Virus record (IMG/VR): IMGVR_UViG_3300045107_000189 | Span: 1-52,491 of that record | Length of the DNA stretch: 52,491 bases | Strand: one strand, 5' to 3' | DNA from: a virus | In this document: positions 1 to 52,491 of the stretch, piece after piece | Layout: every line of letters begins with the position of its first letter | Numbering within the stretch: position 1 is the stretch's first letter | Notes under the pieces: model-generated | What the model was told of the DNA's origin: nothing | The model's input: only the letters and a program-made list of their open reading frames with translations | The model's database searches: none | Program-made: the position numbers and the translations under genes

Positions 1-151
1 GGTAGTCGTGCGTGCCCGCGGAGTCGATCTCGATCCAGTGCGCATCGCCCGCCTCGACGACGAGCTTGCGGAAAACGCCTTCCGCGGTCGGCGACCTGCA
101 GATATTGCCCATGCACAGGAACAGGATGCGCGCTTTTTCCCTATGAATCAT
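1..151 (-). CDS. Low-molecular-weight protein tyrosine phosphatase, 5' part with phage-supplied start (runs off window)
   Basis: Read leftward from ATG at 151 this encodes [20 protein letters not shown] followed by [17 protein letters not shown] and on to the window edge. C-M-G-N-I-C-R-S is the C-x5-R(S/T) phosphate-binding loop of LMW protein tyrosine phosphatases, with nucleophile C13 and R19. Residues I9 to G15 are encoded by the att core; residues 1-8 come from phage DNA. The native start survives at the other prophage end (GTG at 52393, giving M-R-I-L-F-L-C). An in-frame GTG at 184 directly behind GGAG is an alternative start. The fused gene appears intact and could be active, under whatever promoter the phage end supplies. 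Confidence 0.85.
105..127. repeat. attL core, 23-bp direct repeat
   Basis: The sequence starting TTGCCCATGCACAGGAAC is repeated exactly at 52365-52387, and the flanks differ on both sides. On the minus strand it encodes I-L-F-L-C-M-G plus two bases of the next codon, the start of the phosphatase active-site loop. The lambda-type integrase gene lies next to the other copy, so these are the left and right attachment cores. Confidence 0.92.
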
Positions 152-236
152 GGGCTTTTCTACATTCTCGGCGGTCTCGGACACCTCCGAAAACGTATCA
201 ACGCATCCCAATAGAATCAATTGCGTTCGGCTGTAT

Positions 237-247
237 ATGGGAGAGCG
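237..247 (+). promoter_or_regulatory. Candidate arm-type integrase binding site, left arm
   Basis: ATGGGAGAGCG lies 110 bp inside the left core and recurs exactly at 52288-52298 in the right arm, where two related RTGGGAG copies precede it. Lambda-type integrases bind short repeated arm sites on both sides of the core, so this shared 11-mer is a good candidate. The assignment rests only on repetition and position. Confidence 0.5.
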
Positions 248-332
248 TCATTCGCGCGGGTGACGCGCGGAGATTGCCGCGCGCGCGGCGCGGAGGCACG
301 CTGCGCTTCGACTGGCAGCGGCGGAGCGGCGG

Positions 333-503
333 ATGCAGAACGACAACGGCGTGCGCATCACGGGGATCGACATCCCCTTCAACGACCTGATCATCTTCCT
401 GGTGAAGCTCGCGCTCGCCGCCATCCCTGCGATGCTGCTGCTGCTGGGTGTCGGCGCAGTCGCGGTCGGGATCCTGGCCGGCCTCGGGAGCGCGATGCGG
501 TAG
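333..503 (+). CDS. Small inner-membrane protein, left-end moron (56 aa)
   Basis: ATG at 333 follows GGAG by 6 nt. The 56-residue product starts MQNDNGVRITGIDIPFNDLI and continues with a hydrophobic stretch (about residues 19-52, F-L-V-K-L-A-L-A-A-I-P-A-M-L-L-L-L-G-V-G) that could cross the membrane once or twice. It is the only plus-strand gene in the first 29 kb and is convergent with the spanin genes, just inside attL. This is a usual place for genes expressed from the lysogen. It resembles small conserved bacterial membrane proteins with an I-x-I-P-F and V-K-x-A-x-A-A-I-P-A pattern; function unknown. Confidence 0.7.
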   Translation: MQNDNGVRITGIDIPFNDLIIFLVKLALAAIPAMLLLLGVGAVAVGILAGLGSAMR

Positions 504-527
504 CGAACCCGGAGCGTGCCGCCGGCG

Positions 528-815
528 CTACCGCGCCGCGCCAATCCACTCGACCAAACACACGCGCTGCGCGCGCTCGCGCCGCGCGCTCTCCGCCAGC
601 AGGGCAACGCAGTTCAGCTCGAGCGCGGCCTGATCCTCAGGGGTCGCGTGGTCGTACCAGATCGGCAACTGGCACGTCAGCAGCGGCGGCAGCTCCATGC
701 AGGTCTGCGGCCGCGCACGCTGCACGGTCGGCGGCGGATCCGGTGACGGCCGCAGCCCAGCACAGCCGGTAGCGAGAACCGCGCACAGGCACGCGGACAG
801 TCGATTCGCCTTCAC
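528..815 (-). CDS. Outer-membrane spanin lipoprotein, Rz1-like
   Basis: The 95-residue product begins MKANRLSACLCAVLATGCAG, a lipoprotein signal with a lipobox-like L-A-T-G-C (C18 would be lipidated), followed by a proline-rich stretch (P-S-P-D-P-P-P). It starts inside the Rz-like gene in another frame and runs about 110 nt past its end, the classic overlapping spanin arrangement. As an o-spanin it would sit in the outer membrane and pair with the coiled-coil i-spanin to fuse the membranes in the last step of lysis. It is longer than lambda Rz1 because of a C-terminal extension with several cysteines. Last gene of the late operon. Confidence 0.75.
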   Translation of the reverse strand: MKANRLSACLCAVLATGCAGLRPSPDPPPTVQRARPQTCMELPPLLTCQLPIWYDHATPEDQAALELNCVALLAESARRERAQRVCLVEWIGAAR

Positions 816-1128
816 GGACGGGCACCTCGCGGTATTCGATCACGGGCGTGCGCGCGATCGCCGCCTGCAGGAGATCGGTCGCCTGGCGGTACTGCCAGAG
901 CGCCGTAGCGGTCGCGGCGCTGCGCGCCTCTGCGTCGGCCTGCGCGGCATTCGCTTCCTCGATCTGGGTCGTCCACTGGGCCCGCTCTGCGGCGCGGGCG
1001 CTGGAGATCTCGTCCACGAGCTGCGCGTCGCGGCGCCAGTCGTTGACCGACCAGCCCGCGCCGAACGCGCTCGCGAGCAGCAGCACGGCGCCGAGCCAGC
1101 CGGCCCATGGCGGGATCAGCTTCAGCAC
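637..1128 (-). CDS. Inner-membrane spanin, Rz-like
   Basis: GTG at 1128 gives a 163-residue protein: an N-terminal transmembrane segment (W-L-G-A-V-L-L-L-A-S-A-F-G-A-G-W), then a long charged and alanine-rich coiled coil (about residues 30-90, S-S-A-R-A-A-E-R-A-Q-W-T-T-Q-I-E-E-A-N-A-A-Q). This is the i-spanin plan, with the coiled coil in the periplasm. The Rz1-like gene starts inside its 3' half. The start overlaps the stop of the upstream gene by a few bases, and no strong ribosome site is visible, which suggests translational coupling. Family identity rests on topology, context and overlap. Confidence 0.72.
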   Translation of the reverse strand: MLKLIPPWAGWLGAVLLLASAFGAGWSVNDWRRDAQLVDEISSARAAERAQWTTQIEEANAAQADAEARSAATATALWQYRQATDLLQAAIARTPVIEYREVPVREGESTVRVPVRGSRYRLCWAAAVTGSAADRAACAAADLHGAAAAADVPVADLVRPRDP

Positions 1129-1319
1129 GTCTGGACGCCACGGAGGCGAGCGCCGAGCGTGCGGCGACGCGCCTCTTCGATGCCCTGCGCGCGCTCGATG
1201 CGCCGCCTCAGGCACGGCTCTACGACGCGCTCGTGCACCATCCGACGGAACGCCTCGAAGTCCTCGCGCGGCACAGGGTGCAGGCGATGACGGAGACTTC
1301 TGAACCGATCGCGAGTCAC
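1122..1319 (-). CDS. Hypothetical small basic protein (65 aa)
   Basis: The gene starts at GTG 1319, overlapping the upstream stop in a GTGA arrangement, and ends by overlapping the Rz-like start. The product is arginine-rich and probably helical (F-E-A-F-R-R-M-V-H-E-R-V-V-E-P) with no membrane segment. The only support is the tight coupling on both sides and a reading frame that fills an otherwise empty 190 bp between lysis genes. No family is recognised. Its position suggests a lysis-region accessory protein. Confidence 0.5.
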   Translation of the reverse strand: MTRDRFRSLRHRLHPVPREDFEAFRRMVHERVVEPCLRRRIERAQGIEEARRRTLGARLRGVQTC

Positions 1320-1906
1320 GACTTTGGCCTCGTCGTGCGACCCGCCTCGCGCTCGGTCATGTACCGATCGCCGAGGAGGCCCCACAGCACCTTGCGGCGG
1401 CCGTGCGGCCACACTTGTCTCTCGCTGCGGATGTCGTAGAGGTTGAACGGGTGCGCGTCGTGATCTTCGCCTTCCTTCGGCGTCGACAGGCAGTGATGGT
1501 GAATGCTGCCCACGCGAATGCGCCCGGTTAGGACGCTGTCGCACACCCACGAGCGCGCGTACCACGGCGAGTCTCGCAGGTAGAACCCTGTCGACCAGTA
1601 CGCGAGCCCGCGCCCGCAGCGACACCGCGCGCCCGCGCTGTACACGAGTTCCCACGGGCGGAAGTAGACCTCGTGCTTCTCGGCCAGCCGCCGGCGCAGA
1701 CCGTACACGACGTTGCCGATGCCGAGCGTCCAGAACAGCCGGTACCACGCCGTCCGCAGCAGGATTCGCCCGCGCTCGCGCACCGTGCCGCCTATGCCGT
1801 AGTTGCCGACGTCGTTCAGCACCCGCGTGACGAAGTACGGCCAGTGGCGCTCGTGGCCGATGCGTAACCACTTCCAGCCCCACGCCTGCACCTTGGTGTA
1901 GCTCAT
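1316..1906 (-). CDS. Hypothetical protein in lysis region (196 aa)
   Basis: ATG at 1906 overlaps the upstream stop (ATGA). The protein is rich in W, Y, H and R (W-G-W-K-W-L-R-I-G-H-E-R-H-W-P-Y-F) and has a mildly hydrophobic middle (A-W-Y-R-L-F-W-T-L-G-I-G) and four cysteines, including C-R-C-G. It carries no recognisable lysozyme, amidase or transglycosylase motif. It lies between a holin-like membrane protein and the spanins, so a lysis or membrane-associated role is possible. It shares aromatic-rich, short-motif character with the 216-residue protein at 2988-3638. Function unknown. Confidence 0.6.
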   Translation of the reverse strand: MSYTKVQAWGWKWLRIGHERHWPYFVTRVLNDVGNYGIGGTVRERGRILLRTAWYRLFWTLGIGNVVYGLRRRLAEKHEVYFRPWELVYSAGARCRCGRGLAYWSTGFYLRDSPWYARSWVCDSVLTGRIRVGSIHHHCLSTPKEGEDHDAHPFNLYDIRSERQVWPHGRRKVLWGLLGDRYMTEREAGRTTRPKS

Positions 1907-2271
1907 TCGCGTGGGCTCCACGCCGACCCGATCTCCGGCCATCGCTTCGTCGCCACGCGCGCGAGCATCGGGTACACGAACGCCGTGATGATGCCGGCGA
2001 CGATCGACACCTCGAGGCGTGTGACGAGCGAGGCCTGCGGCTCCAGCGCGTCCCACAGGATCGTGGTGAAGATGGTCGCGAGCAGCCAGTTGAGGACGAA
2101 CGTCACGCCCTTCTGGTGGCGTACGTCCTCGGCCGTCTCCACGGTTGGCAGGAAGTAGCGCTCGAGGATCAGCGTCAGGATCCAGCCCGCGGCGCCGGCG
2201 ACGATGATCGACAGCACGACGGGCCAGCGCGCGGCGAAGTCGAGCACGCTCTCGATCGATGGGATGTCCAT
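1903..2271 (-). CDS. Holin-like membrane protein (122 aa)
   Basis: The protein has about three hydrophobic segments: W-P-V-V-L-S-I-I-V-A-G-A-A-G-W-I-L-T-L-I-L (residues 16-36), F-V-L-N-W-L-L-A-T-I-F-T-T-I-L-W (about 58-73) and V-S-I-V-A-G-I-I-T-A-F-V-Y (about 88-100), with a charged C-terminus. Size, topology and place in the lysis cassette fit a class I holin that forms the inner-membrane lesion. No family motif is recognised, and the two smaller membrane proteins nearby (2764-2988, 3638-3772) are alternative holin or antiholin candidates. Confidence 0.6.
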   Translation of the reverse strand: MDIPSIESVLDFAARWPVVLSIIVAGAAGWILTLILERYFLPTVETAEDVRHQKGVTFVLNWLLATIFTTILWDALEPQASLVTRLEVSIVAGIITAFVYPMLARVATKRWPEIGSAWSPRE

Positions 2272-2272
2272 G

Positions 2273-2767
2273 CTATGCGGCCTCCGCAGTGCCCGCGATC
2301 GGGCGAATGGTGAGCGTGTGCGTCGTGCCGATCTTCAGCTCCGCGCGCAGGGCATCGAGCGCCTTCGCGCTGTCCTCGACGCTCGCAAGTCCGTTGAACC
2401 GCGAGTGCCGCAGGCCCACGAGGATGCAGCCGAGGATGCTGTTCACCGTGACGCCTGAGTGGATCAGGATCGCGGAGCGGCCCCAGCGCTGACCCGCCGG
2501 AATGTCGCCGGGCATCGAGTAGACGCCGAGGCGCGGATTCACCAGGCGCCACACCCGCTCCCACTTCGCCCCGTTGTGCGGGAGCAGCGTGTACGTGCCG
2601 TCGGGCACGCAGGACTCCATCAGCGCGCCCTCGCGCCGCTGACCGCCGGGGCCGTCCGGATCCGCCCGCCATGGCTCCTCGAGCGTCGCGAGGACGAGGC
2701 TGCCCGCGTACAGGCGGCCGAGCGTCACGTCCGGAAGGTATGCGTGCCGCACGAGCTGCAGGTTCAT
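2273..2767 (-). CDS. DUF5675-like protein, candidate peptidoglycan-active enzyme (164 aa)
   Basis: The product resembles the phage DUF5675 family: a C-V-P-D-G-T-Y-T-L motif, then W-R-L-V-N-P, and near residues 110-130 S-A-I-L-I-H-S-G-V-T-V-N-S-I-L-G-C-I-L-V-G. The I-H-x-G...G-C-I pattern recalls the His and Cys placement of L,D-transpeptidase (YkuD) active sites, but this parallel is my inference. The gene sits in the lysis cassette between membrane proteins, and no classic endolysin is found elsewhere, so it is the best candidate for the cell-wall enzyme. ATG at 2767 overlaps the upstream stop. Confidence 0.65.
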   Translation of the reverse strand: MNLQLVRHAYLPDVTLGRLYAGSLVLATLEEPWRADPDGPGGQRREGALMESCVPDGTYTLLPHNGAKWERVWRLVNPRLGVYSMPGDIPAGQRWGRSAILIHSGVTVNSILGCILVGLRHSRFNGLASVEDSAKALDALRAELKIGTTHTLTIRPIAGTAEAA

Positions 2768-2988
2768 GGTCCGTGCCTCCAGCCGTGGTACGTGAGGATG
2801 AAGTACGCGAGCGCGGCCAGCGCTGCCGCGAGGATCCCGCGCACGCTCCACTTCCCGACCTCGGCGAACTTCTCGTCCAGCCATTCCTTCAGCGCGGCCT
2901 TCACGGCCGCCTTCATCGGATCGCGCGCGAGCTGCTCCTCGAGCTTCTCGATGCGCGCCTCGTGATCGGACGACTCGGACTCCGCCAT
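2764..2988 (-). CDS. Small membrane protein with coiled coil (74 aa), lysis region
   Basis: The N-terminal 45 residues are charged and helical (M-A-E-S-E-S-S-D-H-E-A-R-I-E-K-L-E-E-Q-L), then comes K-E-W-L-D-E-K-F-A-E-V-G-K-W-S and one transmembrane helix (G-I-L-A-A-A-L-A-A-L-A-Y-F-I-L-T-Y). This pattern is common in phage lysis and tail regions and resembles the family annotated DUF6127. It could be a pinholin/antiholin type protein or a membrane anchor. It overlaps both neighbours by ATGA/TGATG junctions. Confidence 0.62.
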   Translation of the reverse strand: MAESESSDHEARIEKLEEQLARDPMKAAVKAALKEWLDEKFAEVGKWSVRGILAAALAALAYFILTYHGWRHGP

Positions 2989-3638
2989 CAGGCCCCCCTG
3001 TGCCAGTGGAACTGCAGGCCGAACGGGCAGCCCTTCGACCGGTAGTCGGCGTCGTAGACGCCGCGCGCGTCGCGCGGGATCAGCTTCCAGCCGATTCGGA
3101 ACTGGCCGTGCGCGCGCGCTCCGCGCGGCCAGCGGATCCACAGGCCTGCGAACGGGCCCTGCCAGGTGTACGACCACAGCACGCGCCGCACCGGCTCGCG
3201 ATCTTCGAACTCCGCGGCCTCGAACTCCTGGGCCTCGTCTTCGTCAGGGCTCAGGACCGTGTTGCCGCGGACGCGCACGCGAGGCGGGTCGATCTGGATG
3301 CCGAACGGCCACACGAAGCGGAGGTTGTTCACGGGGTTCCGCCACGCGGACCACACTAACGCGCGTTTCCACGGTGGCGCGCCCTGCATGAAGCTGCGGG
3401 GGCCCGCGACACCGTCCTCGTCGTTTCCGTAGATGAGCCAGACCCACCGCACGCGCCACTGCGCCAGCTTTCTGGGTGTGCTCGTCCCGTCGTACACGAA
3501 GAAGCGCGAGTCGCGGATCTCCCAGGCGTGCCGGCGCGCGAGCACGTAGCAGAGCGGGATGCCGATCACCCAGAGCGGCGCGACGACGAGCACGCGCAGC
3601 AGCCACGCTGCGACGTGCACGGGGACGAGCGCGAGCAT
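2988..3638 (-). CDS. Phage protein resembling DUF7338 (216 aa)
   Basis: The protein starts with a hydrophobic segment (V-H-V-A-A-W-L-L-R-V-L-V-V-A-P-L-W-V-I-G-I-P-L). It then has many W-containing short motifs: W-R-V-R-W-V-W-L-I-Y-G-N-D-E-D-G, S-A-W-R-N-P-V-N-N-L-R-F and W-I-R-W-P-R-G. The C-terminus (K-G-C-P-F-G-L-Q-F-H-W-H-R) is rich in H and W. Such W-R-N-P-x-N-N-L proteins recur near phage lysis genes under the name DUF7338, with no known function. The N-terminal helix suggests membrane attachment. The family call is from memory of the motifs. Confidence 0.6.
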   Translation of the reverse strand: MLALVPVHVAAWLLRVLVVAPLWVIGIPLCYVLARRHAWEIRDSRFFVYDGTSTPRKLAQWRVRWVWLIYGNDEDGVAGPRSFMQGAPPWKRALVWSAWRNPVNNLRFVWPFGIQIDPPRVRVRGNTVLSPDEDEAQEFEAAEFEDREPVRRVLWSYTWQGPFAGLWIRWPRGARAHGQFRIGWKLIPRDARGVYDADYRSKGCPFGLQFHWHRGA

Positions 3639-3772
3639 CAGACGTCGTCGCGAATCTTCGGGTCGCGCGGCGCGGAGCCGCCGGCGCCATTCGGCTTCGA
3701 GTTGCGACGGAGCAGCCACCAGAGCGCGGCGCCGGCGGCCGCCAGTGAGACGATCACGATCGCGGTTTCCAT
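3638..3772 (-). CDS. Very small membrane protein (44 aa)
   Basis: ATG at 3772 follows an AAGGAG site about 9 nt upstream. The product METAIVIVSLAAAGAALWWL plus a basic tail (L-R-R-N-S-K-P) is a single N-terminal transmembrane helix. The stop overlaps the start of the next gene. Size and place suggest a lysis accessory protein (antiholin or pinholin type), which is inference only. Confidence 0.6.
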   Translation of the reverse strand: METAIVIVSLAAAGAALWWLLRRNSKPNGAGGSAPRDPKIRDDV

Positions 3773-3789
3773 GTGTACGGACTCCTTCG

Positions 3790-4140
3790 TCAGTCGTTGG
3801 GGGAACGTGTGCGCGCGAGCAGCTGCACCGCGAGCACGAGGAGCTTCAGCACCTGGCGGGCCTGAGCGAGGTTCGTCGTGTTCGCGGCGAGCCACGCCTC
3901 GATCTGCGCGGGGGTCGCGGCGCGGAGATCTCGCCATCGGGGATCGGCCTCGAGCGCATCCCGCGTCTCTTCTCCGGGAGACTTCGAACGCTCGACCCAG
4001 CTCTGCGTCGCTCGGTGCCAGCGCTTCCCCGTGGGCTGTTCGTCGGTCGAGACGACACGCCACTCGGACTCGATGTCGTAGCCGTCGGTGTCGTCGACGA
4101 GGATCCCCTCGCCCGTCGTACGGTGCTCGAGCAGGATCAC
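3790..4140 (-). CDS. Hypothetical tail-operon protein (116 aa)
   Basis: GTG at 4140 overlaps the stop of the tail tip gene (GTGA). The first half reads like a small beta-rich domain (I-L-L-E-H-R-T-T-G-E-G-I-L-V-D-D-T-D-G-Y-D-I) and holds W-R-V-V-S-T-D-E-Q and W-H-R-A-T-Q-S-W-V. The C-terminus is a helical hydrophobic stretch (V-L-K-L-L-V-L-A-V-Q-L-L-A). Directly downstream of a tail tip gene this could be a tail-fibre assembly or virion accessory protein. No family is recognised. Confidence 0.6.
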   Translation of the reverse strand: MILLEHRTTGEGILVDDTDGYDIESEWRVVSTDEQPTGKRWHRATQSWVERSKSPGEETRDALEADPRWRDLRAATPAQIEAWLAANTTNLAQARQVLKLLVLAVQLLARTRSPND

Positions 4141-7100
4141 GCTTGTCCCACCGTCATCGCGCCGGATCCGCCGCTCGTCGACGCGGTGCCGCCAGACTTC
4201 CGCTGCAGGTACTGGAACTCGTAGCTCGCGCCCGGCGTGAGGCCCGAGAGGGCTGTGCTCGAGATCGTGCAGACGCCGGGCTCGATCTCGCCGGCGATGT
4301 TGCTCGCGCTCGGCGAGCTGGTGCCCGTCGCACCGGACACGTCGGCCCACGATCCACCGGACGGCCGCCATTGGATCTTCGCCTGCAGCTGCACCGTACC
4401 GTCGCCTGCGGTGTTGCAGTTGTGCACGAAAGAGGACGACACGTTGATCGTTCCCGACGCGGGTGCCGTCAGGGTCACCGACGGCCCGGAGCTCGGGTAG
4501 AGCGACGAGCCCACGTTGGTGTTCGTGTTCGACAGCGTCGCCCGTGCCGACGCAAGCGGCTGCGCGTCCACCACCTTCGAGAGCGACAGCCGCTTCACGA
4601 TCGTCTGCCCGGCCGCGGTCACGCTCACATCGACGTAGGCCGTCTCAGCGGCGACCGCGGTGATCGTGAAGAACCCGCCGGAGTACGCCCCAACGCTGCA
4701 GCCGCTCGGCGACAGCGACACGCTCGACGGTCCGATGTCAGCGCCTGCCTGCTTCACCGAGACCGCGATCGACTTGGGAAGCGCGCCCGACTTCACTGCT
4801 CCGAGGTAGTCGCAGGGGACCTGCCAAGCCTCCGGGACGAGGACGACCTGCACCGGGCTCACGCCATTGCTGCCGTTCGCCCCGTCGTTGCCGCTGGTCC
4901 CTGCGGGCCCGAAGGCGATGTCCGTGAATCGAGCGCCGGGCGAGTAGATCGAGCAGTCGAAGTAGAGCCGCTGGTTCGCAGCTGCAGCGATCGCTTGGAT
5001 CTGCACTCCGTTCTTCAGCCACCGCACCTGCTTTCCGTCGTAGTGCACGGCGAGCACGTCGCTCGTCGTGTACGGCGTGGAGGCCGCCAGATAGCTCGCG
5101 CCCGCGTAAACGTACGCGATGCCATCGCTCGCCGGGTTCCACGAGTAGTCGATGCTGCTGAAGCTCTGGTCGGTGAGCGGGTCGCTGTTGAGTCCGAGCA
5201 CTCCGCCCGCGTTCGTCTGCCCTGCGCGGAAGCTCACGAACGCGCCGCCCACCCACGACTCGAGCGAGTACACGTCCGAGTCATAGGCCGCTGCACCACC
5301 CCCGCTCTTCGCGATGGTGGTTCCCGAGACCAGAGACGAGCCGCGCGGTACGAGCGTGAACGCCGGCGCGCCGGGATTCCCGATTGGGCCGAAGCTGATG
5401 TCGAGGATCTGGCTGCCGACATCAGCGAAGGCGGAGTCGAAGTAGAGCCGCAGACCCGGCGGCGCCGGCGTCGTGTAGATCAGCGTGCCGTTCACGCGGT
5501 ACTCGACCGCGGAGCCCGTGTAGCGGATGCCGAAGAGCGTCTCCGCGTCCCACGCGTAGTTGTACTGAAACCGCTCGCTGCCGTTCTGGTAAACACGCAC
5601 CGTCGCGTCGCCAGGGTACGTGAACAGCGCGTAGTCGATCGTGCTGTACTCGGCGGACGCGAGCGGGTCGGTCGTCAGTCCGCCCATGAGGTACGCGGCC
5701 GATGCGGTGTGCAGGCCGCCCGGCGTGAGCCGGTGGACGCGGAAGGTCACCTCGCACGGCCCGACGTAGGACTCGAGCGAGTAGGCATCGCCCTCCCACG
5801 AGCCCGTATTCCCGATCTTGTGGACAGCGTTGGCGACCGCCGCCATCACCGCCGCCCCGGAGTTGCGCGGCACGAGCGTGAGGCCGGGCGATGTCGCAAG
5901 CGCAGCGGGCCCGAAAGCGACGAAGTCGAGCACACCGCCTGCCGTCGCGAACGCGGAATCGAAGTAGAACGTTCGTCCGGGGTTCGGCGCCGTCCGGACG
6001 AGCACGCCGTTCCGGTAGTAGCGCACGCGCACACCGTCGTACACGATCGACAGCGTCGTCGCGAGGTCGTAAGTCAGCCCGGTCAGGACCTGGTTGCCGT
6101 TCTCGTAGATCTCGAGCCCGCCGTTCGCCAGGTAGAACGCGTAGTCGAGCGACGTGTAGCTCGCATCTGTCGCGGGATCCGTGTTCAGGCCGAACATCGT
6201 CGATTGCGACACGATGCCAGCCTTCGCCGCGACGTAGCAGGCCGGGTAGCCCTGCACCGAGTACGCCTGCGACGCACCCCACGAGCCCGAGCCGGCGCCA
6301 GTGATGCGCGCGCCCTCCTTCGCAGCGTTCACCAGGACGAGGGAGAACGCGCCGGCCCCATCGACACCGTCGAAGCGGACCGGTGTGGACCAGCCGCCGA
6401 CGAGTGCCCCGGCCGCGGTCTTCTCGGCGCTGCTCATCCAGCATGGGTTGCCGTCCGCCGCAGGCGGTGCATCCGACCAGCCAGCCGGCGAACTGCCCGT
6501 CGGCGTGCTCGGCTGCGTGGCAGCGCGTCGGAAGATGAAGTCGATGAAGTTTCCGGTGCCGCCGGCGGCGCCGGGCGTACCGTTCTCGCCGACGATCCGG
6601 ATGGCTGGGCTCCACGAGCCGGACGTGCCGACCCGCTGCCGCATGTAGATGTCGCTGCCGGCGACGAACGGCGGGTCGTGCCACGTCGACGCATCACCGG
6701 AGTACTGCACGAAGAGCGAGTCGCCGGCGGGGCCCGTGCCAGCTGCCGACGCGGTCGCCGTGATCGTGCTCGTTGCCGTGCTCGGAAGGAACGTCGAGAC
6801 GTTCGGCGTGTTGAAGATCGTCTGGCCCTTGCGGGTGCGCCCCCAGTACCAGCGCTGCGCTCCGCCGGGCAGCGGATGCACGAACCGCGTGCCGCGAATC
6901 TCGCCCACCTTCGACGCATTGATCAGCTGGTCGTCGACCGACGCGAAGATCTCGACGACGTCGAAGAGCGACCAGTCGGGGACCGTCGCCTCGATCGCGA
7001 TTCCGCCGACCTGAGCGGTCGCGCTCAGCCCGGTGAGCGGCGGCGGACGCGAGTCGGCGTCCTGCGAGGCCGTCTCCGGCGCAGGCACGAACTGCACTCG

Positions 7101-9626
7101 GAGGGCAGCGACCGCGAGCGACCGACTCGAGATCACGTCCGGCGAGTTGTAGCCCATCCATACGCCGGTGTTCGACGGGTAGCGGTGGCGCCCCTCGTTG
7201 TCCAGGAACTTGATCTCGCCGACCGGCGGCAGCGATCCGCTCGGAAGCGTCACGGCGCCGGTGTTCGCCACGAACTTGCCCGTGAAGTCGGGCACCGAGA
7301 GCAGCGACCCGTCGAGCAGCACGAGCAGCGCGCCCGGTCCGCCGGCGCCGCCCGGGCCGGCCGCGTACGTGTTCCGGTCCGGCATCAGCACCGTGGTCGG
7401 CGCCGAGCTGTTTCCGGAGAGGTTGATGCTCGCACTCGCGCCCAGGCCGAAGCCGCGCGAAATCACGCACAGCCCCGCTCCGCCCGCGGCGCCCGCGCCA
7501 CCGAGAGAGCGGATCGACGACCCACCGGTGACGATGCGCCCGCCCGGCGCGCCGCCTGTGCCGCGGAGATCCGTGGGGAGCCCGCGCAGCGTGCTTCCGA
7601 CCACTTCGAGGAGCAGCGGCGGGAACGTCGCGTGCGCAGCGCGCGTGAGCCGCGCCGGCATCGTCGTCATGTCCGGCGGCCCGTCCTCGTAGTCGCGAGC
7701 GACGTCGATGCCGTCCCAGCCGCGCGAGTTGCCGACGAAGCCGGGATTGCCGACTGGCTGCGTCGGGCCCGCGGCGTCGGCGACGCCCGGCTTGCCCTGC
7801 CCCACGCCGACGATCGCTCCGTTCTGCGTGTAGTAGCCGCGCACGCGCAGCTGCACGTTGCCGACGATGTTCAGCGTCACCGTCGAGGGAATCGTCAGGT
7901 CGCCGAGGAAGTAGTAGATCGACGGCGCGGCGTTGAGGTCGGCGGACCCCGTGAGCGTGTACGTGCCGGCGGCCATGACGCCACCGGTGATCGTCGCGAT
8001 GCTCGTGAGGTTCGTGCCAGCTGAGTTGTAGAACGCGTCGGGCAGCGACGTGACGTTCTGGGTCGGAGCGAGCGCGGATGCCGGCGCAGTCGACCCGAAG
8101 AGCTGCAGGGTGACGCGGCCCGTGCGGTGATTGACGCTCGTTCCCTGCACTTCGAACGCGCGATCGATACCGACCACGTTGCCGGCGAAGTCGCGTACGT
8201 GTTGCAGCTTCAGGCGGACGACGTCTCCCACCTCGATCGCGTCGAGGCTGGAGAACACGTCCACGGAGATCCGCTGCGGCGGGGCCGCGTAGCGATCGCG
8301 GAGCGCGTCGATCAGGCGGAAGAGCGTGGAGTCGGTGTGGCGGCCGCCCCAGAGGCCCTGGAACGCGAGCTTGATCTCCTCGCCGCGCCCGTGTGTCGCG
8401 ACCGAGAACGCGTCCAGCAGAGTGAACTCGCGCGTGAAGGACTTCCCGTCGGCGCTCGGGTTCCACTGCGCGGTGAACACGTTTCGCAGCGAGTCCATGT
8501 CGTGCTCGAGGGCACCGACCTGGACGCAATTCGACTCGTCCAGCGTCGCTACTGTGCCCGCGTCAGCCAGCACGCTCGCCATCTTCCGCAGCCCGAGGGA
8601 GCCATCTGCGTAGACGGGAGCGAACATGCCCATGGCGCGGAGGAGCTGCTCCTCGTAGAACTTCTTCCCGTCGGTCTTCTGGATCCCCAGGAACCGGGGC
8701 ACGAAGCCACGCGTGTCGTCGGACGTGTCCCAGAAGTCCGTGCCGATGCCGACGAAGTCGGCGATCCGCACGAGCGACGGATCGATGCCGAGGTGCCAGT
8801 GCGATGGCAGCTGCGCGCCGTCGCCGTACAGGATGCCCGTGAGGATCGCGTACAGCGCCTTGGGGCCTGGGATCTCGAGGTAGATCCCCTCCGTGACCTT
8901 CTCGCGACGCGCCGCCGGCGTCTCCGCATCGACGGTGTAGGCCGCGGCGATCGTGCCGAACACGCCGCGCGTGCACCCGGTGAACGTCGTGCCGGTGGTC
9001 CCGGTGTACCGGATCCACTCGTCCTTGATGCGGATGTAGCCGACGGTCTGGCTCGGCGCGTCCGAGTAGCTGGGTCCGTGGAACACTCGCGCGAAGCCGG
9101 CCGTCGACGCGACCGGGATCGTCGCGTCCGTCGCGCTGATCGACGCGGCGAGCGTCGTCGTGACGGGCGCGCAGATCTCCTTCCGCGCGCTTCGCTGCAC
9201 GTCAGAGCACTGGACGCTGTAGGAGCCCTTGTCGTACTCGGCGCCCGAGACGATCTGCGTCGCGTAGAGCTGGAACTCAGCGAAGCCCTGCCCCTTGAAG
9301 CCCTTGTAGAAGCGGACCTTCCGGCGCCGCAGCCCGTTGCCGTTCGCGAGCTGACTGCGGATCTGCGTCGTGAACTGCGACCCGCGATCCACGATGCGGA
9401 AGGACGCCGAGCCGATCTCGGCGCGGCCCTCGTCGGGGTTCAGCCGCTGAGACGTGACCGTGGGATCGGCCAGGCAGGCCTCGAGAACGGATCCCGGGAC
9501 GCCGGTGATGTCCGGGTGGGACGTGATGTAGAGCGAGCCCGTCGGGAACTCGACGTTCACGACGAAGCGCGGCTCCTTCGTCCGCGCCGTCGCGAGGACG
9601 CGGTACTCGACCGGATCGTCCCGCAT
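4137..9626 (-). CDS. Central tail tip / host-specificity protein (1829 aa), gpJ-like role
   Basis: This is the largest gene. The N-terminal ~500 residues look like a tail hub with a baseplate-type beta structure, including T-I-P-V-A-S-T-A-G-F and Y-I-R-I-K-D-E-W-I-R-Y-T-G. A glycine-rich middle follows (about 600-850). Residues about 1090-1575 hold three related modules of roughly 155-170 residues, each with Y-S-(V/L)-(Q/E)-S/G, S-(L/I)-D-Y, a Y-D-G/Y-T-G turn, R-x-(L/Y)-Y-F-D-(S/C) and F-G-P. These look like concanavalin-type carbohydrate-binding units, joined by T-L-V-P-R-(N/G)-S. A short collagen-like stretch (G-T-S-G-N-D-G-A-N-G-S-N-G) precedes a C-terminal fibronectin-like region. It probably forms the tail tip and binds the host surface. 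Confidence 0.78.
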   Translation of the reverse strand: MRDDPVEYRVLATARTKEPRFVVNVEFPTGSLYITSHPDITGVPGSVLEACLADPTVTSQRLNPDEGRAEIGSASFRIVDRGSQFTTQIRSQLANGNGLRRRKVRFYKGFKGQGFAEFQLYATQIVSGAEYDKGSYSVQCSDVQRSARKEICAPVTTTLAASISATDATIPVASTAGFARVFHGPSYSDAPSQTVGYIRIKDEWIRYTGTTGTTFTGCTRGVFGTIAAAYTVDAETPAARREKVTEGIYLEIPGPKALYAILTGILYGDGAQLPSHWHLGIDPSLVRIADFVGIGTDFWDTSDDTRGFVPRFLGIQKTDGKKFYEEQLLRAMGMFAPVYADGSLGLRKMASVLADAGTVATLDESNCVQVGALEHDMDSLRNVFTAQWNPSADGKSFTREFTLLDAFSVATHGRGEEIKLAFQGLWGGRHTDSTLFRLIDALRDRYAAPPQRISVDVFSSLDAIEVGDVVRLKLQHVRDFAGNVVGIDRAFEVQGTSVNHRTGRVTLQLFGSTAPASALAPTQNVTSLPDAFYNSAGTNLTSIATITGGVMAAGTYTLTGSADLNAAPSIYYFLGDLTIPSTVTLNIVGNVQLRVRGYYTQNGAIVGVGQGKPGVADAAGPTQPVGNPGFVGNSRGWDGIDVARDYEDGPPDMTTMPARLTRAAHATFPPLLLEVVGSTLRGLPTDLRGTGGAPGGRIVTGGSSIRSLGGAGAAGGAGLCVISRGFGLGASASINLSGNSSAPTTVLMPDRNTYAAGPGGAGGPGALLVLLDGSLLSVPDFTGKFVANTGAVTLPSGSLPPVGEIKFLDNEGRHRYPSNTGVWMGYNSPDVISSRSLAVAALRVQFVPAPETASQDADSRPPPLTGLSATAQVGGIAIEATVPDWSLFDVVEIFASVDDQLINASKVGEIRGTRFVHPLPGGAQRWYWGRTRKGQTIFNTPNVSTFLPSTATSTITATASAAGTGPAGDSLFVQYSGDASTWHDPPFVAGSDIYMRQRVGTSGSWSPAIRIVGENGTPGAAGGTGNFIDFIFRRAATQPSTPTGSSPAGWSDAPPAADGNPCWMSSAEKTAAGALVGGWSTPVRFDGVDGAGAFSLVLVNAAKEGARITGAGSGSWGASQAYSVQGYPACYVAAKAGIVSQSTMFGLNTDPATDASYTSLDYAFYLANGGLEIYENGNQVLTGLTYDLATTLSIVYDGVRVRYYRNGVLVRTAPNPGRTFYFDSAFATAGGVLDFVAFGPAALATSPGLTLVPRNSGAAVMAAVANAVHKIGNTGSWEGDAYSLESYVGPCEVTFRVHRLTPGGLHTASAAYLMGGLTTDPLASAEYSTIDYALFTYPGDATVRVYQNGSERFQYNYAWDAETLFGIRYTGSAVEYRVNGTLIYTTPAPPGLRLYFDSAFADVGSQILDISFGPIGNPGAPAFTLVPRGSSLVSGTTIAKSGGGAAAYDSDVYSLESWVGGAFVSFRAGQTNAGGVLGLNSDPLTDQSFSSIDYSWNPASDGIAYVYAGASYLAASTPYTTSDVLAVHYDGKQVRWLKNGVQIQAIAAAANQRLYFDCSIYSPGARFTDIAFGPAGTSGNDGANGSNGVSPVQVVLVPEAWQVPCDYLGAVKSGALPKSIAVSVKQAGADIGPSSVSLSPSGCSVGAYSGGFFTITAVAAETAYVDVSVTAAGQTIVKRLSLSKVVDAQPLASARATLSNTNTNVGSSLYPSSGPSVTLTAPASGTINVSSSFVHNCNTAGDGTVQLQAKIQWRPSGGSWADVSGATGTSSPSASNIAGEIEPGVCTISSTALSGLTPGASYEFQYLQRKSGGTASTSGGSGAMTVGQA

Positions 9627-10048
9627 CAGAGCCGCTCGATCGTGAACGTGACGAGGGCCGCCTCGTCGCTGATGGACGCGCCGCTGGAGGGGATGCGGCG
9701 CTCGTCCCAGCCCAGCGCGGTGCGCGCGGCGGGGACACCCGCGCCGGGCACGGCGACGGAGCCGAACTCGTCGAACGTGAACTGCTCACCGCCCATCGTG
9801 GACGCGAGGAACTCGCGGAGCTGCAGGAGCTCGCCTGCCGTGCGAGTCAGAACCTGCACTTCCCACTGCAGCTGCGCGAAGTGCAGCAGCACCTCGCGGC
9901 TGTTGTTCACGGAGCGCTGCTCGTCGGCGCCGACGTTCGTCGTGCGCCGCGGATAGCCGGCCGTGCAGCGCAGGTCCATCGCATACGATGTCGACGCGGT
10001 GTGCCCGCTGACGAGCTCGCGCAGCGCGGTGTAGACGATCGCCGTCAT
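9626..10048 (-). CDS. Distal tail / tail assembly protein (140 aa)
   Basis: The gene lies between the tape measure and tail tip genes, overlapping both by 1-4 bases. The product has a probable beta fold with R-E-V-L-L-H-F-A-Q-L-Q-W-E-V, F-L-A-S-T-M-G-G-E-Q-F-T-F-D and a C-terminal A-L-V-T-F-T-I-E-R-L. The pattern and position resemble small distal tail proteins that link the tube to the hub (compare DUF2460-like or gpM-like proteins). The exact family is uncertain. Lambda has M, L, K and I here, whereas this phage has only this one gene. Confidence 0.6.
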   Translation of the reverse strand: MTAIVYTALRELVSGHTASTSYAMDLRCTAGYPRRTTNVGADEQRSVNNSREVLLHFAQLQWEVQVLTRTAGELLQLREFLASTMGGEQFTFDEFGSVAVPGAGVPAARTALGWDERRIPSSGASISDEAALVTFTIERL

Positions 10049-11871
10049 CCCGGCACTCCAGCCAGCTCGAAGGCCTGGCGGCTATTCGCGCTGAAGAGCA
10101 TCACGTCCTTGTTGTCGACGGCGTCGCGGATCTGCTCGATGAACCAGTCGGCGGTCTCCTGGGACGAGAACACGTTCCCGTTGATGACGACCTGCGCGAC
10201 CGGCCGCGCGTCCTGCACCTCGCCCGTCGGCGCATCGGCGCCGGCGCGGTCCGCGACGGATCCGCCTGTACTCGTCCCGCCAATCCCCACGGAGCCGCCG
10301 CCGCCACCGCTCTCGGAGTACTTCGCCGCGCGCACCTGAGCGATCTGGATGGCTCCCATAGCCGCCACCTTGGCGGCCGCTGCGAGGTTGGCCGGGAACG
10401 GCACGTCTCGCATGGCGCGCATGATCGCGCCGCCCGTGTTCCAGACGATCTGCGCGATCGCGAGGGACTGCTGCATCTTCGCGAGTCGCGAGTTGCCCGC
10501 GGCCGCGACACCGACGCCCATCTCGATGAGCTCCGCCCAGCTCATGTGCGCCGCCTGGCGGAACTGGGTCTGCATCTCCTCGGACCCGGCGACCAGGCTC
10601 ATCACGGTTGCCTCGCGCCACTGCGCTTTCGACACCACCGCCTGGTTGTACGCGTCGTGGAGTTCGAGCTTCTGCTCGTTCAGCACGCGCATCGCCTCGA
10701 GCTGCACCTCGTTGCCGAGCGCATCCATGCCTTCGGTGGTCGCAGCCGTCTCCGGCACCAGCTGACCGTTCCGCATGACGAGGCGCGTCGACTCGGATCC
10801 CCCGGACATGCCGCTGCCAGCCTGCCGGTTCAGGAACGCCTTCATCGCGGCGCTCTCTTCGGCCTTGCCCGCGTCGGGAGTGAAGCCGGGCGGCTTCTCG
10901 AGCGATGGGAACTGATGGGCGCCGCGCGACGCCGGGCCGCTGCCGCCGGTGGATGTCACGGCGCCGAGCTCGTTGAGCCGCGCCTGAACGATCGCCTGGC
11001 GCTTGAGCGCCTCCCGACGCATTCCGAGCGTCGTTGCGCTCGCGTTCGGCTGCAGCGGGTTCTCAGTCAGCTCGCGGAGGTTCTGGAGCTCGGTCGTGAG
11101 CCGTTCGATCTCGGTGGGCCCGACCGTCGCCTTCCGGAGGAAGTCTAGAAACGCAGAACCTGCGGGCGCGGCCTTGGCGATCAGCGAGTTCGCGAGCGCA
11201 TCCCACGACGCGCTCAGCTTCTTGATCTTGTCGTCGACGTCGGCGAGGTCGTCGATCGCCTTGTCGCTGAGCACGACCCCGAGCTGCCGCGCCTCCGCGC
11301 TCGCCTGCCGAATGCCGTCAGCGCCCTTCTCGAACATCGGGAGCAACTCGGCACCGGCGCGGCCGAACATCTCCGTGGCAGCACGCGCCCGCTGCGCGGG
11401 ATCCTCGAGACGAGAGATCTGCTCGGCGAGCAGTTCGAACTGCTGTTCGGGCGCAAGCCGCTTCAGGTCGGACGCGGTGAGGCCGAGCGCGGCGAGCGTC
11501 GCGTTCGCCGCCTTGCTACCGGTCGCCGCCTCGTCGATGTTCGTCTGCATCATCCGGATGGATGTGCTGAGCGCAGACATCTCGACGTCGGACTGCTTCG
11601 CGGCGTACGCGAGCGCCTGGAACTGCTGGGCGCCAATCCCGGACTTCGCCGAAGCCTTCGCGATCGAGTCGCCGTACTCGACGGCCGCGCGCGTCGCGCT
11701 GACGATGGCGCCGATCGACAGTGCGCCGAGGACCACGCCCTTGAGGTTCGTGAACGCCTCGCCGACCGGCTTCGCGGCCATCGAGAACGCCGACATCTCG
11801 CGCTTCGCGGCGGAGACGCCGGAGCGCAGGCCGTTCGTGTCGGCGCCGATGAAGACCTTTGCGTCTGTCAC
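10045..11871 (-). CDS. Tail tape measure protein (608 aa)
   Basis: The N-terminus (V-F-I-G-A-D-T-N-G-L-R-S-G-V-S-A-A-K-R-E-M) is typical of tape measure proteins, followed by long helical stretches (F-Q-A-L-A-Y-A-A-K-Q-S-D-V, A-R-A-A-T-E-M-F-G-R-A-G-A-E-L-L-P-M-F) and a hydrophobic region near residues 470-520 (A-G-N-S-R-L-A-K-M-Q-Q-S-L-A-I-A-Q-I-V). It sits directly after the G/GT chaperone pair. At the usual ~1.5 Å per residue, 608 residues would set a tail of about 90 nm, an estimate from the general rule. The stop overlaps the next gene. Confidence 0.9.
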   Translation of the reverse strand: MTDAKVFIGADTNGLRSGVSAAKREMSAFSMAAKPVGEAFTNLKGVVLGALSIGAIVSATRAAVEYGDSIAKASAKSGIGAQQFQALAYAAKQSDVEMSALSTSIRMMQTNIDEAATGSKAANATLAALGLTASDLKRLAPEQQFELLAEQISRLEDPAQRARAATEMFGRAGAELLPMFEKGADGIRQASAEARQLGVVLSDKAIDDLADVDDKIKKLSASWDALANSLIAKAAPAGSAFLDFLRKATVGPTEIERLTTELQNLRELTENPLQPNASATTLGMRREALKRQAIVQARLNELGAVTSTGGSGPASRGAHQFPSLEKPPGFTPDAGKAEESAAMKAFLNRQAGSGMSGGSESTRLVMRNGQLVPETAATTEGMDALGNEVQLEAMRVLNEQKLELHDAYNQAVVSKAQWREATVMSLVAGSEEMQTQFRQAAHMSWAELIEMGVGVAAAGNSRLAKMQQSLAIAQIVWNTGGAIMRAMRDVPFPANLAAAAKVAAMGAIQIAQVRAAKYSESGGGGGSVGIGGTSTGGSVADRAGADAPTGEVQDARPVAQVVINGNVFSSQETADWFIEQIRDAVDNKDVMLFSANSRQAFELAGVPG

Positions 11872-12194
11872 TTGGGCTTCCCGAAGATGCTCGCGAAGAT
11901 GGCCTTCTGCTGCTCGAGGCTCTGCGGCGCCTCATCCCGCGTTCGTGGCAGCGGGAAGACCTCGTCGATGCGGTACGGGCGGCCGTTGCCGTGGCCGCCG
12001 TTCACGTTGCGCAGGTGGCAGATGAGCGCGCCGATCATGAGGCGGTCGCCGAGGAACCCCTGCGGCTCCTCCTCCTCGAGCTCCAGATGCATCGCGAGCT
12101 CGAGGCCCGACATGCGGTCGAGCAGCTCGGTGACCGGCATGTGGAACCGTTGCGCGAGCCGGAGGATCTGCCTGATCTCCGGCTCGCGGATCAG
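11868..12194 (-). CDS. Tail assembly chaperone GT extension (T domain), made by -1 frameshift from the G gene
   Basis: After the slippery site at 12194-12200 the -1 frame reads L-I-R-E-P-E-I-R-Q-I-L-R-L-A-Q-R-F-H and continues without a stop to 11868, adding 108 residues to the 109 of the G product (217 in all). The T part has M-P-V-T-E-L-L-D-R-M-S-G-L-E-L-A-M-H-L-E, as in phage T-domain (DUF4035-like) proteins that contact the tape measure. An internal ATG at 12140 exists in the same frame, but there is no clear ribosome site and it would drop the conserved R-E-P-E-I region. Confidence 0.85.
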   Translation of the reverse strand: MIREPEIRQILRLAQRFHMPVTELLDRMSGLELAMHLELEEEEPQGFLGDRLMIGALICHLRNVNGGHGNGRPYRIDEVFPLPRTRDEAPQSLEQQKAIFASIFGKPK

Positions 12195-12520
12195 TTTTTT
12201 GCGGGGTTCTCATCCGGGAACGCGAAGCCGGAGACGAGCAGCAGTTTCTTCGCCGCCTCGGCCACAAGCGGTGACGGCCACTCGCTGAACTCATCGACCG
12301 ACGCAGCGATCGGCGCGCCGTCCTCGTCGACGAGGTGGCGGAGCAGGAGCTCCGCATCCGTGATCGGCTCACCCTCGCCCCGCGCGAACGCGATGCCTGC
12401 GTTCGAGAATGCCGTGGTCTCGGCACCGGTCATCGTGCGAACGAGCAGCTTCACGCCGCGCACATCGATCTCGACGATCGCGGCGCGCCTCAGCGCCGCG
12501 ATCAGCTCGGTGTGCTTCAC
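12191..12520 (-). CDS. Tail assembly chaperone, G-like (109 aa)
   Basis: GTG at 12520 overlaps the tail tube stop (GTGA). The protein (A-A-L-R-R-A-A-I-V-E-I-D-V-R-G-V-K-L-L-V-R-T-M-T...) ends S-G-F-A-F-P-D-E-N-P-A-K-N before TGA at the frameshift site. It lies between tube and tape measure, which is the conserved place of lambda G. G and GT keep the tape measure soluble and guide tube assembly around it. Length and C-terminal slippery site support the call; sequence similarity to lambda G itself was not assessed. Confidence 0.82.
   Translation of the reverse strand: MKHTELIAALRRAAIVEIDVRGVKLLVRTMTGAETTAFSNAGIAFARGEGEPITDAELLLRHLVDEDGAPIAASVDEFSEWPSPLVAEAAKKLLLVSGFAFPDENPAKN
12194..12200 (-). 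promoter_or_regulatory. Programmed -1 ribosomal frameshift site A AAA AAC
   Basis: In the G frame the codons are GCA AAA AAC TGA, so the heptamer A AAA AAC lies immediately before the stop codon. Slippage of both tRNAs by one base moves the ribosome into the T frame, which is open for 108 codons. This matches the heptamer rule X XXY YYZ and the conserved G/GT arrangement of long-tailed phages. Confidence 0.85.
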
Positions 12521-12954
12521 GGGGTCACCGTCGGCTTGCTCGACAGCCGCAGCACGATGTCGAGCATGATCGGCGTGCCGTTTGCGTCGTACTCGGAGTG
12601 GCCCCACTCCTGGACGTACGCCGAGAACTGGAACTGGTACGCCCCGCCGTCCGGCGCGATCAGCTGGTACACGCCCAGCGTCTTCCCCTCGAGCGCCGTG
12701 CGGAGCGCGTCGTGGCCGGCCGTCGCCTGCGCGGGCACGGTCTGGTCGAACAGCAGCGACACCGGGACCTGCATTCCCTCGAGCGTCGTCGGCATGACGA
12801 CCGGGTACTCGTCCTCGGTGATCCGGACCTCTTCGAAGTTGCGGACCCACTTCGGCGGCGTCGCCTTGTTCACCTGGGCGATGGTCGTGAAGACGTCCGG
12901 GCCGGTCGAGGTCCGGAGCTTCAGGAGGAACCCATTGCTGCTCGTGCCGGGCAT
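12517..12954 (-). CDS. Major tail tube protein (145 aa)
   Basis: The product begins MPGTSSNGFLLKLRTSTGP, with F-E-E-V-R-I-T-E-D-E-Y-P-V, a P-V-S-L-L-F-D segment and a C-terminal I-M-L-D-I-V-L-R-L-S-S. The beta-rich pattern and position before G/GT fit a siphovirus tube protein, which polymerises into hexameric rings. A stem-loop with a T-rich run sits directly upstream and shares a TTTCTGGAG element with the ribosome site, so expression may be set separately from the upstream genes. Confidence 0.8.
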   Translation of the reverse strand: MPGTSSNGFLLKLRTSTGPDVFTTIAQVNKATPPKWVRNFEEVRITEDEYPVVMPTTLEGMQVPVSLLFDQTVPAQATAGHDALRTALEGKTLGVYQLIAPDGGAYQFQFSAYVQEWGHSEYDANGTPIMLDIVLRLSSKPTVTP

Positions 12955-12965
12955 GTCGTGCTCTC

Positions 12966-12995
12966 CAGAAATACGAAGGCCCGCGTGAGCGGGCC
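12966..12995 (-). terminator. Hairpin plus T-rich run upstream of tail tube gene
   Basis: On the minus strand GGCCCGC-TCAC-GCGGGCC (12995-12978) is followed by TTCGTATTTCT, then GGAG of the tube gene ribosome site. The stem and T-rich tail look like an intrinsic terminator, placed so that it ends part of the upstream head/tail transcript and leads into the tube gene. The same layout recurs at 31231-31260. Confidence 0.55.
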
Positions 12996-13016
12996 GGGAA
13001 GGGATTCAGGGCGCGG

Positions 13017-13457
13017 TCACACCGCGGTGCGCGGGTCCGTCTCGACGGTCCAGTATTGGACGCGGAACTGCAGCTCGCCAAACCCGCGCGGGTAATCCTG
13101 GTCGTTCTGGGACTCGGGATTCGTGGCGACGAGCATTACGTCCTTCGCAAGCCCTCCGAGACGCGGGTCCGCAGTGAGGCGCTCTTCCACCTCTGCGCAG
13201 ATCTCGTCGAGCAGATCGTCGGGCTCGTCGTCGAGCACCACCGCCTCCACGCGCACGACCACCGCGCGTATGCAGATCGGCGGACTCGAGGCGATTCGTT
13301 CGCTGGACTCCGCGCCCGTGGACACGAACAGCATCCGGCGCACGCCGTCCGGCGGCCGCTGCGCGCGGCCGCGCGCGACGTGCTCGCCCACGCTCGGCAG
13401 GTTCTCCACCAGCGCGTGGACGGCGTCGCGGATCTGGGCGCGAGCGTGCTTCGGCAT
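13017..13457 (-). CDS. Tail terminator / minor tail protein, gpU-like (146 aa)
   Basis: The N-terminus (H-A-R-A-Q-I-R-D-A-V-H-A-L-V-E-N-L-P-S-V) and the C-terminal V-M-L-V-A-T-N-P-E-S-Q-N-D-Q...F-R-V-Q-Y-W-T resemble tail terminator proteins (gpU family). These cap the tube and connect it to the head. Position between the head-tail joining gene and the tube gene matches lambda order. Exact family assignment is inference from order and pattern. Confidence 0.7.
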   Translation of the reverse strand: MPKHARAQIRDAVHALVENLPSVGEHVARGRAQRPPDGVRRMLFVSTGAESSERIASSPPICIRAVVVRVEAVVLDDEPDDLLDEICAEVEERLTADPRLGGLAKDVMLVATNPESQNDQDYPRGFGELQFRVQYWTVETDPRTAV

Positions 13458-13474
13458 CGGGGTCCCTCAGCTAA

Positions 13475-13819
13475 TCAGCGGCGCGGAACGACTTCCCACG
13501 ACGAGCGGGACTCGTCGCGGCCGATCTCGAGGCGCAGCGTGAACTCCTCGCGCGTGTCGACCAGCCGGACGACGGCGCCGGCGCGCGGCTCGGGGATCTC
13601 GCAGAGCTGGAGGCGCATGACCATGCGGCGGATCATCTCGGAGGCCGGGCCCGCGCCGAACTCCGACCCGGGCGTCGGACCGTAGTCCTGCAGCTCGCGG
13701 TCGATGAGCACGGTGCACGGCGTGCGCCCGTCGTAGAGCGCGGCATCCGCAAGGCCTGCGTCGAGCGACTTCGCGAACAGGATCGCGTCGAGCTCGCGGT
13801 ACTTGGAGGTCTGGCTCAT
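13475..13819 (-). CDS. Head-tail joining protein, gpFII-like (114 aa)
   Basis: The protein (residues 1-30 Y-R-E-L-D-A-I-L-F-A-K-S-L-D-A-G-L-A-D-A) precedes the tail terminator gene and follows the capsid gene. It contains V-L-I-D-R-E-L-Q-D-Y-G and V-R-L-V-D-T-R-E-E-F-T-L-R, a beta-rich C-terminus. Such ~115-residue proteins with a D-R-x-L motif act as FII-like connectors at the head-tail interface. There is no separate second connector, so it may combine roles. Its start lies just downstream of a perfect 26-nt palindrome. Confidence 0.66.
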   Translation of the reverse strand: MSQTSKYRELDAILFAKSLDAGLADAALYDGRTPCTVLIDRELQDYGPTPGSEFGAGPASEMIRRMVMRLQLCEIPEPRAGAVVRLVDTREEFTLRLEIGRDESRSSWEVVPRR

Positions 13820-13826
13820 GGAATGG

Positions 13827-13852
13827 GCCGGGCGCCGCGCGGCGCCCGGCCT
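13827..13852. terminator. Perfect 26-nt GC palindrome after capsid gene
   Basis: The 26 bases from 13827 to 13852 equal their own reverse complement, with half-site GGCCGGGCGCCGC. In RNA this gives a stem of about 11 bp with a tight loop, between the capsid stop and the next start. No T run follows on the minus strand, so it is a weak terminator candidate or, perhaps more likely, a 3' stabiliser or attenuator that lets capsid mRNA exceed downstream mRNA. Confidence 0.55.
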
Positions 13853-13873
13853 GCTCCTCCGTCAGCCGCCGGA

Positions 13874-14881
13874 TCAGGTCCGGCGCGCGACGATCAGCGA
13901 CTTCGGGCGGGTGCAGTACGAGAGCGCGTTCATCTGCGTCTCGAGGTGCACGCCCTTGCCGTTCGGCATCGGGTACTGCCGGGCGTACCGCGGCAGGCCG
14001 AGCGTGTTCACGGTCTCCACGTAGTCCGCGGGCGCGTACACCGTGCGGAAGAGGCCCGGCACGCCCGTCGCGAAGAAGTGGCACTTGTCGGTGTTGATGA
14101 ACGCCGAGCCACCCACCGCGCCGCGGTAGTTCTCGAAGCGGATGCCGCCGTAGTCGAGCACCTCGTACGCGGCGTTGCCGCGCAGCTGCGCCGCTTCCGC
14201 CTGGTTCAGGTACGTCTCGCGCACTTCCTTGTGGGCGATCAGGTCGTCCCAGAACGCGTCGCCGCAGAACGCGTGGATCGCCCCGAACGGCACCCCACCC
14301 ATCTCGTCCGCGACGAGGCGCACGACCTGCGTGCACTTCTTCCGGAGCGCGCCACTCGCTGGCGTCGCGTTGTCGAGGTCGAAGTCGATCTCCGCGGCCT
14401 GCGAGACGCCGAACTCCGTGAACAGGTTGTACAGCGTCGAGCCGTCGCCGTTCAGGATGATGCCCTTGATGGCGCCGATCCGCTGGTACTCGAGCGTGGG
14501 GTCGTGGCGGAGGCGGACGTGGTCCGCCGCGCGCTGGTCCACCAGAGCGCGCACCGTCTGCACCTGGTTCTCCTGGCCGAAGGCGCGGATGTTCTGCACC
14601 TCTTCGGCGTAGATCGCGTCGTCGATCTCGTAGTGCGGGACGCGCAGGTCGCGCACGTTGCGCTTGTCCTTCGCGATCGTGGTGCCGGGGGCGCCGCGCG
14701 GAGACGGGTTCACGAGCTGCAGCGAGCCCGAGACCTCCTCGATCGCGATCGTGGTGGTCGAGACGCCCTGCTCGTTCCAGTTGATCACCTGACCGGCGCG
14801 ACCCGGGACGAACGGGACCTTGTTGATCGCGTCGGTGAGCGAGATCACCGAGAACGCGTTGGACTTGAAGATGTCGAGCAT
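13874..14881 (-). CDS. Major capsid protein, lambda gpE family (335 aa)
   Basis: Near the N-terminus are F-S-V-I-S-L-T-D-A-I-N-K-V-P-F-V-P-G and later E-V-Q-N-I-R-A-F-G-Q-E. The middle has H-D-P-T-L-E-Y-Q-R-I-G-A-I-K-G and the C-terminus Y-A-R-Q-Y-P-M-P-N-G-K-G-V-H-L-E-T-Q-M-N-A-L. These are hallmarks of the phage capsid E family, which builds the icosahedral shell. Length matches the family (about 340). ATG at 14881 follows CCGGAG. Neighbours are the decoration protein upstream and the joining protein downstream. Confidence 0.93.
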   Translation of the reverse strand: MLDIFKSNAFSVISLTDAINKVPFVPGRAGQVINWNEQGVSTTTIAIEEVSGSLQLVNPSPRGAPGTTIAKDKRNVRDLRVPHYEIDDAIYAEEVQNIRAFGQENQVQTVRALVDQRAADHVRLRHDPTLEYQRIGAIKGIILNGDGSTLYNLFTEFGVSQAAEIDFDLDNATPASGALRKKCTQVVRLVADEMGGVPFGAIHAFCGDAFWDDLIAHKEVRETYLNQAEAAQLRGNAAYEVLDYGGIRFENYRGAVGGSAFINTDKCHFFATGVPGLFRTVYAPADYVETVNTLGLPRYARQYPMPNGKGVHLETQMNALSYCTRPKSLIVARRT

Positions 14882-14921
14882 CGATGTTCTCCGGAAGCTG
14901 AGAGAGAGGAGCGGCCGCGGA

Positions 14922-15287
14922 TCAGCGGACCAGGATGCCGAGCGCGGCGAAGTCGACGACCGAGGCGTCCTTGGACGTCTGGTCCTGGCCCACGGCGTAG
15001 ACCAGCTCGTTCTTGTTCACCTCGGCGTCGCGCACGATCGCCGTGGCGGTCTTGTCGCCGCCGGATGCGTCGACGTCGTCGAAGAGGATGGCCGCGGCCG
15101 CCTGGCTGCCGTCCCCGGCGCCGTTGTCGTAGGCCTTGTACTTGCCGCTCGCCGAGATCTTGCCGAGTACCGCACCGGCCTTGAGGTTCTGGCCGGACAC
15201 GATCGTCACGACGTCGCGCGAGCGCGAGCCGTTCGCCTCGGACAGCAGGAAGCCACCGGCGTGGCCGGTTTCCGTCAGGGTCGTCAT
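14922..15287 (-). CDS. Head decoration protein, gpD-like (121 aa)
   Basis: The product (H-A-G-G-F-L-L-S-E-A-N-G-S-R-S-R-D...V-L-G-K-I, A-A-A-I-L-F-D-D-V-D-A) shows the decoration-protein pattern: start of a protein that holds the expanded shell as trimers. Size and position between the protease/scaffold gene and the capsid gene match lambda D. Confidence 0.88.
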   Translation of the reverse strand: MTTLTETGHAGGFLLSEANGSRSRDVVTIVSGQNLKAGAVLGKISASGKYKAYDNGAGDGSQAAAAILFDDVDASGGDKTATAIVRDAEVNKNELVYAVGQDQTSKDASVVDFAALGILVR

Positions 15288-15329
15288 GGAGTTCTACCTC
15301 GTGAGGTTCAGGATGGGAGACGGCCGGGC

Positions 15330-15755
15330 TTACTTCGCGCCGGAGCGGCGCGCGTAGATCGCGGCCATGTCGATCGAGGCGGACTGCGCGCCCGGCGCCG
15401 CGACGCCCGGATCCTCCGCGCGCACGCCCGGCGTGCCGGCCGCGGCCATCGCACGCTCGAGCGGCGAGCCGGCCGCCGCCGGCGAGGCCTTCGGCGACTT
15501 CGCGAGCAGCGCGATCGCGGCGTCCGCCGCCATCTCGGTGTCGTACGCGAGGTGACTCGCGAGCTCGCCGCGGCCTTCCGCCTCGGCGCTCGTGAGGATG
15601 GTCTTCACGCGGGCCGTCGCGGCCGCGGCGCCCTCCTTCAGGCCCTCCGCCTTGCCCTCGGCGCGACCTTCCGCGCGGGCCGTGGAGAGCTGCTCCGCCG
15701 TCGCGGAGGTCTGCTCCGCAGCCGCGGCGTTCGGCTTGTTCGCACTCGTCGTCAT
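15330..15755 (-). CDS. Nested scaffold protein, Nu3-like (141 aa)
   Basis: Inside the protease gene and in its frame, ATG at 15755 is preceded by AGGAG with 5 nt spacing, one of the best ribosome sites in the region. The product MTTSANKPNAAAAEQTSATA and onward is low-complexity helical scaffold ending at the protease stop. Lambda makes Nu3 from gene C in the same way. Separate translation is inferred from the ribosome site and precedent. Confidence 0.75.
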   Translation of the reverse strand: MTTSANKPNAAAAEQTSATAEQLSTARAEGRAEGKAEGLKEGAAAATARVKTILTSAEAEGRGELASHLAYDTEMAADAAIALLAKSPKASPAAAGSPLERAMAAAGTPGVRAEDPGVAAPGAQSASIDMAAIYARRSGAK

Positions 15756-16721
15756 GGTGACTCCTGTGGAGAGGGTGGAAAGGCGCGACGCCGCGCCAGG
15801 CGAAACACGGGTGATGAGTTCGTCGAGGACCTCGCGGCCCGAAGCGACGCGGTTCGCGAGTCCGAGCTCGACCGCCTCCTGCGCGAGGTACACGCGCGCC
15901 TCGGTGGCGCGTATCGCATCGGGGTCGAGGCCGCGGTTACGCGCGACCTTCGCGACGAACACGTCGTAGAGCGCGTCGACTTCGGCCTGCAGCTTCCTGC
16001 GGTCGGAGTCGGACAGCGGCTTGTAGGGTGTGCCGAGGACCTTGTCCTTGCCGGCGTGGATGTGCGTGATCGAGACGCCCATCTTCTCGGCGTACTTCGA
16101 GTAGTCCATGTGCGTGAGCACCACGCCGATGGACCCGACCTCGCCGGTCTGCGTGACGACGATCTCGTCGGCTGCCGAGGCGATCGCATAGGCGGCGCTG
16201 CACGCCGCGTCCGCCGCGAGCGCGACGATCGGCATCGTGCCGCGCATCGCGTAGAGCTCGTCGACGAAGTCGAAGCACCCCGCGACCTCGCCGCCGCCGG
16301 AGTGCACGTTCAGCAGCAGCGCGCGCACGTCGTCGCGCTCGCGGATCATGCGCAGCTGCTCGGTGAGGCCGTCGTAGCTGACCATCCCCGAGTACGAGCC
16401 GAGCCACCGCCCCTTGTGAACGAGGGTGCCGGAAACGTCCATCACGGCCACGCCCTGCGTGATCGTCATGTACGAGTCCCAGTCGCGGTCCGACCACGGG
16501 CCCGTGAACGCGCCCTTCTCCATCGGCCAGCCAGCCGCCGGCTCGTCGACCTCGACGTCGAGGCGCGGGCCGATCGCGTGCAGGATCGCCTGCAGCTTCT
16601 TCGGCTCGATCAGCAGCGGCGTGTTGAAGATCCGCTGCGCGACGTGGATGTAGTTCCGGCGGCCGGATGCGCGAGGCCCCGCGCTCGGCGGGGCCTCGTT
16701 CGTTTCGGTGTCACCGCTCAC
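15330..16721 (-). CDS. Capsid maturation protease, S49 (SppA/ClpP-like), gpC-like, with C-terminal scaffold (463 aa)
   Basis: Residues about 90-300 form an S49 serine peptidase: N-V-H-S-G-G-G-E-V (S141), the nucleophile region A-A-C-S-A-A-Y-A-I-A-S with S175, G-S-I-G-V, and a likely dyad lysine at K227 in H-A-G-K-D-K-V-L-G. The C-terminal ~140 residues are alanine- and glutamate-rich and repeat A-E-G-R-A-E-G-K-A-E-G, typical scaffold. The gene follows portal, as in lambda, and its protease processes the procapsid. A nested start at 15755 can make scaffold alone. The start overlaps the portal stop. Confidence 0.9.
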   Translation of the reverse strand: MSGDTETNEAPPSAGPRASGRRNYIHVAQRIFNTPLLIEPKKLQAILHAIGPRLDVEVDEPAAGWPMEKGAFTGPWSDRDWDSYMTITQGVAVMDVSGTLVHKGRWLGSYSGMVSYDGLTEQLRMIRERDDVRALLLNVHSGGGEVAGCFDFVDELYAMRGTMPIVALAADAACSAAYAIASAADEIVVTQTGEVGSIGVVLTHMDYSKYAEKMGVSITHIHAGKDKVLGTPYKPLSDSDRRKLQAEVDALYDVFVAKVARNRGLDPDAIRATEARVYLAQEAVELGLANRVASGREVLDELITRVSPGAASRLSTLSTGVTMTTSANKPNAAAAEQTSATAEQLSTARAEGRAEGKAEGLKEGAAAATARVKTILTSAEAEGRGELASHLAYDTEMAADAAIALLAKSPKASPAAAGSPLERAMAAAGTPGVRAEDPGVAAPGAQSASIDMAAIYARRSGAK

Positions 16722-18334
16722 TGCCCTTCTCCAGGTGGCGCGGCCGGCGTCCGCGGCGGATCGTCCTCTTCGTCGTCAGGAGCGGGCTGCGGCGTCGCCA
16801 TGCCGGGCGCGCCGATGGTCACGCCCAGTTCCTCTGCGCGACGCTTCTCCTCTGCGCGCTGCTCGAGCAGCTCCTCCCAGTCCTCGCCGCGCTCGGCCGC
16901 CTCCTTCTCGAGCGTCGTCAGGCCGAGGTCGTACTCGACCTTCGTCGCGTTCGCTTCCTTCAGCGGGTCGATGTGGCCGCGGCCCGGGCCGATCCACTGG
17001 CAGCGCGTCCATGCCGACTTCGCGGCGTAGAAGCTCGGTGCGCCAGGCGGCACCTCGACGACCCCGCGGTCGATCGCCTCCTCCAGCCACAGTGCGTAGA
17101 CCGCAGTCGCGAACCGGTTCGCAATGAACTTGCGGCGGCTGCTGAAGAACCGCCACGTCTCGAGCATCGCGGCGCGCGCGCTCGAGTAGTTCGTCTTTGA
17201 GTAGTCGCGCGAGAGCTGCTCATACGAGAGATTCAGGCCGCCGGCGATGTACCGGAGCGCGGCCTCCTCGAAGCTCGCGAACGCCGCGTTCGGGTGCTGC
17301 GGCGCGAGCAGCTTCAGCTGCTCGCCCGGGAACAGGTGAGGGATGCGCACGCCGTTGTAGCGTACGTTCCCTTCCTTGTGCCACGCGGCGCGGTTGCCCA
17401 TGTAGCCGAGCACCGGATCCGACGTAGACGTCGCGCCGATGGCGCTCCCGACCGACGTCCAGTCGAGCGAGGACTCGATCACGGCCGCGTACATCGCGTT
17501 CAGGATCGCGGCCTGCAGGTGAACCTGCTCGAACTTCTCGAGCATCTTCATGCGCGCCAGGACGGAGACGATCCCGTTCTTCCCGCGCGTCTGCCCCGCC
17601 TGCTCCTCCTCGTAGACGTGGAGCACCTGCGACCGGCCCCATGGCGTCTCACGCGCGATGCGCTTCCAGCGGCGCAGCGTCTGGAACTGCAGCGGATCTC
17701 CCTGCAGCCGCGACACGATCCAGTACGCGACCGGATCGCCGTACACCCCGAGCTCGACGCCGCCGCGCAGCTGGTCGGAGTCCGGCACGCCGTCCGGGTT
17801 GCACAGGCGCGCCGGGTCGACCATCTGGATCGCCGTGGCGTACCGGGCCCCCGGCCGCGGCAGCCACTCGGCGGTCGCGAGGATCTCGAAGCGCACCAGG
17901 TACGAGCGGTAGCCCTGCGCGAGCATCTCCGCGAAGTTCTTCCGGCGCGCCGCGTCGCAGAAGCGGTCCGGGTCGTACGCCCAGTGCCAGAACTTCGCCT
18001 CGACGTCGCGCTGCCACTCGCGCGCCCACTCGCGATCGAGTCCGAGCACGCGCCAGTCAGGCTTTGCCGACAGCCGCAGGCCTGCGCCGATGATGTTGTC
18101 GAGGTGCGTCTGCACCGCGCCCGACGTCAGCCCGTGGTTGCGGATCATGTCCGCGGTGCGCGCTCGGAGCGTGTCGAGCTCCGGCAGCAGCTCGCCGTCG
18201 GCGCTCTGCAGGTCCGGAGTCCACGAGCGGAGCTCCGGCGCGAACGTGTCCGCCGCGTAGTGGGCCTCCGCGCGCACGATCGGCCGGCCGTCCGCCCCGA
18301 GCAGCTGTGGCGGCCTCACGGCGGCGTTCACCAC
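16718..18334 (-). CDS. Portal protein, lambda gpB family (538 aa)
   Basis: The protein has typical lambda-family portal segments: R-A-R-T-A-D-M-I-R-N-H-G-L-T-S-G-A-V-Q-T-H-L-D-N near residue 60, later W-R-V-L-G-L-D-R-E-W-A, H-V-Y-E-E-E-Q-A-G-Q-T-R-G, and S-Y-E-Q-L-S-R-D-Y-S-K-T-N-Y-S-S-A-R-A. It forms the dodecameric DNA gate at one vertex. The C-terminus is acidic and proline-rich. It is preceded by the gpW-like gene and overlaps the protease start. Confidence 0.93.
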   Translation of the reverse strand: MVNAAVRPPQLLGADGRPIVRAEAHYAADTFAPELRSWTPDLQSADGELLPELDTLRARTADMIRNHGLTSGAVQTHLDNIIGAGLRLSAKPDWRVLGLDREWAREWQRDVEAKFWHWAYDPDRFCDAARRKNFAEMLAQGYRSYLVRFEILATAEWLPRPGARYATAIQMVDPARLCNPDGVPDSDQLRGGVELGVYGDPVAYWIVSRLQGDPLQFQTLRRWKRIARETPWGRSQVLHVYEEEQAGQTRGKNGIVSVLARMKMLEKFEQVHLQAAILNAMYAAVIESSLDWTSVGSAIGATSTSDPVLGYMGNRAAWHKEGNVRYNGVRIPHLFPGEQLKLLAPQHPNAAFASFEEAALRYIAGGLNLSYEQLSRDYSKTNYSSARAAMLETWRFFSSRRKFIANRFATAVYALWLEEAIDRGVVEVPPGAPSFYAAKSAWTRCQWIGPGRGHIDPLKEANATKVEYDLGLTTLEKEAAERGEDWEELLEQRAEEKRRAEELGVTIGAPGMATPQPAPDDEEDDPPRTPAAPPGEGQ

Positions 18335-18552
18335 GTCACCTCGAACGGACCGCGCCGCGCGACCGAGCCGTCGGACGCCGTCTGCGCGCGCAGGTTCTGG
18401 ATGTATCGCTCGAGGTCCTCCCGCTTCGCCGCGGTGAAGTCGACGCGGCGGCCGCTCGGATCCGTGATCGAGACGACCTGCTTGCCCGTCATCAGGGCGT
18501 GCAGGGCCGTCTGCGCCTCGGCCAAGCGCACGGAGATCTCGGTCGCGCTCAT
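18328..18552 (-). CDS. Head-tail joining protein, gpW-like (74 aa)
   Basis: The product MSATEISVRLAEAQTALHAL continues with M-T-G-K-Q-V-V-S-I-T-D-P-S-G-R-R-V-D-F-T-A-A-K-R-E-D-L, the helix-hairpin-helix plan of gpW. gpW plugs the portal after packaging and allows tail joining. It lies between terminase large and portal, as in lambda. A GTG six bases upstream (18558) overlaps the terminase stop and is an alternative start. Confidence 0.82.
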   Translation of the reverse strand: MSATEISVRLAEAQTALHALMTGKQVVSITDPSGRRVDFTAAKREDLERYIQNLRAQTASDGSVARRGPFEVTW

Positions 18553-18554
18553 GG

Positions 18555-20630
18555 TCACCTGTCGCTGTTGTTCAGCTGCGCCGCGAGGCGCGCGATGTCG
18601 TTCTCGGCCTCACGCTTCTGCTCCGGCTGCGCTGCCGGCGGCTCGCGCGTGAGCGGGTCCGTCGCCCACGGCGGCGGCTTCGTCCAGTCGATGCGCTGCG
18701 CGCCGAGGATCAGGCACGCCGCGCGGCCGTATACGTAGAGGTCGAAGGCCTCGTTGCGCGCGCTGTCCGTCTTCGTGTAGCCCTTCGCCGTGCGCGTCTC
18801 GGCGGTGAGCTCATCGAAGTACTTCCGGTCGACCCACAGCGGGAAGTGCGAGTACCCCGGCCCCGGCTCGTCGCGCGCGAGATCTCCGACGACCGCGTCC
18901 TTCAGCACCACCGTGTTCAGCTGCCACACGGGAACGTCGCCGCGGCCGCCGGCGCGCCGGTCCGCGCGCTGCTCCGGGTACGTCTCGCGGATGATCGGCG
19001 CGTTCGGCGTGGGATCGCCACGGACCAGGCGGATCCCAGGGGCGCGCCCTTCCCGCTTCATCTGCCGCCAGAAGTCGTACGCGTTCGTCGTGACGCCCGC
19101 CTTGCCGCCCGAGTCGCACACCGTGAAGTGCACGCCGAGCGTCTTCGTCGGGTCGTCCGCCAGCGGGTACCGCTTCGCCATCACCTCGTCGCGGATCAGC
19201 AGCCAGTCCTCGAGGTACGCGGCCGGCTCCAGGCCCGCGTTCCGATCGCCTTCCCGGCGGCGACTCGCCGTGATCTCCCACCGCTCGACCAGCCACCGCT
19301 CGAGACCGGTGCCCCAGCCGTGCGTCTCACACACGAACCGATTGCCCTGCACGTCCACGGCCGCGGTCAGGAAGCGCACGCCGGCCGGGACGTGCCCCTC
19401 CGGCCAGCTCTCGCGACGTTCCATGAACAGCTCCGCGTTGCGCCTCTTCGCGGCCGCCCGCGGCACGTACGGCGCCGCCTGGTCGGTGTTCACCGTGAAC
19501 AGCAGCGCTTCCTCTCCGCCGCTCTTCACGTACTCCTGCAGCGCCTGCAGGTACTTCAACAGCAGCGCGTCCCACGTCTGGAAGGCAGCGCCGATGCCGC
19601 CGAGCCAGTACGAGGCGATGTTCGTCTGCCGGCGCGTGCCGACGATCCGGCCGCTCTCGTCGAACGTCTCGCCCTCGTGCAGCCAGCGCCCGCCGCTCTT
19701 CAGCAGCCGCCGATCCGAGGTTTCGTGCACGCCGCCGCACACGCGGCAGACCATGCGCGCAAGCGTGCCCGCGAGGTCGACCAGGTCGGCCGTGAGCACC
19801 ATCTTCTCGAGCTCGTCGTCCGGCGGCATCGCGAATGCGCGGAGCCCCGGGGCGACGTGCATGTACGAGTTGCAGTGCTTGCACGGCCAGAAGTGCGCCG
19901 CGCGCGTACCGCGGTTGTACAGGGACACGATGCCGCCGCGCACCGGCGGCGCGTCGTGCGGCGATTCCGGCTTCCAGCGTGCGAGATCGCCGGTCAGCTC
20001 GACCGCCGGGGAGCTCTCCGCGAGCACCTTGCCGCGAGACATGTATGTCTCGGTTCGCTTTCCGGCGAGGTCAAAGAGCGGACCCTCGCCATCGACGTCG
20101 TCGCGATTCTTCGGCCGGTCGTAGTCTGTGATGACCACGTACTGGATCGTCTTGCCCGACAGCTGTGCCACCGACGGCCAGCCCAGCTTCAGCACTACGC
20201 CCGACCGGAAGAACTTGTCGAACGTATTGTCGTCGCGAGCCCGCGGCGAGATCTTCGACGCGATGTCCGGCGAGTTGCGGATCATCCGATCGAGGTCCAT
20301 CCGCGAGAAGTCTCGCGCGACGTCCTGCGTCATCTGGATCAGCAGCATGTCGCCCGGTGCGCTCGTCACGTCGTAGCAGACGGTGCCGAGCACGAGCGTC
20401 ATCGTCTTTCCGGACCGCGCCGGACCCACGAACACGACGCCGCGGTACTCGCGGCTCGCCATCATGTTGAGCGGCTCGATCAGTTCCGGCGTGAGCTCCG
20501 GCGTCCACGGACCCTTCTCGGTCCGCATGTACCGCTCGCAGGCCTCCGCCGGCGTGATGCGGCGGGACGGCAGCAGCACCTCCGCGGTCGCGGCCGCGCC
20601 GGACCGCGCCGAGAAGAATGGCGCCTCCAC
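18555..20630 (-). CDS. Terminase large subunit, gpA family (691 aa)
   Basis: The N-terminal ATPase has Walker A G-P-A-R-S-G-K-T (residues 69-76) and a Walker-B-like Y-V-V-I-T-D-Y-D-R-P. A zinc-ribbon-like region follows with C-K-H-C and C-R-V-C, usual for gpA. The C-terminal nuclease region begins around F-L-T-A-A-V-D-V-Q-G-N-R-F. The protein cuts and translocates the genome into the procapsid. Length is near lambda gpA (641). It is followed by the gpW-like gene and preceded by the small subunit. Confidence 0.94.
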   Translation of the reverse strand: MEAPFFSARSGAAATAEVLLPSRRITPAEACERYMRTEKGPWTPELTPELIEPLNMMASREYRGVVFVGPARSGKTMTLVLGTVCYDVTSAPGDMLLIQMTQDVARDFSRMDLDRMIRNSPDIASKISPRARDDNTFDKFFRSGVVLKLGWPSVAQLSGKTIQYVVITDYDRPKNRDDVDGEGPLFDLAGKRTETYMSRGKVLAESSPAVELTGDLARWKPESPHDAPPVRGGIVSLYNRGTRAAHFWPCKHCNSYMHVAPGLRAFAMPPDDELEKMVLTADLVDLAGTLARMVCRVCGGVHETSDRRLLKSGGRWLHEGETFDESGRIVGTRRQTNIASYWLGGIGAAFQTWDALLLKYLQALQEYVKSGGEEALLFTVNTDQAAPYVPRAAAKRRNAELFMERRESWPEGHVPAGVRFLTAAVDVQGNRFVCETHGWGTGLERWLVERWEITASRRREGDRNAGLEPAAYLEDWLLIRDEVMAKRYPLADDPTKTLGVHFTVCDSGGKAGVTTNAYDFWRQMKREGRAPGIRLVRGDPTPNAPIIRETYPEQRADRRAGGRGDVPVWQLNTVVLKDAVVGDLARDEPGPGYSHFPLWVDRKYFDELTAETRTAKGYTKTDSARNEAFDLYVYGRAACLILGAQRIDWTKPPPWATDPLTREPPAAQPEQKREAENDIARLAAQLNNSDR

Positions 20631-20633
20631 GCG

Positions 20634-21320
20634 TCAGTCCTCGTCGTCGTCGTCGTCCGGCGCCTCGAGCGGCAGCTGAGCCTCCGCGGCGGCCTCGGCC
20701 GCGGCCGTCGCCGTGCAGTACTCGAGCAGCGCGGCGTGCGCGGCCTCGCGCCAGGCATCGAGCTCGCGCTCGACGTACGCGACCACAGAGCCCGGCACCG
20801 CGAGGTCGCGCTCGATCTTGTCCGGCAGCGTGTCGAGCCGCTGCGCGAGCAGCTTGAAGAAGTCGGCGTACACCGACTCCAGCTCGATGCGCGGGCAGAG
20901 CTCGCCGCGCTCCGTCTGCACGCGCAGCTTGTCCATCTCCGCGCGGTAGTGCGCCTGCCGCTCGAACGGCGACATCGAGTCCGGGTCGCGGGTGCCGCTC
21001 GCGCCGCGCGCCATCGCCTCAAGGACGTCCTTGAGGCGGTAGACCGCGTACCCGTTGCGCTGCCCGCTCGGCACCAGGCTCGCCTCGGCGATCTTCTTCG
21101 CGATCGTGTCGCGGTCCTTCCCGAGCTCACCGGCGAGTTGCGTGATCGAGAGGTGCACGCCGGCCGGAAGCGCGTCCGCGGGCGCGGCGCGCTCCGTCAC
21201 CAGGCGCTTTCCGGGCGCCGCTGAGGCCTTCGCGGGCTTCCTTGGTGCGGGCTTCGCCCCTTTCCGCGCGGGCTTCCGAGCGGCCTGCTGCGAGCGCCTA
21301 CCGCCGGTCAGCTTGCCCAT
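20634..21320 (-). CDS. Terminase small subunit, DNA-recognition (228 aa)
   Basis: ATG at 21320. A basic, low-complexity N-terminus (A-R-K-P-A-R-K-G-A-K-P-A-P-R-K-P-A-K) is followed by a helix-turn-helix (L-S-I-T-Q-L-A-G-E-L-G-K-D-R-D-T-I-A-K-K-I, about residues 55-75) and a long helical region; the end is an acidic run (D-D-D-D-D-E-D). This plan fits Nu1/DUF1441-type small subunits that bind the packaging site. It ends 3 bp before the large subunit gene. An upstream TTG would add 17 residues but lacks support. Confidence 0.85.
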   Translation of the reverse strand: MGKLTGGRRSQQAARKPARKGAKPAPRKPAKASAAPGKRLVTERAAPADALPAGVHLSITQLAGELGKDRDTIAKKIAEASLVPSGQRNGYAVYRLKDVLEAMARGASGTRDPDSMSPFERQAHYRAEMDKLRVQTERGELCPRIELESVYADFFKLLAQRLDTLPDKIERDLAVPGSVVAYVERELDAWREAAHAALLEYCTATAAAEAAAEAQLPLEAPDDDDDED

Positions 21321-21420
21321 CGCGGCCGAGGGGGTAATCGCCCGGAAAAGTGTCGAACACCGCCGCTCCAACTACCGAGGTGAAAGTCGTTGATTTAGAA
21401 GGACCCGCTAGCGTTGGGTC
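21321..21420. other. Intergenic region between HNH and small terminase genes, candidate cos/pac
   Basis: About 100 bp upstream of the small terminase gene hold no gene and are less GC-rich than their surroundings (for example GAAAGTCGTTGATTTAGAAG at 21380-21399). In cos phages with gpA-type terminase, the cohesive end site lies just before the small subunit gene, often next to an HNH gene. The site itself cannot be read from sequence alone. Confidence 0.3.
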
Positions 21421-22248
21421 TCACTTGGTCTCGCGCCACACCGGCGCAGCGCCGTCCTGCTTGCTCGAGTTGCACGACCGACACGCGACGACCACGTTCG
21501 ACGCGACGTGCAGACCGCCCATCGACAGCGCGACTACGTGGTCGAGCGTGGCTATGCGGTCTCTGGCAAAGGGCCGCAGGCAGTAGTGGCACCGATCAGC
21601 GGAGTCGCGAATCAGTCGCTCGTCTTCAGGCCACAGCACGCCTGGAACACGCGCCGCGCGCTGAGCGGCGATCACGGCTCTTCGTTCGCGCTTCTTTGCC
21701 CCCAGCCGCGCACGTTCGCGTTGTGCGAACACGTCGTCGTGCGAGTACCGAAGAATGTGGCGCTCTGGCTTCCTGAGCCCGGGCGCCAACCAGGGTTCTC
21801 GACCACTCGCCTCGTGATACGCCGCGCGCCATCCGATGGGCGCCTTCACTCGAATCCAGTAGCGCCACGCCTGAAGAGCATTGGCTTCTGCCAGGCGATC
21901 CCAGTGAGCATCGGGCGCGATCCCGCGCACCCATCCCCAGCGGGGCAGCTTCTTGGGCTTTCCCTCCCGAGTGAGCCCTGCGGCTCGGTACCGCGCGACT
22001 GTGTTGCGCTTCCAGTGCCGGCGAATCGACCGACCATTCGGATCGGCCCTCAGCCGTTCCCGCTGATCGCTCGCGTACTTGAGAGCCTTCTCACGCGTGG
22101 CTGCGTCGGTCGCGTACTTCTCGCGACGCCGTGCGCGGTAGCACTCGCGGCACTGTCTCTTGCCGGGCCGGAACAGCTCGGCCGCCTTGCTCTCGCCGCA
22201 CTGAGTGCACGTCTTCGTCGAGACGGCAGTAGACTGCTCGCCAGCCAT
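21421..22248 (-). CDS. HNH endonuclease with N-terminal zinc ribbon (275 aa)
   Basis: ATG at 22248 follows GAGG at 5 nt. An N-terminal C-T-Q-C-G-E...C-R-E-C pattern suggests a zinc ribbon. The C-terminal HNH fold reads C-H-Y-C-L-R-P-F, then L-D-H-V-V-A-L-S-M-G-G, N-V-V-V-A-C-R-S-C-N-S-S-K, with metal-binding CxxC pairs and catalytic H in L-D-H. It sits beside the packaging genes, where phage HNH proteins either assist terminase or act as homing endonucleases. The long basic middle (R-R-R-E-K-Y, R-L-G-A-K-K-R-E-R-R) suits DNA binding. Confidence 0.85.
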   Translation of the reverse strand: MAGEQSTAVSTKTCTQCGESKAAELFRPGKRQCRECYRARRREKYATDAATREKALKYASDQRERLRADPNGRSIRRHWKRNTVARYRAAGLTREGKPKKLPRWGWVRGIAPDAHWDRLAEANALQAWRYWIRVKAPIGWRAAYHEASGREPWLAPGLRKPERHILRYSHDDVFAQRERARLGAKKRERRAVIAAQRAARVPGVLWPEDERLIRDSADRCHYCLRPFARDRIATLDHVVALSMGGLHVASNVVVACRSCNSSKQDGAAPVWRETK

Positions 22249-22278
22249 GATCACCTCTGCTTCAGGTGGTTGCGGTCA

Positions 22279-22313
22279 GGCGACCGGCTGCTGCGTCAAC
22301 AGCGCCGGTCGCC
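22279..22313. terminator. Hairpin upstream of HNH gene
   Basis: GGCGACCGG (22279-22287) and CCGGTCGCC (22305-22313) are exact inverted arms around a 17-nt loop whose sequence extends the pairing. It lies between the stop at 22326 and the HNH start. There is no T run, so it could be an attenuator or RNA-processing stem. Confidence 0.4.
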
Positions 22314-22325
22314 GCTCTTCGAACT

Positions 22326-23144
22326 CTACGCGGCCCTCGGCAGCGGCCGGTTGAGGTAGCCCATCGCGTCGCGCTTCGCCCAGCGCCAGTTGATCGGGAA
22401 CTCGCGATCGCGGATCTCAGCGCCTACCTCGTGGAACCGGAAGCGCTGGCGGTAGTGCGGGCGGCGCACGAACGCGATCACGCACCGAGGCGTCGACCAT
22501 CCCCACGCCGTGCGCACGCTCTCCCAGATGCCAGGGCGGAAGTTCTGTCCGGAGCGCCAGACGGCGAAGTAGAGCTTCCCCATCTTCGCGCGCGTGCCCT
22601 TGCGCAACTTCTTCCGCCCTTTCGTGCCCGAGTTGCCGATCGTCTGCTCGGACTTCCAGGTGTCGAAGTACGAGAGGATCTGGATCAGCTGGCCACGATT
22701 CATGTTCCCGTAGGCATCCAGCTGCATCGCTTCACCTGGCACGGCGTACAGGTGCTTCGGCATGATGCCGCGCTTCTGCAGCATGATCTCGAAGCCCTTC
22801 AGCTGACGCGCACCACCGTAGATCTGCGGCGCGAGGAACTTGATCGCAGGTAGCTTCCAGCGGCCCTTCATGCCGACGAAGACGTCGTCCTTGATGCCGA
22901 CCTCGCCGACGATCTGGCGACCCGGCTCACGGTACGTCGTGCGGCTCGGGTACTTGCCGTACAGCGAGTCGAGCGTCATGCGCGTCGGGCGATCGAAGAC
23001 GCGGACCATCTCCTTCTTCAGCCCGGATCGCATGTCGTCGACGGTCGCCTTCACGGCGGTCCACGCAGCGAAGCGCCCTTCCCGCTCGATCAGATCGATC
23101 TTGCGCACCGCCGCGCTGACATCGACGCGGATGGTCGCGACCAT
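22326..23144 (-). CDS. Phage virion-associated protein of unknown family (272 aa)
   Basis: ATG at 23144 overlaps the upstream stop (TGATG). The protein starts MVATIRVDVSAAVRKIDLIE, like the N-termini of phage tail completion (HK97 gp10/gpS type) proteins, and continues with E-V-G-I-K-D-D-V-F-V-G-M-K-G-R-W and aromatic basic segments (K-L-Y-F-A-V-W-R, R-P-H-Y-R-Q-R-F-R-F-H). It ends the row of virion-like genes upstream of HNH and terminase. A head/tail completion role is possible; I cannot name the family. Confidence 0.6.
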   Translation of the reverse strand: MVATIRVDVSAAVRKIDLIEREGRFAAWTAVKATVDDMRSGLKKEMVRVFDRPTRMTLDSLYGKYPSRTTYREPGRQIVGEVGIKDDVFVGMKGRWKLPAIKFLAPQIYGGARQLKGFEIMLQKRGIMPKHLYAVPGEAMQLDAYGNMNRGQLIQILSYFDTWKSEQTIGNSGTKGRKKLRKGTRAKMGKLYFAVWRSGQNFRPGIWESVRTAWGWSTPRCVIAFVRRPHYRQRFRFHEVGAEIRDREFPINWRWAKRDAMGYLNRPLPRAA

Positions 23145-23632
23145 CAGTCTATCACCGGGATCACGAGCTCGCCTTCCTTCTTCAGCCCGTTCGCCAGCGT
23201 CACTCGATTGCGCAGCGAGTAGCGCGTGCCTGGGGCGCCCCCGGCGACCGTGACGACCGCCAGCTGCGAGTTCAGGCTGGGGTTCGTGAGCGTCAGCCCC
23301 TCGTCCGCCTCCCACACCGAGTCCTGAACTGTGGTCTTCAGGCTCGCATTCGACACCGCGCGGCAGGTCCAGACGACGCTGCCATCGGCGACGGAGTTTC
23401 CGATCGTGCGGGGCCACACGCGCGGCTCGCGCGCGCTCGACTGGCCAGCGACCGCGCACTCGTACTCGAAGCCGTTCGGCTCGGTCGGCCGGATTCGCGC
23501 GCCGAGCGCATATGCCTGGTCGGGCTCCCACAGCCGCGCGAGCCAACGCGCCCAGTCGATCCCGTAGTCGAGCACGTCCCACGAGCGCTTCGTGGGCATC
23601 ACCTCGTACGGCCGGCCGATGTCGTCGCTCAC
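23144..23632 (-). CDS. Phage structural protein, unknown family (162 aa)
   Basis: GTG at 23632 overlaps the stop of the repeat-protein gene (GTGA). The product has W-E-P-D-Q-A-Y-A-L-G-A-R-I-R-P-T-E-P-N-G-F-E-Y, a carbohydrate-module-like W-x-P...Y-x-x-G pattern seen in many phage tail accessory proteins, then V-W-T-C-R-A-V-S-N and a beta-rich end (L-A-V-V-T-V-A-G-G). Likely a virion accessory protein working with the repeat protein next to it. Confidence 0.6.
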   Translation of the reverse strand: MSDDIGRPYEVMPTKRSWDVLDYGIDWARWLARLWEPDQAYALGARIRPTEPNGFEYECAVAGQSSAREPRVWPRTIGNSVADGSVVWTCRAVSNASLKTTVQDSVWEADEGLTLTNPSLNSQLAVVTVAGGAPGTRYSLRNRVTLANGLKKEGELVIPVID

Positions 23633-25581
23633 AGGCGCCTCGCGGTTCTGTTGCTGCTCGCGGCGATCGCCACGCGAGCTTCTCCGCCAGCGCGGAACAC
23701 GCGGCGCTCGGAACGCCACTCGACCACGAAGCGCGGCCTCGGCACCGTGCGGTCCGGGGGAATCAGCGTTGCCGGGCGCGCCGCCCAGGAGTACGCGGCC
23801 GCACCCGCGGAGATCCGTCGGCCCGCGCGAAGGCTGCGAGCCTGAGGCGCGTGCGCGTACGCGGCCGGGTCTATCCGCAGCGCGCGGCGCGCCCGCAGCT
23901 CCGCTCCAGCAGCGGTATGTGCGTATCCGACCCCGTCGGCCGCGAGCCTGCGGTTCGAACGCAGCACGGCGGGCGCCGGCGTGTGCCCATAGGGAGCGCC
24001 TTCGACGGCCAGGCGACGCTCGCCGCGCAGAGCGGCGGCGGACGCCTGATGCACATACGCCGCGACCTCGGCGACGACGGACCACGCGCCGCCCGGGGTC
24101 AGGCCTACGTCCTTCGCGTCGAACGCGTAGAGCACTGGGTCGAGGACCGCGCGCCGCGCGGCGCGCAGCGTCGCGGGCGCCGGCGCGTGCAGGTAGGCCG
24201 CCGGCGCGGCGATGATCGCGAACAGGCGACTCGCCGGTGCGACGGCCCACGAGTACGCCGGCGCTTCACACGTCAGCGAGTACGCGCCCGCCGTCGCCCC
24301 GGCGCCGCCGCCATGCCACCGCGCGAGCAGCGATCGGAACCCGAGAGCGGTGCCGCTGTAGCTGAGCGTCACCGCTGCGGGCGAGAACGCGTACGCAGCC
24401 GCGGCTGCGGTGAGCCGGCGGGCCGCCCGAAGCGTCGCCGGCGCTGGCGTGTGCGCGTACGACGGCGCTTCGGCGGTGACGGCGAACGAACGCGTCGCCG
24501 GCGCGACCGCCCACGCGTACGCGGCGGGCTCACAGCTCAGCGAGTACGCAGTCGGCGCCGCGCCGGCTCCACCGGCGTGCCACCGCGCGAGCAGCGACCG
24601 GAAGCCAAGAGCGGTGCCGCTGTAGTACAGCGTCGCCGCTGCAGGCGAGAACGCGTACGCGGCCGCTGCCGCCGTGAGCCGGCGGCCGGCCCGCAGGGTG
24701 GTCGCCGCCGGACCGTGCGCGTAGCTCGCGCCTTCCGCGGTGATCGCGAGGCTGCGCGTCGCGGGCGCGACCGTGAACGCGTAGGCCGCGGCCTCGGCGG
24801 CCAGGGAGAACGCCGCGCCGGCTGCCCCGGCACCGCCACCGTGCCAGCGTCCAAGGAGCGACCGGAAGCCGGCCACCGTGGCAGGCGTGTACGTGAGCGT
24901 CGCGTCCGAGACCGAGTACGCGTAGGCCGCCGCATCGGCTGCCAGGCGGCGCGACGCTCTGAGGGTCGCGTCAGCAGCACCATGCGCGAAGGCGGCCGAG
25001 CCGATGTCCAGCCGCCGTCCGGCACGCAGCGCCGCCGCCGAGGGCGTGTGGGTGTACGCGGGAGGATCAGCCGCGAGCCGCCGACCCGCGCGGAGCGTCG
25101 CCGCGCCGGGCGCGAACGCGTATGCCGCCGCGCCGGCTGGCATCGTCAGGGCACGCGAGCTCGGCGCCGGCGTGAACACGTAGGCGACCGTGTCGCACGA
25201 CAGCGTGAACGCCGCGGCCGTCGTGCCCGCACCGCCACCATGCCACCGTGCCAGCAGCGACCGGAAGCCGATCGGAGTCGCCGTGTACGTGAGCGTCGCT
25301 GCCTGGGGAGTCCAGGAGTAGGCGGGGGCATCAGCCGCCAGCCGGCGGACGGCGAGGAGCGAAGCAGCCGCCGGCGAGTGCGCGTAGCTGGGTGCCTGCG
25401 CCACGACGCGTCGCCCGGCACGCAACTGCGCCGCGGTGGCGGTCAGCGTATAGGACGCAGCCTCCGCGCTGATCGAGTAGGCCGCCGATGCCGATCCTGA
25501 ACCGCCGCCATGCCACCGCGCCAGAAGCGATCGGAAGCCGGCGACCGCAGCCGGGCTGCGAAGCAGCAGCAGCAGCGACAT
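23629..25581 (-). CDS. Large alanine-rich tandem-repeat protein, likely virion fibre component (650 aa)
   Basis: Nearly the whole protein is repeats of about 22 residues with the pattern A-x-Y-x-(H/F)-x-P-x-x-A-x-L-R-A-(G/A)-R-R-L, alternating with five copies of G-F-R-S-L-L-(A/G)-R-W-H-(G/A)-G-G. The latter are spaced 88, 88, 133 and 90 residues. The pattern suggests short beta strands stacked in a solenoid. There are no enzymatic motifs. Neighbours are other virion-like genes, and one unit also occurs in the 393-residue protein at 27482-28663. A role as fibre, head decoration or receptor-exposed rod is inference. Copy number could change by recombination. Confidence 0.7.
   Translation of the reverse strand: MSLLLLLRSPAAVAGFRSLLARWHGGGSGSASAAYSISAEAASYTLTATAAQLRAGRRVVAQAPSYAHSPAAASLLAVRRLAADAPAYSWTPQAATLTYTATPIGFRSLLARWHGGGAGTTAAAFTLSCDTVAYVFTPAPSSRALTMPAGAAAYAFAPGAATLRAGRRLAADPPAYTHTPSAAALRAGRRLDIGSAAFAHGAADATLRASRRLAADAAAYAYSVSDATLTYTPATVAGFRSLLGRWHGGGAGAAGAAFSLAAEAAAYAFTVAPATRSLAITAEGASYAHGPAATTLRAGRRLTAAAAAYAFSPAAATLYYSGTALGFRSLLARWHAGGAGAAPTAYSLSCEPAAYAWAVAPATRSFAVTAEAPSYAHTPAPATLRAARRLTAAAAAYAFSPAAVTLSYSGTALGFRSLLARWHGGGAGATAGAYSLTCEAPAYSWAVAPASRLFAIIAAPAAYLHAPAPATLRAARRAVLDPVLYAFDAKDVGLTPGGAWSVVAEVAAYVHQASAAALRGERRLAVEGAPYGHTPAPAVLRSNRRLAADGVGYAHTAAGAELRARRALRIDPAAYAHAPQARSLRAGRRISAGAAAYSWAARPATLIPPDRTVPRPRFVVEWRSERRVFRAGGEARVAIAASSNRTARRL
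24315..25512 (-). repeat. Five-copy DNA repeat inside the repeat-protein gene
   Basis: The segment encoding G-F-R-S-L-L-A-R-W-H-G-G-G recurs with similar DNA at about 24315, 24579, 24843, 25242 and 25512. Spacings are 264, 264, 399 and 270 bp. Between them lie shorter ~66-bp units. Spacing in multiples of three keeps the frame, and the larger third gap equals one unit plus two small repeats. Confidence 0.75.
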
Positions 25582-25587
25582 GTGGAA

Positions 25588-26217
25588 CTACTCGACGGTG
25601 AACACGAGAACGACGTTCACGTTGCCGATGTTAGAGTTCGTCGTCTGATCGACCTTCAGGCCCTCGCCCTCGCGCAGCACGAGCGGCTGACACTCGTTCA
25701 GGTTCCAGCCAGCGACGTGGTTGAGCTGCGACGCAAGTGCGGCGTACGCGTTCGTCTCTTCAGAGCTGCCGTTCACGTACAGCAGCGTCGCAGCGGTCGC
25801 CGCTCCCCCGGTGGGCTTCGTGCCGGCGGTGACCTGCGAAGGCAGTGCACTGTTCGCAGAGTCGAAAGTCGCGGGCGTGATGCCTGTGCCGCCGCTCCCG
25901 ACCGAGCTCGTACGGATGATCTCGTAGGTCTGGCCGACGCCGGACACCGCCGCGAGCGCCGGGATGATCAGAACCGCTTGGACCTTCAGGGTGACGCCCG
26001 AGCCGGGGGCGTTGAAGAGGTCGACGAGCGTCGTGCGAGCAGCGGCGACGTGCGCCGTGTTGCCCGTGGAAGCGACCCACGTCGGCTTCGTACGCTGGAT
26101 GTACCCGGACTCGTCGGCCGGGACGAAGAGCTGCAGCTTCTTCGACGCGACGAGGTGCGTGGCGACGCTCTCGCCAGCTCCCGGCGTGACCGCGATGCTG
26201 TCGTTCGCGCGCGGCAC
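25588..26217 (-). CDS. Virion-like protein (209 aa)
   Basis: The product is rich in T, A, G and V with a probable all-beta plan (H-L-V-A-S-K-K-L-Q-L-F-V-P-A-D-E-S-G-Y-I-Q, L-K-V-Q-A-V-L-I-I-P-A-L, N-I-G-N-V-N-V-V-L-V-F-T-V). It lacks a signal peptide and enzymatic motifs. Composition and the C-terminal strand-rich end resemble phage head fibre or tail accessory proteins. The stop lies 7 bp before the repeat-protein gene in the same transcript. Confidence 0.6.
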   Translation of the reverse strand: MPRANDSIAVTPGAGESVATHLVASKKLQLFVPADESGYIQRTKPTWVASTGNTAHVAAARTTLVDLFNAPGSGVTLKVQAVLIIPALAAVSGVGQTYEIIRTSSVGSGGTGITPATFDSANSALPSQVTAGTKPTGGAATAATLLYVNGSSEETNAYAALASQLNHVAGWNLNECQPLVLREGEGLKVDQTTNSNIGNVNVVLVFTVE

Positions 26218-26218
26218 G

Positions 26219-26752
26219 TCAGGTCACGCTCGTGACGGGCAGCGCGCCGCCGGTCGTGCCGACGTTCTTCGTGTACGCCGCCGTCGTGCCGTCCGGCTTG
26301 TACACCGTCTGGACGTTCCCCGCGATCGACCACTCCGTGTGGCACGGATCGGCGCGGAGGTACTCGGTGCCCGTGACCAGGCCGTGCGCGATGTGCGCCG
26401 GCGAGAACTGGATCACCGGGCCGCGGAACGGCAGCACGCCGGTGATGCGGCCCGAGATCCAGCCGAAGCCGGCGGCATTGTTGTTCGGGCCGCCGCCGCC
26501 GGATGCGGGCAGCTCGATCGTGTACATGCCGTCGCCCAGGTGCGCCCAGTCGTAGACGCCCGCCGTCGTCGGCACGATCGGCGTGGACGTGATCACGCCG
26601 GCGGGCGTGACGAAGTTCCAGCGCAGATCCATGCCGGCCGCGTTGTACGCGATCGCGTCCTCGACGGTCTTGAAGTCCGTGTCGTCGAGGAGCGGCAGGA
26701 GGTTCACGGGCAGCAGCACCGCCGTGTCGACCACCATGATGATGTCGGCCAT
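26219..26752 (-). CDS. Virion-like protein (177 aa)
   Basis: The sequence begins MADIIMVVDTAVLLPVNLLP, then D-D-T-D-F-K-T-V-E-D-A-I-A-Y-N, a pattern (L-L-D-x-x-D-F-K-T-x-E-x-x-V-x-Y-N-x-A-G-M-D-L-x-W-N-F-V) that recurs in phage structural genes near tails. A glycine-rich turn (A-S-G-G-G-G-P-N-N-N-A-A-G) and beta-rich C-terminus follow. Function unknown; position in the virion-like block suggests a fibre or baseplate part. It ends one base before the next gene's start codon. Confidence 0.6.
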   Translation of the reverse strand: MADIIMVVDTAVLLPVNLLPLLDDTDFKTVEDAIAYNAAGMDLRWNFVTPAGVITSTPIVPTTAGVYDWAHLGDGMYTIELPASGGGGPNNNAAGFGWISGRITGVLPFRGPVIQFSPAHIAHGLVTGTEYLRADPCHTEWSIAGNVQTVYKPDGTTAAYTKNVGTTGGALPVTSVT

Positions 26753-26763
26753 GAGATCTCCTG

Positions 26764-27450
26764 CTACTGCTGTGCGTAGGCGTAGGCGGGCTTGCCGCCA
26801 GGACCGCCGCCCGCGGCCGGAATGATCGCGAAGGACAGCACCGAACCGTTCACGCCGGTCGACCAGGACCAATCCGTCGAGGTGCTATCGGCGACGCCAA
26901 CCTTCTTCGCGATGCCAGCGCGCATCCCCGGCAGGTATCCATCTCTCTGATCGAGGATCGTGCCGCCGGGGAACGACAGGGTCTGCCCCGCGACGTTCAG
27001 CGCCGCGATCGAGATCACGAGGTCACCGAGGGCGCTGAGCGGCGACGCCGACATGGAAGTGAACGGACTTGGCGCGTTCGCGCCGCTTGCGGTGCGATTG
27101 AACGTCGTCGTGTCGCAGTCAACGACGCCTAGGACGTACAGCACGCCTTGCGTGAGTGAGCCGGTGCCCGCGGTGAGCTGGAATAAGACATCGCCTTCCT
27201 TCTGCGCTGGATTCAGCAGGCGGAGTGCTCGCACGCCGTTGCCGGTGTTCTGGCGCTGCAGAGGGTTGATCTGGGAGAACGCCTGATTGACCCCCGTCGG
27301 ATCGAACGCGGCGCCGAAGTCCCAACCGTTGTCCGAGTCGTCGAAGGCCGCGGCCGCGACGAGAGCGCTGTATCCCGTTGCGTTGATCGGAATCGCGTCG
27401 ATGCCGCCGTCGATCGCGAACGCGTTCAGATAAAAGGCGTCGAGCGCCAT
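26764..27450 (-). CDS. Virion-like protein (228 aa)
   Basis: The product MALDAFYLNAFAIDGGIDAI reads as an all-beta jelly-roll-like domain with T-G-Y-S-A-L-V-A-A-A-A-F-D-D-S-D-N-G-W-D-F and L-G-D-L-V-I-S-I-A-A-L-N-V-A-G. The end is glycine/proline-rich, closing in A-Y-A-Q-Q. This profile is seen in phage receptor-exposed proteins. No catalytic motif. Same strand and close spacing to its neighbours. Confidence 0.58.
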   Translation of the reverse strand: MALDAFYLNAFAIDGGIDAIPINATGYSALVAAAAFDDSDNGWDFGAAFDPTGVNQAFSQINPLQRQNTGNGVRALRLLNPAQKEGDVLFQLTAGTGSLTQGVLYVLGVVDCDTTTFNRTASGANAPSPFTSMSASPLSALGDLVISIAALNVAGQTLSFPGGTILDQRDGYLPGMRAGIAKKVGVADSTSTDWSWSTGVNGSVLSFAIIPAAGGGPGGKPAYAYAQQ

Positions 27451-27481
27451 TACGAGACCTCACGACCGGAGGATGTTCCGC

Positions 27482-28663
27482 TCACGCGTACTGCCCAATT
27501 CGGAGCGCCGTGAGATCCTCGCGCACATACTGCAGATACTTCCCTGACTTCGCGCCCGTGTAGATGCCGTCGCGTTTGAGGGCCGTGATCGAGTTCGGCG
27601 CGTGCGCCGTGAAGATCTGGAGCACTCGCCACGGACGAGTGGTCGTCGTGTGGCTTCGCTGGAACGACGACTCGGTCGTCAGGCACAGCCGTGTGTTCGA
27701 CACGTCGGCGTAGACCGACGCGAGGTAGCAGTAGAACGGGTCGGGATACTCCGCCGACGCGGACTCCGTGCCCGGCGCCTCGTCGAAAGCGATGATCCGC
27801 ATGTTCGGCGACTGCGTTTGCCACCGCAGCGAGAACGGCATCGCGAGACGCCCGTTCTGCGTGTGATGGAACTGCATCGTCACCCCGCCCGAGCCGGGGA
27901 TGTACTCGTACTCGTCATTGAGCCAGACGTTCTCGATCGGCGAGAACTGGATCGGTCCGGTCGGATCGGGCGCGCCGTATTGGCCTGGGTAGTAGACCTC
28001 AGGGCCGCTTGGCGTGACGTTCCTGTATCGCGGGTTCCCGCTTCCTGCCGCCCCTTCGTTCGGCTCGTTCCACCACGCGCCGCCGGTGTAGTAGGACCCT
28101 GTCGGCTCCCAGAGGCGCATGGCCTTGAAGTTCACGAGCCCGGATTTCCCGACGTAGCTCCATCCGTACATGCGCACAAACTGAACGAAGATCGGAGGGG
28201 TCCCCGAGGTTGCGACCGCTTCGCCGAGCCCGTTGGTCGAGGTCTCAAGCCATGCTTGGCGACCGACGCCAGGCGTGCGGAAGTCGTAGCGCAGTGCCTG
28301 CGAGATCCCGGCCAGGGCCGTCGGCGGCGCGACCAGCGAGCCATTCAGCGTCGAGTCCCAGGCGGTCTTGGTTCCCAGCGACGTCGGGTTCTTCTGGACG
28401 TTGAAGTCGGCCCAGTAGACCGGCTTCGCCGCGCCGTTCTTCGTCCCGAAGCGATTGGAGCCCGACGTGTCGGTGATCGTGACCGTGCCGTCGCCGTTGT
28501 CGACGTACGTGAAGCCGGCCTCCGGAACGAAGCCCTCCCCGCCCCCTCCTCCGCCGCCATTCTTCGTCAGGGTGGCTGACTGCGGCGCGTGGGTGTAGGA
28601 CGCTGGGCCCGCGGCGAGCTGCCGCGCATTCGACGGAAACCCGACACGAATCCCGCGGGCCAT
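27482..28663 (-). CDS. Putative tail spike / carbohydrate-binding virion protein (393 aa)
   Basis: The first ~45 residues contain one unit of the neighbouring repeat protein's motif (L-A-A-G-P-A-S-Y-T-H-A-P-Q-S-A-T-L) then a seven-glycine linker. The remaining ~340 residues are aromatic-rich and beta-like (W-A-D-F-N-V-Q-K-N-P-T, F-V-Q-F-V-R-M-Y-G-W-S-Y-V, M-Q-F-H-H-T-Q-N-G-R-L). They recall the concanavalin-like folds of polysaccharide lyases, but catalytic residues were not identified. A glycan-binding or depolymerase domain attached to the virion by the repeat motif is a plausible reading. Confidence 0.6.
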   Translation of the reverse strand: MARGIRVGFPSNARQLAAGPASYTHAPQSATLTKNGGGGGGGEGFVPEAGFTYVDNGDGTVTITDTSGSNRFGTKNGAAKPVYWADFNVQKNPTSLGTKTAWDSTLNGSLVAPPTALAGISQALRYDFRTPGVGRQAWLETSTNGLGEAVATSGTPPIFVQFVRMYGWSYVGKSGLVNFKAMRLWEPTGSYYTGGAWWNEPNEGAAGSGNPRYRNVTPSGPEVYYPGQYGAPDPTGPIQFSPIENVWLNDEYEYIPGSGGVTMQFHHTQNGRLAMPFSLRWQTQSPNMRIIAFDEAPGTESASAEYPDPFYCYLASVYADVSNTRLCLTTESSFQRSHTTTTRPWRVLQIFTAHAPNSITALKRDGIYTGAKSGKYLQYVREDLTALRIGQYA

Positions 28664-28670
28664 GGCTACC

Positions 28671-28988
28671 TCAGACGAGCGACTCGCGGGGCGGGATCTT
28701 CCCGAGCGCCCCGGCGATCTCCTTGATCTCCTTCTTCAGCGTGAGCCAGTTCGGCCCCCAGCCCTTCTCGATCGCGAGCGCGAGATCGAACTGCTTCTTG
28801 CGCAGCTCCTCGATCTGCTCGTTCACCTTCGCGAGCTCGTCCTCGAGCGGCTGCACCTGGCGGTACACCTCGTCGCGCAGGTCGCAGAGGGCGTAGTAGT
28901 GCTTCGCCTGCTCGTTGCGGTACGCGCGCTGACGTTCGACGGCGGCGTCGATCTGCTGCGCGATCGTCGGCGTGTTCTCATTGCTCAT
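28671..28988 (-). CDS. Coiled-coil protein (105 aa)
   Basis: Almost the full length is charged and helical (Q-Q-I-D-A-A-V-E-R-Q-R-A-Y-R-N-E-Q-A-K and E-D-E-L-A-K-V-N-E-Q-I-E-E-L-R-K-K-Q-F), with a W-G-P-N-W loop near residue 78. It precedes the spike-like gene by 7 bp. Such small coiled coils serve as trimerisation or assembly factors; function not recognised. Confidence 0.6.
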   Translation of the reverse strand: MSNENTPTIAQQIDAAVERQRAYRNEQAKHYYALCDLRDEVYRQVQPLEDELAKVNEQIEELRKKQFDLALAIEKGWGPNWLTLKKEIKEIAGALGKIPPRESLV

Positions 28989-29019
28989 GGGCGGTCCTCG
29001 AGAGGAGTTGCGGCGGCGA

Positions 29020-29448
29020 TCAGGTCAGCGTCCAGACGCTCGCGCCGTTGTCGATCGTGAACACCTCGGTGTCGGCGAGTGCTAGCGACGACCCGTAGTC
29101 CCACGCGCACACGAGCGGATCCACCACCGGCGTCGTCGGCGTGTCGTTGTACAGAGCGACCGTGCGGAACGGGTTCATGCCCGCGGCGGCGGTGAACACC
29201 TCGTCGGCGATCGCCAGCGAAGCGATACCGCCGGTCTCGGTGAGCGCGACCGAGTCGCACGCGAGCCCGCCGCCGGCGCCGCCCGTGTAGCCGCCGCCGC
29301 TCGCGATCTGCGAGATGTCAGCGAGCACGGCGTGCGCGGCGTTCGGCGCGACGTTCGAGAACGCGTACTTGAACGTGTGCGCGTGCCACTGGTGCGTACC
29401 GCGCGCGAGCTGCTCGACGTAGTCGTTGTACTTGACGGCTGCGACCAT
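29020..29448 (-). CDS. Virion-like protein (142 aa)
   Basis: The sequence MVAAVKYNDYVEQLARGTHQ followed by W-H-A-H-T-F-K-Y-A-F-S-N-V-A-P matches a widespread phage pattern (K-Y-N-x-F-V-E-x-L-A...D-T-F-K-x-x-L-x-N). These proteins occur next to head and tail genes. The rest is beta-like and glycine-rich (S-G-G-G-Y-T-G-G-A-G-G-G). Function unknown; likely a structural component. Confidence 0.65.
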   Translation of the reverse strand: MVAAVKYNDYVEQLARGTHQWHAHTFKYAFSNVAPNAAHAVLADISQIASGGGYTGGAGGGLACDSVALTETGGIASLAIADEVFTAAAGMNPFRTVALYNDTPTTPVVDPLVCAWDYGSSLALADTEVFTIDNGASVWTLT

Positions 29449-29472
29449 GGAGCGTCTCCGTGAGGATGAGGA

Positions 29473-29700
29473 TCAGCGCGCGCGGATCGCGTGCGGCAGG
29501 TGGATGAGGTCCTGCAGGCCCGCCGCCTGCAGTCGAACGCCGTGCGCCTGGACGACCGGCTTGCCCATGATCGGGTTGCCGTTGTCATCGACCCACGCGA
29601 CATCCAGGAACGTGCCGTCGTGCGCGCGGATCGAGAGGGCGTGCCCATTCGTGCGCACCTCCGCGACGGTCTTGCCGCGGAGGCGCATCGTCAGGTCCAT
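29473..29700 (-). CDS. Small phage protein (75 aa)
   Basis: ATG at 29700. The product MDLTMRLRGKTVAEVRTNGH has two repeated beta-like segments (L-S-I-R-A-H-D-G-T-F-L-D-V-A-W-V-D-D-N-G-N-P-I) and no membrane segment. It is the first gene of the leftward virion-like block and faces away from the PEP-CTERM gene across a 131-bp gap, which should hold both promoters or a terminator. Function unknown. Confidence 0.6.
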   Translation of the reverse strand: MDLTMRLRGKTVAEVRTNGHALSIRAHDGTFLDVAWVDDNGNPIMGKPVVQAHGVRLQAAGLQDLIHLPHAIRAR

Positions 29701-29831
29701 TCGGGATTTACCTGTGTCGGCGGGGTTTACAGCCCGCGGGACGAGTGCTGGTAAGTCTCTGAAGCGAAACGGTGCGCACGTTTCGTGCATGGGGACCGGC
29801 AAGAGCCGGAACACCGGCCAGGGAGGCCAAC
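29701..29831. promoter_or_regulatory. Divergent intergenic region before the PEP-CTERM moron, with inverted repeat
   Basis: GAAAC (29766-29770) and GTTTC (29780-29784) flank the perfect palindrome GTGCGCAC (29772-29779), making a near-symmetric 19-bp element about 50 bp before the PEP-CTERM start. A -35-like TTTACA lies at 29726-29731, but no good -10 is found 16-18 bp further. The palindrome is a candidate operator controlling the moron. Confidence 0.35.
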
Positions 29832-30470
29832 ATGCGTCGAGTCATCGTGGCAGCCGCGCTGCTGCTCGCCTGCGTGCCCGTGCAGGCCGCTCCGATCAAG
29901 TACGCGTTCTCCGGGGTGATCGACACCGGATCCGCCGCGTTCCTCACGTACCCCGATTCCTTCCCGCTCGCGCTTGGCGATCGCTTCGACGGGACCGTGA
30001 CCTACGACACCGAGAACGCCGGAGCGATTGGCGGCGTTACGTGGCTCTTCGCGGTCGGATTCGAGATCAGCGTTCCGGGCAAGCTGGCGGTATCGCAGTC
30101 GATCACCAGCGCGGCCACGACGTTCCGCTACGGGGTAGACGGAAACGAGGCGTCGATCTACACGAATGGCCCCACGCAGTCGAAGTTGCCAGATGGGTTC
30201 CTCGACGACGTGTACCTGACGTTCCGCCTGCCGAGCACGCACAGCGCCGGGCCGCTTCCAGATGATCCGATGCTCGATGCCATCGGCACTGGCCAGCTGC
30301 GGCTTTGGTTCCTGTCGATCGACATCCCGCCCTGCACCCCTGCATGCTCCGGCTACTCGTCGGTCTTCGGCACCGTCACGAGCGTCACGCGTGTTCCGGA
30401 GCCGGCGACGCTAAGCCTTCTCGCACTCGGGCTCGGCATCGTAGTACTACGTCGGCGCCGCGTTCGATGA
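29832..30470 (+). CDS. PEP-CTERM sorting domain protein, secreted (212 aa), moron
   Basis: ATG at 29832 follows GGGAGG by 5 nt. The protein has a Sec signal peptide (M-R-R-V-I-V-A-A-A-L-L-L-A-C-V-P-V-Q-A-A), a beta-rich domain (about 22-180, I-K-Y-A-F-S-G-V-I-D-T-G-S-A, F-D-G-T-V-T-Y-D-T) and a C-terminal PEP-CTERM tag: V-P-E-P near residues 188-191, hydrophobic L-S-L-L-A-L-G-L-G-I-V-V-L, then R-R-R-R. In exosortase bacteria this tag leads to processing and surface or matrix export. The gene lies against the flanking leftward operons, which marks an accessory (moron) gene expressed in the lysogen. The host must supply exosortase; none is encoded here. Confidence 0.88.
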   Translation: MRRVIVAAALLLACVPVQAAPIKYAFSGVIDTGSAAFLTYPDSFPLALGDRFDGTVTYDTENAGAIGGVTWLFAVGFEISVPGKLAVSQSITSAATTFRYGVDGNEASIYTNGPTQSKLPDGFLDDVYLTFRLPSTHSAGPLPDDPMLDAIGTGQLRLWFLSIDIPPCTPACSGYSSVFGTVTSVTRVPEPATLSLLALGLGIVVLRRRRVR

Positions 30471-30958
30471 GCGAGGAGTCTGTACCGCTGGCCGAGTACT
30501 GCACAGCGATTGGCACAGTTCTGCACAACGCGACGACCGCGGAGTTCTTCCTGTTCGCCGCATTCTGGCGCCTCGCTGGCTGCAACGTGCACATCGCTCG
30601 AGCGATCTTCTTCGCTTCGGAGTCGCTCCACGCGAAGCGGCACTTGCTCCATCGTCTTTGCACCGTCGTGGGAGACGACGAGGACAGAGCGATCATCGAC
30701 GATATCGCGAAACACGTTCAGCGCGCGAACAACTTGCGCAGCGACGTTGCTCACGCCATCCGAACCGCTGGAGAAGACCCGGACGGTCCATCCACGCGGT
30801 CCAACGCACGCCAACTTGAACAGCCACACCGGCCAATCACTCGTGCCTACTTGGGCTCTCTCGTCGATGGCACGGCCGACGCCGGCTTCCGGGCGTCACA
30901 GGCTTGGGAACGCCTCTGCAAGAAGCGCGGCTTATCCCCAGGGTTGCCGAGCTTCTAG
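30467..30958 (+). CDS. Protein with HEPN-like R-x4-H motif, coupled to the PEP-CTERM gene (163 aa)
   Basis: ATG at 30467 overlaps the PEP-CTERM stop (ATGA), so translation is coupled. The protein is helical: L-H-N-A-T-T-A-E-F-F-L-F-A-A-F-W-R-L-A-G near residue 20, H-A-K-R-H-L-L-H-R-L, and N-N-L-R-S-D-V-A-H-A-I at residues 88-98, giving R91-x4-H96. That motif within a helical bundle recalls HEPN RNases, common in toxin and phage-defence systems, but other helical families share it. No signal peptide. The pairing with an exported protein is unusual. Function unproven. Confidence 0.6.
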   Translation: MSEESVPLAEYCTAIGTVLHNATTAEFFLFAAFWRLAGCNVHIARAIFFASESLHAKRHLLHRLCTVVGDDEDRAIIDDIAKHVQRANNLRSDVAHAIRTAGEDPDGPSTRSNARQLEQPHRPITRAYLGSLVDGTADAGFRASQAWERLCKKRGLSPGLPSF

Positions 30959-30983
30959 CGCGAAGCTTCAGCGCGAAGAAAGC

Positions 30984-31003
30984 GCGCGGGCTCGCGCCCG
31001 CGC
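30984..31003. terminator. GC hairpin after the moron operon
   Basis: GCGCGGGC (30984-30991) and GCCCGCGC (30996-31003) are perfect arms around a 4-nt loop, 26 bp after the stop of the R-x4-H gene and before the leftward operon's last gene. No T run follows on either strand, so termination would be weak; it may end the convergent transcripts. Confidence 0.45.
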
Positions 31004-31051
31004 TGAGGTAGGCGCGGCGCGCTAGGGAAGCGCGGCGCTGCCGTAGAACGG

Positions 31052-31219
31052 TCAGGGGCCCCGTAGCGCCGGGCGCGCCGCGCACGCGGCCGCGCGGCGG
31101 AGGTTCTCCGCGCGCAGGCCGCGATAGTCGCCGGGTGGGTACACGGGGCGCAGCAACTCGCGAAGGATCGCCTGCGCGGCCTCGCTCGACGGCGAGCGGA
31201 CGTGGGGCAGACGAATCAC
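31052..31219 (-). CDS. Small hypothetical protein (55 aa)
   Basis: GTG at 31219 follows GGAG by 5 nt. The product starts MIRLPHVRSPSSEAAQAILR, basic, with P-V-Y-P-P-G-D-Y-R-G-L-R-A-E-N-L. It is preceded by a terminator-like stem that abuts its ribosome site. It is the last gene of the early leftward operon before the moron. No family is recognised. Confidence 0.5.
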   Translation of the reverse strand: MIRLPHVRSPSSEAAQAILRELLRPVYPPGDYRGLRAENLRRAAACAARPALRGP

Positions 31220-31230
31220 ATGCGCGCTCC

Positions 31231-31260
31231 AGAAACGACGACGCCGGCGCGGGGCCGGCG
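31231..31260 (-). terminator. Intrinsic-terminator-like stem upstream of the 55-aa gene
   Basis: On the minus strand CGCCGGC-CCCGC-GCCGGCG (31260-31242) is followed by TCGTCGTTTCT and then GGAG of the next gene. Stem plus T-rich tail fits an intrinsic terminator for the PR-type early operon at the Q-gene end. The junction TTTCTGGAG is identical to the one upstream of the tail tube gene. Confidence 0.6.
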
Positions 31261-31355
31261 TGCGTGGACACGAAGACGAGCTTGCCTGTGATCGCGACTC
31301 TAAGGGCTTCGCAACGGGGCTGCACGACAAGAATCCTCAGGATTCCTCGGGCGAG

Positions 31356-31778
31356 TTATCCGTAGGATTCTTCGGCCGCGGAGCCGGCCCGCAGCAGCCC
31401 TTTCAGGTGACCGCGCGCCTCGGCAAGCGTCTCGCGGAACCGTGCCTCCGACCAGCGCACGGCGTCGAGCTTCGGCTGGATCTTCCCGGGCACGACGTAC
31501 CAGAGGTCGATCGCGACGCGCTCGGGCTCGTCGAGAGACTTGAAGGCCAGATTCACCTCGAGGAGCGAGCCGGGGTAGACCTCGGGGAAGTGCTGGCCGC
31601 CGCGCGACCCGCCCCCGGCCGCGACGCGCAGCTCCTTCACCACGCCCAGCGTGCTGACCATTCGGCCGAGGTAGTCGTCCGGCAGCTTCGGGTGCGCGAA
31701 GCCCATGACCTCGCGCCGCACTCGCGCCCACGGCTCGAGCAGCCCATCCAAGGAATGCTGGCGACGACGTCGGCTCAC
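31356..31778 (-). CDS. Protein in the Q (late regulator) position (140 aa)
   Basis: GTG at 31778 overlaps the DUF1064 stop. The product has a basic start (S-R-R-R-R-Q-H-S-L), a glycine-rich loop (A-A-G-G-G-S-R-G-G-Q-H-F), and helical segments (L-V-N-L-A-F-K-S-L-D-E-P-E-R-V-A-I like, W-S-E-A-R-F-R-E-T-L-A-E-A-R-G-H-L-K). It is the last large gene before a terminator-like stem and the virion genes, where lambda has antiterminator Q. Its pattern of an E-R-x-A-I-D-L-x-Y helix followed by a C-terminal helix suits ArpU/RinA/Q-type late regulators, but family is not certain. Confidence 0.5.
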   Translation of the reverse strand: MSRRRRQHSLDGLLEPWARVRREVMGFAHPKLPDDYLGRMVSTLGVVKELRVAAGGGSRGGQHFPEVYPGSLLEVNLAFKSLDEPERVAIDLWYVVPGKIQPKLDAVRWSEARFRETLAEARGHLKGLLRAGSAAEESYG

Positions 31779-32212
31779 CTCAGGTCCTCTCGCGTCAGAA
31801 GGTGGATTTCGATGCCGTAGAGGCGCTCGACGGTCGCGATCTTCGTGCGCGACGTGTCGGTCAGCACGCCCTTCACGTCCTCCCATCGGATAGTCCAGTC
31901 GAGCTGGCACACGCCGAAGTCGACGACGTATCGCACGCGCGGTGCGATCCAGAACGGCACCTGGCGGAGGACGTAGCGGATCTGGCCGGCCGCCTGGAGC
32001 AGCTGCAGCTGCCCGTAGCGGCGCGCCTCGAGCTTCGAGTCGAAACGCCATCCGTCGACGATGATGGCCTTCGCGGAGTACTTCGATGTCGCGCGCGAGC
32101 CCGCCGCCTCGGGCATCAGGGAGCGCCGCGGCGGCTCGGCCGCGAGTTTCTGCCGGATCTGCTGCACCATCGCAGGCGGGAGATCCGCGAGGCTCGCGCC
32201 GCGGCGGCTCAC
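31775..32212 (-). CDS. DUF1064-family nuclease, PD-(D/E)XK type (145 aa)
   Basis: The core reads D-S-K-L-E-A-R-R-Y-G-Q-L-Q-L-L (near 60), then Y-V-V-D-F-G-V-C and W-E-D-V-K-G-V-L-T-D-T-S-R-T-K. E, D and E-x-K are spaced as in PD-(D/E)XK nucleases of DUF1064, which are found among phage replication genes and proposed to resolve branched DNA (a RusA-like job). GTG start overlaps the upstream stop. It lies between replication-type genes and the Q position, as expected. Confidence 0.8.
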   Translation of the reverse strand: MSRRGASLADLPPAMVQQIRQKLAAEPPRRSLMPEAAGSRATSKYSAKAIIVDGWRFDSKLEARRYGQLQLLQAAGQIRYVLRQVPFWIAPRVRYVVDFGVCQLDWTIRWEDVKGVLTDTSRTKIATVERLYGIEIHLLTREDLR

Positions 32213-32445
32213 AGGAGGACCGCCTGCTCGCCGCGCGCAGCGTTCGCACTCTCGCTCCGCGCATCGCGATCCGCGCGCACGCGTGCCTCGTGGAACGTTC
32301 CGTAGCCGTCCAGCATCTCCGCGCGGCCGCGGCCCTCGCGCTTCCGCCAGGCTTCGTAGCGCACAGGCACGCCGTCCCGGTGGATGATCACCACGGTGTG
32401 CGCGCCGCCGTCCCACCAGTAGGCGTTGACCTGCGTCCACGTCAC
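32209..32445 (-). CDS. Small hypothetical protein (78 aa)
   Basis: GTG at 32445 overlaps the upstream stop (GTGA). The product has an N-terminal W-T-Q-V-N-A-Y-W-W-D-G-G-A-H-T-V-V-I-I-H and then R-Y-E-A-W-R-K-R-E-G-R-G-R-A. The C-terminus is charged. It is part of the chain of overlapping genes downstream of the initiator-like gene. No family is recognised. Confidence 0.55.
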   Translation of the reverse strand: MTWTQVNAYWWDGGAHTVVIIHRDGVPVRYEAWRKREGRGRAEMLDGYGTFHEARVRADRDARSESANAARGEQAVLL

Positions 32446-32618
32446 GGCTCGGACCAGAGGGAGACCAGGAGGATCACGATCACCGCGAGCGTGACGAGGT
32501 CGCCATTCGACGTCGCCGGTGGCCGCGCGCGCGGGTAGCGGTTCTCGGTCAGGAAGCTGAGCGCGCCGATCGCGCAGGCGCCGAGAATCAGCGTGAGGAT
32601 CCACCGGATCTCCATCAT
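32442..32618 (-). CDS. Small membrane protein (58 aa)
   Basis: The product has two hydrophobic helices: W-I-L-T-L-I-L-G-A-C-A-I-G-A-L-S-F-L (5-22) and V-T-L-A-V-I-V-I-L-L-V-S-L-W (41-54), linked by a charged loop (E-N-R-Y-P-R-A-R-P). Overlapping starts and stops on both sides support it. A membrane protein inside the replication operon may act in superinfection exclusion, which is speculation. Confidence 0.58.
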   Translation of the reverse strand: MMEIRWILTLILGACAIGALSFLTENRYPRARPPATSNGDLVTLAVIVILLVSLWSEP

Positions 32619-33316
32619 TCGACCGGCTCCTGCAGCTCGTCCAGCGTCGCTCTGCGCCCTTCCTCGTCGAGGACCACGGAACGGTACATCCCGAACGCAT
32701 CGCGGACGGTGAGGGTCCAGGTGCGGCGTACGCGCGCGAGTGGCTGCCCCTCGATGAGATCGCCGCCTGGCTGAAGCACGAACGACGGCTCGTCCGGCGC
32801 GGTGCCGGTGGACGGCGCGGCGTCGCGGGTCTCGTCGAGGAAGGCGTCCGAGTGCGGGGCGGGCGGCGCGAGCTCCGCGGCCGCCTTCCGGTGCTTCGCC
32901 GCGGCGATGCGCTTCCCGCAGCACACGCGGCAGACGGTCTTTCGTCCGCCGCTCGCGGTGCGCGGGAACTCGTGCATCGGGAGATCGCGCTCGCAGTCGA
33001 CGCACACCTGCGTGTCGTGCGGGATCTCGGCGCTCGCGGGCGCGGGCTCGTCTGAGGGCGCTGCGGCAGCCGCGCTCGCCGGCGCGCGCGGAGGTGGTGG
33101 CGCCGGCGGCTCCCGCAGCGGCGTGATGACGCCGGCGGCCAGCCGCCACACGCCCTCGGCGACGAGTACGCGGCCGCTGCGCTTCAGCTCGACGAGCTTC
33201 ACGCGGATCGCGTCGAGGGCGATGCGCGGGCCGAACTCGAGCTGCAGATCCGTCTCCGTCATCGGCTCGCGCGAGAGTGCCGCGAGGATGCGATCTGCGA
33301 GCGTCGGCGCGCTCAC
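32615..33316 (-). CDS. Winged-helix plus zinc-finger protein (233 aa)
   Basis: Residues 1-60 look like a winged helix (L-A-D-R-I-L-A-A-L-S-R-E-P-M-T-E-T-D-L-Q-L, V-E-L-K-R-S-G-R-V-L-V). A proline/alanine linker follows. Then comes a four-cysteine finger (C-V-D-C-E-R-D-L-P-M-H-E-F and C-R-V-C-C-G-K-R, about 115-150), and a C-terminal domain (W-T-L-T-V-R-D-A-F-G-M-Y). The combination suggests a DNA-binding accessory or regulatory protein for replication. It directly follows two genes downstream of the initiator-like gene. Family not recognised. Confidence 0.6.
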   Translation of the reverse strand: MSAPTLADRILAALSREPMTETDLQLEFGPRIALDAIRVKLVELKRSGRVLVAEGVWRLAAGVITPLREPPAPPPPRAPASAAAAAPSDEPAPASAEIPHDTQVCVDCERDLPMHEFPRTASGGRKTVCRVCCGKRIAAAKHRKAAAELAPPAPHSDAFLDETRDAAPSTGTAPDEPSFVLQPGGDLIEGQPLARVRRTWTLTVRDAFGMYRSVVLDEEGRRATLDELQEPVE

Positions 33317-33717
33317 GGCGCCACCCAGCGCGGCTTGGGCGACAGGTTCGTGCGGCCGACGCCGAAGTCGCGCGTGCCGTCCGCGCGCAGCGCGTGCGCG
33401 AGCCACCCGCGGTTCGCGGCGTAGCGCAGGGCCGCGCCCCATGCGCGCGGCTCCTGCGGCTTCAGCTCGAGCGGCGCGACCGCGACCGCATCCTCGACGA
33501 GGAACGGCGCACCGTTTGCCGTCTCGCGCCCGAAGCGGCGCAGGAACTCGGCCGCCAGGTGCGTCCACTCGCCGAGCGACCGCTCCGCGCGCTCGCCGGC
33601 GCGCAGGATGGCCGCGTCACGACGATCGGCCGCGGCTTCCGAGCGCGGCCGCTTCGGCTTCGTCGGCGCCGACGTGCGGCCGACGCTCAGCCAGTCCACT
33701 TGGCCTTCGCTGCTCAC
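33313..33717 (-). CDS. Replication-operon protein (134 aa)
   Basis: GTG at 33717 overlaps the initiator-like stop (GTGA). The centre has R-D-A-A-I-L-R-A-G-E-R-A-E-R-S-L-G-E-W and P-R-A-W-G-A-A-L-R-Y-A-A-N-R-G-W-L, a small winged-helix-like pattern found in phage hypothetical proteins next to replication genes. It lies where lambda has P, but it is too short and lacks a helicase-loader signature. Function unknown. Confidence 0.55.
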   Translation of the reverse strand: MSSEGQVDWLSVGRTSAPTKPKRPRSEAAADRRDAAILRAGERAERSLGEWTHLAAEFLRRFGRETANGAPFLVEDAVAVAPLELKPQEPRAWGAALRYAANRGWLAHALRADGTRDFGVGRTNLSPKPRWVAP

Positions 33718-34472
33718 GACGCCTCCTTCGCGGCGACGGTCGACGCCGCGCCCTTCACGCGCTGCTCCTCGCGCCACAGCCGGTACGCGGTGCGGTACGA
33801 GGTCGGGGTCTCGATGCGGTTCGGGGCGCGGAATCCGGCCGCGACGTACTCAGCTTCGAGGTCGGCGAGTTCGGCGCGGCGCTGCTCGCGCAGCTTTGCC
33901 TTCGCCTCCGGGTCGTCCGGCCTCTTCCACGCGCTCTCGCGCGCGCTCTCCCGGATTTCTTCTGGATTTCTTAAGAAGGATTGGGGGGCACCATGCCCCC
34001 GGGTCTCTGGACACGATGCCCCCGGGGAGGAGGACTCCGTGCCCCCGGGGTGGGGGCACGATGCCCCCGGTGTGGACGACTCGCGCACAAGGTTGTCCAC
34101 AGCCTGCGCCGGGGGCACGGTGCCCCCACCCGGGGACACCATGCCCCCACCCCCGCGCCCTCCCCGCCTGCCCTTGTGCGGCGCCTCGTATCCGTGCTCC
34201 GACAGCCACCGCGGCGAGATTCGGTACGCGGTGCCGAGGTACGGTGGCGGCGCGATCCCGGTGACCTCGAGGAACCCGAGCTGCTCGAGCGCGCGCACCT
34301 GCCGCCGCGCCGTGCGCTCGTCGCGGCGGATCTTCTGCGCGATGGTCGTCATGGACGCGTAGATGCCCGCGCCGTCGTCGTTCGCGTAGTCGCTCATCGC
34401 GAGCGCCGGCAGCAGCAAGTGGTCCTCGCCGTCGAAGCGGTCCCACACGAACGACATCACGTAGATCGACAC
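33714..34472 (-). CDS. Winged-helix replication initiator-like protein (lambda O role), 252 aa
   Basis: GTG at 34472 gives MSIYVMSFVWDRFDGEDHLL then L-A-L-(A)-M-S-D-Y-A-N-D-D-G-A-G-I-Y-A-S-M-T-T-I-A-Q-K-I-R-R-D-E-R-T-A-R-R-Q-V-R-A-L-E-Q-L-G. This is the helix-turn-helix domain of phage replication proteins with O/DnaD-like roles. The middle is a low-complexity G/P-rich linker (G-R-R-G-G-R-G-G-G-G-M-V-S-P-G-G-G-T-V) whose DNA holds regular iterons. The C-terminal half is basic and helical. GTG at 34580 is a longer, less likely start. It would bind the origin within its own gene. Confidence 0.68.
   Translation of the reverse strand: MSIYVMSFVWDRFDGEDHLLLPALAMSDYANDDGAGIYASMTTIAQKIRRDERTARRQVRALEQLGFLEVTGIAPPPYLGTAYRISPRWLSEHGYEAPHKGRRGGRGGGGMVSPGGGTVPPAQAVDNLVRESSTPGASCPHPGGTESSSPGASCPETRGHGAPQSFLRNPEEIRESARESAWKRPDDPEAKAKLREQRRAELADLEAEYVAAGFRAPNRIETPTSYRTAYRLWREEQRVKGAASTVAAKEAS
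33955..34148. other. Predicted replication origin: iterons, DnaA-like box and AT-rich segment
   Basis: TGCCCCC, usually within CACNATGCCCCCGGGG, begins at 33994, 34017, 34040, 34062, 34121 and 34142: spacings 23, 23, 22, a 59-bp gap, then 21. Three copies are preceded by GGGGGCA three bases away, giving inverted repeats. The gap contains TTGTCCACA (34093-34101), one base from the DnaA box TTATCCACA. Beside the iterons, 33955-33982 is strikingly AT-rich (GGATTTCTTCTGGATTTCTT) in very GC-rich DNA. Lambda places iterons and an AT-rich unwinding segment inside its O gene the same way. Confidence 0.68.
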
Positions 34473-34606
34473 GTCGACTCGTCCTCGAAGGATCGAGACC
34501 GTCCGTGGTGCCTCTGCCCCGCCCCGCATCCATGCAGGGTCGTTATGTGAATCGCGCCGTGTCGGTTGCCCGCCCGTCACGGCACGAGCGGTAGTGCCCA
34601 GCCGTT

Positions 34607-34813
34607 TCAGCCAGGCGATCGATGAACGCGGTCAGCCGGCGTCGCGTCGACGACGAGATCCATCGGATCGCTCGGCGCGGCCGCCTTCGCATCCACGACG
34701 ACCGTTCCGCAGTCGTCATCGAAAAGCAGCGCGCCTGGGACGTGCAGACGGAAGCCCGGCGGCACGCGGTGCAGGCCGGGTCTGATGCGGTAGAGGCGCG
34801 CCGCAGCCGTCAT
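34607..34813 (-). CDS. Small hypothetical protein (68 aa)
   Basis: ATG at 34813 overlaps the upstream stop (ATGA). The product MTAAARLYRIRPGLHRVPPG has a beta-like core (F-R-L-H-V-P-G-A-L-L-F-D-D-D-C-G-T-V-V-V-D-A). Between its stop and the initiator-like start are 134 bp without a confident gene. Function unknown. Confidence 0.5.
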   Translation of the reverse strand: MTAAARLYRIRPGLHRVPPGFRLHVPGALLFDDDCGTVVVDAKAAAPSDPMDLVVDATPADRVHRSPG

Positions 34814-35031
34814 CGCGCCGCCTCGTCCACGAGCGACAGCAGCAGTTGCTCACGCAGCTGCGCGAACTCATCGCGCGCGGCGCGGCGCGCCAGCTCATCG
34901 CGCGCGGCGCGGCGCGCCAGCTCTTCGATCGCGTGCACGAGCCGCGGCGCGGCCGCGGGCCCGATCTCCACGCGGAGCGCATCGAGCAGCTTCGAACGCG
35001 CGTAGAAGATCGGCGGCAGGACGTCGCTCAC
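34810..35031 (-). CDS. Small charged helical protein with internal duplication (73 aa)
   Basis: GTG at 35031 overlaps the CII-like stop. The protein is mostly helical and has two exact copies of E-L-A-R-R-A-A-R-D, encoded by an exact 27-bp tandem repeat. Lower-complexity helices of this kind often form coiled coils. It sits between the CII-like gene and the initiator-like gene. No family is recognised. Confidence 0.52.
   Translation of the reverse strand: MSDVLPPIFYARSKLLDALRVEIGPAAAPRLVHAIEELARRAARDELARRAARDEFAQLREQLLLSLVDEAAR
34867..34920 (-). repeat. 27-bp perfect tandem duplication, in frame
   Basis: Units 34867-34893 and 34894-34920 are identical (each starts CTCATCGCGCGCGG on the plus strand). 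The unit length is a multiple of three and adds nine residues. It may be a recent slippage event and a site of length variation. Confidence 0.9.
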
Positions 35032-35486
35032 CGGTGCGTCTCCTGCACGAAGCGCTTGATGATCTCGTTCTCACGACGAGACTCCGCCAGCTCGGCGCGC
35101 AACGCCGCGACCTGCCGCTCGAGCGTCGAAAGCTTCGGGGTGAGTTCGAAACCTGCGCGGTCCGCGAGCCACATCAGCGGAACGTGGTTGCCGCACAGCT
35201 GCATCAGCGGCTCAAGCTTCTCGGGCGGGAACGATGCCTGCCCATTGCGCATCCGCGACCAGTTGCCCTTGTCGATCCCCAGCGGGCCGTAGATCTCGCT
35301 GTCGACGAGCCCCGAAAGGTTCGCGCAGAGATTGATCGCCGCGACCATGGACGGCTGCAGCCGTACCGAGTTCTCGTCGACGACGCCGGGCGCGGCGCGC
35401 CGTGCGATTCGCAACTCCAGCTGCTCAACGCCCGACAACGAAGTTGTCTCGTGTTGTAGGCCCGATTTCGCACCTGATGCGGCCAT
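35028..35486 (-). CDS. CII-like phage regulator (152 aa)
   Basis: ATG at 35486. The core (A-I-N-L-C-A-N-L-S-G-L-V-D-S-E-I-Y-G-P-L-G-I-D-K-G-N-W-S-R-M-R-N-G-Q-A-S-F-P-P-E-K-L) is a helix-turn-helix typical of CII/Cro-like proteins in proteobacterial prophages that read W-S-R-I-x-x-G-x-A-x-F-P. The C-terminus is a coiled coil (L-S-T-L-E-R-Q-V-A-A-L-R-A-E-L-A), as expected for a tetramer. It follows cro by 22 bp, the lambda order. It would be a transcription activator or second regulator; target not identified. Confidence 0.72.
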   Translation of the reverse strand: MAASGAKSGLQHETTSLSGVEQLELRIARRAAPGVVDENSVRLQPSMVAAINLCANLSGLVDSEIYGPLGIDKGNWSRMRNGQASFPPEKLEPLMQLCGNHVPLMWLADRAGFELTPKLSTLERQVAALRAELAESRRENEIIKRFVQETHR

Positions 35487-35508
35487 GGGTACTGCTCGGT
35501 TCGGTGGG

Positions 35509-35694
35509 TCAGGCGATGGCTTGGTCGCGGAAGTACCGCGCAAGCTTCTCGACCGTGTCGACGCGCGGCGCGGGCGTCTGCCCACTCGCTATGCGCTGCA
35601 CGGTGCTGAAGGGCACGCCAGATCCGCGGGCGACGGCGTACAGGCTCTGCGCCTTGGACTGCAGTTGCGCGCGGACAAACTCGAAGTCGCTCAT
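35509..35694 (-). CDS. Cro-like helix-turn-helix regulator (61 aa)
   Basis: The product MSDFEFVRAQLQSKAQSLYA continues with V-A-R-G-S-G-V-P-F-S-T-V-Q-R-I-A-S-G-Q-T-P-A-P, an HTH_3 fold in which S-T-V-Q-R-I is the recognition helix. ATG at 35694 is only about 7 nt after the predicted PR -10 hexamer, so the mRNA may be leaderless even though GGGGG sits upstream. It faces the repressor gene across shared operators and is the first gene of the leftward early operon. The repressor's helix (S-T-V-Q-R-I-L-A-G) matches closely, so both should bind the same operators. Confidence 0.8.
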   Translation of the reverse strand: MSDFEFVRAQLQSKAQSLYAVARGSGVPFSTVQRIASGQTPAPRVDTVEKLARYFRDQAIA

Positions 35695-35701
35695 GCCCCC
35701 A

Positions 35702-35743
35702 ATATTGCACCCATGTATGGGTACACGCAACCCACCTTTGGTG
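35702..35743 (-). promoter_or_regulatory. PR-type early promoter with two operators
   Basis: On the minus strand, -35 TTGCGT (35730-35725), a 17-bp spacer and -10 CAATAT (35707-35702) drive cro. Operator ACCCATACATGGGT (35722-35709) sits in the spacer, 2 bp after the -35. A second, imperfect operator CACCAAAGGTGGGT (35743-35730) ends on the first base of the -35. Start-to-start distance is 21 bp. The PL-type promoter at 36811 has the same geometry. Confidence 0.75.
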
Positions 35744-35769
35744 ACAGCGGCGCCCTACGCTCTTCAGCC

Positions 35770-36156
35770 ATGGGGCGAGGCAAAGGCACGGGCAAGGGCG
35801 GCAACAAGCCCAAGGGCACGACGAAGCTCGTCCAGCCCCACGCTCGCGAGCTGCGTATGACGCTCGCGCAGAACCTGCGGGCCGCGATCGACGCGGAATG
35901 GCCGCCCAAGCCCAGCCAGCCCGAGAACTCGGACGGTATCGCCCGCCTTGCGGCCGGCGCCGGGTGCTCCGTGTCGACCGTCCAACGCATACTCGCGGGC
36001 GAGGTATCGCCGCGGGTCGACCAGATTGCAGATTTTGCGGCTGCCTTGGGTGTGCGCCCGATGCAGCTGCTGGACCGTCGATTCAACGCACAGGGTCGTG
36101 AGAGCCGAGATTCGGAAGTCGACCCGGGGAGAATGCTTCAGCGACCGCGAGGTTGA
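35770..36156 (+). CDS. Prophage repressor, short CI-like HTH protein (128 aa)
   Basis: ATG at 35770. A basic glycine-rich N-terminus (G-R-G-K-G-T-G-K-G-G-N-K-P-K-G) is followed by A-R-L-A-A-G-A-G-C-S-V-S-T-V-Q-R-I-L-A-G-E-V-S-P-R-V-D-Q-I-A-D-F (about 60-95), an HTH_3 domain nearly matching cro in the recognition helix. It lacks the S24 (LexA-like) self-cleavage domain of classic CI. Induction must therefore work by another route. It is divergent from cro and shares its operators, the expected lysogeny repressor position. Only weak -10/-35 elements precede it. Confidence 0.75.
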   Translation: MGRGKGTGKGGNKPKGTTKLVQPHARELRMTLAQNLRAAIDAEWPPKPSQPENSDGIARLAAGAGCSVSTVQRILAGEVSPRVDQIADFAAALGVRPMQLLDRRFNAQGRESRDSEVDPGRMLQRPRG

Positions 36157-36160
36157 TCGG

Positions 36161-36190
36161 TTGCTCTCCCGGTCCACACGCGGGCATAAG
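36161..36190 (+). promoter_or_regulatory. Candidate promoter for the secreted moron
   Basis: TTGCTC (36161-36166) and CATAAG (36185-36190) are spaced 18 bp in the 72-bp gap between repressor stop and the next start. The match is modest. If real, the secreted protein would be made from the lysogen independent of repressor read-through. Confidence 0.3.
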
Positions 36191-36228
36191 TACTCAGGTT
36201 CGCCCCTAACGAACGAGAGGCCGATCGC

Positions 36229-36798
36229 ATGAGACCTGCCGTGCTGACATGCGTAGCGCTCGCCATAGCGCCGGTGTCCCCCGCGCGTGCGGCAGAAGAA
36301 CTCGGGCCGCTGCAAAGCGCGGTGTTCGAGCGTCCTGGCACGCCCCGCGAGATCGCCACCGCAGCGCGCGCGTGCGCCATCAAGCACCTGCGGAATGACG
36401 CTTTCCAGATTCGCGACTCGTCGCGCGTTGGGTTCATGAGCCCGCCAGGCTCGACCGCGGGCGACGCAAACACGATCCCAGGCGGAGAAGTCGTGACAAC
36501 GTTCGACCCTGACGCCGGGCTGGTCGTCGCGCAGAGCCGCATCACTCGCTCCGCGCTCTTCGGCAAGGAGAGCGTGCAAAGCACGGTGACGATCGAGGCT
36601 AAGGACGGGCGCTTCCGCATCACGCACTCGAGCATCGGCAGCGCGGCAGCGGACACGGGCTACGCAGCGAACAGCGGATACCACCCGGTGTACATCCAGG
36701 CCATGAGCGGGCACGCGAAGATCCGCGCGGCGCTCGAAGCGCTGACCGAGAAAATCGCGGCGTGCGTGCGGGACGCGCCGGCCTCGGACGACTGGTGA
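36229..36798 (+). CDS. Secreted protein of unknown function (189 aa), moron
   Basis: ATG at 36229 after GAGAGG. A Sec signal (V-L-T-C-V-A-L-A-I-A-P-V-S-P-A-R-A then A-E-E) is followed by a compact domain: A-A-R-A-C-A-I-K-H-L-R-N-D-A-F-Q-I-R-D-S-S-R, I-T-R-S-A-L-F-G-K-E-S-V-Q-S-T-V-T-I-E-A-K-D-G-R-F-R-I-T. The C-terminal L-T-E-K-I-A-A-C-V pairs with the earlier cysteine. This layout resembles DUF4468-type periplasmic domains. It is placed just downstream of the repressor, where lysogenic-conversion genes are common. Probable periplasmic protein. Confidence 0.72.
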   Translation: MRPAVLTCVALAIAPVSPARAAEELGPLQSAVFERPGTPREIATAARACAIKHLRNDAFQIRDSSRVGFMSPPGSTAGDANTIPGGEVVTTFDPDAGLVVAQSRITRSALFGKESVQSTVTIEAKDGRFRITHSSIGSAAADTGYAANSGYHPVYIQAMSGHAKIRAALEALTEKIAACVRDAPASDDW

Positions 36799-36810
36799 TA
36801 CCGAGCTGAT

Positions 36811-36852
36811 ACCCAATGATGGGTTGACCTGACCCAAACGTGGGTATAGGCT
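36811..36852 (+). promoter_or_regulatory. PL-type early promoter with two operators
   Basis: -35 TTGACC (36824-36829), 17-bp spacer, -10 TAGGCT (36847-36852). Operator ACCCAATGATGGGT (36811-36824) ends on the first base of the -35; operator ACCCAAACGTGGGT (36832-36845) lies 2 bp after it. The 21-bp step and the 2-bp and 1-bp offsets equal those at PR. It drives the long rightward operon beginning at 36880. Confidence 0.78.
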
Positions 36853-36879
36853 GCCTCCTACCTGCCGTAGGAGGACGCG

Positions 36880-37128
36880 ATGTCCCGCACGTCGAATGCC
36901 GCAACCGCGCACGCCGTTCCGGCGCCGGTTCCTCCGCACCTGCGACGCCCGGCCGCACGCGACGCGCAGCACGCCGTCGAGCTTGCGGCCTGGTCCCGCC
37001 TCGAAGGTCTCGTCCGCCAGGGGCGCGAGGCCTGCGAGCGCGGCGAGCGCGGCGATCGCATCCGCGAACTGCGCCTGATCCGGTCCATCCGCGACGAGGC
37101 CCTGGCGCTGGCCGGGTATCCGCTGTGA
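36880..37128 (+). CDS. First gene of rightward early operon, unknown (82 aa)
   Basis: ATG at 36880 follows GGAGG. A disordered, alanine/proline start (S-R-T-S-N-A-A-T-A-H-A-V-P-A-P-V-P) precedes a helical part (A-V-E-L-A-A-W-S-R-L-E-G-L-V-R-Q-G-R-E-A-C-E-R-G-E-R-G-D-R-I). No family is recognised. In lambda this position holds N, so an antitermination or other immediate-early role is worth testing, but there is no arginine-rich N-like motif at its N-terminus. Confidence 0.6.
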   Translation: MSRTSNAATAHAVPAPVPPHLRRPAARDAQHAVELAAWSRLEGLVRQGREACERGERGDRIRELRLIRSIRDEALALAGYPL

Positions 37129-37388
37129 GCGCCCTCGCCTGGTTGGAGCGGATCTACACGTCCGACGATCCGACGGGGATCTTCCTGCTCGCGTTCGCGA
37201 TCGCGGTCCCGATGTGGCTCGCGGCGCTGTGGCTGCGCTGGATCGCGCGGATAGCCCTCGGACTGTTCCGCGCGGCCCTGCAGGGTCGCCGCGAGCGGCT
37301 GGAGCGCGAGCGCGCCCGCCGAGCGCGGCCCGGTCCGAACTGGCTGGCCGCGGATCTCCGGCGCCGCCGCGCGGGTACGCAGCCGTGA
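37125..37388 (+). CDS. Small membrane-anchored basic protein (87 aa)
   Basis: GTG at 37125 overlaps the previous stop. Residues 17-50 hold one long or two short hydrophobic helices (F-L-L-A-F-A-I-A-V-P-M-W-L-A-A-L-W-L-R-W-I-A-R-I-A-L-G-L). The C-terminus is arginine-rich (R-R-E-R-L-E-R-E-R-A-R-R-A-R-P), likely cytoplasmic. Function unknown; early membrane proteins in temperate phages may act in superinfection exclusion. Confidence 0.58.
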   Translation: MSALAWLERIYTSDDPTGIFLLAFAIAVPMWLAALWLRWIARIALGLFRAALQGRRERLERERARRARPGPNWLAADLRRRRAGTQP

Positions 37389-37675
37389 TCCTCGACGACT
37401 ACGACATGGTCACGGTCGTCAGCGAGCAGCAGGAGCGGAACGCCTACGCGGCGGCCGCGTGGCGCCTGCAGTACCAGCGACGCTCGCAGTGCCCCGACCC
37501 GCGGAACGACTTCCTGCGCCTGCTCGGGAAGCTGAACGACGCTTGCATGGAAAAGGCCAGAGCCTACGTGCGGTTGTCGGAGCGCACGCGCCTCGCGATC
37601 CAGCGTGCCCTGCAGGTCGAAGTCGACCGCCGCATTCGCACCGTCGTCCCTTTCCGCTCGCAGGAACGTCCGTGA
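37385..37675 (+). CDS. Hypothetical early protein (96 aa)
   Basis: GTG at 37385 overlaps the previous stop; ATG at 37406 is an alternative. The protein is helical (N-A-Y-A-A-A-A-W-R-L-Q-Y-Q-R-R-S, L-R-L-L-G-K-L-N-D-A-C-M-E-K-A-R-A-Y-V-R-L). It carries no clear motif. It is coupled to the HD hydrolase by a GTGA junction. Confidence 0.55.
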   Translation: MILDDYDMVTVVSEQQERNAYAAAAWRLQYQRRSQCPDPRNDFLRLLGKLNDACMEKARAYVRLSERTRLAIQRALQVEVDRRIRTVVPFRSQERP

Positions 37676-38226
37676 AGCCAACGATCTGCACGGCGAGCGG
37701 CGTCGAGTTCGACCTCATGGCGCCAACTCCGGACATGGTGCGCATCGAGGACATCGCGCACGCGCTGTCGAACATGCCGCGCTTCGCGGGGCATACCCGC
37801 GAGTTCTACTCGGTCGCGCAGCACACGGTCCTTGTCGCGGATCTCGTCGCACACGCGGGCGCGACTCTGGGCACCCCCCGGTGGCATCAGCGCGTCGCAA
37901 TGCTGCACGACGCTGCAGAGGCCTACGTCCTGGATGTGCCCACTCCGCTGAAGGCTCAGCTTCGCGCCTACGTGGAGATCGAGCAGCGCGTGCGCGCCGC
38001 GATCTTCGATCGCTTCGAGGTCTACTGGCCCCATCACGACCTTCCGTCCGCCGTGAAGTCCGCGGACAAGCTCGCGCTCCTCATCGAGCAGCGCGACCTC
38101 ATGCCCACGGTCGACTGGTGGCGGAAGGCGCCGCAGCCGGAGCACCCGCCCATCACGCCGCTGGCACCAACTGCTGCGCGCGAGGCCTTCCTCGCCCGCT
38201 GGCGCCAGCTCAACCCGGAGTCCTGA
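37672..38226 (+). CDS. HD-domain phosphohydrolase, YfdR-like (184 aa)
   Basis: The family pattern V-R-I-E-D-I-A-H-A-L-S-N-M-P-R-F-A-G-H-T-R-E-F-Y-S-V-A-Q-H-T appears at residues 23-52. The HD pair is H79-D80 in M-L-H-D-A-A-E-A-Y-V-L-D, with metal ligands H51 and D80. The fold belongs to HD phosphohydrolases (5'-nucleotidase-like), and the closest family I recognise is YfdR of the E. coli CPS-53 prophage, reported to affect replication initiation. A DUF2303 (YfdQ-like) protein lies in the same operon. Substrate is not predictable from sequence. Confidence 0.82.
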   Translation: MKPTICTASGVEFDLMAPTPDMVRIEDIAHALSNMPRFAGHTREFYSVAQHTVLVADLVAHAGATLGTPRWHQRVAMLHDAAEAYVLDVPTPLKAQLRAYVEIEQRVRAAIFDRFEVYWPHHDLPSAVKSADKLALLIEQRDLMPTVDWWRKAPQPEHPPITPLAPTAAREAFLARWRQLNPES

Positions 38227-38229
38227 TAC

Positions 38230-38814
38230 ATGTCCGCAGCTCCCGAAGTACTCGCCGGCGTGCAGAGCATCCCGCTCGCGTCGCTGCGTGTGTCCGACAC
38301 CGGCGCCCAGGCCGAGCGCCGCAAGCGCTTCGACAAGGCCGCGATCGCCGAGCTCGCCGAGAGCATCCGAACCGTCGGCCTGCTGCAGCCGCTCGTCGTG
38401 CGCCCCCGCGACGACGGGTTCCAGATCATCGCGGGTGAGCGGCGCTTCCTTGCCGCGCAGGCCGCCGGTCTGGACACGGTGCTGGCCGCCGTGCGCGAGC
38501 TCACCGACGACCAGGTGCTCGAGGTGCAGCTGATCGAGAACCTGCAGCGCGAAGGCCTGCACGAGCTCGTCGAGGCCGAAGGGTACGAGGCGCTGATGAA
38601 GCGCCACGGCTACACGGTCGACGACCTGGTCGCGAAGGTCGGGAAGTCGCGTGCGTACGTCTACGCGCGGCTGAAGCTGCTCGCGCTCTGCAAGGAGGGC
38701 CGGAAGGCGTTCTACGACGGGAAGATCTCCGCGTCGATCGCGCTGCTCGTCGCGCGCATCCCGGGCGACTCGCTGCAGCAGGAGGCGCTGAAGGAGATCA
38801 CGCAGGGCCGCTAG
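38230..38814 (+). CDS. ParB/RepB-like protein, N-terminal part (194 aa), ends at in-frame TAG
   Basis: The ParB nuclease/CTPase-type domain is clear: G-A-Q-A-E-R-R-K-R-F, L-L-Q-P-L-V-V-R-P, I-I-A-G-E-R-R-F-L-A-A (box), and Q-L-I-E-N-L-Q-R-E. A helix-turn-helix follows (Y-T-V-D-D-L-V-A-K-V-G-K-S-R-A-Y-V-Y-A-R). It stops at TAG 38812-38814. The next 9 nt and the following gene continue in the same frame with what looks like the C-terminal half of the usual ~540-residue protein. No ParA is present, so plasmid-style partition is unlikely; similar prophage proteins are common in early operons. Confidence 0.82.
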   Translation: MSAAPEVLAGVQSIPLASLRVSDTGAQAERRKRFDKAAIAELAESIRTVGLLQPLVVRPRDDGFQIIAGERRFLAAQAAGLDTVLAAVRELTDDQVLEVQLIENLQREGLHELVEAEGYEALMKRHGYTVDDLVAKVGKSRAYVYARLKLLALCKEGRKAFYDGKISASIALLVARIPGDSLQQEALKEITQGR

Positions 38815-38823
38815 GACGGCCCG

Positions 38824-39846
38824 ATGTCGTATCGCGAAGCGAACGAGTACGTGCACAGCCACTTCATGCTGCGCCTCGGCGAGGCGGGCTTCCCGACCAG
38901 CGACGAGACGCTGCTGCCCGCCGCCGGCGCCTGCGGCACCTGCCCGAAGCGGACGGGAAACCAGCCCGAGCTGTTCTCCGACGTGAAGGGTGCAGACGTC
39001 TGCACGGACCCGGCGTGCTTCCGCGCGAAGCGCGAGGCCTGGGCCACGCGCCGCATCGAGCAGGCGCGCGCAGCGGGCCAGCCAGTGATCGAAGGCGCGG
39101 CCGCCAAGCGCATCGCGCCCTACGGTGGCCGCTCGACGCTGCAGGGATACTCGAAGCTCGACGACCGCGTCTACGACGATCCGAAGCGCCGCACCGTGCG
39201 GCAGATCCTCGGCAACAGCGCGGAGACCGTGCTCGTGAAGGTCGACGGCGGGAAGCACGATGCGACCGAGGTGGTCGAGGTCGTGCCCGAGCAGGCGATC
39301 CGCGCTGCGCTGAAGGAGAGCGGCGTCAAGCTGGATCGCTCCTCCTCCAACCCGGAGCAGGCAGCGCGCGAGAAGAAGGCGAAGCGTGAGCGCGCGGCGC
39401 GGGAGGCGATCGCGAACGCCGTGCTCGCGAAGGCGCAGGCGTCACTCGGACAGCACCTCGGTCCGCAGGAGCTCCGCGACGTCGCGCGCGGCTACTGGTC
39501 CGAGATGCAGGCGGATACGAAGAAGGCGCTCTGCAAGTTCCTGGGCTGGGAGCTCGTCGTGGTGAAGGACCGGTACCGGGGCGCGCACGGCGACCTCGAG
39601 GCGACGGCCGAGGCGCAGCTGCCGAAGATGGACGTTCCCGCGCTCAATCGCTTGCTGCTGGCCTGCGTGATCGCCGGCGAGCTGCAGGTCTCGACCTGGT
39701 CGGACGCGAAGCCCGAGGGCCTGCTGCGGATGGCAGCGCGCTACCGCGTCGACGCCGCGAAGATCCGGCGCGACCTTGCCGCCGCGGACAAGGCTGCAGC
39801 GAAGAAGCCCGCCGCGAAGAAGGCGGCGAAGGCGAAGCGGCGCTGA
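38824..39846 (+). CDS. ParB/RepB-like protein, C-terminal part (340 aa)
   Basis: This starts MSYREANEYVHSHFMLRLGE, followed by a Cys cluster (C-G-T-C-P-K-R-T-G-N...D-V-C-T-D-P-A-C-F) that occurs in the second half of prophage ParB-like proteins. The middle and C-terminus are basic and helical (A-K-K-P-A-A-K-K-A-A-K-A-K-R-R). It is in the same frame as the N-terminal part, separated only by TAG and three codons. AGGA at 38813-38816, 7 nt before ATG, could allow reinitiation. A nonsense mutation, suppression or a two-chain protein are all possible. Confidence 0.8.
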   Translation: MSYREANEYVHSHFMLRLGEAGFPTSDETLLPAAGACGTCPKRTGNQPELFSDVKGADVCTDPACFRAKREAWATRRIEQARAAGQPVIEGAAAKRIAPYGGRSTLQGYSKLDDRVYDDPKRRTVRQILGNSAETVLVKVDGGKHDATEVVEVVPEQAIRAALKESGVKLDRSSSNPEQAAREKKAKRERAAREAIANAVLAKAQASLGQHLGPQELRDVARGYWSEMQADTKKALCKFLGWELVVVKDRYRGAHGDLEATAEAQLPKMDVPALNRLLLACVIAGELQVSTWSDAKPEGLLRMAARYRVDAAKIRRDLAAADKAAAKKPAAKKAAKAKRR

Positions 39847-40526
39847 TGGCGAAGCCACGCAAGAGACAGCGCTACCGCCGGTGGAGCGCTAATGATCTCG
39901 CGGAGCTCGTACGGCGCTACCCGCACGAGCGCACCGCCGCGATCGCGCGAGATCTCGACCGCGACGAGCGCGCGGTGTACGCGAAGGCTGCAGTACTCGG
40001 GCTGTCGAAGCATCCCGCGTTCCGCGCCGAGCTGCGCGCCGCGCACAACGAGTCGCTGATGAACGCTGGCGCGCCATATCGGTTCCGGCCCGGGAACGTG
40101 CCGCACCAGGCCGGCAAGAAGGGATGGGACGCCGGCGGGCGGAGTCACGAGACGCGATTCAAGAAGGGCCAGCGCCCGCACACCTGGCGCCCCATCGGCA
40201 CCGAGCGCATCTGCTTCGACGGCTACCTGCAGCGCAAGGTCTCCGACACCGGCTACCCGCCGCGGGACTGGAAGGGCGTGCACGTCCTGAACTGGGAAGC
40301 GGTCCACGGGCCCGTTCCAGACGGGCACGCCCTCACCTTTCGCGACGGCAACCGCCAGAACTGCGCGATCGAGAACCTCGAGCTGGTGTCGCGCGTCGAG
40401 CTCATGCGCCGCAACAGCTACCACACGCGCTACCCGAAGGAGATCGGCCAGGCGATCCAGCTCCGCGGCGCGCTCGTCCGAAAGATCAACCGTCTGGAGA
40501 GGCAGCGTGAAGACCGGAATCAGTGA
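39846..40526 (+). CDS. HNH endonuclease (226 aa)
   Basis: The start overlaps the previous stop (TGATG). An N-terminal helix-turn-helix-like domain (W-S-A-N-D-L-A-E-L-V-R-R-Y-P-H-E-R-T-A-A-I-A-R) is followed by the HNH-type core H-V-L-N-W-E-A-V-H-G-P-V-P-D-G-H-A-L-T-F-R-D-G-N-R-Q-N-C-A-I-E-N-L-E-L-V (146-181). H146, H161 and N172 region fit. Such proteins in phages are often homing endonucleases or assist phage DNA processing. It lies within a packed operon with good overlaps, not obviously a recent insertion. Confidence 0.82.
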   Translation: MAKPRKRQRYRRWSANDLAELVRRYPHERTAAIARDLDRDERAVYAKAAVLGLSKHPAFRAELRAAHNESLMNAGAPYRFRPGNVPHQAGKKGWDAGGRSHETRFKKGQRPHTWRPIGTERICFDGYLQRKVSDTGYPPRDWKGVHVLNWEAVHGPVPDGHALTFRDGNRQNCAIENLELVSRVELMRRNSYHTRYPKEIGQAIQLRGALVRKINRLERQREDRNQ

Positions 40527-40761
40527 TCTGCGGGAACACCTGTTCGCGACGCTCGAGTCGCTGCGCGACGAGGAAAAGCCGATGGACATCGCACGCGCCA
40601 AGGCGATCGCCGATGTCGCGCAGACCATCATCAACTCCGCGAAGGTCGAGGTGGACTACATCAACGCGACCGGCGGCACGGGCTCGGGGTTCATCCCGCA
40701 CGAGAAGCCGTCAGCCGCGCCCGGTCAGACCGCTGCACCTCGCCTGGTGAAGTCGTCGTGA
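40507..40761 (+). CDS. Hypothetical early protein (84 aa)
   Basis: GTG at 40507 lies within the HNH 3' end (20-bp overlap). The product has L-R-E-H-L-F-A-T-L-E-S-L-R-D-E-E-K-P-M-D-I-A-R-A-K-A-I-A-D-V-A-Q-T-I-I-N-S-A-K-V-E, a helix-rich pattern found in many phage early proteins downstream of HNH genes. The C-terminus is disordered. Role unknown. Confidence 0.65.
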   Translation: MKTGISDLREHLFATLESLRDEEKPMDIARAKAIADVAQTIINSAKVEVDYINATGGTGSGFIPHEKPSAAPGQTAAPRLVKSS

Positions 40762-40946
40762 GCCACCGCTACCGCCGACACGAGCTCGGCTCGCTCCAGT
40801 GGAGCGAGTGCCCGGACTGCTCCGAGACCGTCGTCGTGGCGCAGACGCCGGACGGCCTGCAGCAGCTCGACACCATTCCTGACGGCGGCGCGCCGGGTGA
40901 GCCCGCGTACGAGCCGCATGACTGCCCGACCAGCAAGGAGACCTGA
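40758..40946 (+). CDS. Small protein with single CPxC motif (62 aa)
   Basis: GTG at 40758 overlaps the previous stop (GTGA). The product has S-E-C-P-D-C-S-E-T-V-V-V and a later E-P-H-D-C-P, which could bind one zinc ion. Otherwise short and polar. Function unknown. Confidence 0.55.
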   Translation: MSHRYRRHELGSLQWSECPDCSETVVVAQTPDGLQQLDTIPDGGAPGEPAYEPHDCPTSKET

Positions 40947-40949
40947 CCG

Positions 40950-41294
40950 ATGGCCCGTCCGTTCCTCGAAACACTCCGCGAGCTTCGCGCCGGCCAGACG
41001 CTCGACGAGCTCGCCGACGAGCTGCAGTGCCTCGTCGCAGCCGTTCGCGCGACCGGCAAGCCCGGCGAACTCACGCTGAAGCTGAAGGTGAAGCCGCCGA
41101 AGAAGAGCACCTCCGAGTACCTGACGATCGAGGACTCGGTCACCACCAAGACGCCGCGCCTCGAACGCGAGGACACGCTGTTCTTCACGACCGCCGACAA
41201 CAACCTGACGCGCCGCAACCCGCGCCAGCCCGACCTTCCCCTGCAGGGCTACGTCGACACCGAGACCGGCGAAGTGATTGCCGCCGGCACCTGA
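40950..41294 (+). CDS. Hypothetical early protein (114 aa)
   Basis: The sequence MARPFLETLRELRAGQTLDE then L-A-D-E-L-Q-C-L-V-A-A-V-R-A-T-G-K-P-G-E-L-T-L-K-L-K-V-K-P matches a recurrent phage pattern (F-x-x-x-L-x-x-L-R-x-G-x-x-x-D-E-L-x-x-x-L-x-x-L-V). It sits directly before the DUF2303 gene, where it commonly occurs. Function unknown. Confidence 0.7.
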   Translation: MARPFLETLRELRAGQTLDELADELQCLVAAVRATGKPGELTLKLKVKPPKKSTSEYLTIEDSVTTKTPRLEREDTLFFTTADNNLTRRNPRQPDLPLQGYVDTETGEVIAAGT

Positions 41295-41331
41295 CCCCTC
41301 CCCCACTTCCCCCCCCGGAGACCTACAGACC

Positions 41332-42210
41332 ATGGATGCAGAAGCCGTCCGAGAGCTCGTCGATTCCATCGCGAGGCCCGAGTTGCACGAGCTCGGCACC
41401 GAGCACGCGATCATCACGCTGCCCCCCGAGTTCAAGATCGAGGACGCCAAGCGCTTCCTGCCGCCCCCGAGCCGGCCGCAGCAGAAGGTGCAGCTGACGA
41501 CCGTCGAGTCGTTCGTCGCCTACGTCAACCGCTACCGCACCGGCTCCACCGCGGTGTTCGCGGACGAAACCGTGGGGAAGTTCGAAGCGGTGCTCGACTA
41601 CCACAACGCCGTCACGCTCATCGAGCCGACGAAGCCCGCGGCCGGCGGCGACGAGATCGCCGCGCGCATCGTGGCGTACTCGACGAGCGACGTGCGTCGC
41701 GGCCACCAGGATCACGTCGCGTTCTACGACGCGCCCCACTCCGTCGAGTGGAAGGCCTGGGCGGGACGCGACGGCCAGTGGATGAACCAGCAGGACTTCG
41801 CGCTGTTCGTGGAGTCGCGCCTGCTCGAGGTCATCTCGCCGGCGCCCGCGGACCTGATGCAGCTCGCGCTCGAGCTGCAGATCCACAAGGCCGCGGAGTT
41901 CCGCAGCGAGCAGGTGCTGCAGAGCGGCCAGACGCGCTTCCGCTACGAGGAGACGATCAGCGGCTCCTCGCGCGGCGGCGAGCTCGCGATCCCGAAGGCC
42001 TTCACGATCGCGATCCCCGTGTTCCTTGGCGAGAAGCCCGAGACGATCGAGCTTCTGTTCCGCTTCCGCCTGCAGGACGCGAAGCTGTCCCTCTCGTTCC
42101 AGGTGCAGCGGAAGGAGCAGATCGTCGCGGCGGCCGCGCAGCGCGTCTCCGAGGCGATCCGCGCCGGCCTCGACAAGGACGTGCAGTTCTACCGCGGGCG
42201 GAGGGCCTGA
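41332..42210 (+). CDS. DUF2303 family protein, YfdQ-like (292 aa)
   Basis: ATG at 41332 with an upstream GGAG. Family features are V-F-A-D-E-T-V-G-K-F-E-A-V-L-D-Y-H, V-E-W-K-A-W-A-G-R-D-G-Q-W-M-N-Q-Q-D-F-A-L-F-V-E-S-R-L-L-E-V-I, and the C-terminal hydrophobic L-L-F-R-F-R-L-Q-D. Members are found in phage early regions and include E. coli prophage YfdQ, beside yfdR. Function is not known. A second Yfd-type protein (HD) lies 3 kb upstream in the same operon. Confidence 0.85.
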   Translation: MDAEAVRELVDSIARPELHELGTEHAIITLPPEFKIEDAKRFLPPPSRPQQKVQLTTVESFVAYVNRYRTGSTAVFADETVGKFEAVLDYHNAVTLIEPTKPAAGGDEIAARIVAYSTSDVRRGHQDHVAFYDAPHSVEWKAWAGRDGQWMNQQDFALFVESRLLEVISPAPADLMQLALELQIHKAAEFRSEQVLQSGQTRFRYEETISGSSRGGELAIPKAFTIAIPVFLGEKPETIELLFRFRLQDAKLSLSFQVQRKEQIVAAAAQRVSEAIRAGLDKDVQFYRGRRA

Positions 42211-42425
42211 CGCGGCAACGGTTCGTCGGCGCTGCCTACACGGGTCCCGTGTTTACGGATCGCCCGGAAGGAGCCGATGCGGTCGCGAAGGGCAGCTAGC
42301 GATCGCCCCTGACGTCGGCAGGGAGAACGAGGGCGCCAGCCCCTGTGAAACCCGGCGCGCTGGAAGTCGTAGCGGGGCCCGGTTCCGGGCCGGTGTCCCC
42401 GCCGCGCATCGATAACGGAGGATCT
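42211..42425. other. 215-bp gap in the early operon with a hairpin
   Basis: No gene is seen. GGCCCGG-TT-CCGGGCC (42376-42391) forms a compact stem 35 bp before the next start. There is no T run, so full termination is unlikely. It may reset expression within the operon. Confidence 0.4.
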
Positions 42426-42776
42426 GTGGAACAGCAGCAGCAGAAGTTCGAGGCCTGGGCGGTCGTCGAGCTGTTCGGCCACCAGCGTGTGGCCGGGCGG
42501 CTCTCCGAGCAGGCGATCGGCGGTGAGACGTTCCTGCGCGTGGACGTGCCCGCGTCGAGCGGTCACGCGGAGTACTCGCGGCTCTTCGGCAAGGGAGCGA
42601 TCTACTGCATCAACCTGTGCGACGAGGCGACGGCGCGAGCTGCGGCCGCGTACGTGCGTCCGCCGTTGAAGGCGTACGAGCCGCTCCCGACGCTGGCAGC
42701 ACCGGACGGTGTGGCCGTCACGCGCGCGCAGGTCGACGACGACTACGACTTCGGTGACGACGAACCGCCGCTGTGA
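42426..42776 (+). CDS. Hypothetical early protein (116 aa)
   Basis: GTG at 42426 follows GGAGGAT. The pattern F-E-A-W-A-V-V-E-L-F-G-H-Q-R-V-A-G-R-L-S-E-Q-A-I-G-G-E-T-F-L-R-V-D-V-P, with a later G-A-I-Y-C-I-N-L-C-D-E-A-T-A-R, recurs in many phage and bacterial accessory regions. The C-terminus is acidic (D-D-D-Y-D-F-G-D-D-E). No function is known to me. Confidence 0.72.
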   Translation: MEQQQQKFEAWAVVELFGHQRVAGRLSEQAIGGETFLRVDVPASSGHAEYSRLFGKGAIYCINLCDEATARAAAAYVRPPLKAYEPLPTLAAPDGVAVTRAQVDDDYDFGDDEPPL

Positions 42777-42979
42777 ACACGGTCCGCCCCTCCGTCTCGC
42801 TCGACGACCAGGTCCGATGGGCTGAAGGCGCGGCCGCGCGCACGAAGAACTACTGGGCGAAGTTGCTTCGCGACGGGAAGGCAAATCCCGTGACGGCACG
42901 CCTCGAGGTGGATCGCGCAGACGCCGTGGTCGAGACGCTGAAGAAGCTGCTGCAGGGAGGATTCCGTGCCGTCGACTGA
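42773..42979 (+). CDS. Hypothetical early protein (68 aa)
   Basis: GTG at 42773 overlaps the previous stop. Product helical and basic (L-D-D-Q-V-R-W-A-E-G-A-A-A-R-T-K-N-Y-W-A-K-L-L-R-D-G-K). No motif is recognised. It overlaps the next start by 14 bp. Confidence 0.6.
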   Translation: MNTVRPSVSLDDQVRWAEGAAARTKNYWAKLLRDGKANPVTARLEVDRADAVVETLKKLLQGGFRAVD

Positions 42980-43292
42980 CCTCTTGGGTGCGCCGATCGC
43001 GGAGACGCCAGCGATGTCTGCGCCGCTCCCGTACCGCGTGTACCGGATGAACGACAGCGAGTGGTGGATGGCGCGGTCGCTCGACGAAGCGCGCACGGCC
43101 TACTGCGCCTGCTACGGCACGGAGTTCTCGGACACCGCCGATGCGCGCGAGCTCACGGACGACGAGCTGAAATGCCTCATGTTCATCGACGATGAATCGA
43201 ACCCCTCGGCCAGGCGCACCTTCCGCGAAGAGCTCGAGCGGCAAGCAGCCACTGCGACCGGGGCGGAGTTCTTTGCGACGACGGAGTGGTGA
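42966..43292 (+). CDS. Hypothetical early protein (108 aa)
   Basis: GTG at 42966 follows GGGAGG at 5 nt, inside the previous gene. Product has Y-R-V-Y-R-M-N-D-S-E-W-W-M-A-R-S-L-D-E-A-R-T-A-Y and D-D-E-L-K-C-L-M-F-I-D-D-E, a pattern seen in phage early proteins. C-terminus acidic/aromatic. Function unknown. Confidence 0.62.
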   Translation: MPSTDLLGAPIAETPAMSAPLPYRVYRMNDSEWWMARSLDEARTAYCACYGTEFSDTADARELTDDELKCLMFIDDESNPSARRTFREELERQAATATGAEFFATTEW

Positions 43293-43293
43293 C

Positions 43294-43905
43294 GTGCCGC
43301 AATCCCGCCCGATCCTATTCTCCGCTCCTATGGTCCGCTCGCTTCTCATCGGCCGGAAGACGCAGACCAGGCGCGTCGTGAAGGGAGCGCCGCCGGCGGG
43401 CACCACGGACTTCATCCGCTACCACCACCCCGACGACGAGCTCGGCGCGCGTCCGTTCTTTTGGGCGTGGGGTGCGGACCCGGATCACCCGGACGCCGAG
43501 TGCATTCTCGATTTCGCGCTGCCCTGCCCCTACGGCGCGCCCGGCGATCTGCTGTGGGTGCGCGAGACATGGGCGCGCCACGCCGATGGCGTTACCTATC
43601 GAGCCGACTTCGACGAAACGAGTTTCGCAGCTACGGGCGGAATCGCTTGGCGGCCGTCCATCCACATGCCACGCGCGCTCGCGCGCATCACGCTGCGGAT
43701 CACCGAAGTGCGCGTCGAGCAGCTGCAACGGATCACCGAGGCGGACGCACGCTGCGAGGGCGTGGACGAGATCCGCGCGCGCGTGCCGACGTGCCGCGAC
43801 GCGTACCGGCTGCTGTGGGACGACATCCACGGCGCCGGCGCATGGGACGGGAATCCTTGGGTGTGGGTCGTCGCGTTCGAGCGCGCGCGGGAGCTTCCGG
43901 CATGA
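43294..43905 (+). CDS. ASCH-like phage protein (203 aa)
   Basis: GTG at 43294 gives M-P-Q-S-R-P-I-L-F-S-A-P-M-V-R-S-L-L-I-G followed by R-K-T-Q-T-R-R-V-V-K, then W-V-R-E-T-W-A-R-H-A-D-G and W-R-P-S-I-H-M-P-R-A-L-A-R-I-T-L-R-I-T-E-V-R-V-E-Q-L-Q. It resembles phage proteins with ASCH/PUA-like beta barrels, a fold linked to RNA binding. The K-T-Q-T-R-R and W-V-R-E-T-W motifs are highly typical of this group. Partner and function unknown. Confidence 0.72.
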   Translation: MPQSRPILFSAPMVRSLLIGRKTQTRRVVKGAPPAGTTDFIRYHHPDDELGARPFFWAWGADPDHPDAECILDFALPCPYGAPGDLLWVRETWARHADGVTYRADFDETSFAATGGIAWRPSIHMPRALARITLRITEVRVEQLQRITEADARCEGVDEIRARVPTCRDAYRLLWDDIHGAGAWDGNPWVWVVAFERARELPA

Positions 43906-45596
43906 CGCATCCGATCCCCGACGCCGCGCTCCTGCAGCACGTCATCGCGCTCGGGAAGACGGGCAGCGGGAAGAGCTCCGCGCTGCGCAGCCAGGTTGAG
44001 CGGCTGCTCGATCTCGGCCGGCCGGTGTGCATCGTCGACCCGAAGGGCGACTGGTACGGCCTGCGCTCCGGCGCCGACGGCCGCTCGCCGGGCTACCCGA
44101 TCGTGATCTTCGGCGGCGATCACGCGGACGTGCCGATCAACGCGCACGCGGGCGCGGCGGTCGCCGAGCTGATCGCGACCGGGAACCGCCCGGCGCTGAT
44201 CGATCTCGGCGGCTGGATGGTCGGCGAGCGCACGCGGTTCTGGATCGACTTCGCGTCGACCCTCTTCCGCGCGACGCGCGGGCCGCGCTGGCTCGTGATC
44301 GACGAGGTCCACAACTTCGCGCCGCAGGGGAAGATCCTCGACCCGGACGCCGGCAAGGCCCTGCACTGGTCGAATCGCCTCGCGAGCGAGGGCCGCGGCA
44401 AGGGCCTCACGATCCTCGCGGCGAGCCAGCGCCCGCAGAAGGTGCACAAGGACTTCCTCACCAGCGCCGAGACGCTGATCGCACTCCGCGTCGTGCACCC
44501 GCTCGACCGCGGCGCGATCAAGGACTGGATCGACGGCTGCCCGGATCCGGCGAAGGGTCGCGAGGTGCTGCAGACGCTCGCATCGCTGCCGCGCGGCGAG
44601 GCCTGGGTCTGGTCGCCGGAGATCGGGTTCGGGCCCGAGCGGATCCGTTTCCCGAAGTTCCGCACGTTCGACTCGTTCTCGCCGCGCGAGGACGGCGCGG
44701 CGCCGCTCGCCGGCTGGGCGGAGGTGGACCTCGCGGACGTACGCGCGCGCCTGGCGGCGGTCGTGCAGGAGGCCGAAGCGAACGATCCCGCGACCCTGCG
44801 CGCGCGTATCCGGCAGCTGGAGGCGCAGCTCGTGGACGTGCTGAACCGACCGAGCGGCTTCACGGCCGACGTCGTCGAAGATGCGCGGCGCGCGGGCTAT
44901 CGGAACGGCGTAGAGGCCGGCTTCACGCTCGCAGCCGAGGCGGCGAAGAAGGCATTCGACGCGGCGCTGCTGTCGACTCTCGCGGATGGTTCCGCCACTT
45001 TGGCGCCAGAGGACACGCCGGTCACCGAGGCGTGGATCGCCGAGCAGGTGCGCAAGGAGATCTCGGATCGCGAAGTCGTCCTCACTGCGACGCGCGCACC
45101 GCACGCACCGCCGGCGGCCGGCGTCGGCGGATCCGGGAAGCGGCGGATCCTGATCGCGCTCGCGCAGTTCCCCGCCGGCCTGAAGCCGCGGCGCGCCGCC
45201 CTCCTCGCCGGCCTCGTGCACGGCTCCGGCACCTGGTCGAAGTACCTGGGGCAGCTGCGCAGCGCCGGGCACGTCGAGAGCGACGGCGATCGGCTCCGGA
45301 TCACCTCCGCCGGGAAGAAGGCGCTTGGCCGGTATGAGCCGCTGCCGACCGACCGCGCGCTGATCGCCTACTGGCAGCAGTGGCTCGGCGACGGCGGCCA
45401 GCGTCGGATCTTCGACGTGCTCATCGCCGAGTACCCGCGCGCGGTGCCGCCGGCGGCGGTCGCCGCGGCGGCCGGGCTCGTGTACGGCAGCGGCACATGG
45501 TCGAAGTACATCGGCCGCCTGCGGTCGCTCGAGCTCGTCACTGGACGCGATCGGCTGAAGGCGTCGGACGACCTCTTCACGGACGGAGACGCATGA
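43902..45596 (+). CDS. HerA/FtsK-like ATPase with tandem winged helices (564 aa)
   Basis: Walker A G-K-T-G-S-G-K-S (18-25) and Walker B L-V-I-D-E-V-H-N-F (131-139) sit in a HerA/DUF87-type ATPase; D-P-K-G-D-W-Y (46-52) is also typical. A coiled coil follows near residues 290-310. The C-terminus has two similar units, each ending in G-S-G-T-W-S-K-Y-(L/I)-G-(Q/R)-L-R-S, which look like winged helices for DNA binding. No NurA or other nuclease neighbour is present, so a HerA-NurA pair is not supported. It is probably a DNA translocase for early phage DNA handling. Confidence 0.8.
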   Translation: MTHPIPDAALLQHVIALGKTGSGKSSALRSQVERLLDLGRPVCIVDPKGDWYGLRSGADGRSPGYPIVIFGGDHADVPINAHAGAAVAELIATGNRPALIDLGGWMVGERTRFWIDFASTLFRATRGPRWLVIDEVHNFAPQGKILDPDAGKALHWSNRLASEGRGKGLTILAASQRPQKVHKDFLTSAETLIALRVVHPLDRGAIKDWIDGCPDPAKGREVLQTLASLPRGEAWVWSPEIGFGPERIRFPKFRTFDSFSPREDGAAPLAGWAEVDLADVRARLAAVVQEAEANDPATLRARIRQLEAQLVDVLNRPSGFTADVVEDARRAGYRNGVEAGFTLAAEAAKKAFDAALLSTLADGSATLAPEDTPVTEAWIAEQVRKEISDREVVLTATRAPHAPPAAGVGGSGKRRILIALAQFPAGLKPRRAALLAGLVHGSGTWSKYLGQLRSAGHVESDGDRLRITSAGKKALGRYEPLPTDRALIAYWQQWLGDGGQRRIFDVLIAEYPRAVPPAAVAAAAGLVYGSGTWSKYIGRLRSLELVTGRDRLKASDDLFTDGDA

Positions 45597-45877
45597 GCCA
45601 CCGAAGCAGCTCAGTTTCCGGCCAGCTGCTCCTGGCCGCCGCGATCTCCGTGCTCGCGCAGCCGCGCCGGTACGGCATGTCGGATCCGCGGGTGATCCCC
45701 GCGCCTCCTCCGCCGACTCCCGCGCCGCGGCCGCAGCAGGCCCCGCTTCCACCGCCGCCGCGCCCGGCAGAAGTGCCGCGGCCCGCGCCTCAGCTCGCCG
45801 CCGACGCGCGCGAGCGCCTGGCCGCGGCGGAGGCGAAGCGCGCACGGAAGGCCGCTCGACGGATGTCGCATCGATGA
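45593..45877 (+). CDS. Proline-rich small protein (94 aa)
   Basis: ATG at 45593 overlaps the previous stop. The N-terminus is mildly hydrophobic (S-V-S-G-Q-L-L-L-A-A-A-I-S-V-L-A), the middle is very proline-rich (P-A-P-P-P-P-T-P-A-P-R-P-Q-Q-A-P) and the end basic (A-K-R-A-R-K-A-A-R-R). Probably flexible; function unknown. Confidence 0.55.
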   Translation: MSHRSSSVSGQLLLAAAISVLAQPRRYGMSDPRVIPAPPPPTPAPRPQQAPLPPPPRPAEVPRPAPQLAADARERLAAAEAKRARKAARRMSHR

Positions 45878-46290
45878 ACCGCGCCCAGCGCCGCGCACGC
45901 GCCTCGATCGCCCGTGTCCTCGCAAAGGACCGCCCGCCGGCGCTCACGCCCATCCCGCGGGACGAGTGGCCCGACTGGCATCCATCGCGCGTCGGCGCAT
46001 GGATCTCGCGCGACTGGATCGTGCAGCTCTACCTCGAGGAGCCGGTCCAGGGCGTACCCGTGCACCGCATGTCGGTGAACCGGGCGGCCCTGCAGAGCGG
46101 AGGGCGGTTCGTCGACGGAATCTCGTGGGACGAGCTGCAGGTGCTGAAGCGCGAGATCGGATACGGCGACTGGTATGCCGTCGAGATATACCCGCGCGAT
46201 CGCGACATCGTGAACGTATCGAACATGCGCCATCTCTGGATGCTCGAGCGGCCGCTCGAGATCGGGTGGTTCAACGGAGCACGCGGATGA
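45874..46290 (+). CDS. DUF7694-like protein (138 aa)
   Basis: The end has R-E-I-G-Y-G-D-W-Y-A-V-E-I-Y-P-R-D-R-D-I-V-N-V-S-N-M-R-H-L-W, a strongly recurring phage/prophage motif now listed as DUF7694. The N-terminus is basic (N-R-A-Q-R-R-A-R-A). No enzymatic residues are recognised. Part of the packed early operon. Confidence 0.72.
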   Translation: MNRAQRRARASIARVLAKDRPPALTPIPRDEWPDWHPSRVGAWISRDWIVQLYLEEPVQGVPVHRMSVNRAALQSGGRFVDGISWDELQVLKREIGYGDWYAVEIYPRDRDIVNVSNMRHLWMLERPLEIGWFNGARG

Positions 46291-46601
46291 CGACGAGCAC
46301 GCTTACCGAGGAGAGCCAGCGCGCGGCGCGGGCGGGCAAGATCATCGCGGCCGGCTGGGAGTCGTTCCGCGCGCAGGTGGTGGCGCCCGACGCCTCGCCC
46401 ACGCAACTGCGCGAGATGCGGCTCGCGTGGTTCGCCGGCGCTCAGTACCTCTACACCGCGCTGATTCGAATGATGGACGCCGGCGACGAGCCGACGGCCG
46501 CCGACCTCGCCGTCATGATGGCGATCGACGACGAGCTGAACGCGTTCGCCGCCGACTTCACGGCGCGCCTGGCGCACGACGCGGCAGCCGGCAATGGCTG
46601 A
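46287..46601 (+). CDS. Hypothetical helical protein (104 aa)
   Basis: ATG at 46287 overlaps the previous stop (ATGA). The product (A-G-W-E-S-F-R-A-Q-V-V-A-P-D-A-S-P-T-Q-L-R-E-M-R-L-A-W-F-A-G-A-Q-Y-L) is a phage-common helical pattern with A-x-Q-x-x-E-x-R-x-x-F-x-A-G-A. Function unknown; no transmembrane helix. Confidence 0.65.
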   Translation: MTTSTLTEESQRAARAGKIIAAGWESFRAQVVAPDASPTQLREMRLAWFAGAQYLYTALIRMMDAGDEPTAADLAVMMAIDDELNAFAADFTARLAHDAAAGNG

Positions 46602-46845
46602 CCTGATCCAGATCCCCGCGCGGCCAGCCTACCGCGAGACGACGCTCGCGGAGCTGTGGGCGGAAGCAGAGACGCTCGGCCGCGTGAGCGTCTCGAGCTA
46701 CGGCCGCGACTACACCGTGTCGATCATGTTCCACAGCCGGCGCGGCTCGACGATCTTTGCGAAGGGCGAGCACGCGAGCATCGCTTGCGCAGTCGGCCTG
46801 GCGATCAACGAGGCGCGCGAGTTCGGCGCCGGGAGCGCCGAATGA
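46594..46845 (+). CDS. Hypothetical early protein (83 aa)
   Basis: The start overlaps the previous stop by 8 bp. Product has A-E-A-E-T-L-G-R-V-S-V-S-S-Y-G-R-D-Y-T-V-S-I-M-F-H-S-R-R-G-S-T-I-F-A-K-G, a beta-strand pair with a helix. No family known. Confidence 0.6.
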   Translation: MADLIQIPARPAYRETTLAELWAEAETLGRVSVSSYGRDYTVSIMFHSRRGSTIFAKGEHASIACAVGLAINEAREFGAGSAE

Positions 46846-47168
46846 CGTTCCACCAAATCGTTCCGGGTCAGCAGCGCCGCCAGGTTTGGAAGTTCGACGC
46901 CCCGGCGCCAGGCTGTGAGGCTCGCCTGCACATGCCGGTTGGGACAGAGCTTCTGCACCTCGAGCTGCAGCGCGGAGCGCCGAAGATCTGGGGCCTTGTG
47001 CCGATCGACGAGCCCGCGATGGAGCACCGGTGGTTCATCTGCGCAGGCACCGGCTGGACTCTGACCGGCGACCTCCAGCACCTCGGCTCATTCCAGGATG
47101 GCATCGGCGGCGTGTGGCACGTCTTTGAGATCTCCGCCGAGTACGCCGGCAGGGCGCTCCCGACATGA
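46842..47168 (+). CDS. DUF7352-like protein (108 aa)
   Basis: The pattern V-W-K-F-D-A-P-A-P-G, M-P-V-G-T-E-L-L-H-L-E-L-Q-R-G, I-W-G-L-V and R-W-F-I-C-A-G-T-G matches small phage proteins termed DUF7352, all-beta and of unknown function. ATG at 46842 overlaps the previous stop. Confidence 0.68.
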   Translation: MTFHQIVPGQQRRQVWKFDAPAPGCEARLHMPVGTELLHLELQRGAPKIWGLVPIDEPAMEHRWFICAGTGWTLTGDLQHLGSFQDGIGGVWHVFEISAEYAGRALPT

Positions 47169-47323
47169 ACGAGACGCATCGTGAACGCGCTACGTGCGCG
47201 CTGTACGTGCTCGTCGGCGCGGTGATCGGCTCCGCACTCGCGGGCAACACCACGGCGGCGCACTCCTACATCGCTGCCGCCGTCATCGCATGGGCACTGC
47301 GCGACGCGGGTCCACGGTCATGA
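47165..47323 (+). CDS. Small membrane protein (52 aa)
   Basis: ATG at 47165 and TGA at 47321 overlap both neighbours by four bases. The product MNETHRERATCALYVLVGAV continues I-G-S-A-L-A-G, then a second hydrophobic part Y-I-A-A-A-V-I-A-W-A-L. It reads as two short membrane segments. Function unknown. Confidence 0.55.
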   Translation: MNETHRERATCALYVLVGAVIGSALAGNTTAAHSYIAAAVIAWALRDAGPRS

Positions 47324-47511
47324 GCGACACCAAGAACATCGAGATCGCGCTCCGCGCCGCGAAGCTGATGCACACGATCGGCGGACTGGTAGAAGCACGC
47401 GACTTCCTCGTGCGTCGCGCGATCTTCGCTGAGGTGGTCGAGCAGCTCGGGCCGCTCGGCAAGGCGATCGATGAGACGCGGCCTGCGGGCGCCGCCACCA
47501 AGGTGCGGTGA
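47320..47511 (+). CDS. Hypothetical early protein (63 aa)
   Basis: ATG at 47320 overlaps the previous stop. Helical product (N-I-E-I-A-L-R-A-A-K-L-M-H-T-I-G-G-L-V-E-A-R-D-F-L-V-R-R). No motif. Part of the packed run of small genes before the tRNA. Confidence 0.55.
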   Translation: MSDTKNIEIALRAAKLMHTIGGLVEARDFLVRRAIFAEVVEQLGPLGKAIDETRPAGAATKVR

Positions 47512-47837
47512 TGGGGTGGGAAGTAGGCTTCGATCCGAACTGGCAGCGGGACATCGGCTACGGCGTGCCCGCGACTTGCGATCACCCGGGCTGCGGTACG
47601 GACATTGACCGCGGCCTCGGTTACGTGTGCGGCGGCGGCACCGGAGAGCATGGGTGCGGCCTGTACTTCTGCTCGAAGCACCGGGGCGCTGACGATCTCT
47701 GCGAGCGGTGCGTCGCGGGCGAGGAGCCGTTCGAGCCGACGCCGGACACTGGGGCGTGGAATCACCACAAGGCGACCCACGAGTCGTGGGCGAAGTGGCG
47801 CGCGCAGCAGCTCCGGGCTCGTTCAAGGAACGCGTGA
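47511..47837 (+). CDS. Zinc-finger-like early protein (108 aa)
   Basis: The start ATG at 47511 overlaps the previous stop (TGATG); GTG at 47508 is possible. The pattern C-D-H-P-G-C-G-T-D-I-D-R-G-L-G-Y-V-C-G-G-G and C-G-L-Y-F-C-S-K-H-R...L-C-E-R-C reads as a cross-brace of Cys/His ligands for two zinc ions. It is a phage-common small protein. Function unknown. Confidence 0.65.
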   Translation: MGWEVGFDPNWQRDIGYGVPATCDHPGCGTDIDRGLGYVCGGGTGEHGCGLYFCSKHRGADDLCERCVAGEEPFEPTPDTGAWNHHKATHESWAKWRAQQLRARSRNA

Positions 47838-47840
47838 CAT

Positions 47841-47914
47841 GCGGGTATGGCCGAACGGTCAGGCACGAGGCTTCCAACCTCGCTACGCGAGTTCGACTCT
47901 CGCTGCCCGCTCCA
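47841..47914 (+). tRNA. tRNA-Gly (anticodon UCC), with encoded CCA
   Basis: The acceptor stem GCGGGTA (47841-47847) pairs with TGCCCGC (47904-47910). The D stem is GCC/GGC. The anticodon stem CGAGG/CCTCG encloses the loop CTTCCAA, with anticodon TCC at 47873-47875. The T stem is GCGAG/CTCGC with loop TTCGACT. Discriminator T and CCA (47912-47914) are encoded. It reads GGA (and perhaps GGG). It lies in the rightward early operon between protein genes; no att repeat is attached to it. Confidence 0.93.
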
Positions 47915-47950
47915 TCGAAGCGCGTGCGGCGCATCCGAGGGGGCATCGCG

Positions 47951-48562
47951 ATGGCTGACCTACCGAGCTACGGGCTGGAATGGCGTGGCCCCAGGGAGCC
48001 TGTGGCGGTTCCGAAGCCGGACGGCTACTGGACGCCGTGGCACATCGCGAACACACAGATCGACGCACTTGCCGCCCGGCTGGAAGAGCTGCAGAGCGCA
48101 CTGCGCGAACTAGTGGCGCTGAAGGACATGCACGACCAGTTCGACGCTATGAAGCAGGACGTGCCCGACGTGGCTACCGCAGTCGTGCTCGAAGGCATCG
48201 GCGCGGAGTACCGCAAGCGAAAGCCTGCTGCGTGGGAGCGCGCACGCGCGCTCGTGAACGCCCCTCCGATCATGAGAGCAGATGCGCCTGCGTCTGTTGC
48301 TCCCGCGCCGGACTTCCGCGCGCTGGTCGAGAAGTGCCGCCCGTGGATCAACGCTCAGGCGGGCGGACAGCACGGGCTGTGGACGGCGCGCGAGCTGCTC
48401 ATCGAGATCGACGCCGCTCTCGCCTCCCCGCCGCCGGCCGAGCCGAAGCCCGTCGAGTTCGATGAACCGCTGTGCGCGCGGTGCGAATCGCCCATCGTGG
48501 AACTTGGGAAGCCGTGCCCGAAGTGCAGCCCCACCGATCAAACGTCAGGAGGTGTTTCGTGA
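47951..48562 (+). CDS. Hypothetical protein with C-terminal zinc ribbon (203 aa)
   Basis: ATG at 47951, just after the tRNA. The product has an N-terminal W-R-G-P-R-E-P-V-A-V-P-K-P-D-G-Y-W-T-P-W-H-I-A-N-T-Q-I-D-A-L, helices in the middle, and a C-terminal zinc ribbon (C-A-R-C-E-S...C-P-K-C-S). No known function. The tRNA overlaps none of it. Longer starts would run through the tRNA and are unlikely. Confidence 0.6.
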   Translation: MADLPSYGLEWRGPREPVAVPKPDGYWTPWHIANTQIDALAARLEELQSALRELVALKDMHDQFDAMKQDVPDVATAVVLEGIGAEYRKRKPAAWERARALVNAPPIMRADAPASVAPAPDFRALVEKCRPWINAQAGGQHGLWTARELLIEIDAALASPPPAEPKPVEFDEPLCARCESPIVELGKPCPKCSPTDQTSGGVS

Positions 48563-48942
48563 GCGCGTGCGGTGCCTGCTGTGCCTGCGGATACGCGGCC
48601 CCCCTCCACAGCGAGGAATGCCCCGAGCTACACCTTGCGATCGCGTCGGAGTTGGAACGCGCTCTGGTGCGCCGCGTCGTCGCCGAAGTGTGGCGGATGA
48701 TCCCCAATGGCACGGACCCGTATGCGGCGGGCTTCGGCCTCGCGGTGGATGAAATCGCGGTACGGCTGCAAGCGGCGTGGGGCGAGGAGCCGACAGAAGC
48801 CGCGGCTTGGGCACATGTGGCGCCTGACACGAAGCCCGCGCAGGCCGATCAAACGACAGCGATTCCATGTGTGCGCTGCGGCGGTCCGGACGGGCCGACC
48901 TGTGCGGCGTGCGAGGAAGCCGTGAACGGACCGAGGTACTGA
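48559..48942 (+). CDS. Cysteine-rich early protein (127 aa)
   Basis: GTG at 48559 follows AGGAGG 6 nt upstream and overlaps the previous stop. The N-terminus (C-G-A-C-C-A-C-G) and the C-terminus (C-V-R-C-G-G-P...C-A-A-C) carry CxxC pairs, probably one or two zinc-binding modules around a helical middle. Function unknown. Confidence 0.6.
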   Translation: MSACGACCACGYAAPLHSEECPELHLAIASELERALVRRVVAEVWRMIPNGTDPYAAGFGLAVDEIAVRLQAAWGEEPTEAAAWAHVAPDTKPAQADQTTAIPCVRCGGPDGPTCAACEEAVNGPRY

Positions 48943-48944
48943 TC

Positions 48945-49193
48945 GTGAGCGATCTTCACGAACTGCGGAGCTACGTCGAGGCCGAGATCGCCGAGTGCGA
49001 CAAGACCATCGGGTCTAACGCATCGGCCGGCTGGATGGTTGAGGACGCGCGCGACGAGCGGCGCGAACTGCGGCGGAAGCTCGAAGCTATCGAGGCCGTT
49101 GAGCAGATCGCACGGCAGATGGAGGCATCGAAGCACCGTCGCCGGATACCCGGAGCACCTGTCACGAAGTCTCCGCCTCAGGAGGGAGCATGA
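48945..49193 (+). CDS. Hypothetical helical protein (82 aa)
   Basis: GTG at 48945. Charged helical product (H-E-L-R-S-Y-V-E-A-E-I-A-E-C-D, D-E-R-R-E-L-R-R-K-L-E-A-I). Likely coiled coil. No family. Confidence 0.55.
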   Translation: MSDLHELRSYVEAEIAECDKTIGSNASAGWMVEDARDERRELRRKLEAIEAVEQIARQMEASKHRRRIPGAPVTKSPPQEGA

Positions 49194-49390
49194 GCACAAA
49201 CGATCCCGCGCTCGACTTGGCGTGGGCGCAGGGGCGCTACGCAATCGCGAGCGAGTGGCACGAACAGTGCGTGAAGCAGTTGCAGCGCGCGGTGCGCGAG
49301 CAGCGCCAGGCGCGTCTCGATATGGAGTCTGCGCAGGCGAAGATCCGGCAGGCGCGCGCGGATAACTCAGAGCTTGGTCGGGAGGGGTGA
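49190..49390 (+). CDS. Hypothetical helical protein (66 aa)
   Basis: ATG at 49190 follows GGAGGG and overlaps the previous stop. Product rich in A, Q and R (W-A-Q-G-R-Y-A-I-A-S-E-W-H-E-Q-C-V-K-Q-L-Q-R-A), coiled-coil-like. No family. Confidence 0.55.
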   Translation: MSTNDPALDLAWAQGRYAIASEWHEQCVKQLQRAVREQRQARLDMESAQAKIRQARADNSELGREG

Positions 49391-49680
49391 TGGGACTCGA
49401 TGCACAGCCGTCGTATATGACGGAGCCGCCTGCGGTGCTCATCGCGCCGAATGGGACGGTTGGGATCTTCGGGGGCGACACGCCCGCAGGAACGTGCCGC
49501 GACCACGCAGCCGCGTCGCTCGCATGGGCTATCGCGGTGTTGACCGAGGAGCTGCAACGGACGATTCAGGCGCCCGGTCATGGCAACGCGAGCGTTGAAC
49601 CGATGTTCGCGCTGCATGAGGCGGCAGCCGCCGTCATCGACGAGAGCAGCGATAGTGACAGCGCATCCGAGGAGCGATAA
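49390..49680 (+). CDS. Hypothetical early protein (96 aa)
   Basis: ATG at 49390 follows GGAGG and overlaps the previous stop; GTG three bases upstream is possible. The product has P-P-A-V-L-I-A-P-N-G-T-V-G-I-F-G-G-D-T-P-A-G-T and A-A-S-L-A-W-A-I-A-V-L-T-E-E-L. The C-terminus is acidic and serine-rich. Function unknown. Confidence 0.55.
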   Translation: MGLDAQPSYMTEPPAVLIAPNGTVGIFGGDTPAGTCRDHAAASLAWAIAVLTEELQRTIQAPGHGNASVEPMFALHEAAAAVIDESSDSDSASEER

Positions 49681-49893
49681 ATGCCGAGGCTACCCAGCGA
49701 CAAGACCATTACCGCGAACCTGCGGCGCGAGAACAACCGGCTCCGCAAGGAAGTGACGACGACGCGCGCAGCCGCCGAGTCCTACCGCGTTCGCGCGACG
49801 CGGGCCGAGCAGGAAGTGTCCGACTGGAAGCGCCGGTTCGACGCGCTGCTGGAACGTAGGGCCGCTGCTCTCAGCCCAACTGATTCAAGGTAA
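49681..49893 (+). CDS. Hypothetical coiled-coil protein (70 aa)
   Basis: ATG directly follows the previous stop. The product is a charged helix (A-N-L-R-R-E-N-N-R-L-R-K-E-V-T-T-T-R-A-A-A-E-S), with leucine/asparagine heptads. Function unknown. Confidence 0.55.
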   Translation: MPRLPSDKTITANLRRENNRLRKEVTTTRAAAESYRVRATRAEQEVSDWKRRFDALLERRAAALSPTDSR

Positions 49894-49901
49894 CCGAGTC
49901 C

Positions 49902-50147
49902 GTGAACGAACGAGCGTTCCGAAAGCGCCTGGACTGGATGATGGGCATTGAGCCGCTGGGCAGGTTTCGGCGGTTCTCCATGTCCAGCGACTATGCGAAT
50001 TCGTACTCGCTCCGGCCGAGCTCTGCGCGCGACTGGACGAGCCGCTTTTCGTACGAGCGTGCCGGATATGACTTCGAGGACGCATGGGACATCTGGCTGT
50101 CCCGGCGCCCGCGATCAACGGTCCCGACTGGAGCTCCGCACGCGTGA
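49902..50147 (+). CDS. Hypothetical early protein (81 aa)
   Basis: GTG at 49902. Aromatic, basic product (R-L-D-W-M-M-G-I-E-P-L-G-R-F-R-R-F-S-M-S-S-D-Y, W-T-S-R-F-S-Y-E-R-A-G-Y-D-F). No family. Overlaps the next gene by GTGA. Confidence 0.55.
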   Translation: MNERAFRKRLDWMMGIEPLGRFRRFSMSSDYANSYSLRPSSARDWTSRFSYERAGYDFEDAWDIWLSRRPRSTVPTGAPHA

Positions 50148-50329
50148 CCGATGGGGCTCTCCACCGAACCGTCCGGGAGTGCGGGAACCCGCGCTGCCGG
50201 GCGCTCTGGCTCGAGGATCCGCGCGGCCGCTGCCCGGACTGCGTCGGGAAGCTCGGCGGCGGCTGGACGTGCACGCCGCGCATCGCGCGCGTGCCGCCGG
50301 TTCGCGCGCCGCGGAGGAAGAAGGCGTGA
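50144..50329 (+). CDS. Small zinc-ribbon protein (61 aa)
   Basis: GTG at 50144 overlaps the previous stop. The product has C-G-N-P-R-C-R-A-L-W...C-P-D-C-V-G-K, a single zinc ribbon with a basic tail (R-A-P-R-R-K-K-A). It may bind nucleic acid. Function unknown. Confidence 0.58.
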   Translation: MTDGALHRTVRECGNPRCRALWLEDPRGRCPDCVGKLGGGWTCTPRIARVPPVRAPRRKKA

Positions 50330-50331
50330 CG

Positions 50332-50538
50332 TCAGCCCTGCCCCTGCGTCCGGCGCCGATCGAGCTCCGCCTGGTAGCGCGCAGCGAGCGCCGTCAGCCG
50401 CTCCGCGTCGCGCAGGAAGATCTCGCGATAGGAGGTGCCCTCGCTGCCCTCCGCGTCCTTCCGGCGGACATGAGCGAGCGCGCGGCACGCCATCGCGGAC
50501 GATTCGAGGTCGAGGTCGGACAGGTCTTCGAGGGCCAT
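50332..50538 (-). CDS. Minus-strand gene in the excision region (68 aa)
   Basis: ATG at 50538. Codon use is as strongly GC at third positions as in real genes here. Product MALEDLSDLDLESSAMACRA then L-A-H-V-R-R-K...Y-R-E-I-F-L-R-D-A-E-R-L-T-A-L-A-A-R-Y-Q-A-E-L-D-R-R is helical. It fills the only stretch between 50330 and 50573 without a plus-strand gene and opposes the operon. It may be expressed in the lysogen; function unknown. Confidence 0.5.
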   Translation of the reverse strand: MALEDLSDLDLESSAMACRALAHVRRKDAEGSEGTSYREIFLRDAERLTALAARYQAELDRRRTQGQG

Positions 50539-50573
50539 GGCCGAGAGTCTAGTCGAGAGGTCGAGGTGAGCGC

Positions 50574-50801
50574 ATGAGCGGCGAGCTGCTCCCCCTGCAG
50601 GTCTGGGCCGAACGCGTGTACGGCGAGAACGCTCCGTCCATCGTGACGCTACGCGCCTGGGCGCGGGACGCCCGCATCCAGCCGGCGCCAGAAAAGCACG
50701 GGCGGACGTACTTCGTGCCCGCCGGCGCGCGGTACGTCGAGCCAGGACGGAAGCCGCGGAAGCGGCTAGTCTCCCGCCTCTATGGCTCCGAGAATGCGTA
50801 G
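50574..50801 (+). CDS. Excisionase, lambda Xis-like (75 aa)
   Basis: The pattern L-P-L-Q-V-W-A-E-R-V-Y...T-L-R-A-W-A-R-D-A-R-I-Q-P-A-P-E-K-H-G-R-T-Y-F-V fits the Xis/Exc winged-helix fold (W-A/N-x-R...V/L-R-R-W-x-R-x-x-x-I-x-P-x-P-x-K-x-G-R). It binds the att arm and directs integrase to excision. It overlaps the integrase start by 20 bp, an arrangement shared with lambda. Confidence 0.82.
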   Translation: MSGELLPLQVWAERVYGENAPSIVTLRAWARDARIQPAPEKHGRTYFVPAGARYVEPGRKPRKRLVSRLYGSENA

Positions 50802-51879
50802 ACCGGACCAGCGAGGCCTGCCGCCGCACACGCGGGAGCGCGACGGCTACTACTCGTGGCGGGATCCGCTCACCGGGAAGGAGTACGGCCTCGGGCGCGA
50901 TCGGCTCCGCGCGATCTCGGAGGCGATCGAGGCGAACATGCGCATCGCCGCGCAGCTCGAGCAGGAGCGGCCGCGGCTCGTCGATCGACTCAGCGGCGAC
51001 GGCGACCGCACGTTCGGCGCCTGGCTCACCCGCTACGACACGTTCCTCGGCACGCTGAAGCTCGCGGAGAACACCCGCCGCGCCTACAAGTCGCTGTCGA
51101 AGCGCGCCGGCGAGCTGCTCGGCCGCGAGAAGCCGATCCGCCGCATCACCGCGCTGGACCTCACGGCCGCGTTCGACGCGGTGAAGGCCGAGGGCAAGGA
51201 GCGCGCGGCCCAGGCGCTGCGCTCGTGGCTGAAGGACTGCTTCCGCCAGGCGGTGGCGGATGGCTGGATCGACGAAAGCCCGGTGCGCGCTACGCGCGCG
51301 GTGCAGGTGGAAGTCAAGCGCGCGCGGCTCACGCTCGAGGTCTTCCGGCAGGTCTACGCGTCCGAGATCCCAGCCTGGCTGCGGAACGCCATGGCGCTCG
51401 GCCTCGTGACAGCGCAGCGCCGGGAGGACATCTCCCTCGCCCGGTTCGCAGACGTGCGAGACGGCGGCTGGTGGGTCGAGCAGACGAAGACGAAGAACCG
51501 GGTGTTCCTGCCGCCCGAGCTACGGCTGGAGGCGTTCGGGATGAGCCTCGACGAGGTCGTGCGCCAGTGCCGGACGACGGGCGTGCTGTCGAAGCACCTC
51601 GTGCACCAGGTGCAGCCCTTCGGCAACTCGCCGGTGGGCTCGCGGATCTGGAAGGACACGATCAGCCGGCGCTTCTCGGACGCCGTGGAGGCTCTGCAGC
51701 TCGACTGGGGCGACCGCGCGCCGCCGACGTTCCACGAGATCCGCAGCCTCTCGGAGCGGCTCTACGCGGCGCAGGGCAACGTCAGCACGCAGGAGCTGCT
51801 CGGGCACAAGGATCCGCGCTCCACGCGGCTGTACCACGACTCGCGCGGCGCGGAGTGGGTGAAGGTGCGGGTGGGATGA
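50782..51879 (+). CDS. int: Tyrosine integrase, lambda Int type (365 aa)
   Basis: ATG at 50782. The N-terminal arm-binding domain (R-R-P-D-Q-R-G-L-P-P, G-Y-Y-S-W-R-D-P-L-T-G-K-E-Y-G-L-G-R-D-R) closely follows the lambda Int pattern. Core-binding and catalytic domains follow, with R213 (T-A-Q-R), K in Q-T-K-T-K, H318 and R321 (H-E-I-R-S), H342 (L-L-G-H-K-D) and nucleophile Y351 (R-L-Y-H-D-S-R-G). Full length, all catalytic residues present. It acts on the 23-bp core in the phosphatase gene. Confidence 0.95.
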   Translation: MAPRMRRPDQRGLPPHTRERDGYYSWRDPLTGKEYGLGRDRLRAISEAIEANMRIAAQLEQERPRLVDRLSGDGDRTFGAWLTRYDTFLGTLKLAENTRRAYKSLSKRAGELLGREKPIRRITALDLTAAFDAVKAEGKERAAQALRSWLKDCFRQAVADGWIDESPVRATRAVQVEVKRARLTLEVFRQVYASEIPAWLRNAMALGLVTAQRREDISLARFADVRDGGWWVEQTKTKNRVFLPPELRLEAFGMSLDEVVRQCRTTGVLSKHLVHQVQPFGNSPVGSRIWKDTISRRFSDAVEALQLDWGDRAPPTFHEIRSLSERLYAAQGNVSTQELLGHKDPRSTRLYHDSRGAEWVKVRVG

Positions 51880-52208
51880 CCGTGTCGGAGAACGTCACCC
51901 GACTGCCGATCAGGGCGCGCGAGCACGGGAAGCGCGGGCTTCACGTCGTGCAGTCGACGTTCACCGCCGAGAAGTGCCGCCACACGCCGGACGGCAACAC
52001 GTACGAAGTAGACGATGCCGCAGGAACCGTCGAGTGTGGCAAGTGCGGCGCGAAGCTGTCGCCGACGTGGGTGCTGCTCCAGCTCGCGCACGCCGAGAGC
52101 ATCTGGCTGAACAACCGCGACCGGCACCACGCGATGCTGAAGAAGCTCGAGGCACGCTCGCGCGCGAAGTGCGACCACTGCGGGAAGATGACGAGCGTGC
52201 GCCCGTGA
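51876..52208 (+). CDS. Zinc-ribbon-like protein at right end (110 aa)
   Basis: ATG at 51876 overlaps the integrase stop (ATGA). The product has C-G-K-C-G-A-K-L-S (about residues 54-62) and C-D-H-C-G-K-M near the end, two CxxC pairs forming probably one zinc site each or a joint ribbon. The middle is helical (L-L-Q-L-A-H-A-E-S-I-W-L-N-N-R-D-R-H-H-A-M-L-K). Coupling to int suggests a role near recombination, but no family is known. Confidence 0.6.
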   Translation: MTVSENVTRLPIRAREHGKRGLHVVQSTFTAEKCRHTPDGNTYEVDDAAGTVECGKCGAKLSPTWVLLQLAHAESIWLNNRDRHHAMLKKLEARSRAKCDHCGKMTSVRP

Positions 52209-52264
52209 CGCGTCGTATGTCGCCCTGACATCTGCCGCGAGCCACCACTGTATACGCGGCGCGA

Positions 52265-52294
52265 ATGGGAGACGCAGTGGGAGGCGAATGGGAG
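52265..52294 (+). promoter_or_regulatory. Candidate arm-type sites, right arm: three RTGGGAG repeats
   Basis: ATGGGAG at 52265-52271, GTGGGAG at 52277-52283 and ATGGGAG at 52288-52294 are spaced 12 and 11 bp, about one DNA turn. The first and third lie within a 12-bp direct repeat GCGAATGGGAGA. The last extends to ATGGGAGAGCG, identical to 237-247 in the left arm. They lie 71-100 bp from the core, in the non-coding tail after the last gene. Confidence 0.5.
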
Positions 52295-52324
52295 AGCGCC
52301 GAGAGGCACGCCCAAGGCGCTGTT

Positions 52325-52393
52325 CTAGCGACGATTTTCCGGGCGAGCGCCTGCTATTGGTACTTTGCCCATGCACAGGAACAGGATTCTCAC
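52325..52393 (-). pseudogene. Remnant of native phosphatase 5' end
   Basis: GTG at 52393 with GGAG 6 nt upstream starts M-R-I-L-F-L-C-M-G, the expected N-terminus of LMW tyrosine phosphatases. Past the att core the frame runs K-V-P-I-A-G-A-R-P-E-N-R-R into a stop at 52325 (22 residues). This is the displaced native start of the gene whose body lies at the left window edge. Confidence 0.85.
52365..52387. repeat. attR core, 23-bp direct repeat
   Basis: Exact copy of 105-127. It ends the phage and starts host DNA: the native GTG start and its ribosome site lie immediately to the right. Confidence 0.92.
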
Positions 52394-52491
52394 GTCGATC
52401 TCCGCACTCCCGGCGGGGCGTCGCTCGCCGCCGCGACTCAGCGCCTGCCACTCCGCGCAGCCGCGCGGAACGCCGCCTCCGCCGCCGCGAG
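52394..52491 (-). other. Host DNA upstream of the native phosphatase start
   Basis: The minus strand carries the GGAG ribosome site and, further upstream, an open 17-codon frame (L-A-A-A-E-A-A-F-R-A-A) ending in TGA at 52438. That may be the 3' end of a preceding host gene, but it is too short to be sure. Confidence 0.35.

Follow-up and report, generated by a model that had tools for sequence, protein, structure and literature searches.

The window analysed here is an IMG/VR virus record of 52,491 bases with a GC content of 69%. Its plus strand carries a gene for a PEP-CTERM protein of 212 aa (29832..30470) and a gene for a protein of 163 aa read from an ATG (30467..30958), the start of the second overlapping the stop of the first as ATGA. 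The PEP-CTERM protein begins with MRRVIVAAALLLACVPVQA and ends with VPEPATLSLLALGLGIVVLRRRRVR. Its C-terminal sorting tail (30393-30467) lies above the curated cut-offs of both PF07589 (25.2 versus 20.7 bits) and TIGR02595 (28.7 versus 16), by which the assignment is beyond doubt. The predicted signal peptide consists of MRR, a hydrophobic run at residues 4-15 (Kyte-Doolittle mean 3.18) and an AxA-like VQA end; residues 4-15 and the tail are the hydrophobic peaks of the protein, whose fold model was unusable (pLDDT 39.5). GGGAGG at 29821..29826 (+) is the likely ribosome-binding site. The gene caller used in this analysis began the PEP-CTERM gene at 29847 rather than 29832 and did not select the 163-aa ORF, which is taken as real because relatives of it were found. 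Given the ATGA overlap, this second gene is probably translationally coupled to the first. Residues 91-96 of its product, referred to below as the HEPN-like protein, read RSDVAH (R91-x4-H96, 30737-30754). These coordinates, the tail scores and the motif confirm the arrangement that a sequence-only reading of the DNA had described, namely a PEP-CTERM gene overlapped by an ORF with an R-x4-H motif.

Both genes oppose their called neighbours, which lie on the minus strand, in agreement with the moron-like position against the flanking operons proposed earlier. The nearest leftward gene found by gene calling (29473..29700, -) is divergent from the PEP-CTERM gene. On the other side the moron is flanked by a Q-like antitermination gene (31356..31721, -), followed by a Holliday junction resolvase gene (31775..32170, -; phrog_190, 6.9e-24). 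The Q-like gene has no PHROG match of its own; it is named from its 33% identity (E 2.6e-11) to a gene of another viral contig, L079:2307-2759, for which phrog_79 ('anti-termination protein Q-like') was matched with E 2.5e-4. A terminator-like hairpin (30984..31003, -) separates the Q-like gene from the moron, with weak statistics (two such sites in the region versus a shuffle mean of 0.9). Third-position GC is 0.81 and 0.74 in the two moron genes versus 0.87-0.96 in the eight phage genes compared, which is consistent with later acquisition of both. Further along, 32615-33316 gives a weak match to a Lar-like restriction alleviation family (phrog_5558, E 0.0039).

The window is a complete temperate prophage, as had been proposed from the sequence. 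It contains a tyrosine integrase (50794..51879, +; PF00589, PF09003; phrog_7244), an excisionase (50574..50801, +; PF07825, 3.6e-14) and, in its leftward-transcribed part, the portal, maturation protease, capsid, tape-measure and terminase families, among them the terminase large subunit (18555..20630, -; phrog_15, 2.2e-196). Identical 23-bp attachment cores lie at 105..127 and 52365..52387, the left one within the 5' end of a host gene that we take, from its reading frame, to encode a low-molecular-weight protein-tyrosine-phosphatase (LMW-PTP). About 104 bases of host sequence are thus left at each end of the window. In a betaproteobacterial contig (L023) a related integrase (51%) adjoins an LMW-PTP gene, so the attachment gene seems common to both; from this integrase kinship our guess is that the host is a betaproteobacterium or near kin. 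The prophage also holds a tRNA-Gly (tcc) gene (47841-47914), which is probably cargo since the attachment site is a protein gene, and a stretch of about 1.8 kb (48563-50331) in which no genes were called; beyond it come a small ORF transcribed leftward and then the excisionase gene.

Relatives of the HEPN-like protein were sought with HMM searches of whole-genome samples that overlap in part. A truncated relative, L035, was found among 296 genomes (E 1.9e-5) and is judged real, and a full-length one, L093, among 200 genomes (E 1.8e-17, 26% identity). A two-row profile then found L097/L098 in 217 genomes (E 2.5e-15), and a three-row profile found L099/L101 and L100/L102 in 398 genomes (E 6.1e-9 and 1.5e-6); a further 399 and 369 genomes yielded no convincing relatives. 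Among matches at E up to 0.01, only L035 was kept from the five in a 399-genome search and the eight in the 296-genome search, and only L093 from the three in the 200-genome search; those dropped had E values of 3e-4 or weaker and were fragment alignments, probably non-coding ORFs or sequences without the R-H motif. No relatives were found by tblastn against phages and plasmids at E 0.01 (at E 10 plasmids gave nothing, and the phages gave three records with E 4-7 that were put down to chance), by pattern and tblastn searches of viral contigs and species genomes, in 17 terminase-related viral records, or in viral contigs scanned with the two- and three-row alignments. Three matches in eight integrase-related records (E 0.03-0.2) contained an internal stop and were dropped, and L093 had no relatives among plasmids and phages. 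By our own reading, the ORF adjoining L093 looks like an XRE regulator. The relative in genome G1246 adjoins a 309-aa ORF (L098:3687-5562) that we read as transposase-like, a hint that the family, small as it is, may be mobile.

The R and H of the motif are invariant in all five aligned members (RSDVAH, RNDLAH, RNEFAH, RNDLTH and RNEFNH), with N after R in four of the five, and the window protein is only about 25% identical to its two nearest relatives. The three-row alignment has 14 invariant columns, including R91, A95 and H96. By itself the motif is no evidence for HEPN, since shuffles of the protein carry Rx4H in 54% of cases and Rx4-6H in 90%; the HEPN assignment of the sequence-only reading therefore draws its support from the conservation of R and H in the four divergent bacterial relatives and not from the motif as such. 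A single-sequence AlphaFold2 model (mean pLDDT 82.8) predicts helices at residues 8-37, 41-50, 54-68, 71-102 and 126-154 and places RSDVAH in the last third of helix 71-102, next to a low-confidence stretch (104-122) that may be a disordered loop. In the accessible text of Anantharaman 2013 (PMC3710099), members of the HEPN superfamily are small helical proteins with R-polar-x3-H near the end of a helix, followed by a loop to the last helix, and the modelled topology and motif position of the 163-aa protein agree with this description. The same text describes an acidic element, Ex3[KR], in many but not all HEPN families; alignment positions 52-57 here read [EDN]x4[KR], and Ex3[KR] in that form is absent.

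Named families gave no corresponding match. No Pfam HEPN profile matched the window protein with a threshold of E 1, or two of its relatives with a threshold of E 10, and neither Pfam, NCBIfam, PHROGs nor PADLOC contained a convincing family for it; the PADLOC models matched neither moron protein at E up to 10. A PDB sequence search gave no convincing matches. Fold searches with the model returned a viral model, A0A4Y5TZQ9 (probability 1.00, TM 0.54), and no HEPN chain in their match lists. The model topology agrees with the HEPN fold; for a helical bundle, the lack of a HEPN chain in the fold searches is not decisive. The genes beside it are the PEP-CTERM gene upstream and the Q-like gene downstream, with no MNT nucleotidyltransferase gene as in HEPN/MNT toxin-antitoxin pairs. 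The protein accordingly resembles the superfamily as presented in the accessible text of PMC3710099 in size, helical content and the R-polar-x3-H near a helix end, and differs from it in matching no named profile and in lacking an MNT antitoxin or other known partner.

It is possible, at odds clearly below even, that the 163-aa protein is a structural or regulatory helical bundle in which the R-H pair is incidental, so that it would not be an RNase. The unmatched Pfam HEPN families, the frequency of the motif in shuffles and the missing Ex3[KR] form would all fit such a bundle; the invariance of R and H in five members at this low identity, the N that follows R in four of them and, in the model, the position of the motif before a loop, as in the HEPN proteins of PMC3710099 so far as its accessible text describes them, argue against it. 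On the conservation of R and H in the relatives together with the model, it is fairly likely that the protein is HEPN-like, and its RNase activity is putative.

Upstream of the PEP-CTERM start codon lies a PrsR-enhancer-like element, GTCGGCGGGGTTTACA (TGTCG-N6-TTTACA; 29716..29731, +), the last base of which is at -101; GTCG-N6-TTTACA matches once in the whole window, with 0.01 expected. A degenerate sigma-54-like element, GCGCACGTTTCGTGCA (29774..29789, +), follows in the right place (-58) without the first G of the -24 GG. Its score of 4.7 falls just short of the 95% point of shuffles (4.9). A search for sigma-70-type promoters from 29600 to 31400 gave none. The accessible text of Haft 2006 (PMC1569441) reports that 99 of 167 PEP-CTERM genes of proteobacteria are preceded by a 17-nt motif ending in TTTACA, a spacer with a mean of 63 nt (32-92) to a sigma-54 element and a mean of 71 nt (23-221) from there to the start, and proposes PrsR as the enhancer-binding regulator; RpoN dependence of one such gene has been demonstrated in Aquincola (PMC9850573, accessible text). 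The window element fits motif 1 as worded in the former source, and the spacings fall within the ranges given there, provided that the degenerate element represents the sigma-54 half.

The GTCG half of the motif was derived in this work, first from viral loci including the window and then from chromosomal genes. Among 26 chromosomal PEP-CTERM genes from four genomes (29 loci fetched, three left out for want of a usable ORF), GTCG-N6-TTTACA precedes five, and 20 have a sigma-54-like site that agrees with the consensus TGGCACG-N4-TTGCW in 8 or more of its 12 bases; two of the three omitted loci also carry GTCG-N6-TTTACA. At the distance where the window has its sigma-54-like element, the viral contig L079 reads GTGCACAATTCGTGCA. 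The upstream 115 nt of the two loci are alignable (score 24, versus -5.5 for the best among 500 shuffles), and the two PEP-CTERM proteins show hardly any alignment outside signal and tail. A GCAC-N5-GTGC dyad is found on the sigma-54-like element of the window (29776-29788), L079 and L086 alike; as it occurs three times in the window, it may be either a coincidence or an operator.

Viral contigs carry PEP-CTERM genes repeatedly. A DNA pattern scan for VPEPATLxLL found 49 stretches on 48 viral contigs, and in all but one of them (L068) the pattern continues into a hydrophobic-Arg tail and a stop. The encoded proteins form several unrelated groups, the largest with 21 members. The window protein itself has no match in the viral contigs and, with the threshold at E 10, none in 50,697 phage records, nor did the PEP-CTERM proteins of L080 and L070 match any of those records at E 0.001; a single plasmid match to the window protein (E 4) was dropped. 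In a subset of contigs, which as IMG/VR records can carry host flanks, the surroundings of the PEP-CTERM gene were checked for phage genes, with the following found nearby: terminase and an Rz-like spanin (L070), a Q-like protein and Holliday junction resolvase (L079), endolysin and spanin (L172), a CI-like repressor (L170), tail sheath and tape measure (L196), endolysin and holin (L189), integrase (L165) and terminase (L153). Neighbours at L143 and L056 had no PHROG match, and at L184 there was only a family of unknown function. The sequence-only reading had found a PEP-CTERM gene surprising as prophage cargo; by this recurrence, such genes are not unique to the phage of the window.

For the 31 viral loci with both neighbours called, the PEP-CTERM gene is co-directional with both in 23, opposed to both in four (L049, L056, L070 and L079) and mixed in four. 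The 119 neighbours of these loci match 81 PHROG families (E 1e-4) with a largest count of 2, and with such scatter a single preferred slot is not claimed. L079 repeats the slot of the window, its opposed PEP-CTERM gene adjoining Q-like (33% identical) and resolvase genes. L070 has terminase, portal and capsid genes homologous to those of the window, and its opposed PEP-CTERM gene lies beside the Rz gene. Two PEP-CTERM genes stand side by side in L152:2988-4340 and in L167:7143-8673, both viral contigs. In a recurrent group of viral PEP-CTERM loci (L044, L053, L054, L057, L077, L080 and L091) the gene that follows is a small ORF of 62-74 aa touching the PEP-CTERM stop, for example MSEEPTRLWLWKNGDHYLAF in L057 and L080; the HEPN-like profile does not match it.

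Upstream sequences were compared for those 44 of the 49 loci in which 200 nt or more precede the predicted start codon; without near-duplicates 36 remain, the window included. TTTACA occurs in nine of the 36 (300 shuffles: mean 1.1, largest 5), and TTTACA combined with the sigma-54 arrangement occurs in five, the window not among them (shuffle mean 0.02, largest 1). The 449 other genes of the viral PEP-CTERM loci have TTTACA in 2.9% of cases and the full arrangement in none. Sigma-54-like sites alone (at least 9/12) are weaker evidence, being present in six of the 36 loci with a shuffle mean of 1.4 and a largest value of 6. Since TTTACA is limited to 9/36, many of the viral genes must use other promoters. 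A separate scan of viral contigs, which took no account of the encoded proteins, looked for the complete promoter pattern and found 68 matches in 67 stretches, 59 of them with a complete downstream ORF. A PEP-CTERM gene follows in 27 of the 59 (24 non-redundant). Random positions in the same loci that have an ORF gave 43 of 1693, a rate inflated because the tail criteria were loose and because true PEP-CTERM genes were among them; the antisense side gave one PEP-CTERM gene. L144:2484-3379 has two divergent promoter copies with a PEP-CTERM gene after each, and in L196 (7789-8922), a contig with tail genes, a 377-aa ORF with the PEP tail pattern lies beside a promoter-linked PEP-CTERM gene.

The exosortase family PF09721 matched neither the window nor any of 27 other viral records tested. 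Among five bacterial genomes that encode a related integrase, one, G019, has an exosortase match; its related integrase adjoins the same host gene as that of the window. PEP-CTERM matches number 13 in G019 and 4 in G018. The other four genomes gave no exosortase match, and at least two of them are MAG fragments.

In our judgement, by a moderate margin of belief, the locus is probably a moron that serves a temperate tailed phage in lysogenic conversion and borrows the exosortase and the regulon of the host. The intact gene, its sorting tail, its place in a complete prophage, the enhancer-like element and the repeated occurrence of such genes in viral contigs are direct observations on which this interpretation builds; the degenerate sigma-54 half, the restriction of TTTACA to 9/36 viral loci, the co-directional setting of 23/31 viral PEP-CTERM genes, the lack of matches to three PEP-CTERM proteins among the phage records and the four integrase-related genomes without an exosortase match speak against it. 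Under lysogenic conversion, host PrsR with sigma-54 would turn on the phage gene alongside the matrix-protein genes of the host, Sec would export the product and host exosortase would process it. The protein would then enter the cell surface or exopolysaccharide matrix, where it could change adhesion or flocculation and perhaps mask phage receptors. The HEPN-like gene would be a passenger, picked up together with the PEP-CTERM gene or beside it, encoding a stand-alone putative RNase with a function of its own.

A recent, functionless pick-up of the PEP-CTERM gene from the host chromosome, kept by chance together with its promoter, would account for the third-position GC below that of the phage genes, for the host-type enhancer element and for the degenerate sigma-54 half. 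We hold it to be unlikely, as the ORF, signal-like start, tail and ribosome-binding site are all intact, L079 has a very different protein in this slot behind a leader that can be aligned, and such genes recur in diverse viral contigs.

The coupling of the two genes had also been taken as a hint of a two-part system of surface protein and RNase, an idea that the co-occurrence searches did not sustain. HEPN-like relatives were found in none of 47 other viral PEP-CTERM records at E 0.1, with the window as positive control; the five-row profile gave nothing below E 0.029 against 12,809 ORFs of other fetched loci; and no PEP-CTERM tail was present within 3-15 kb around the five HEPN-like loci. Being absent from all other loci searched, the pair is not called a conserved system, and its status as one is not supported; the coupling may still be real in the phage of the window. 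A joint defence, in which the surface protein would sense or block a phage on arrival and the HEPN-like RNase would then cut phage RNA or kill the cell, is improbable: the ATGA overlap, the shared atypical composition, the motif kept in relatives and the assignment of HEPN domains to abortive-infection systems in the accessible text of PMC3710099 favour it, and the co-occurrence results for both genes and the lack of PADLOC matches weigh against it.

Lysogenic conversion can be extended to a bolder conjecture, which we rate as very doubtful. Temperate phages would repeatedly have tapped the exosortase pathway via PrsR/sigma-54-enhanced matrix genes, so that a lysogen remodels its surface when the host builds biofilm and thereby shuts out rival phages; in the window, the coupled HEPN-like RNase would serve as an inner second line if the barrier fails.

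Among described systems, the locus comes closest to three, each compared from its accessible text. Like the PEP-CTERM/exosortase (EpsH) system with PrsK/PrsR and sigma-54 (PMC1569441), the window gene has a signal-like start, a PEP-hydrophobic-Arg tail and a TTTACA motif; unlike that system, it lies in an exosortase-less prophage, has a degenerate sigma-54 half and is overlapped by a HEPN-like gene. With the Ltp lipoproteins (PMC3952083) and P22 SieA (PMC10883804) it shares an envelope-directed protein encoded as its own unit in a temperate phage, and it differs from them in the predicted sorting by host exosortase and in the host matrix-regulon element, its role in exclusion being putative. 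The floc-forming protein PepA of Aquincola tertiaricarbonis (PMC9850573) is likewise encoded by a PEP-CTERM gene with an RpoN-type promoter and an upstream enhancer; PepA lies upstream of prsT in a bacterial genome and has been demonstrated experimentally, whereas the window protein is known from its sequence alone.

The accessible text of Haft 2006 (PMC1569441) mentions neither phage nor prophage. PEP-CTERM/exosortase and phage appear as separate topics in the accessible text of PMC12642866, PMC4886054, PMC9012009, PMC8929069, PMC4897644 and PMC6491731, and a fosmid table in PMC3630121 lists, uncommented in the portion available, a PEP-CTERM ORF adjoining a prophage-integrase ORF. No description of phage-borne PEP-CTERM genes was found in the open-access literature searched, a scope outside which most subscription papers and bioRxiv fall. 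To our knowledge, the role of most PEP-CTERM proteins is open. Phages that keep PEP-CTERM genes, some with a host-regulon promoter, would show that such proteins pay for themselves. If the interpretation as a lysogenic-conversion locus is true, a phage can plug cargo into both a regulon and a protein-sorting machine of its host.

Follow-up and report, generated by a model that had tools for sequence, protein, structure and literature searches.

We regard it as highly probable (roughly 85%) that the DNA analyzed here carries the immunity region of a temperate lambda-like phage, in which a repressor and Cro would operate a genetic switch through operators embedded in the early promoters. The window, that is the whole IMG/VR virus record IMGVR_UViG_3300045107_000189 (positions 1-52,491; 52,491 bp), has a GC content of 69% and encodes a tyrosine integrase, and its genes follow the lambda order on both sides of the repressor when read outward. 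The repressor itself is a 128-aa protein with an HTH of the Cro/C1 type and a basic N-terminal arm (35770..36156, plus strand). Leftward from it lie the genes of a 61-aa Cro-like HTH protein (cro; 35509..35694, minus strand), a 152-aa HTH protein that corresponds in position to CII within the putative PR operon (35028..35486, minus strand) and, in the same operon, an O-like replication-initiation protein (33714..34580, minus strand; phrog_678/391, E 2e-7). Rightward come a 189-aa protein whose start resembles a signal peptide (36229..36798, plus strand), which takes the rex position between the repressor and OL, then the putative PL promoter, and then an early operon that begins with an 82-aa gene (36880..37128, plus strand) and includes a ParB-like protein. 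The repressor and cro genes are divergent with shared operators (OR) between them, and a second operator region (OL) is found at the other early promoter, past the repressor operon; both features are those of a lambda-type switch.

The operators are 14-bp sites of the form ACCCA-N4-TGGGT. OR1 (ACCCATGTATGGGT, 35709..35722), OL1 (ACCCAATGATGGGT, 36811..36824) and OL2 (ACCCAAACGTGGGT, 36832..36845) are perfect, and OR2 (ACCCACCTTTGGTG, 35730..35743) is degenerate, matching 8 of the 10 arm bases. The start-to-start distance is 21 bp in both pairs. A preliminary description of this stretch had reported these four sites, their spacing and the perfect arms of three of them, all of which were re-found at the same coordinates. 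It had further drawn PR and PL on a single plan, in which the outer operator overlaps the −35 by one base, its own last and the hexamer's initial T, and the −35 is followed by 2 bp, the second operator, 1 bp and the −10; this plan holds for both promoters. In the 52.5-kb record the perfect motif occurs three times, compared with a mean of 0.01 in shuffled sequences (none of 100 shuffles reached three), and all three occurrences fall inside the two predicted early promoters. The window contains 151 perfect 5-4-5 inverted repeats, among which those at 36811 and 36832 are the only two sharing the same arms within 60 bp. With an operator matrix built from the relatives alone, the window sites being excluded, the perfect sites score 18–22 bits, against a maximum of 14.9 across 40 random windows that served as background. 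The search for more ACCCA-N4-TGGGT sites that the preliminary description had proposed was carried out with both the pattern and the matrix, and yielded no other perfect site and nothing else convincing in the record.

OR1 lies within the 17-bp spacer of PR, between a −35 hexamer TTGCGT (35725..35730, minus strand) and a −10 hexamer CAATAT (35702..35707, minus strand); the first base of OR2 coincides with the first T of this −35 on the minus strand. Correspondingly, OL2 occupies the 17-bp spacer of PL, between TTGACC (36824..36829, plus strand), which shares the last base of OL1, and TAGGCT (36847..36852, plus strand). A strict sigma-70 scan of the window called neither PR nor PL. In the window alone the palindromes are thus secure and the promoters only plausible, and it is conservation among relatives that argues for PR and PL as promoters and for the embedded sites as their operators. 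The earlier proposal that the early promoters point outward and carry operators within them, to be read by the repressor and Cro, gains strong support from 15 relatives sharing the same layout.

Since protein searches of viral contigs and of named phages gave no close relatives of the 128-aa repressor, the DNA design itself was used as a query. We scanned 2.9 million viral contigs for two ACCCA-N4-TGGGT sites separated by a gap of 3–12 bp, with no protein in the query, and obtained 17 stretches, 13 of which had a gap of 7, the one of the ten allowed that corresponds to the 21-bp spacing of the window. When AGGGA-N4-TCCCT, a pattern of equal base composition, was scanned as a control, four stretches emerged, and a gap of 7 occurred in none of them. 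Leaving aside L018, which lies at a contig end, the gap-7 loci encode homologues of the 61-aa Cro and the 128-aa repressor flanking the sites. Stretches with other gaps (L006, L010, L014 and L020) were not counted as members. A looser scan, together with the named Achromobacter phage CF418P1, brought the total to 15 resolved related immunity regions; the near-duplicates L011/L016, L040/L046 and L009/L028 were each counted once, L012 and L022 are pieces of one contig, and L018, L039, L041, L043-L045 and L048 were left out. A scan of a genome collection matched Bordetella trematum only, which agrees with L009 in its operator and in the tail of its repressor. The prophage CF418-P1 of Achromobacter, which shares the promoter-operator plan, has been reported as induced upon infection with lytic phages (PMC10457797). 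In the public annotation of CF418P1 (L025 3423-5416) the repressor is a hypothetical protein, and cro was missed under a large ORF on the opposite strand.

All 15 related regions have Cro and repressor homologues around the sites, an operator inside a 17-bp spacer and a −10 of the form NANNNT. The A at the second and the T at the sixth position are invariant in the PR −10 of all 16 phages and in the PL −10 of the 10 phages tallied. OR1 is found at the same place in the 15 relatives, and the recurrence of this site, with its spacing and the arrangement of genes around it, in at least 15 other phages leads us to take the sites to be real. The start codons obey equally narrow distances. Over the 12 first-pass records, which represent 11 distinct phages including the window, the repressor ATG is located 59–61 bp away from where OR1 starts, and the cro start, 6–8 nt downstream of the PR −10 (7 nt in the window), is the first ATG encountered past that hexamer. 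The distance between the cro and repressor ATGs is 73–76 bp in the first pass and 73–79 bp in the second, with the qualification that ATG distances formed part of the search criterion for 5 of the 16 phages (the second pass) and that for several others the repressor start was picked among in-frame codons. Upstream of the repressor gene, TACGCT (35756..35761, plus strand), which ends 8 nt before the ATG, is the predicted −10 of the repressor promoter, PRM; comparable hexamers, read by eye, end 6–8 nt before the repressor ATG in the relatives, L047 excepted. There is no recognizable PRM −35, and OR2 covers the region where it would be expected. Given that the cro and repressor ATGs stand at fixed distances from OR1, close after the −10s, both mRNAs are most likely leaderless, with predicted starts at or beside the AUG. 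The PL transcript, unlike these two, has a predicted leader of about 20 nt with a Shine-Dalgarno sequence (taggagg) ahead of the 82-aa gene.

The operator code is strict at its center and lax at its edges: among 64 sites whose arms deviate at no more than one base, the central CCC/GGG is invariant, and the arms vary solely at the outermost position and at the fifth, which is A or G. The form of OR2 differs between the three clades of the repressor tree, in which the branch joining the clade of the window is moderately supported (82/86). In that clade (clade C) the left arm of OR2, ACCC[AG], is kept in all seven members and the right arm is decayed; in clade B, OR2 shows little or no decay; and clade A has a third OR site about 31 bp beyond, which spans the repressor ATG. 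This third site, TCCCA-N4-TGGGT, contains the repressor's own ATG in the clade-A phages L007, L009, L017 and L042, and a counterpart at OL is present in L007, L009 and L017, and also in CF418P1. Across the phages, each side carries one strong and one weak operator, two operators, or three. The OR2 of the window scores 5.4 bits, compared with random maxima averaging 8.8, which by itself is not significant; position and relatives are what point to it as an operator. As this weak site covers the expected PRM −35 region, negative autoregulation of the repressor is suggested.

The repressor is recognizable mainly by its DNA-binding domain. It contains neither an S24 domain nor any other recognized C-terminal domain, and no S24 family is found anywhere in the record. 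A structure model shows a five-helix HTH domain (residues 23–100) between disordered ends, the C-terminal 25 residues among them. The profile of the repressor family matches the DNA-binding domain of the SPC32H Rep protein (5d4z) at E 2.4e-10; the window repressor alone does so only at E 0.35, with no sequence match past the HTH, and a fold search with its model retrieved generic HTH proteins, SPC32H Rep included, none of them below E 0.001. With identities of 24–35% it is diverged from the relatives, and its operator specificity is shared with theirs only putatively. A segment aligning with the SPC32H tetramerization region is seen in clade-A relatives only; this tetramer-like tail appears in a weak sequence alignment alone, the clade-A model (mean pLDDT 48) being too poor for use. 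Clade-C repressors start with a basic, probably flexible N-terminal arm (35770-35830 in the window; e.g. MGRGKGTGKGGNKPKG and MTKKEGKRG), reminiscent of the arm with which lambda repressor grips DNA. In family databases the switch proteins are either missing or filed under generic HTH families, and Pfam ANT (PF03374) has no match in the record, although the Ant of SPC32H may belong to another family.

From the sites and their statistics, and from the conservation of sites, promoters, genes and distances, we infer how the proteins would bind, in what order, and with what effect on transcription. PR would drive cro, the gene in the cII position and the O-like replication gene leftward, and PL the other early operon rightward, leaving between them the repressor and one accessory gene for a secreted protein. 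ACCCA-N4-TGGGT would be the binding site of the repressor, and probably also of Cro. Bound to OR1 or OL2, a dimer would lie within the 17-bp spacer of the promoter, and one on OL1 would abut the PL −35, so that in a lysogen RNA polymerase would be kept off both early promoters. OR2, weakened in the clade of the window, would most likely be filled last and would then turn the repressor gene down; it may also be the site preferred by Cro. Transcripts of cro and of the repressor most likely begin at the AUG. Looping between OR and OL would not be needed in such a switch.

That last point departs from the preliminary description, which had proposed that repressor bound at both regions could loop the DNA over the repressor and secreted-protein genes. 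Contact between repressor dimers on OR and OL, closing a 1.1-kb loop that strengthens repression as for lambda CI, would fit with the sites and spacing that the two regions share, with the third site at 31–32 bp in both OR and OL of L007, L009 and L017, which indicates that the regions change together, and with the tetrameric state of the related SPC32H Rep (PMC9986798, PMC9638917). The window repressor, however, has no S24 domain or other recognizable oligomerization domain and its C-terminal tail is modeled as disordered, while alignment reveals a segment corresponding to the SPC32H tetramer region in the clade-A relatives only. Moreover, OR1 and OL1 lie between 373 and 1,959 bp apart, and a test of low power for helical repeats of 10.4–11.0 bp revealed no significant phasing of these distances. 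For the 21-bp spacing, promoter architecture is as good an explanation as dimer-dimer contact, since it already results when one 14-bp operator is fitted into the 17-bp spacer and its neighbor abuts the −35. Beyond the shared sites, the window offers nothing in favor of looping, which we consider unlikely.

It could also be that the sites are chiefly operators of Cro or of another regulator, and that the 128-aa protein is an accessory factor rather than the lysogenic repressor. Both it and Cro are HTH proteins flanking the sites, and an S24-type CI is absent across the whole record. Yet the 128-aa gene stands in the cI position, at a fixed distance to OR1, in every relative, its three clades track three operator layouts, and the DNA-binding domain of the family matches that of a known phage repressor, SPC32H Rep, all of which speaks against this alternative, which we consider improbable. 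As for a chance or composition effect that would have produced palindromes and promoter-like hexamers, the hexamers of the window are indeed weak, but the shuffles, the matched control pattern and the 15 relatives leave it a negligible probability, conservation having already refuted it. We therefore retain a repressor-Cro switch with promoter-embedded operators as the preferred reading.

Several neighboring genes deserve mention. The similarity of the 152-aa protein to CII-like proteins is weak (phrog_101, E 3e-4); Pfam Phage_CII does not match it, the CII family is absent from the record, and no site of the CII type, TTGC-N6-TTGC, occurs in the record. The slot between the repressor and OL is occupied in seven phages (the window, L007, L011, L017, L019, L025 and L038) by a gene whose start is of the signal-peptide or lipoprotein type, and measures just 6–45 bp in L013, L040, L015 and L021. 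A secreted-type gene in this rex slot is possibly cargo for lysogenic conversion or superinfection exclusion. At 38230-39846, a protein with a ParB N-terminal and HTH region precedes one of 340 aa; the latter faintly matches the PHROG of the former (phrog_18726), and the two may be one ParB-like gene that has been split.

We found no published description of an ACCCA-N4-TGGGT phage operator in a literature mostly outside subscription journals, and an older one is possible; the region is apparently a lambda-type switch with an operator undescribed so far. Tentatively, and with more doubt than confidence, one may go further and propose an undescribed switch family, in which a single ACCC[AG]-N4-[TC]GGGT code and a rigid promoter-operator-start geometry, with twin leaderless mRNAs, have persisted while the repressor split into three clades that differ in tail and in number of operators, and in which OR and OL are coupled without a CI-type oligomerization domain. 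In any case, a pattern seen in one genome becomes a comparative system of at least 16 phages with common operator sequence and geometry, varying in repressor tail, number of operators per side and OR-OL distance. With such a set one can ask directly which elements of the lambda switch are essential, be it cooperativity, looping, weak-site autoregulation or leaderless mRNAs, and the operator motif can be used to find and name repressors missed by annotation, as in CF418P1.

Among known systems, the lambda immunity region resembles that of the window in the order and directions of its genes, in operators overlapping PR and PL, in the accessory gene between repressor and PL and in the accompanying integrase. 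It differs in operator sequence, the 14-bp sites of the window sitting inside the promoter spacer; in having three operators per side rather than two at 21 bp; and in an OR-OL separation of about 2.3 kb (PMC5880393) as opposed to 1.1 kb. In addition, the cro mRNA of the window is predicted to be leaderless, and its 128-aa repressor, lacking the S24 domain, has no known route to RecA-driven self-cleavage or to CI-type octamers. The Pseudomonas phages D3 and PAJU2 also share the lambda-like order, and the Cro of PAJU2 matches that of the window (2e-6); their cI-cro regions contain no ACCCA-N4-TGGGT, even with one mismatch allowed, and they were not taken as members. The same applies to Mica, which has no such site in the stretch scanned, and to BPP-1, which has a UmuD-like cI and no such site in the cI-cro intergenic sequence. 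The operators of phage 434 and of Rhizobium phage 16-3 are likewise 14 bp long, with conserved outer arms and a variable center, but their arms are ACAA/TTGT instead of ACCCA/TGGGT. Salmonella phage SPC32H and Enterobacter phage BUCT554 (Uetakevirus) come near in other respects: the DNA-binding domain of Rep is related by family profile, the replication gene is followed by a small gene, a divergent rep and then recombination genes, and in SPC32H palindromes flank rep on both sides. Rep of SPC32H tetramerizes through a C-terminal p53-like domain (PMC9986798, PMC9638917), which the window protein lacks, and its palindromes read TTACC-N5-GGTAA, compared with ACCCA-N4-TGGGT in the window. TTACC-N5-GGTAA occurs on both sides of rep in SPC32H and BUCT554 alike (L029 2081-3022, L031 2154-2889), and these sites may be their OR and OL. 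Finally, in the switch of Yersinia phage PY54 and N15, cI and cro are also divergent, and the PY54 transcripts of both genes were demonstrated by RACE to be leaderless, as we predict for those of the window, although PY54 Cro, in a further difference, binds a single 16-bp site (PMC4488713).
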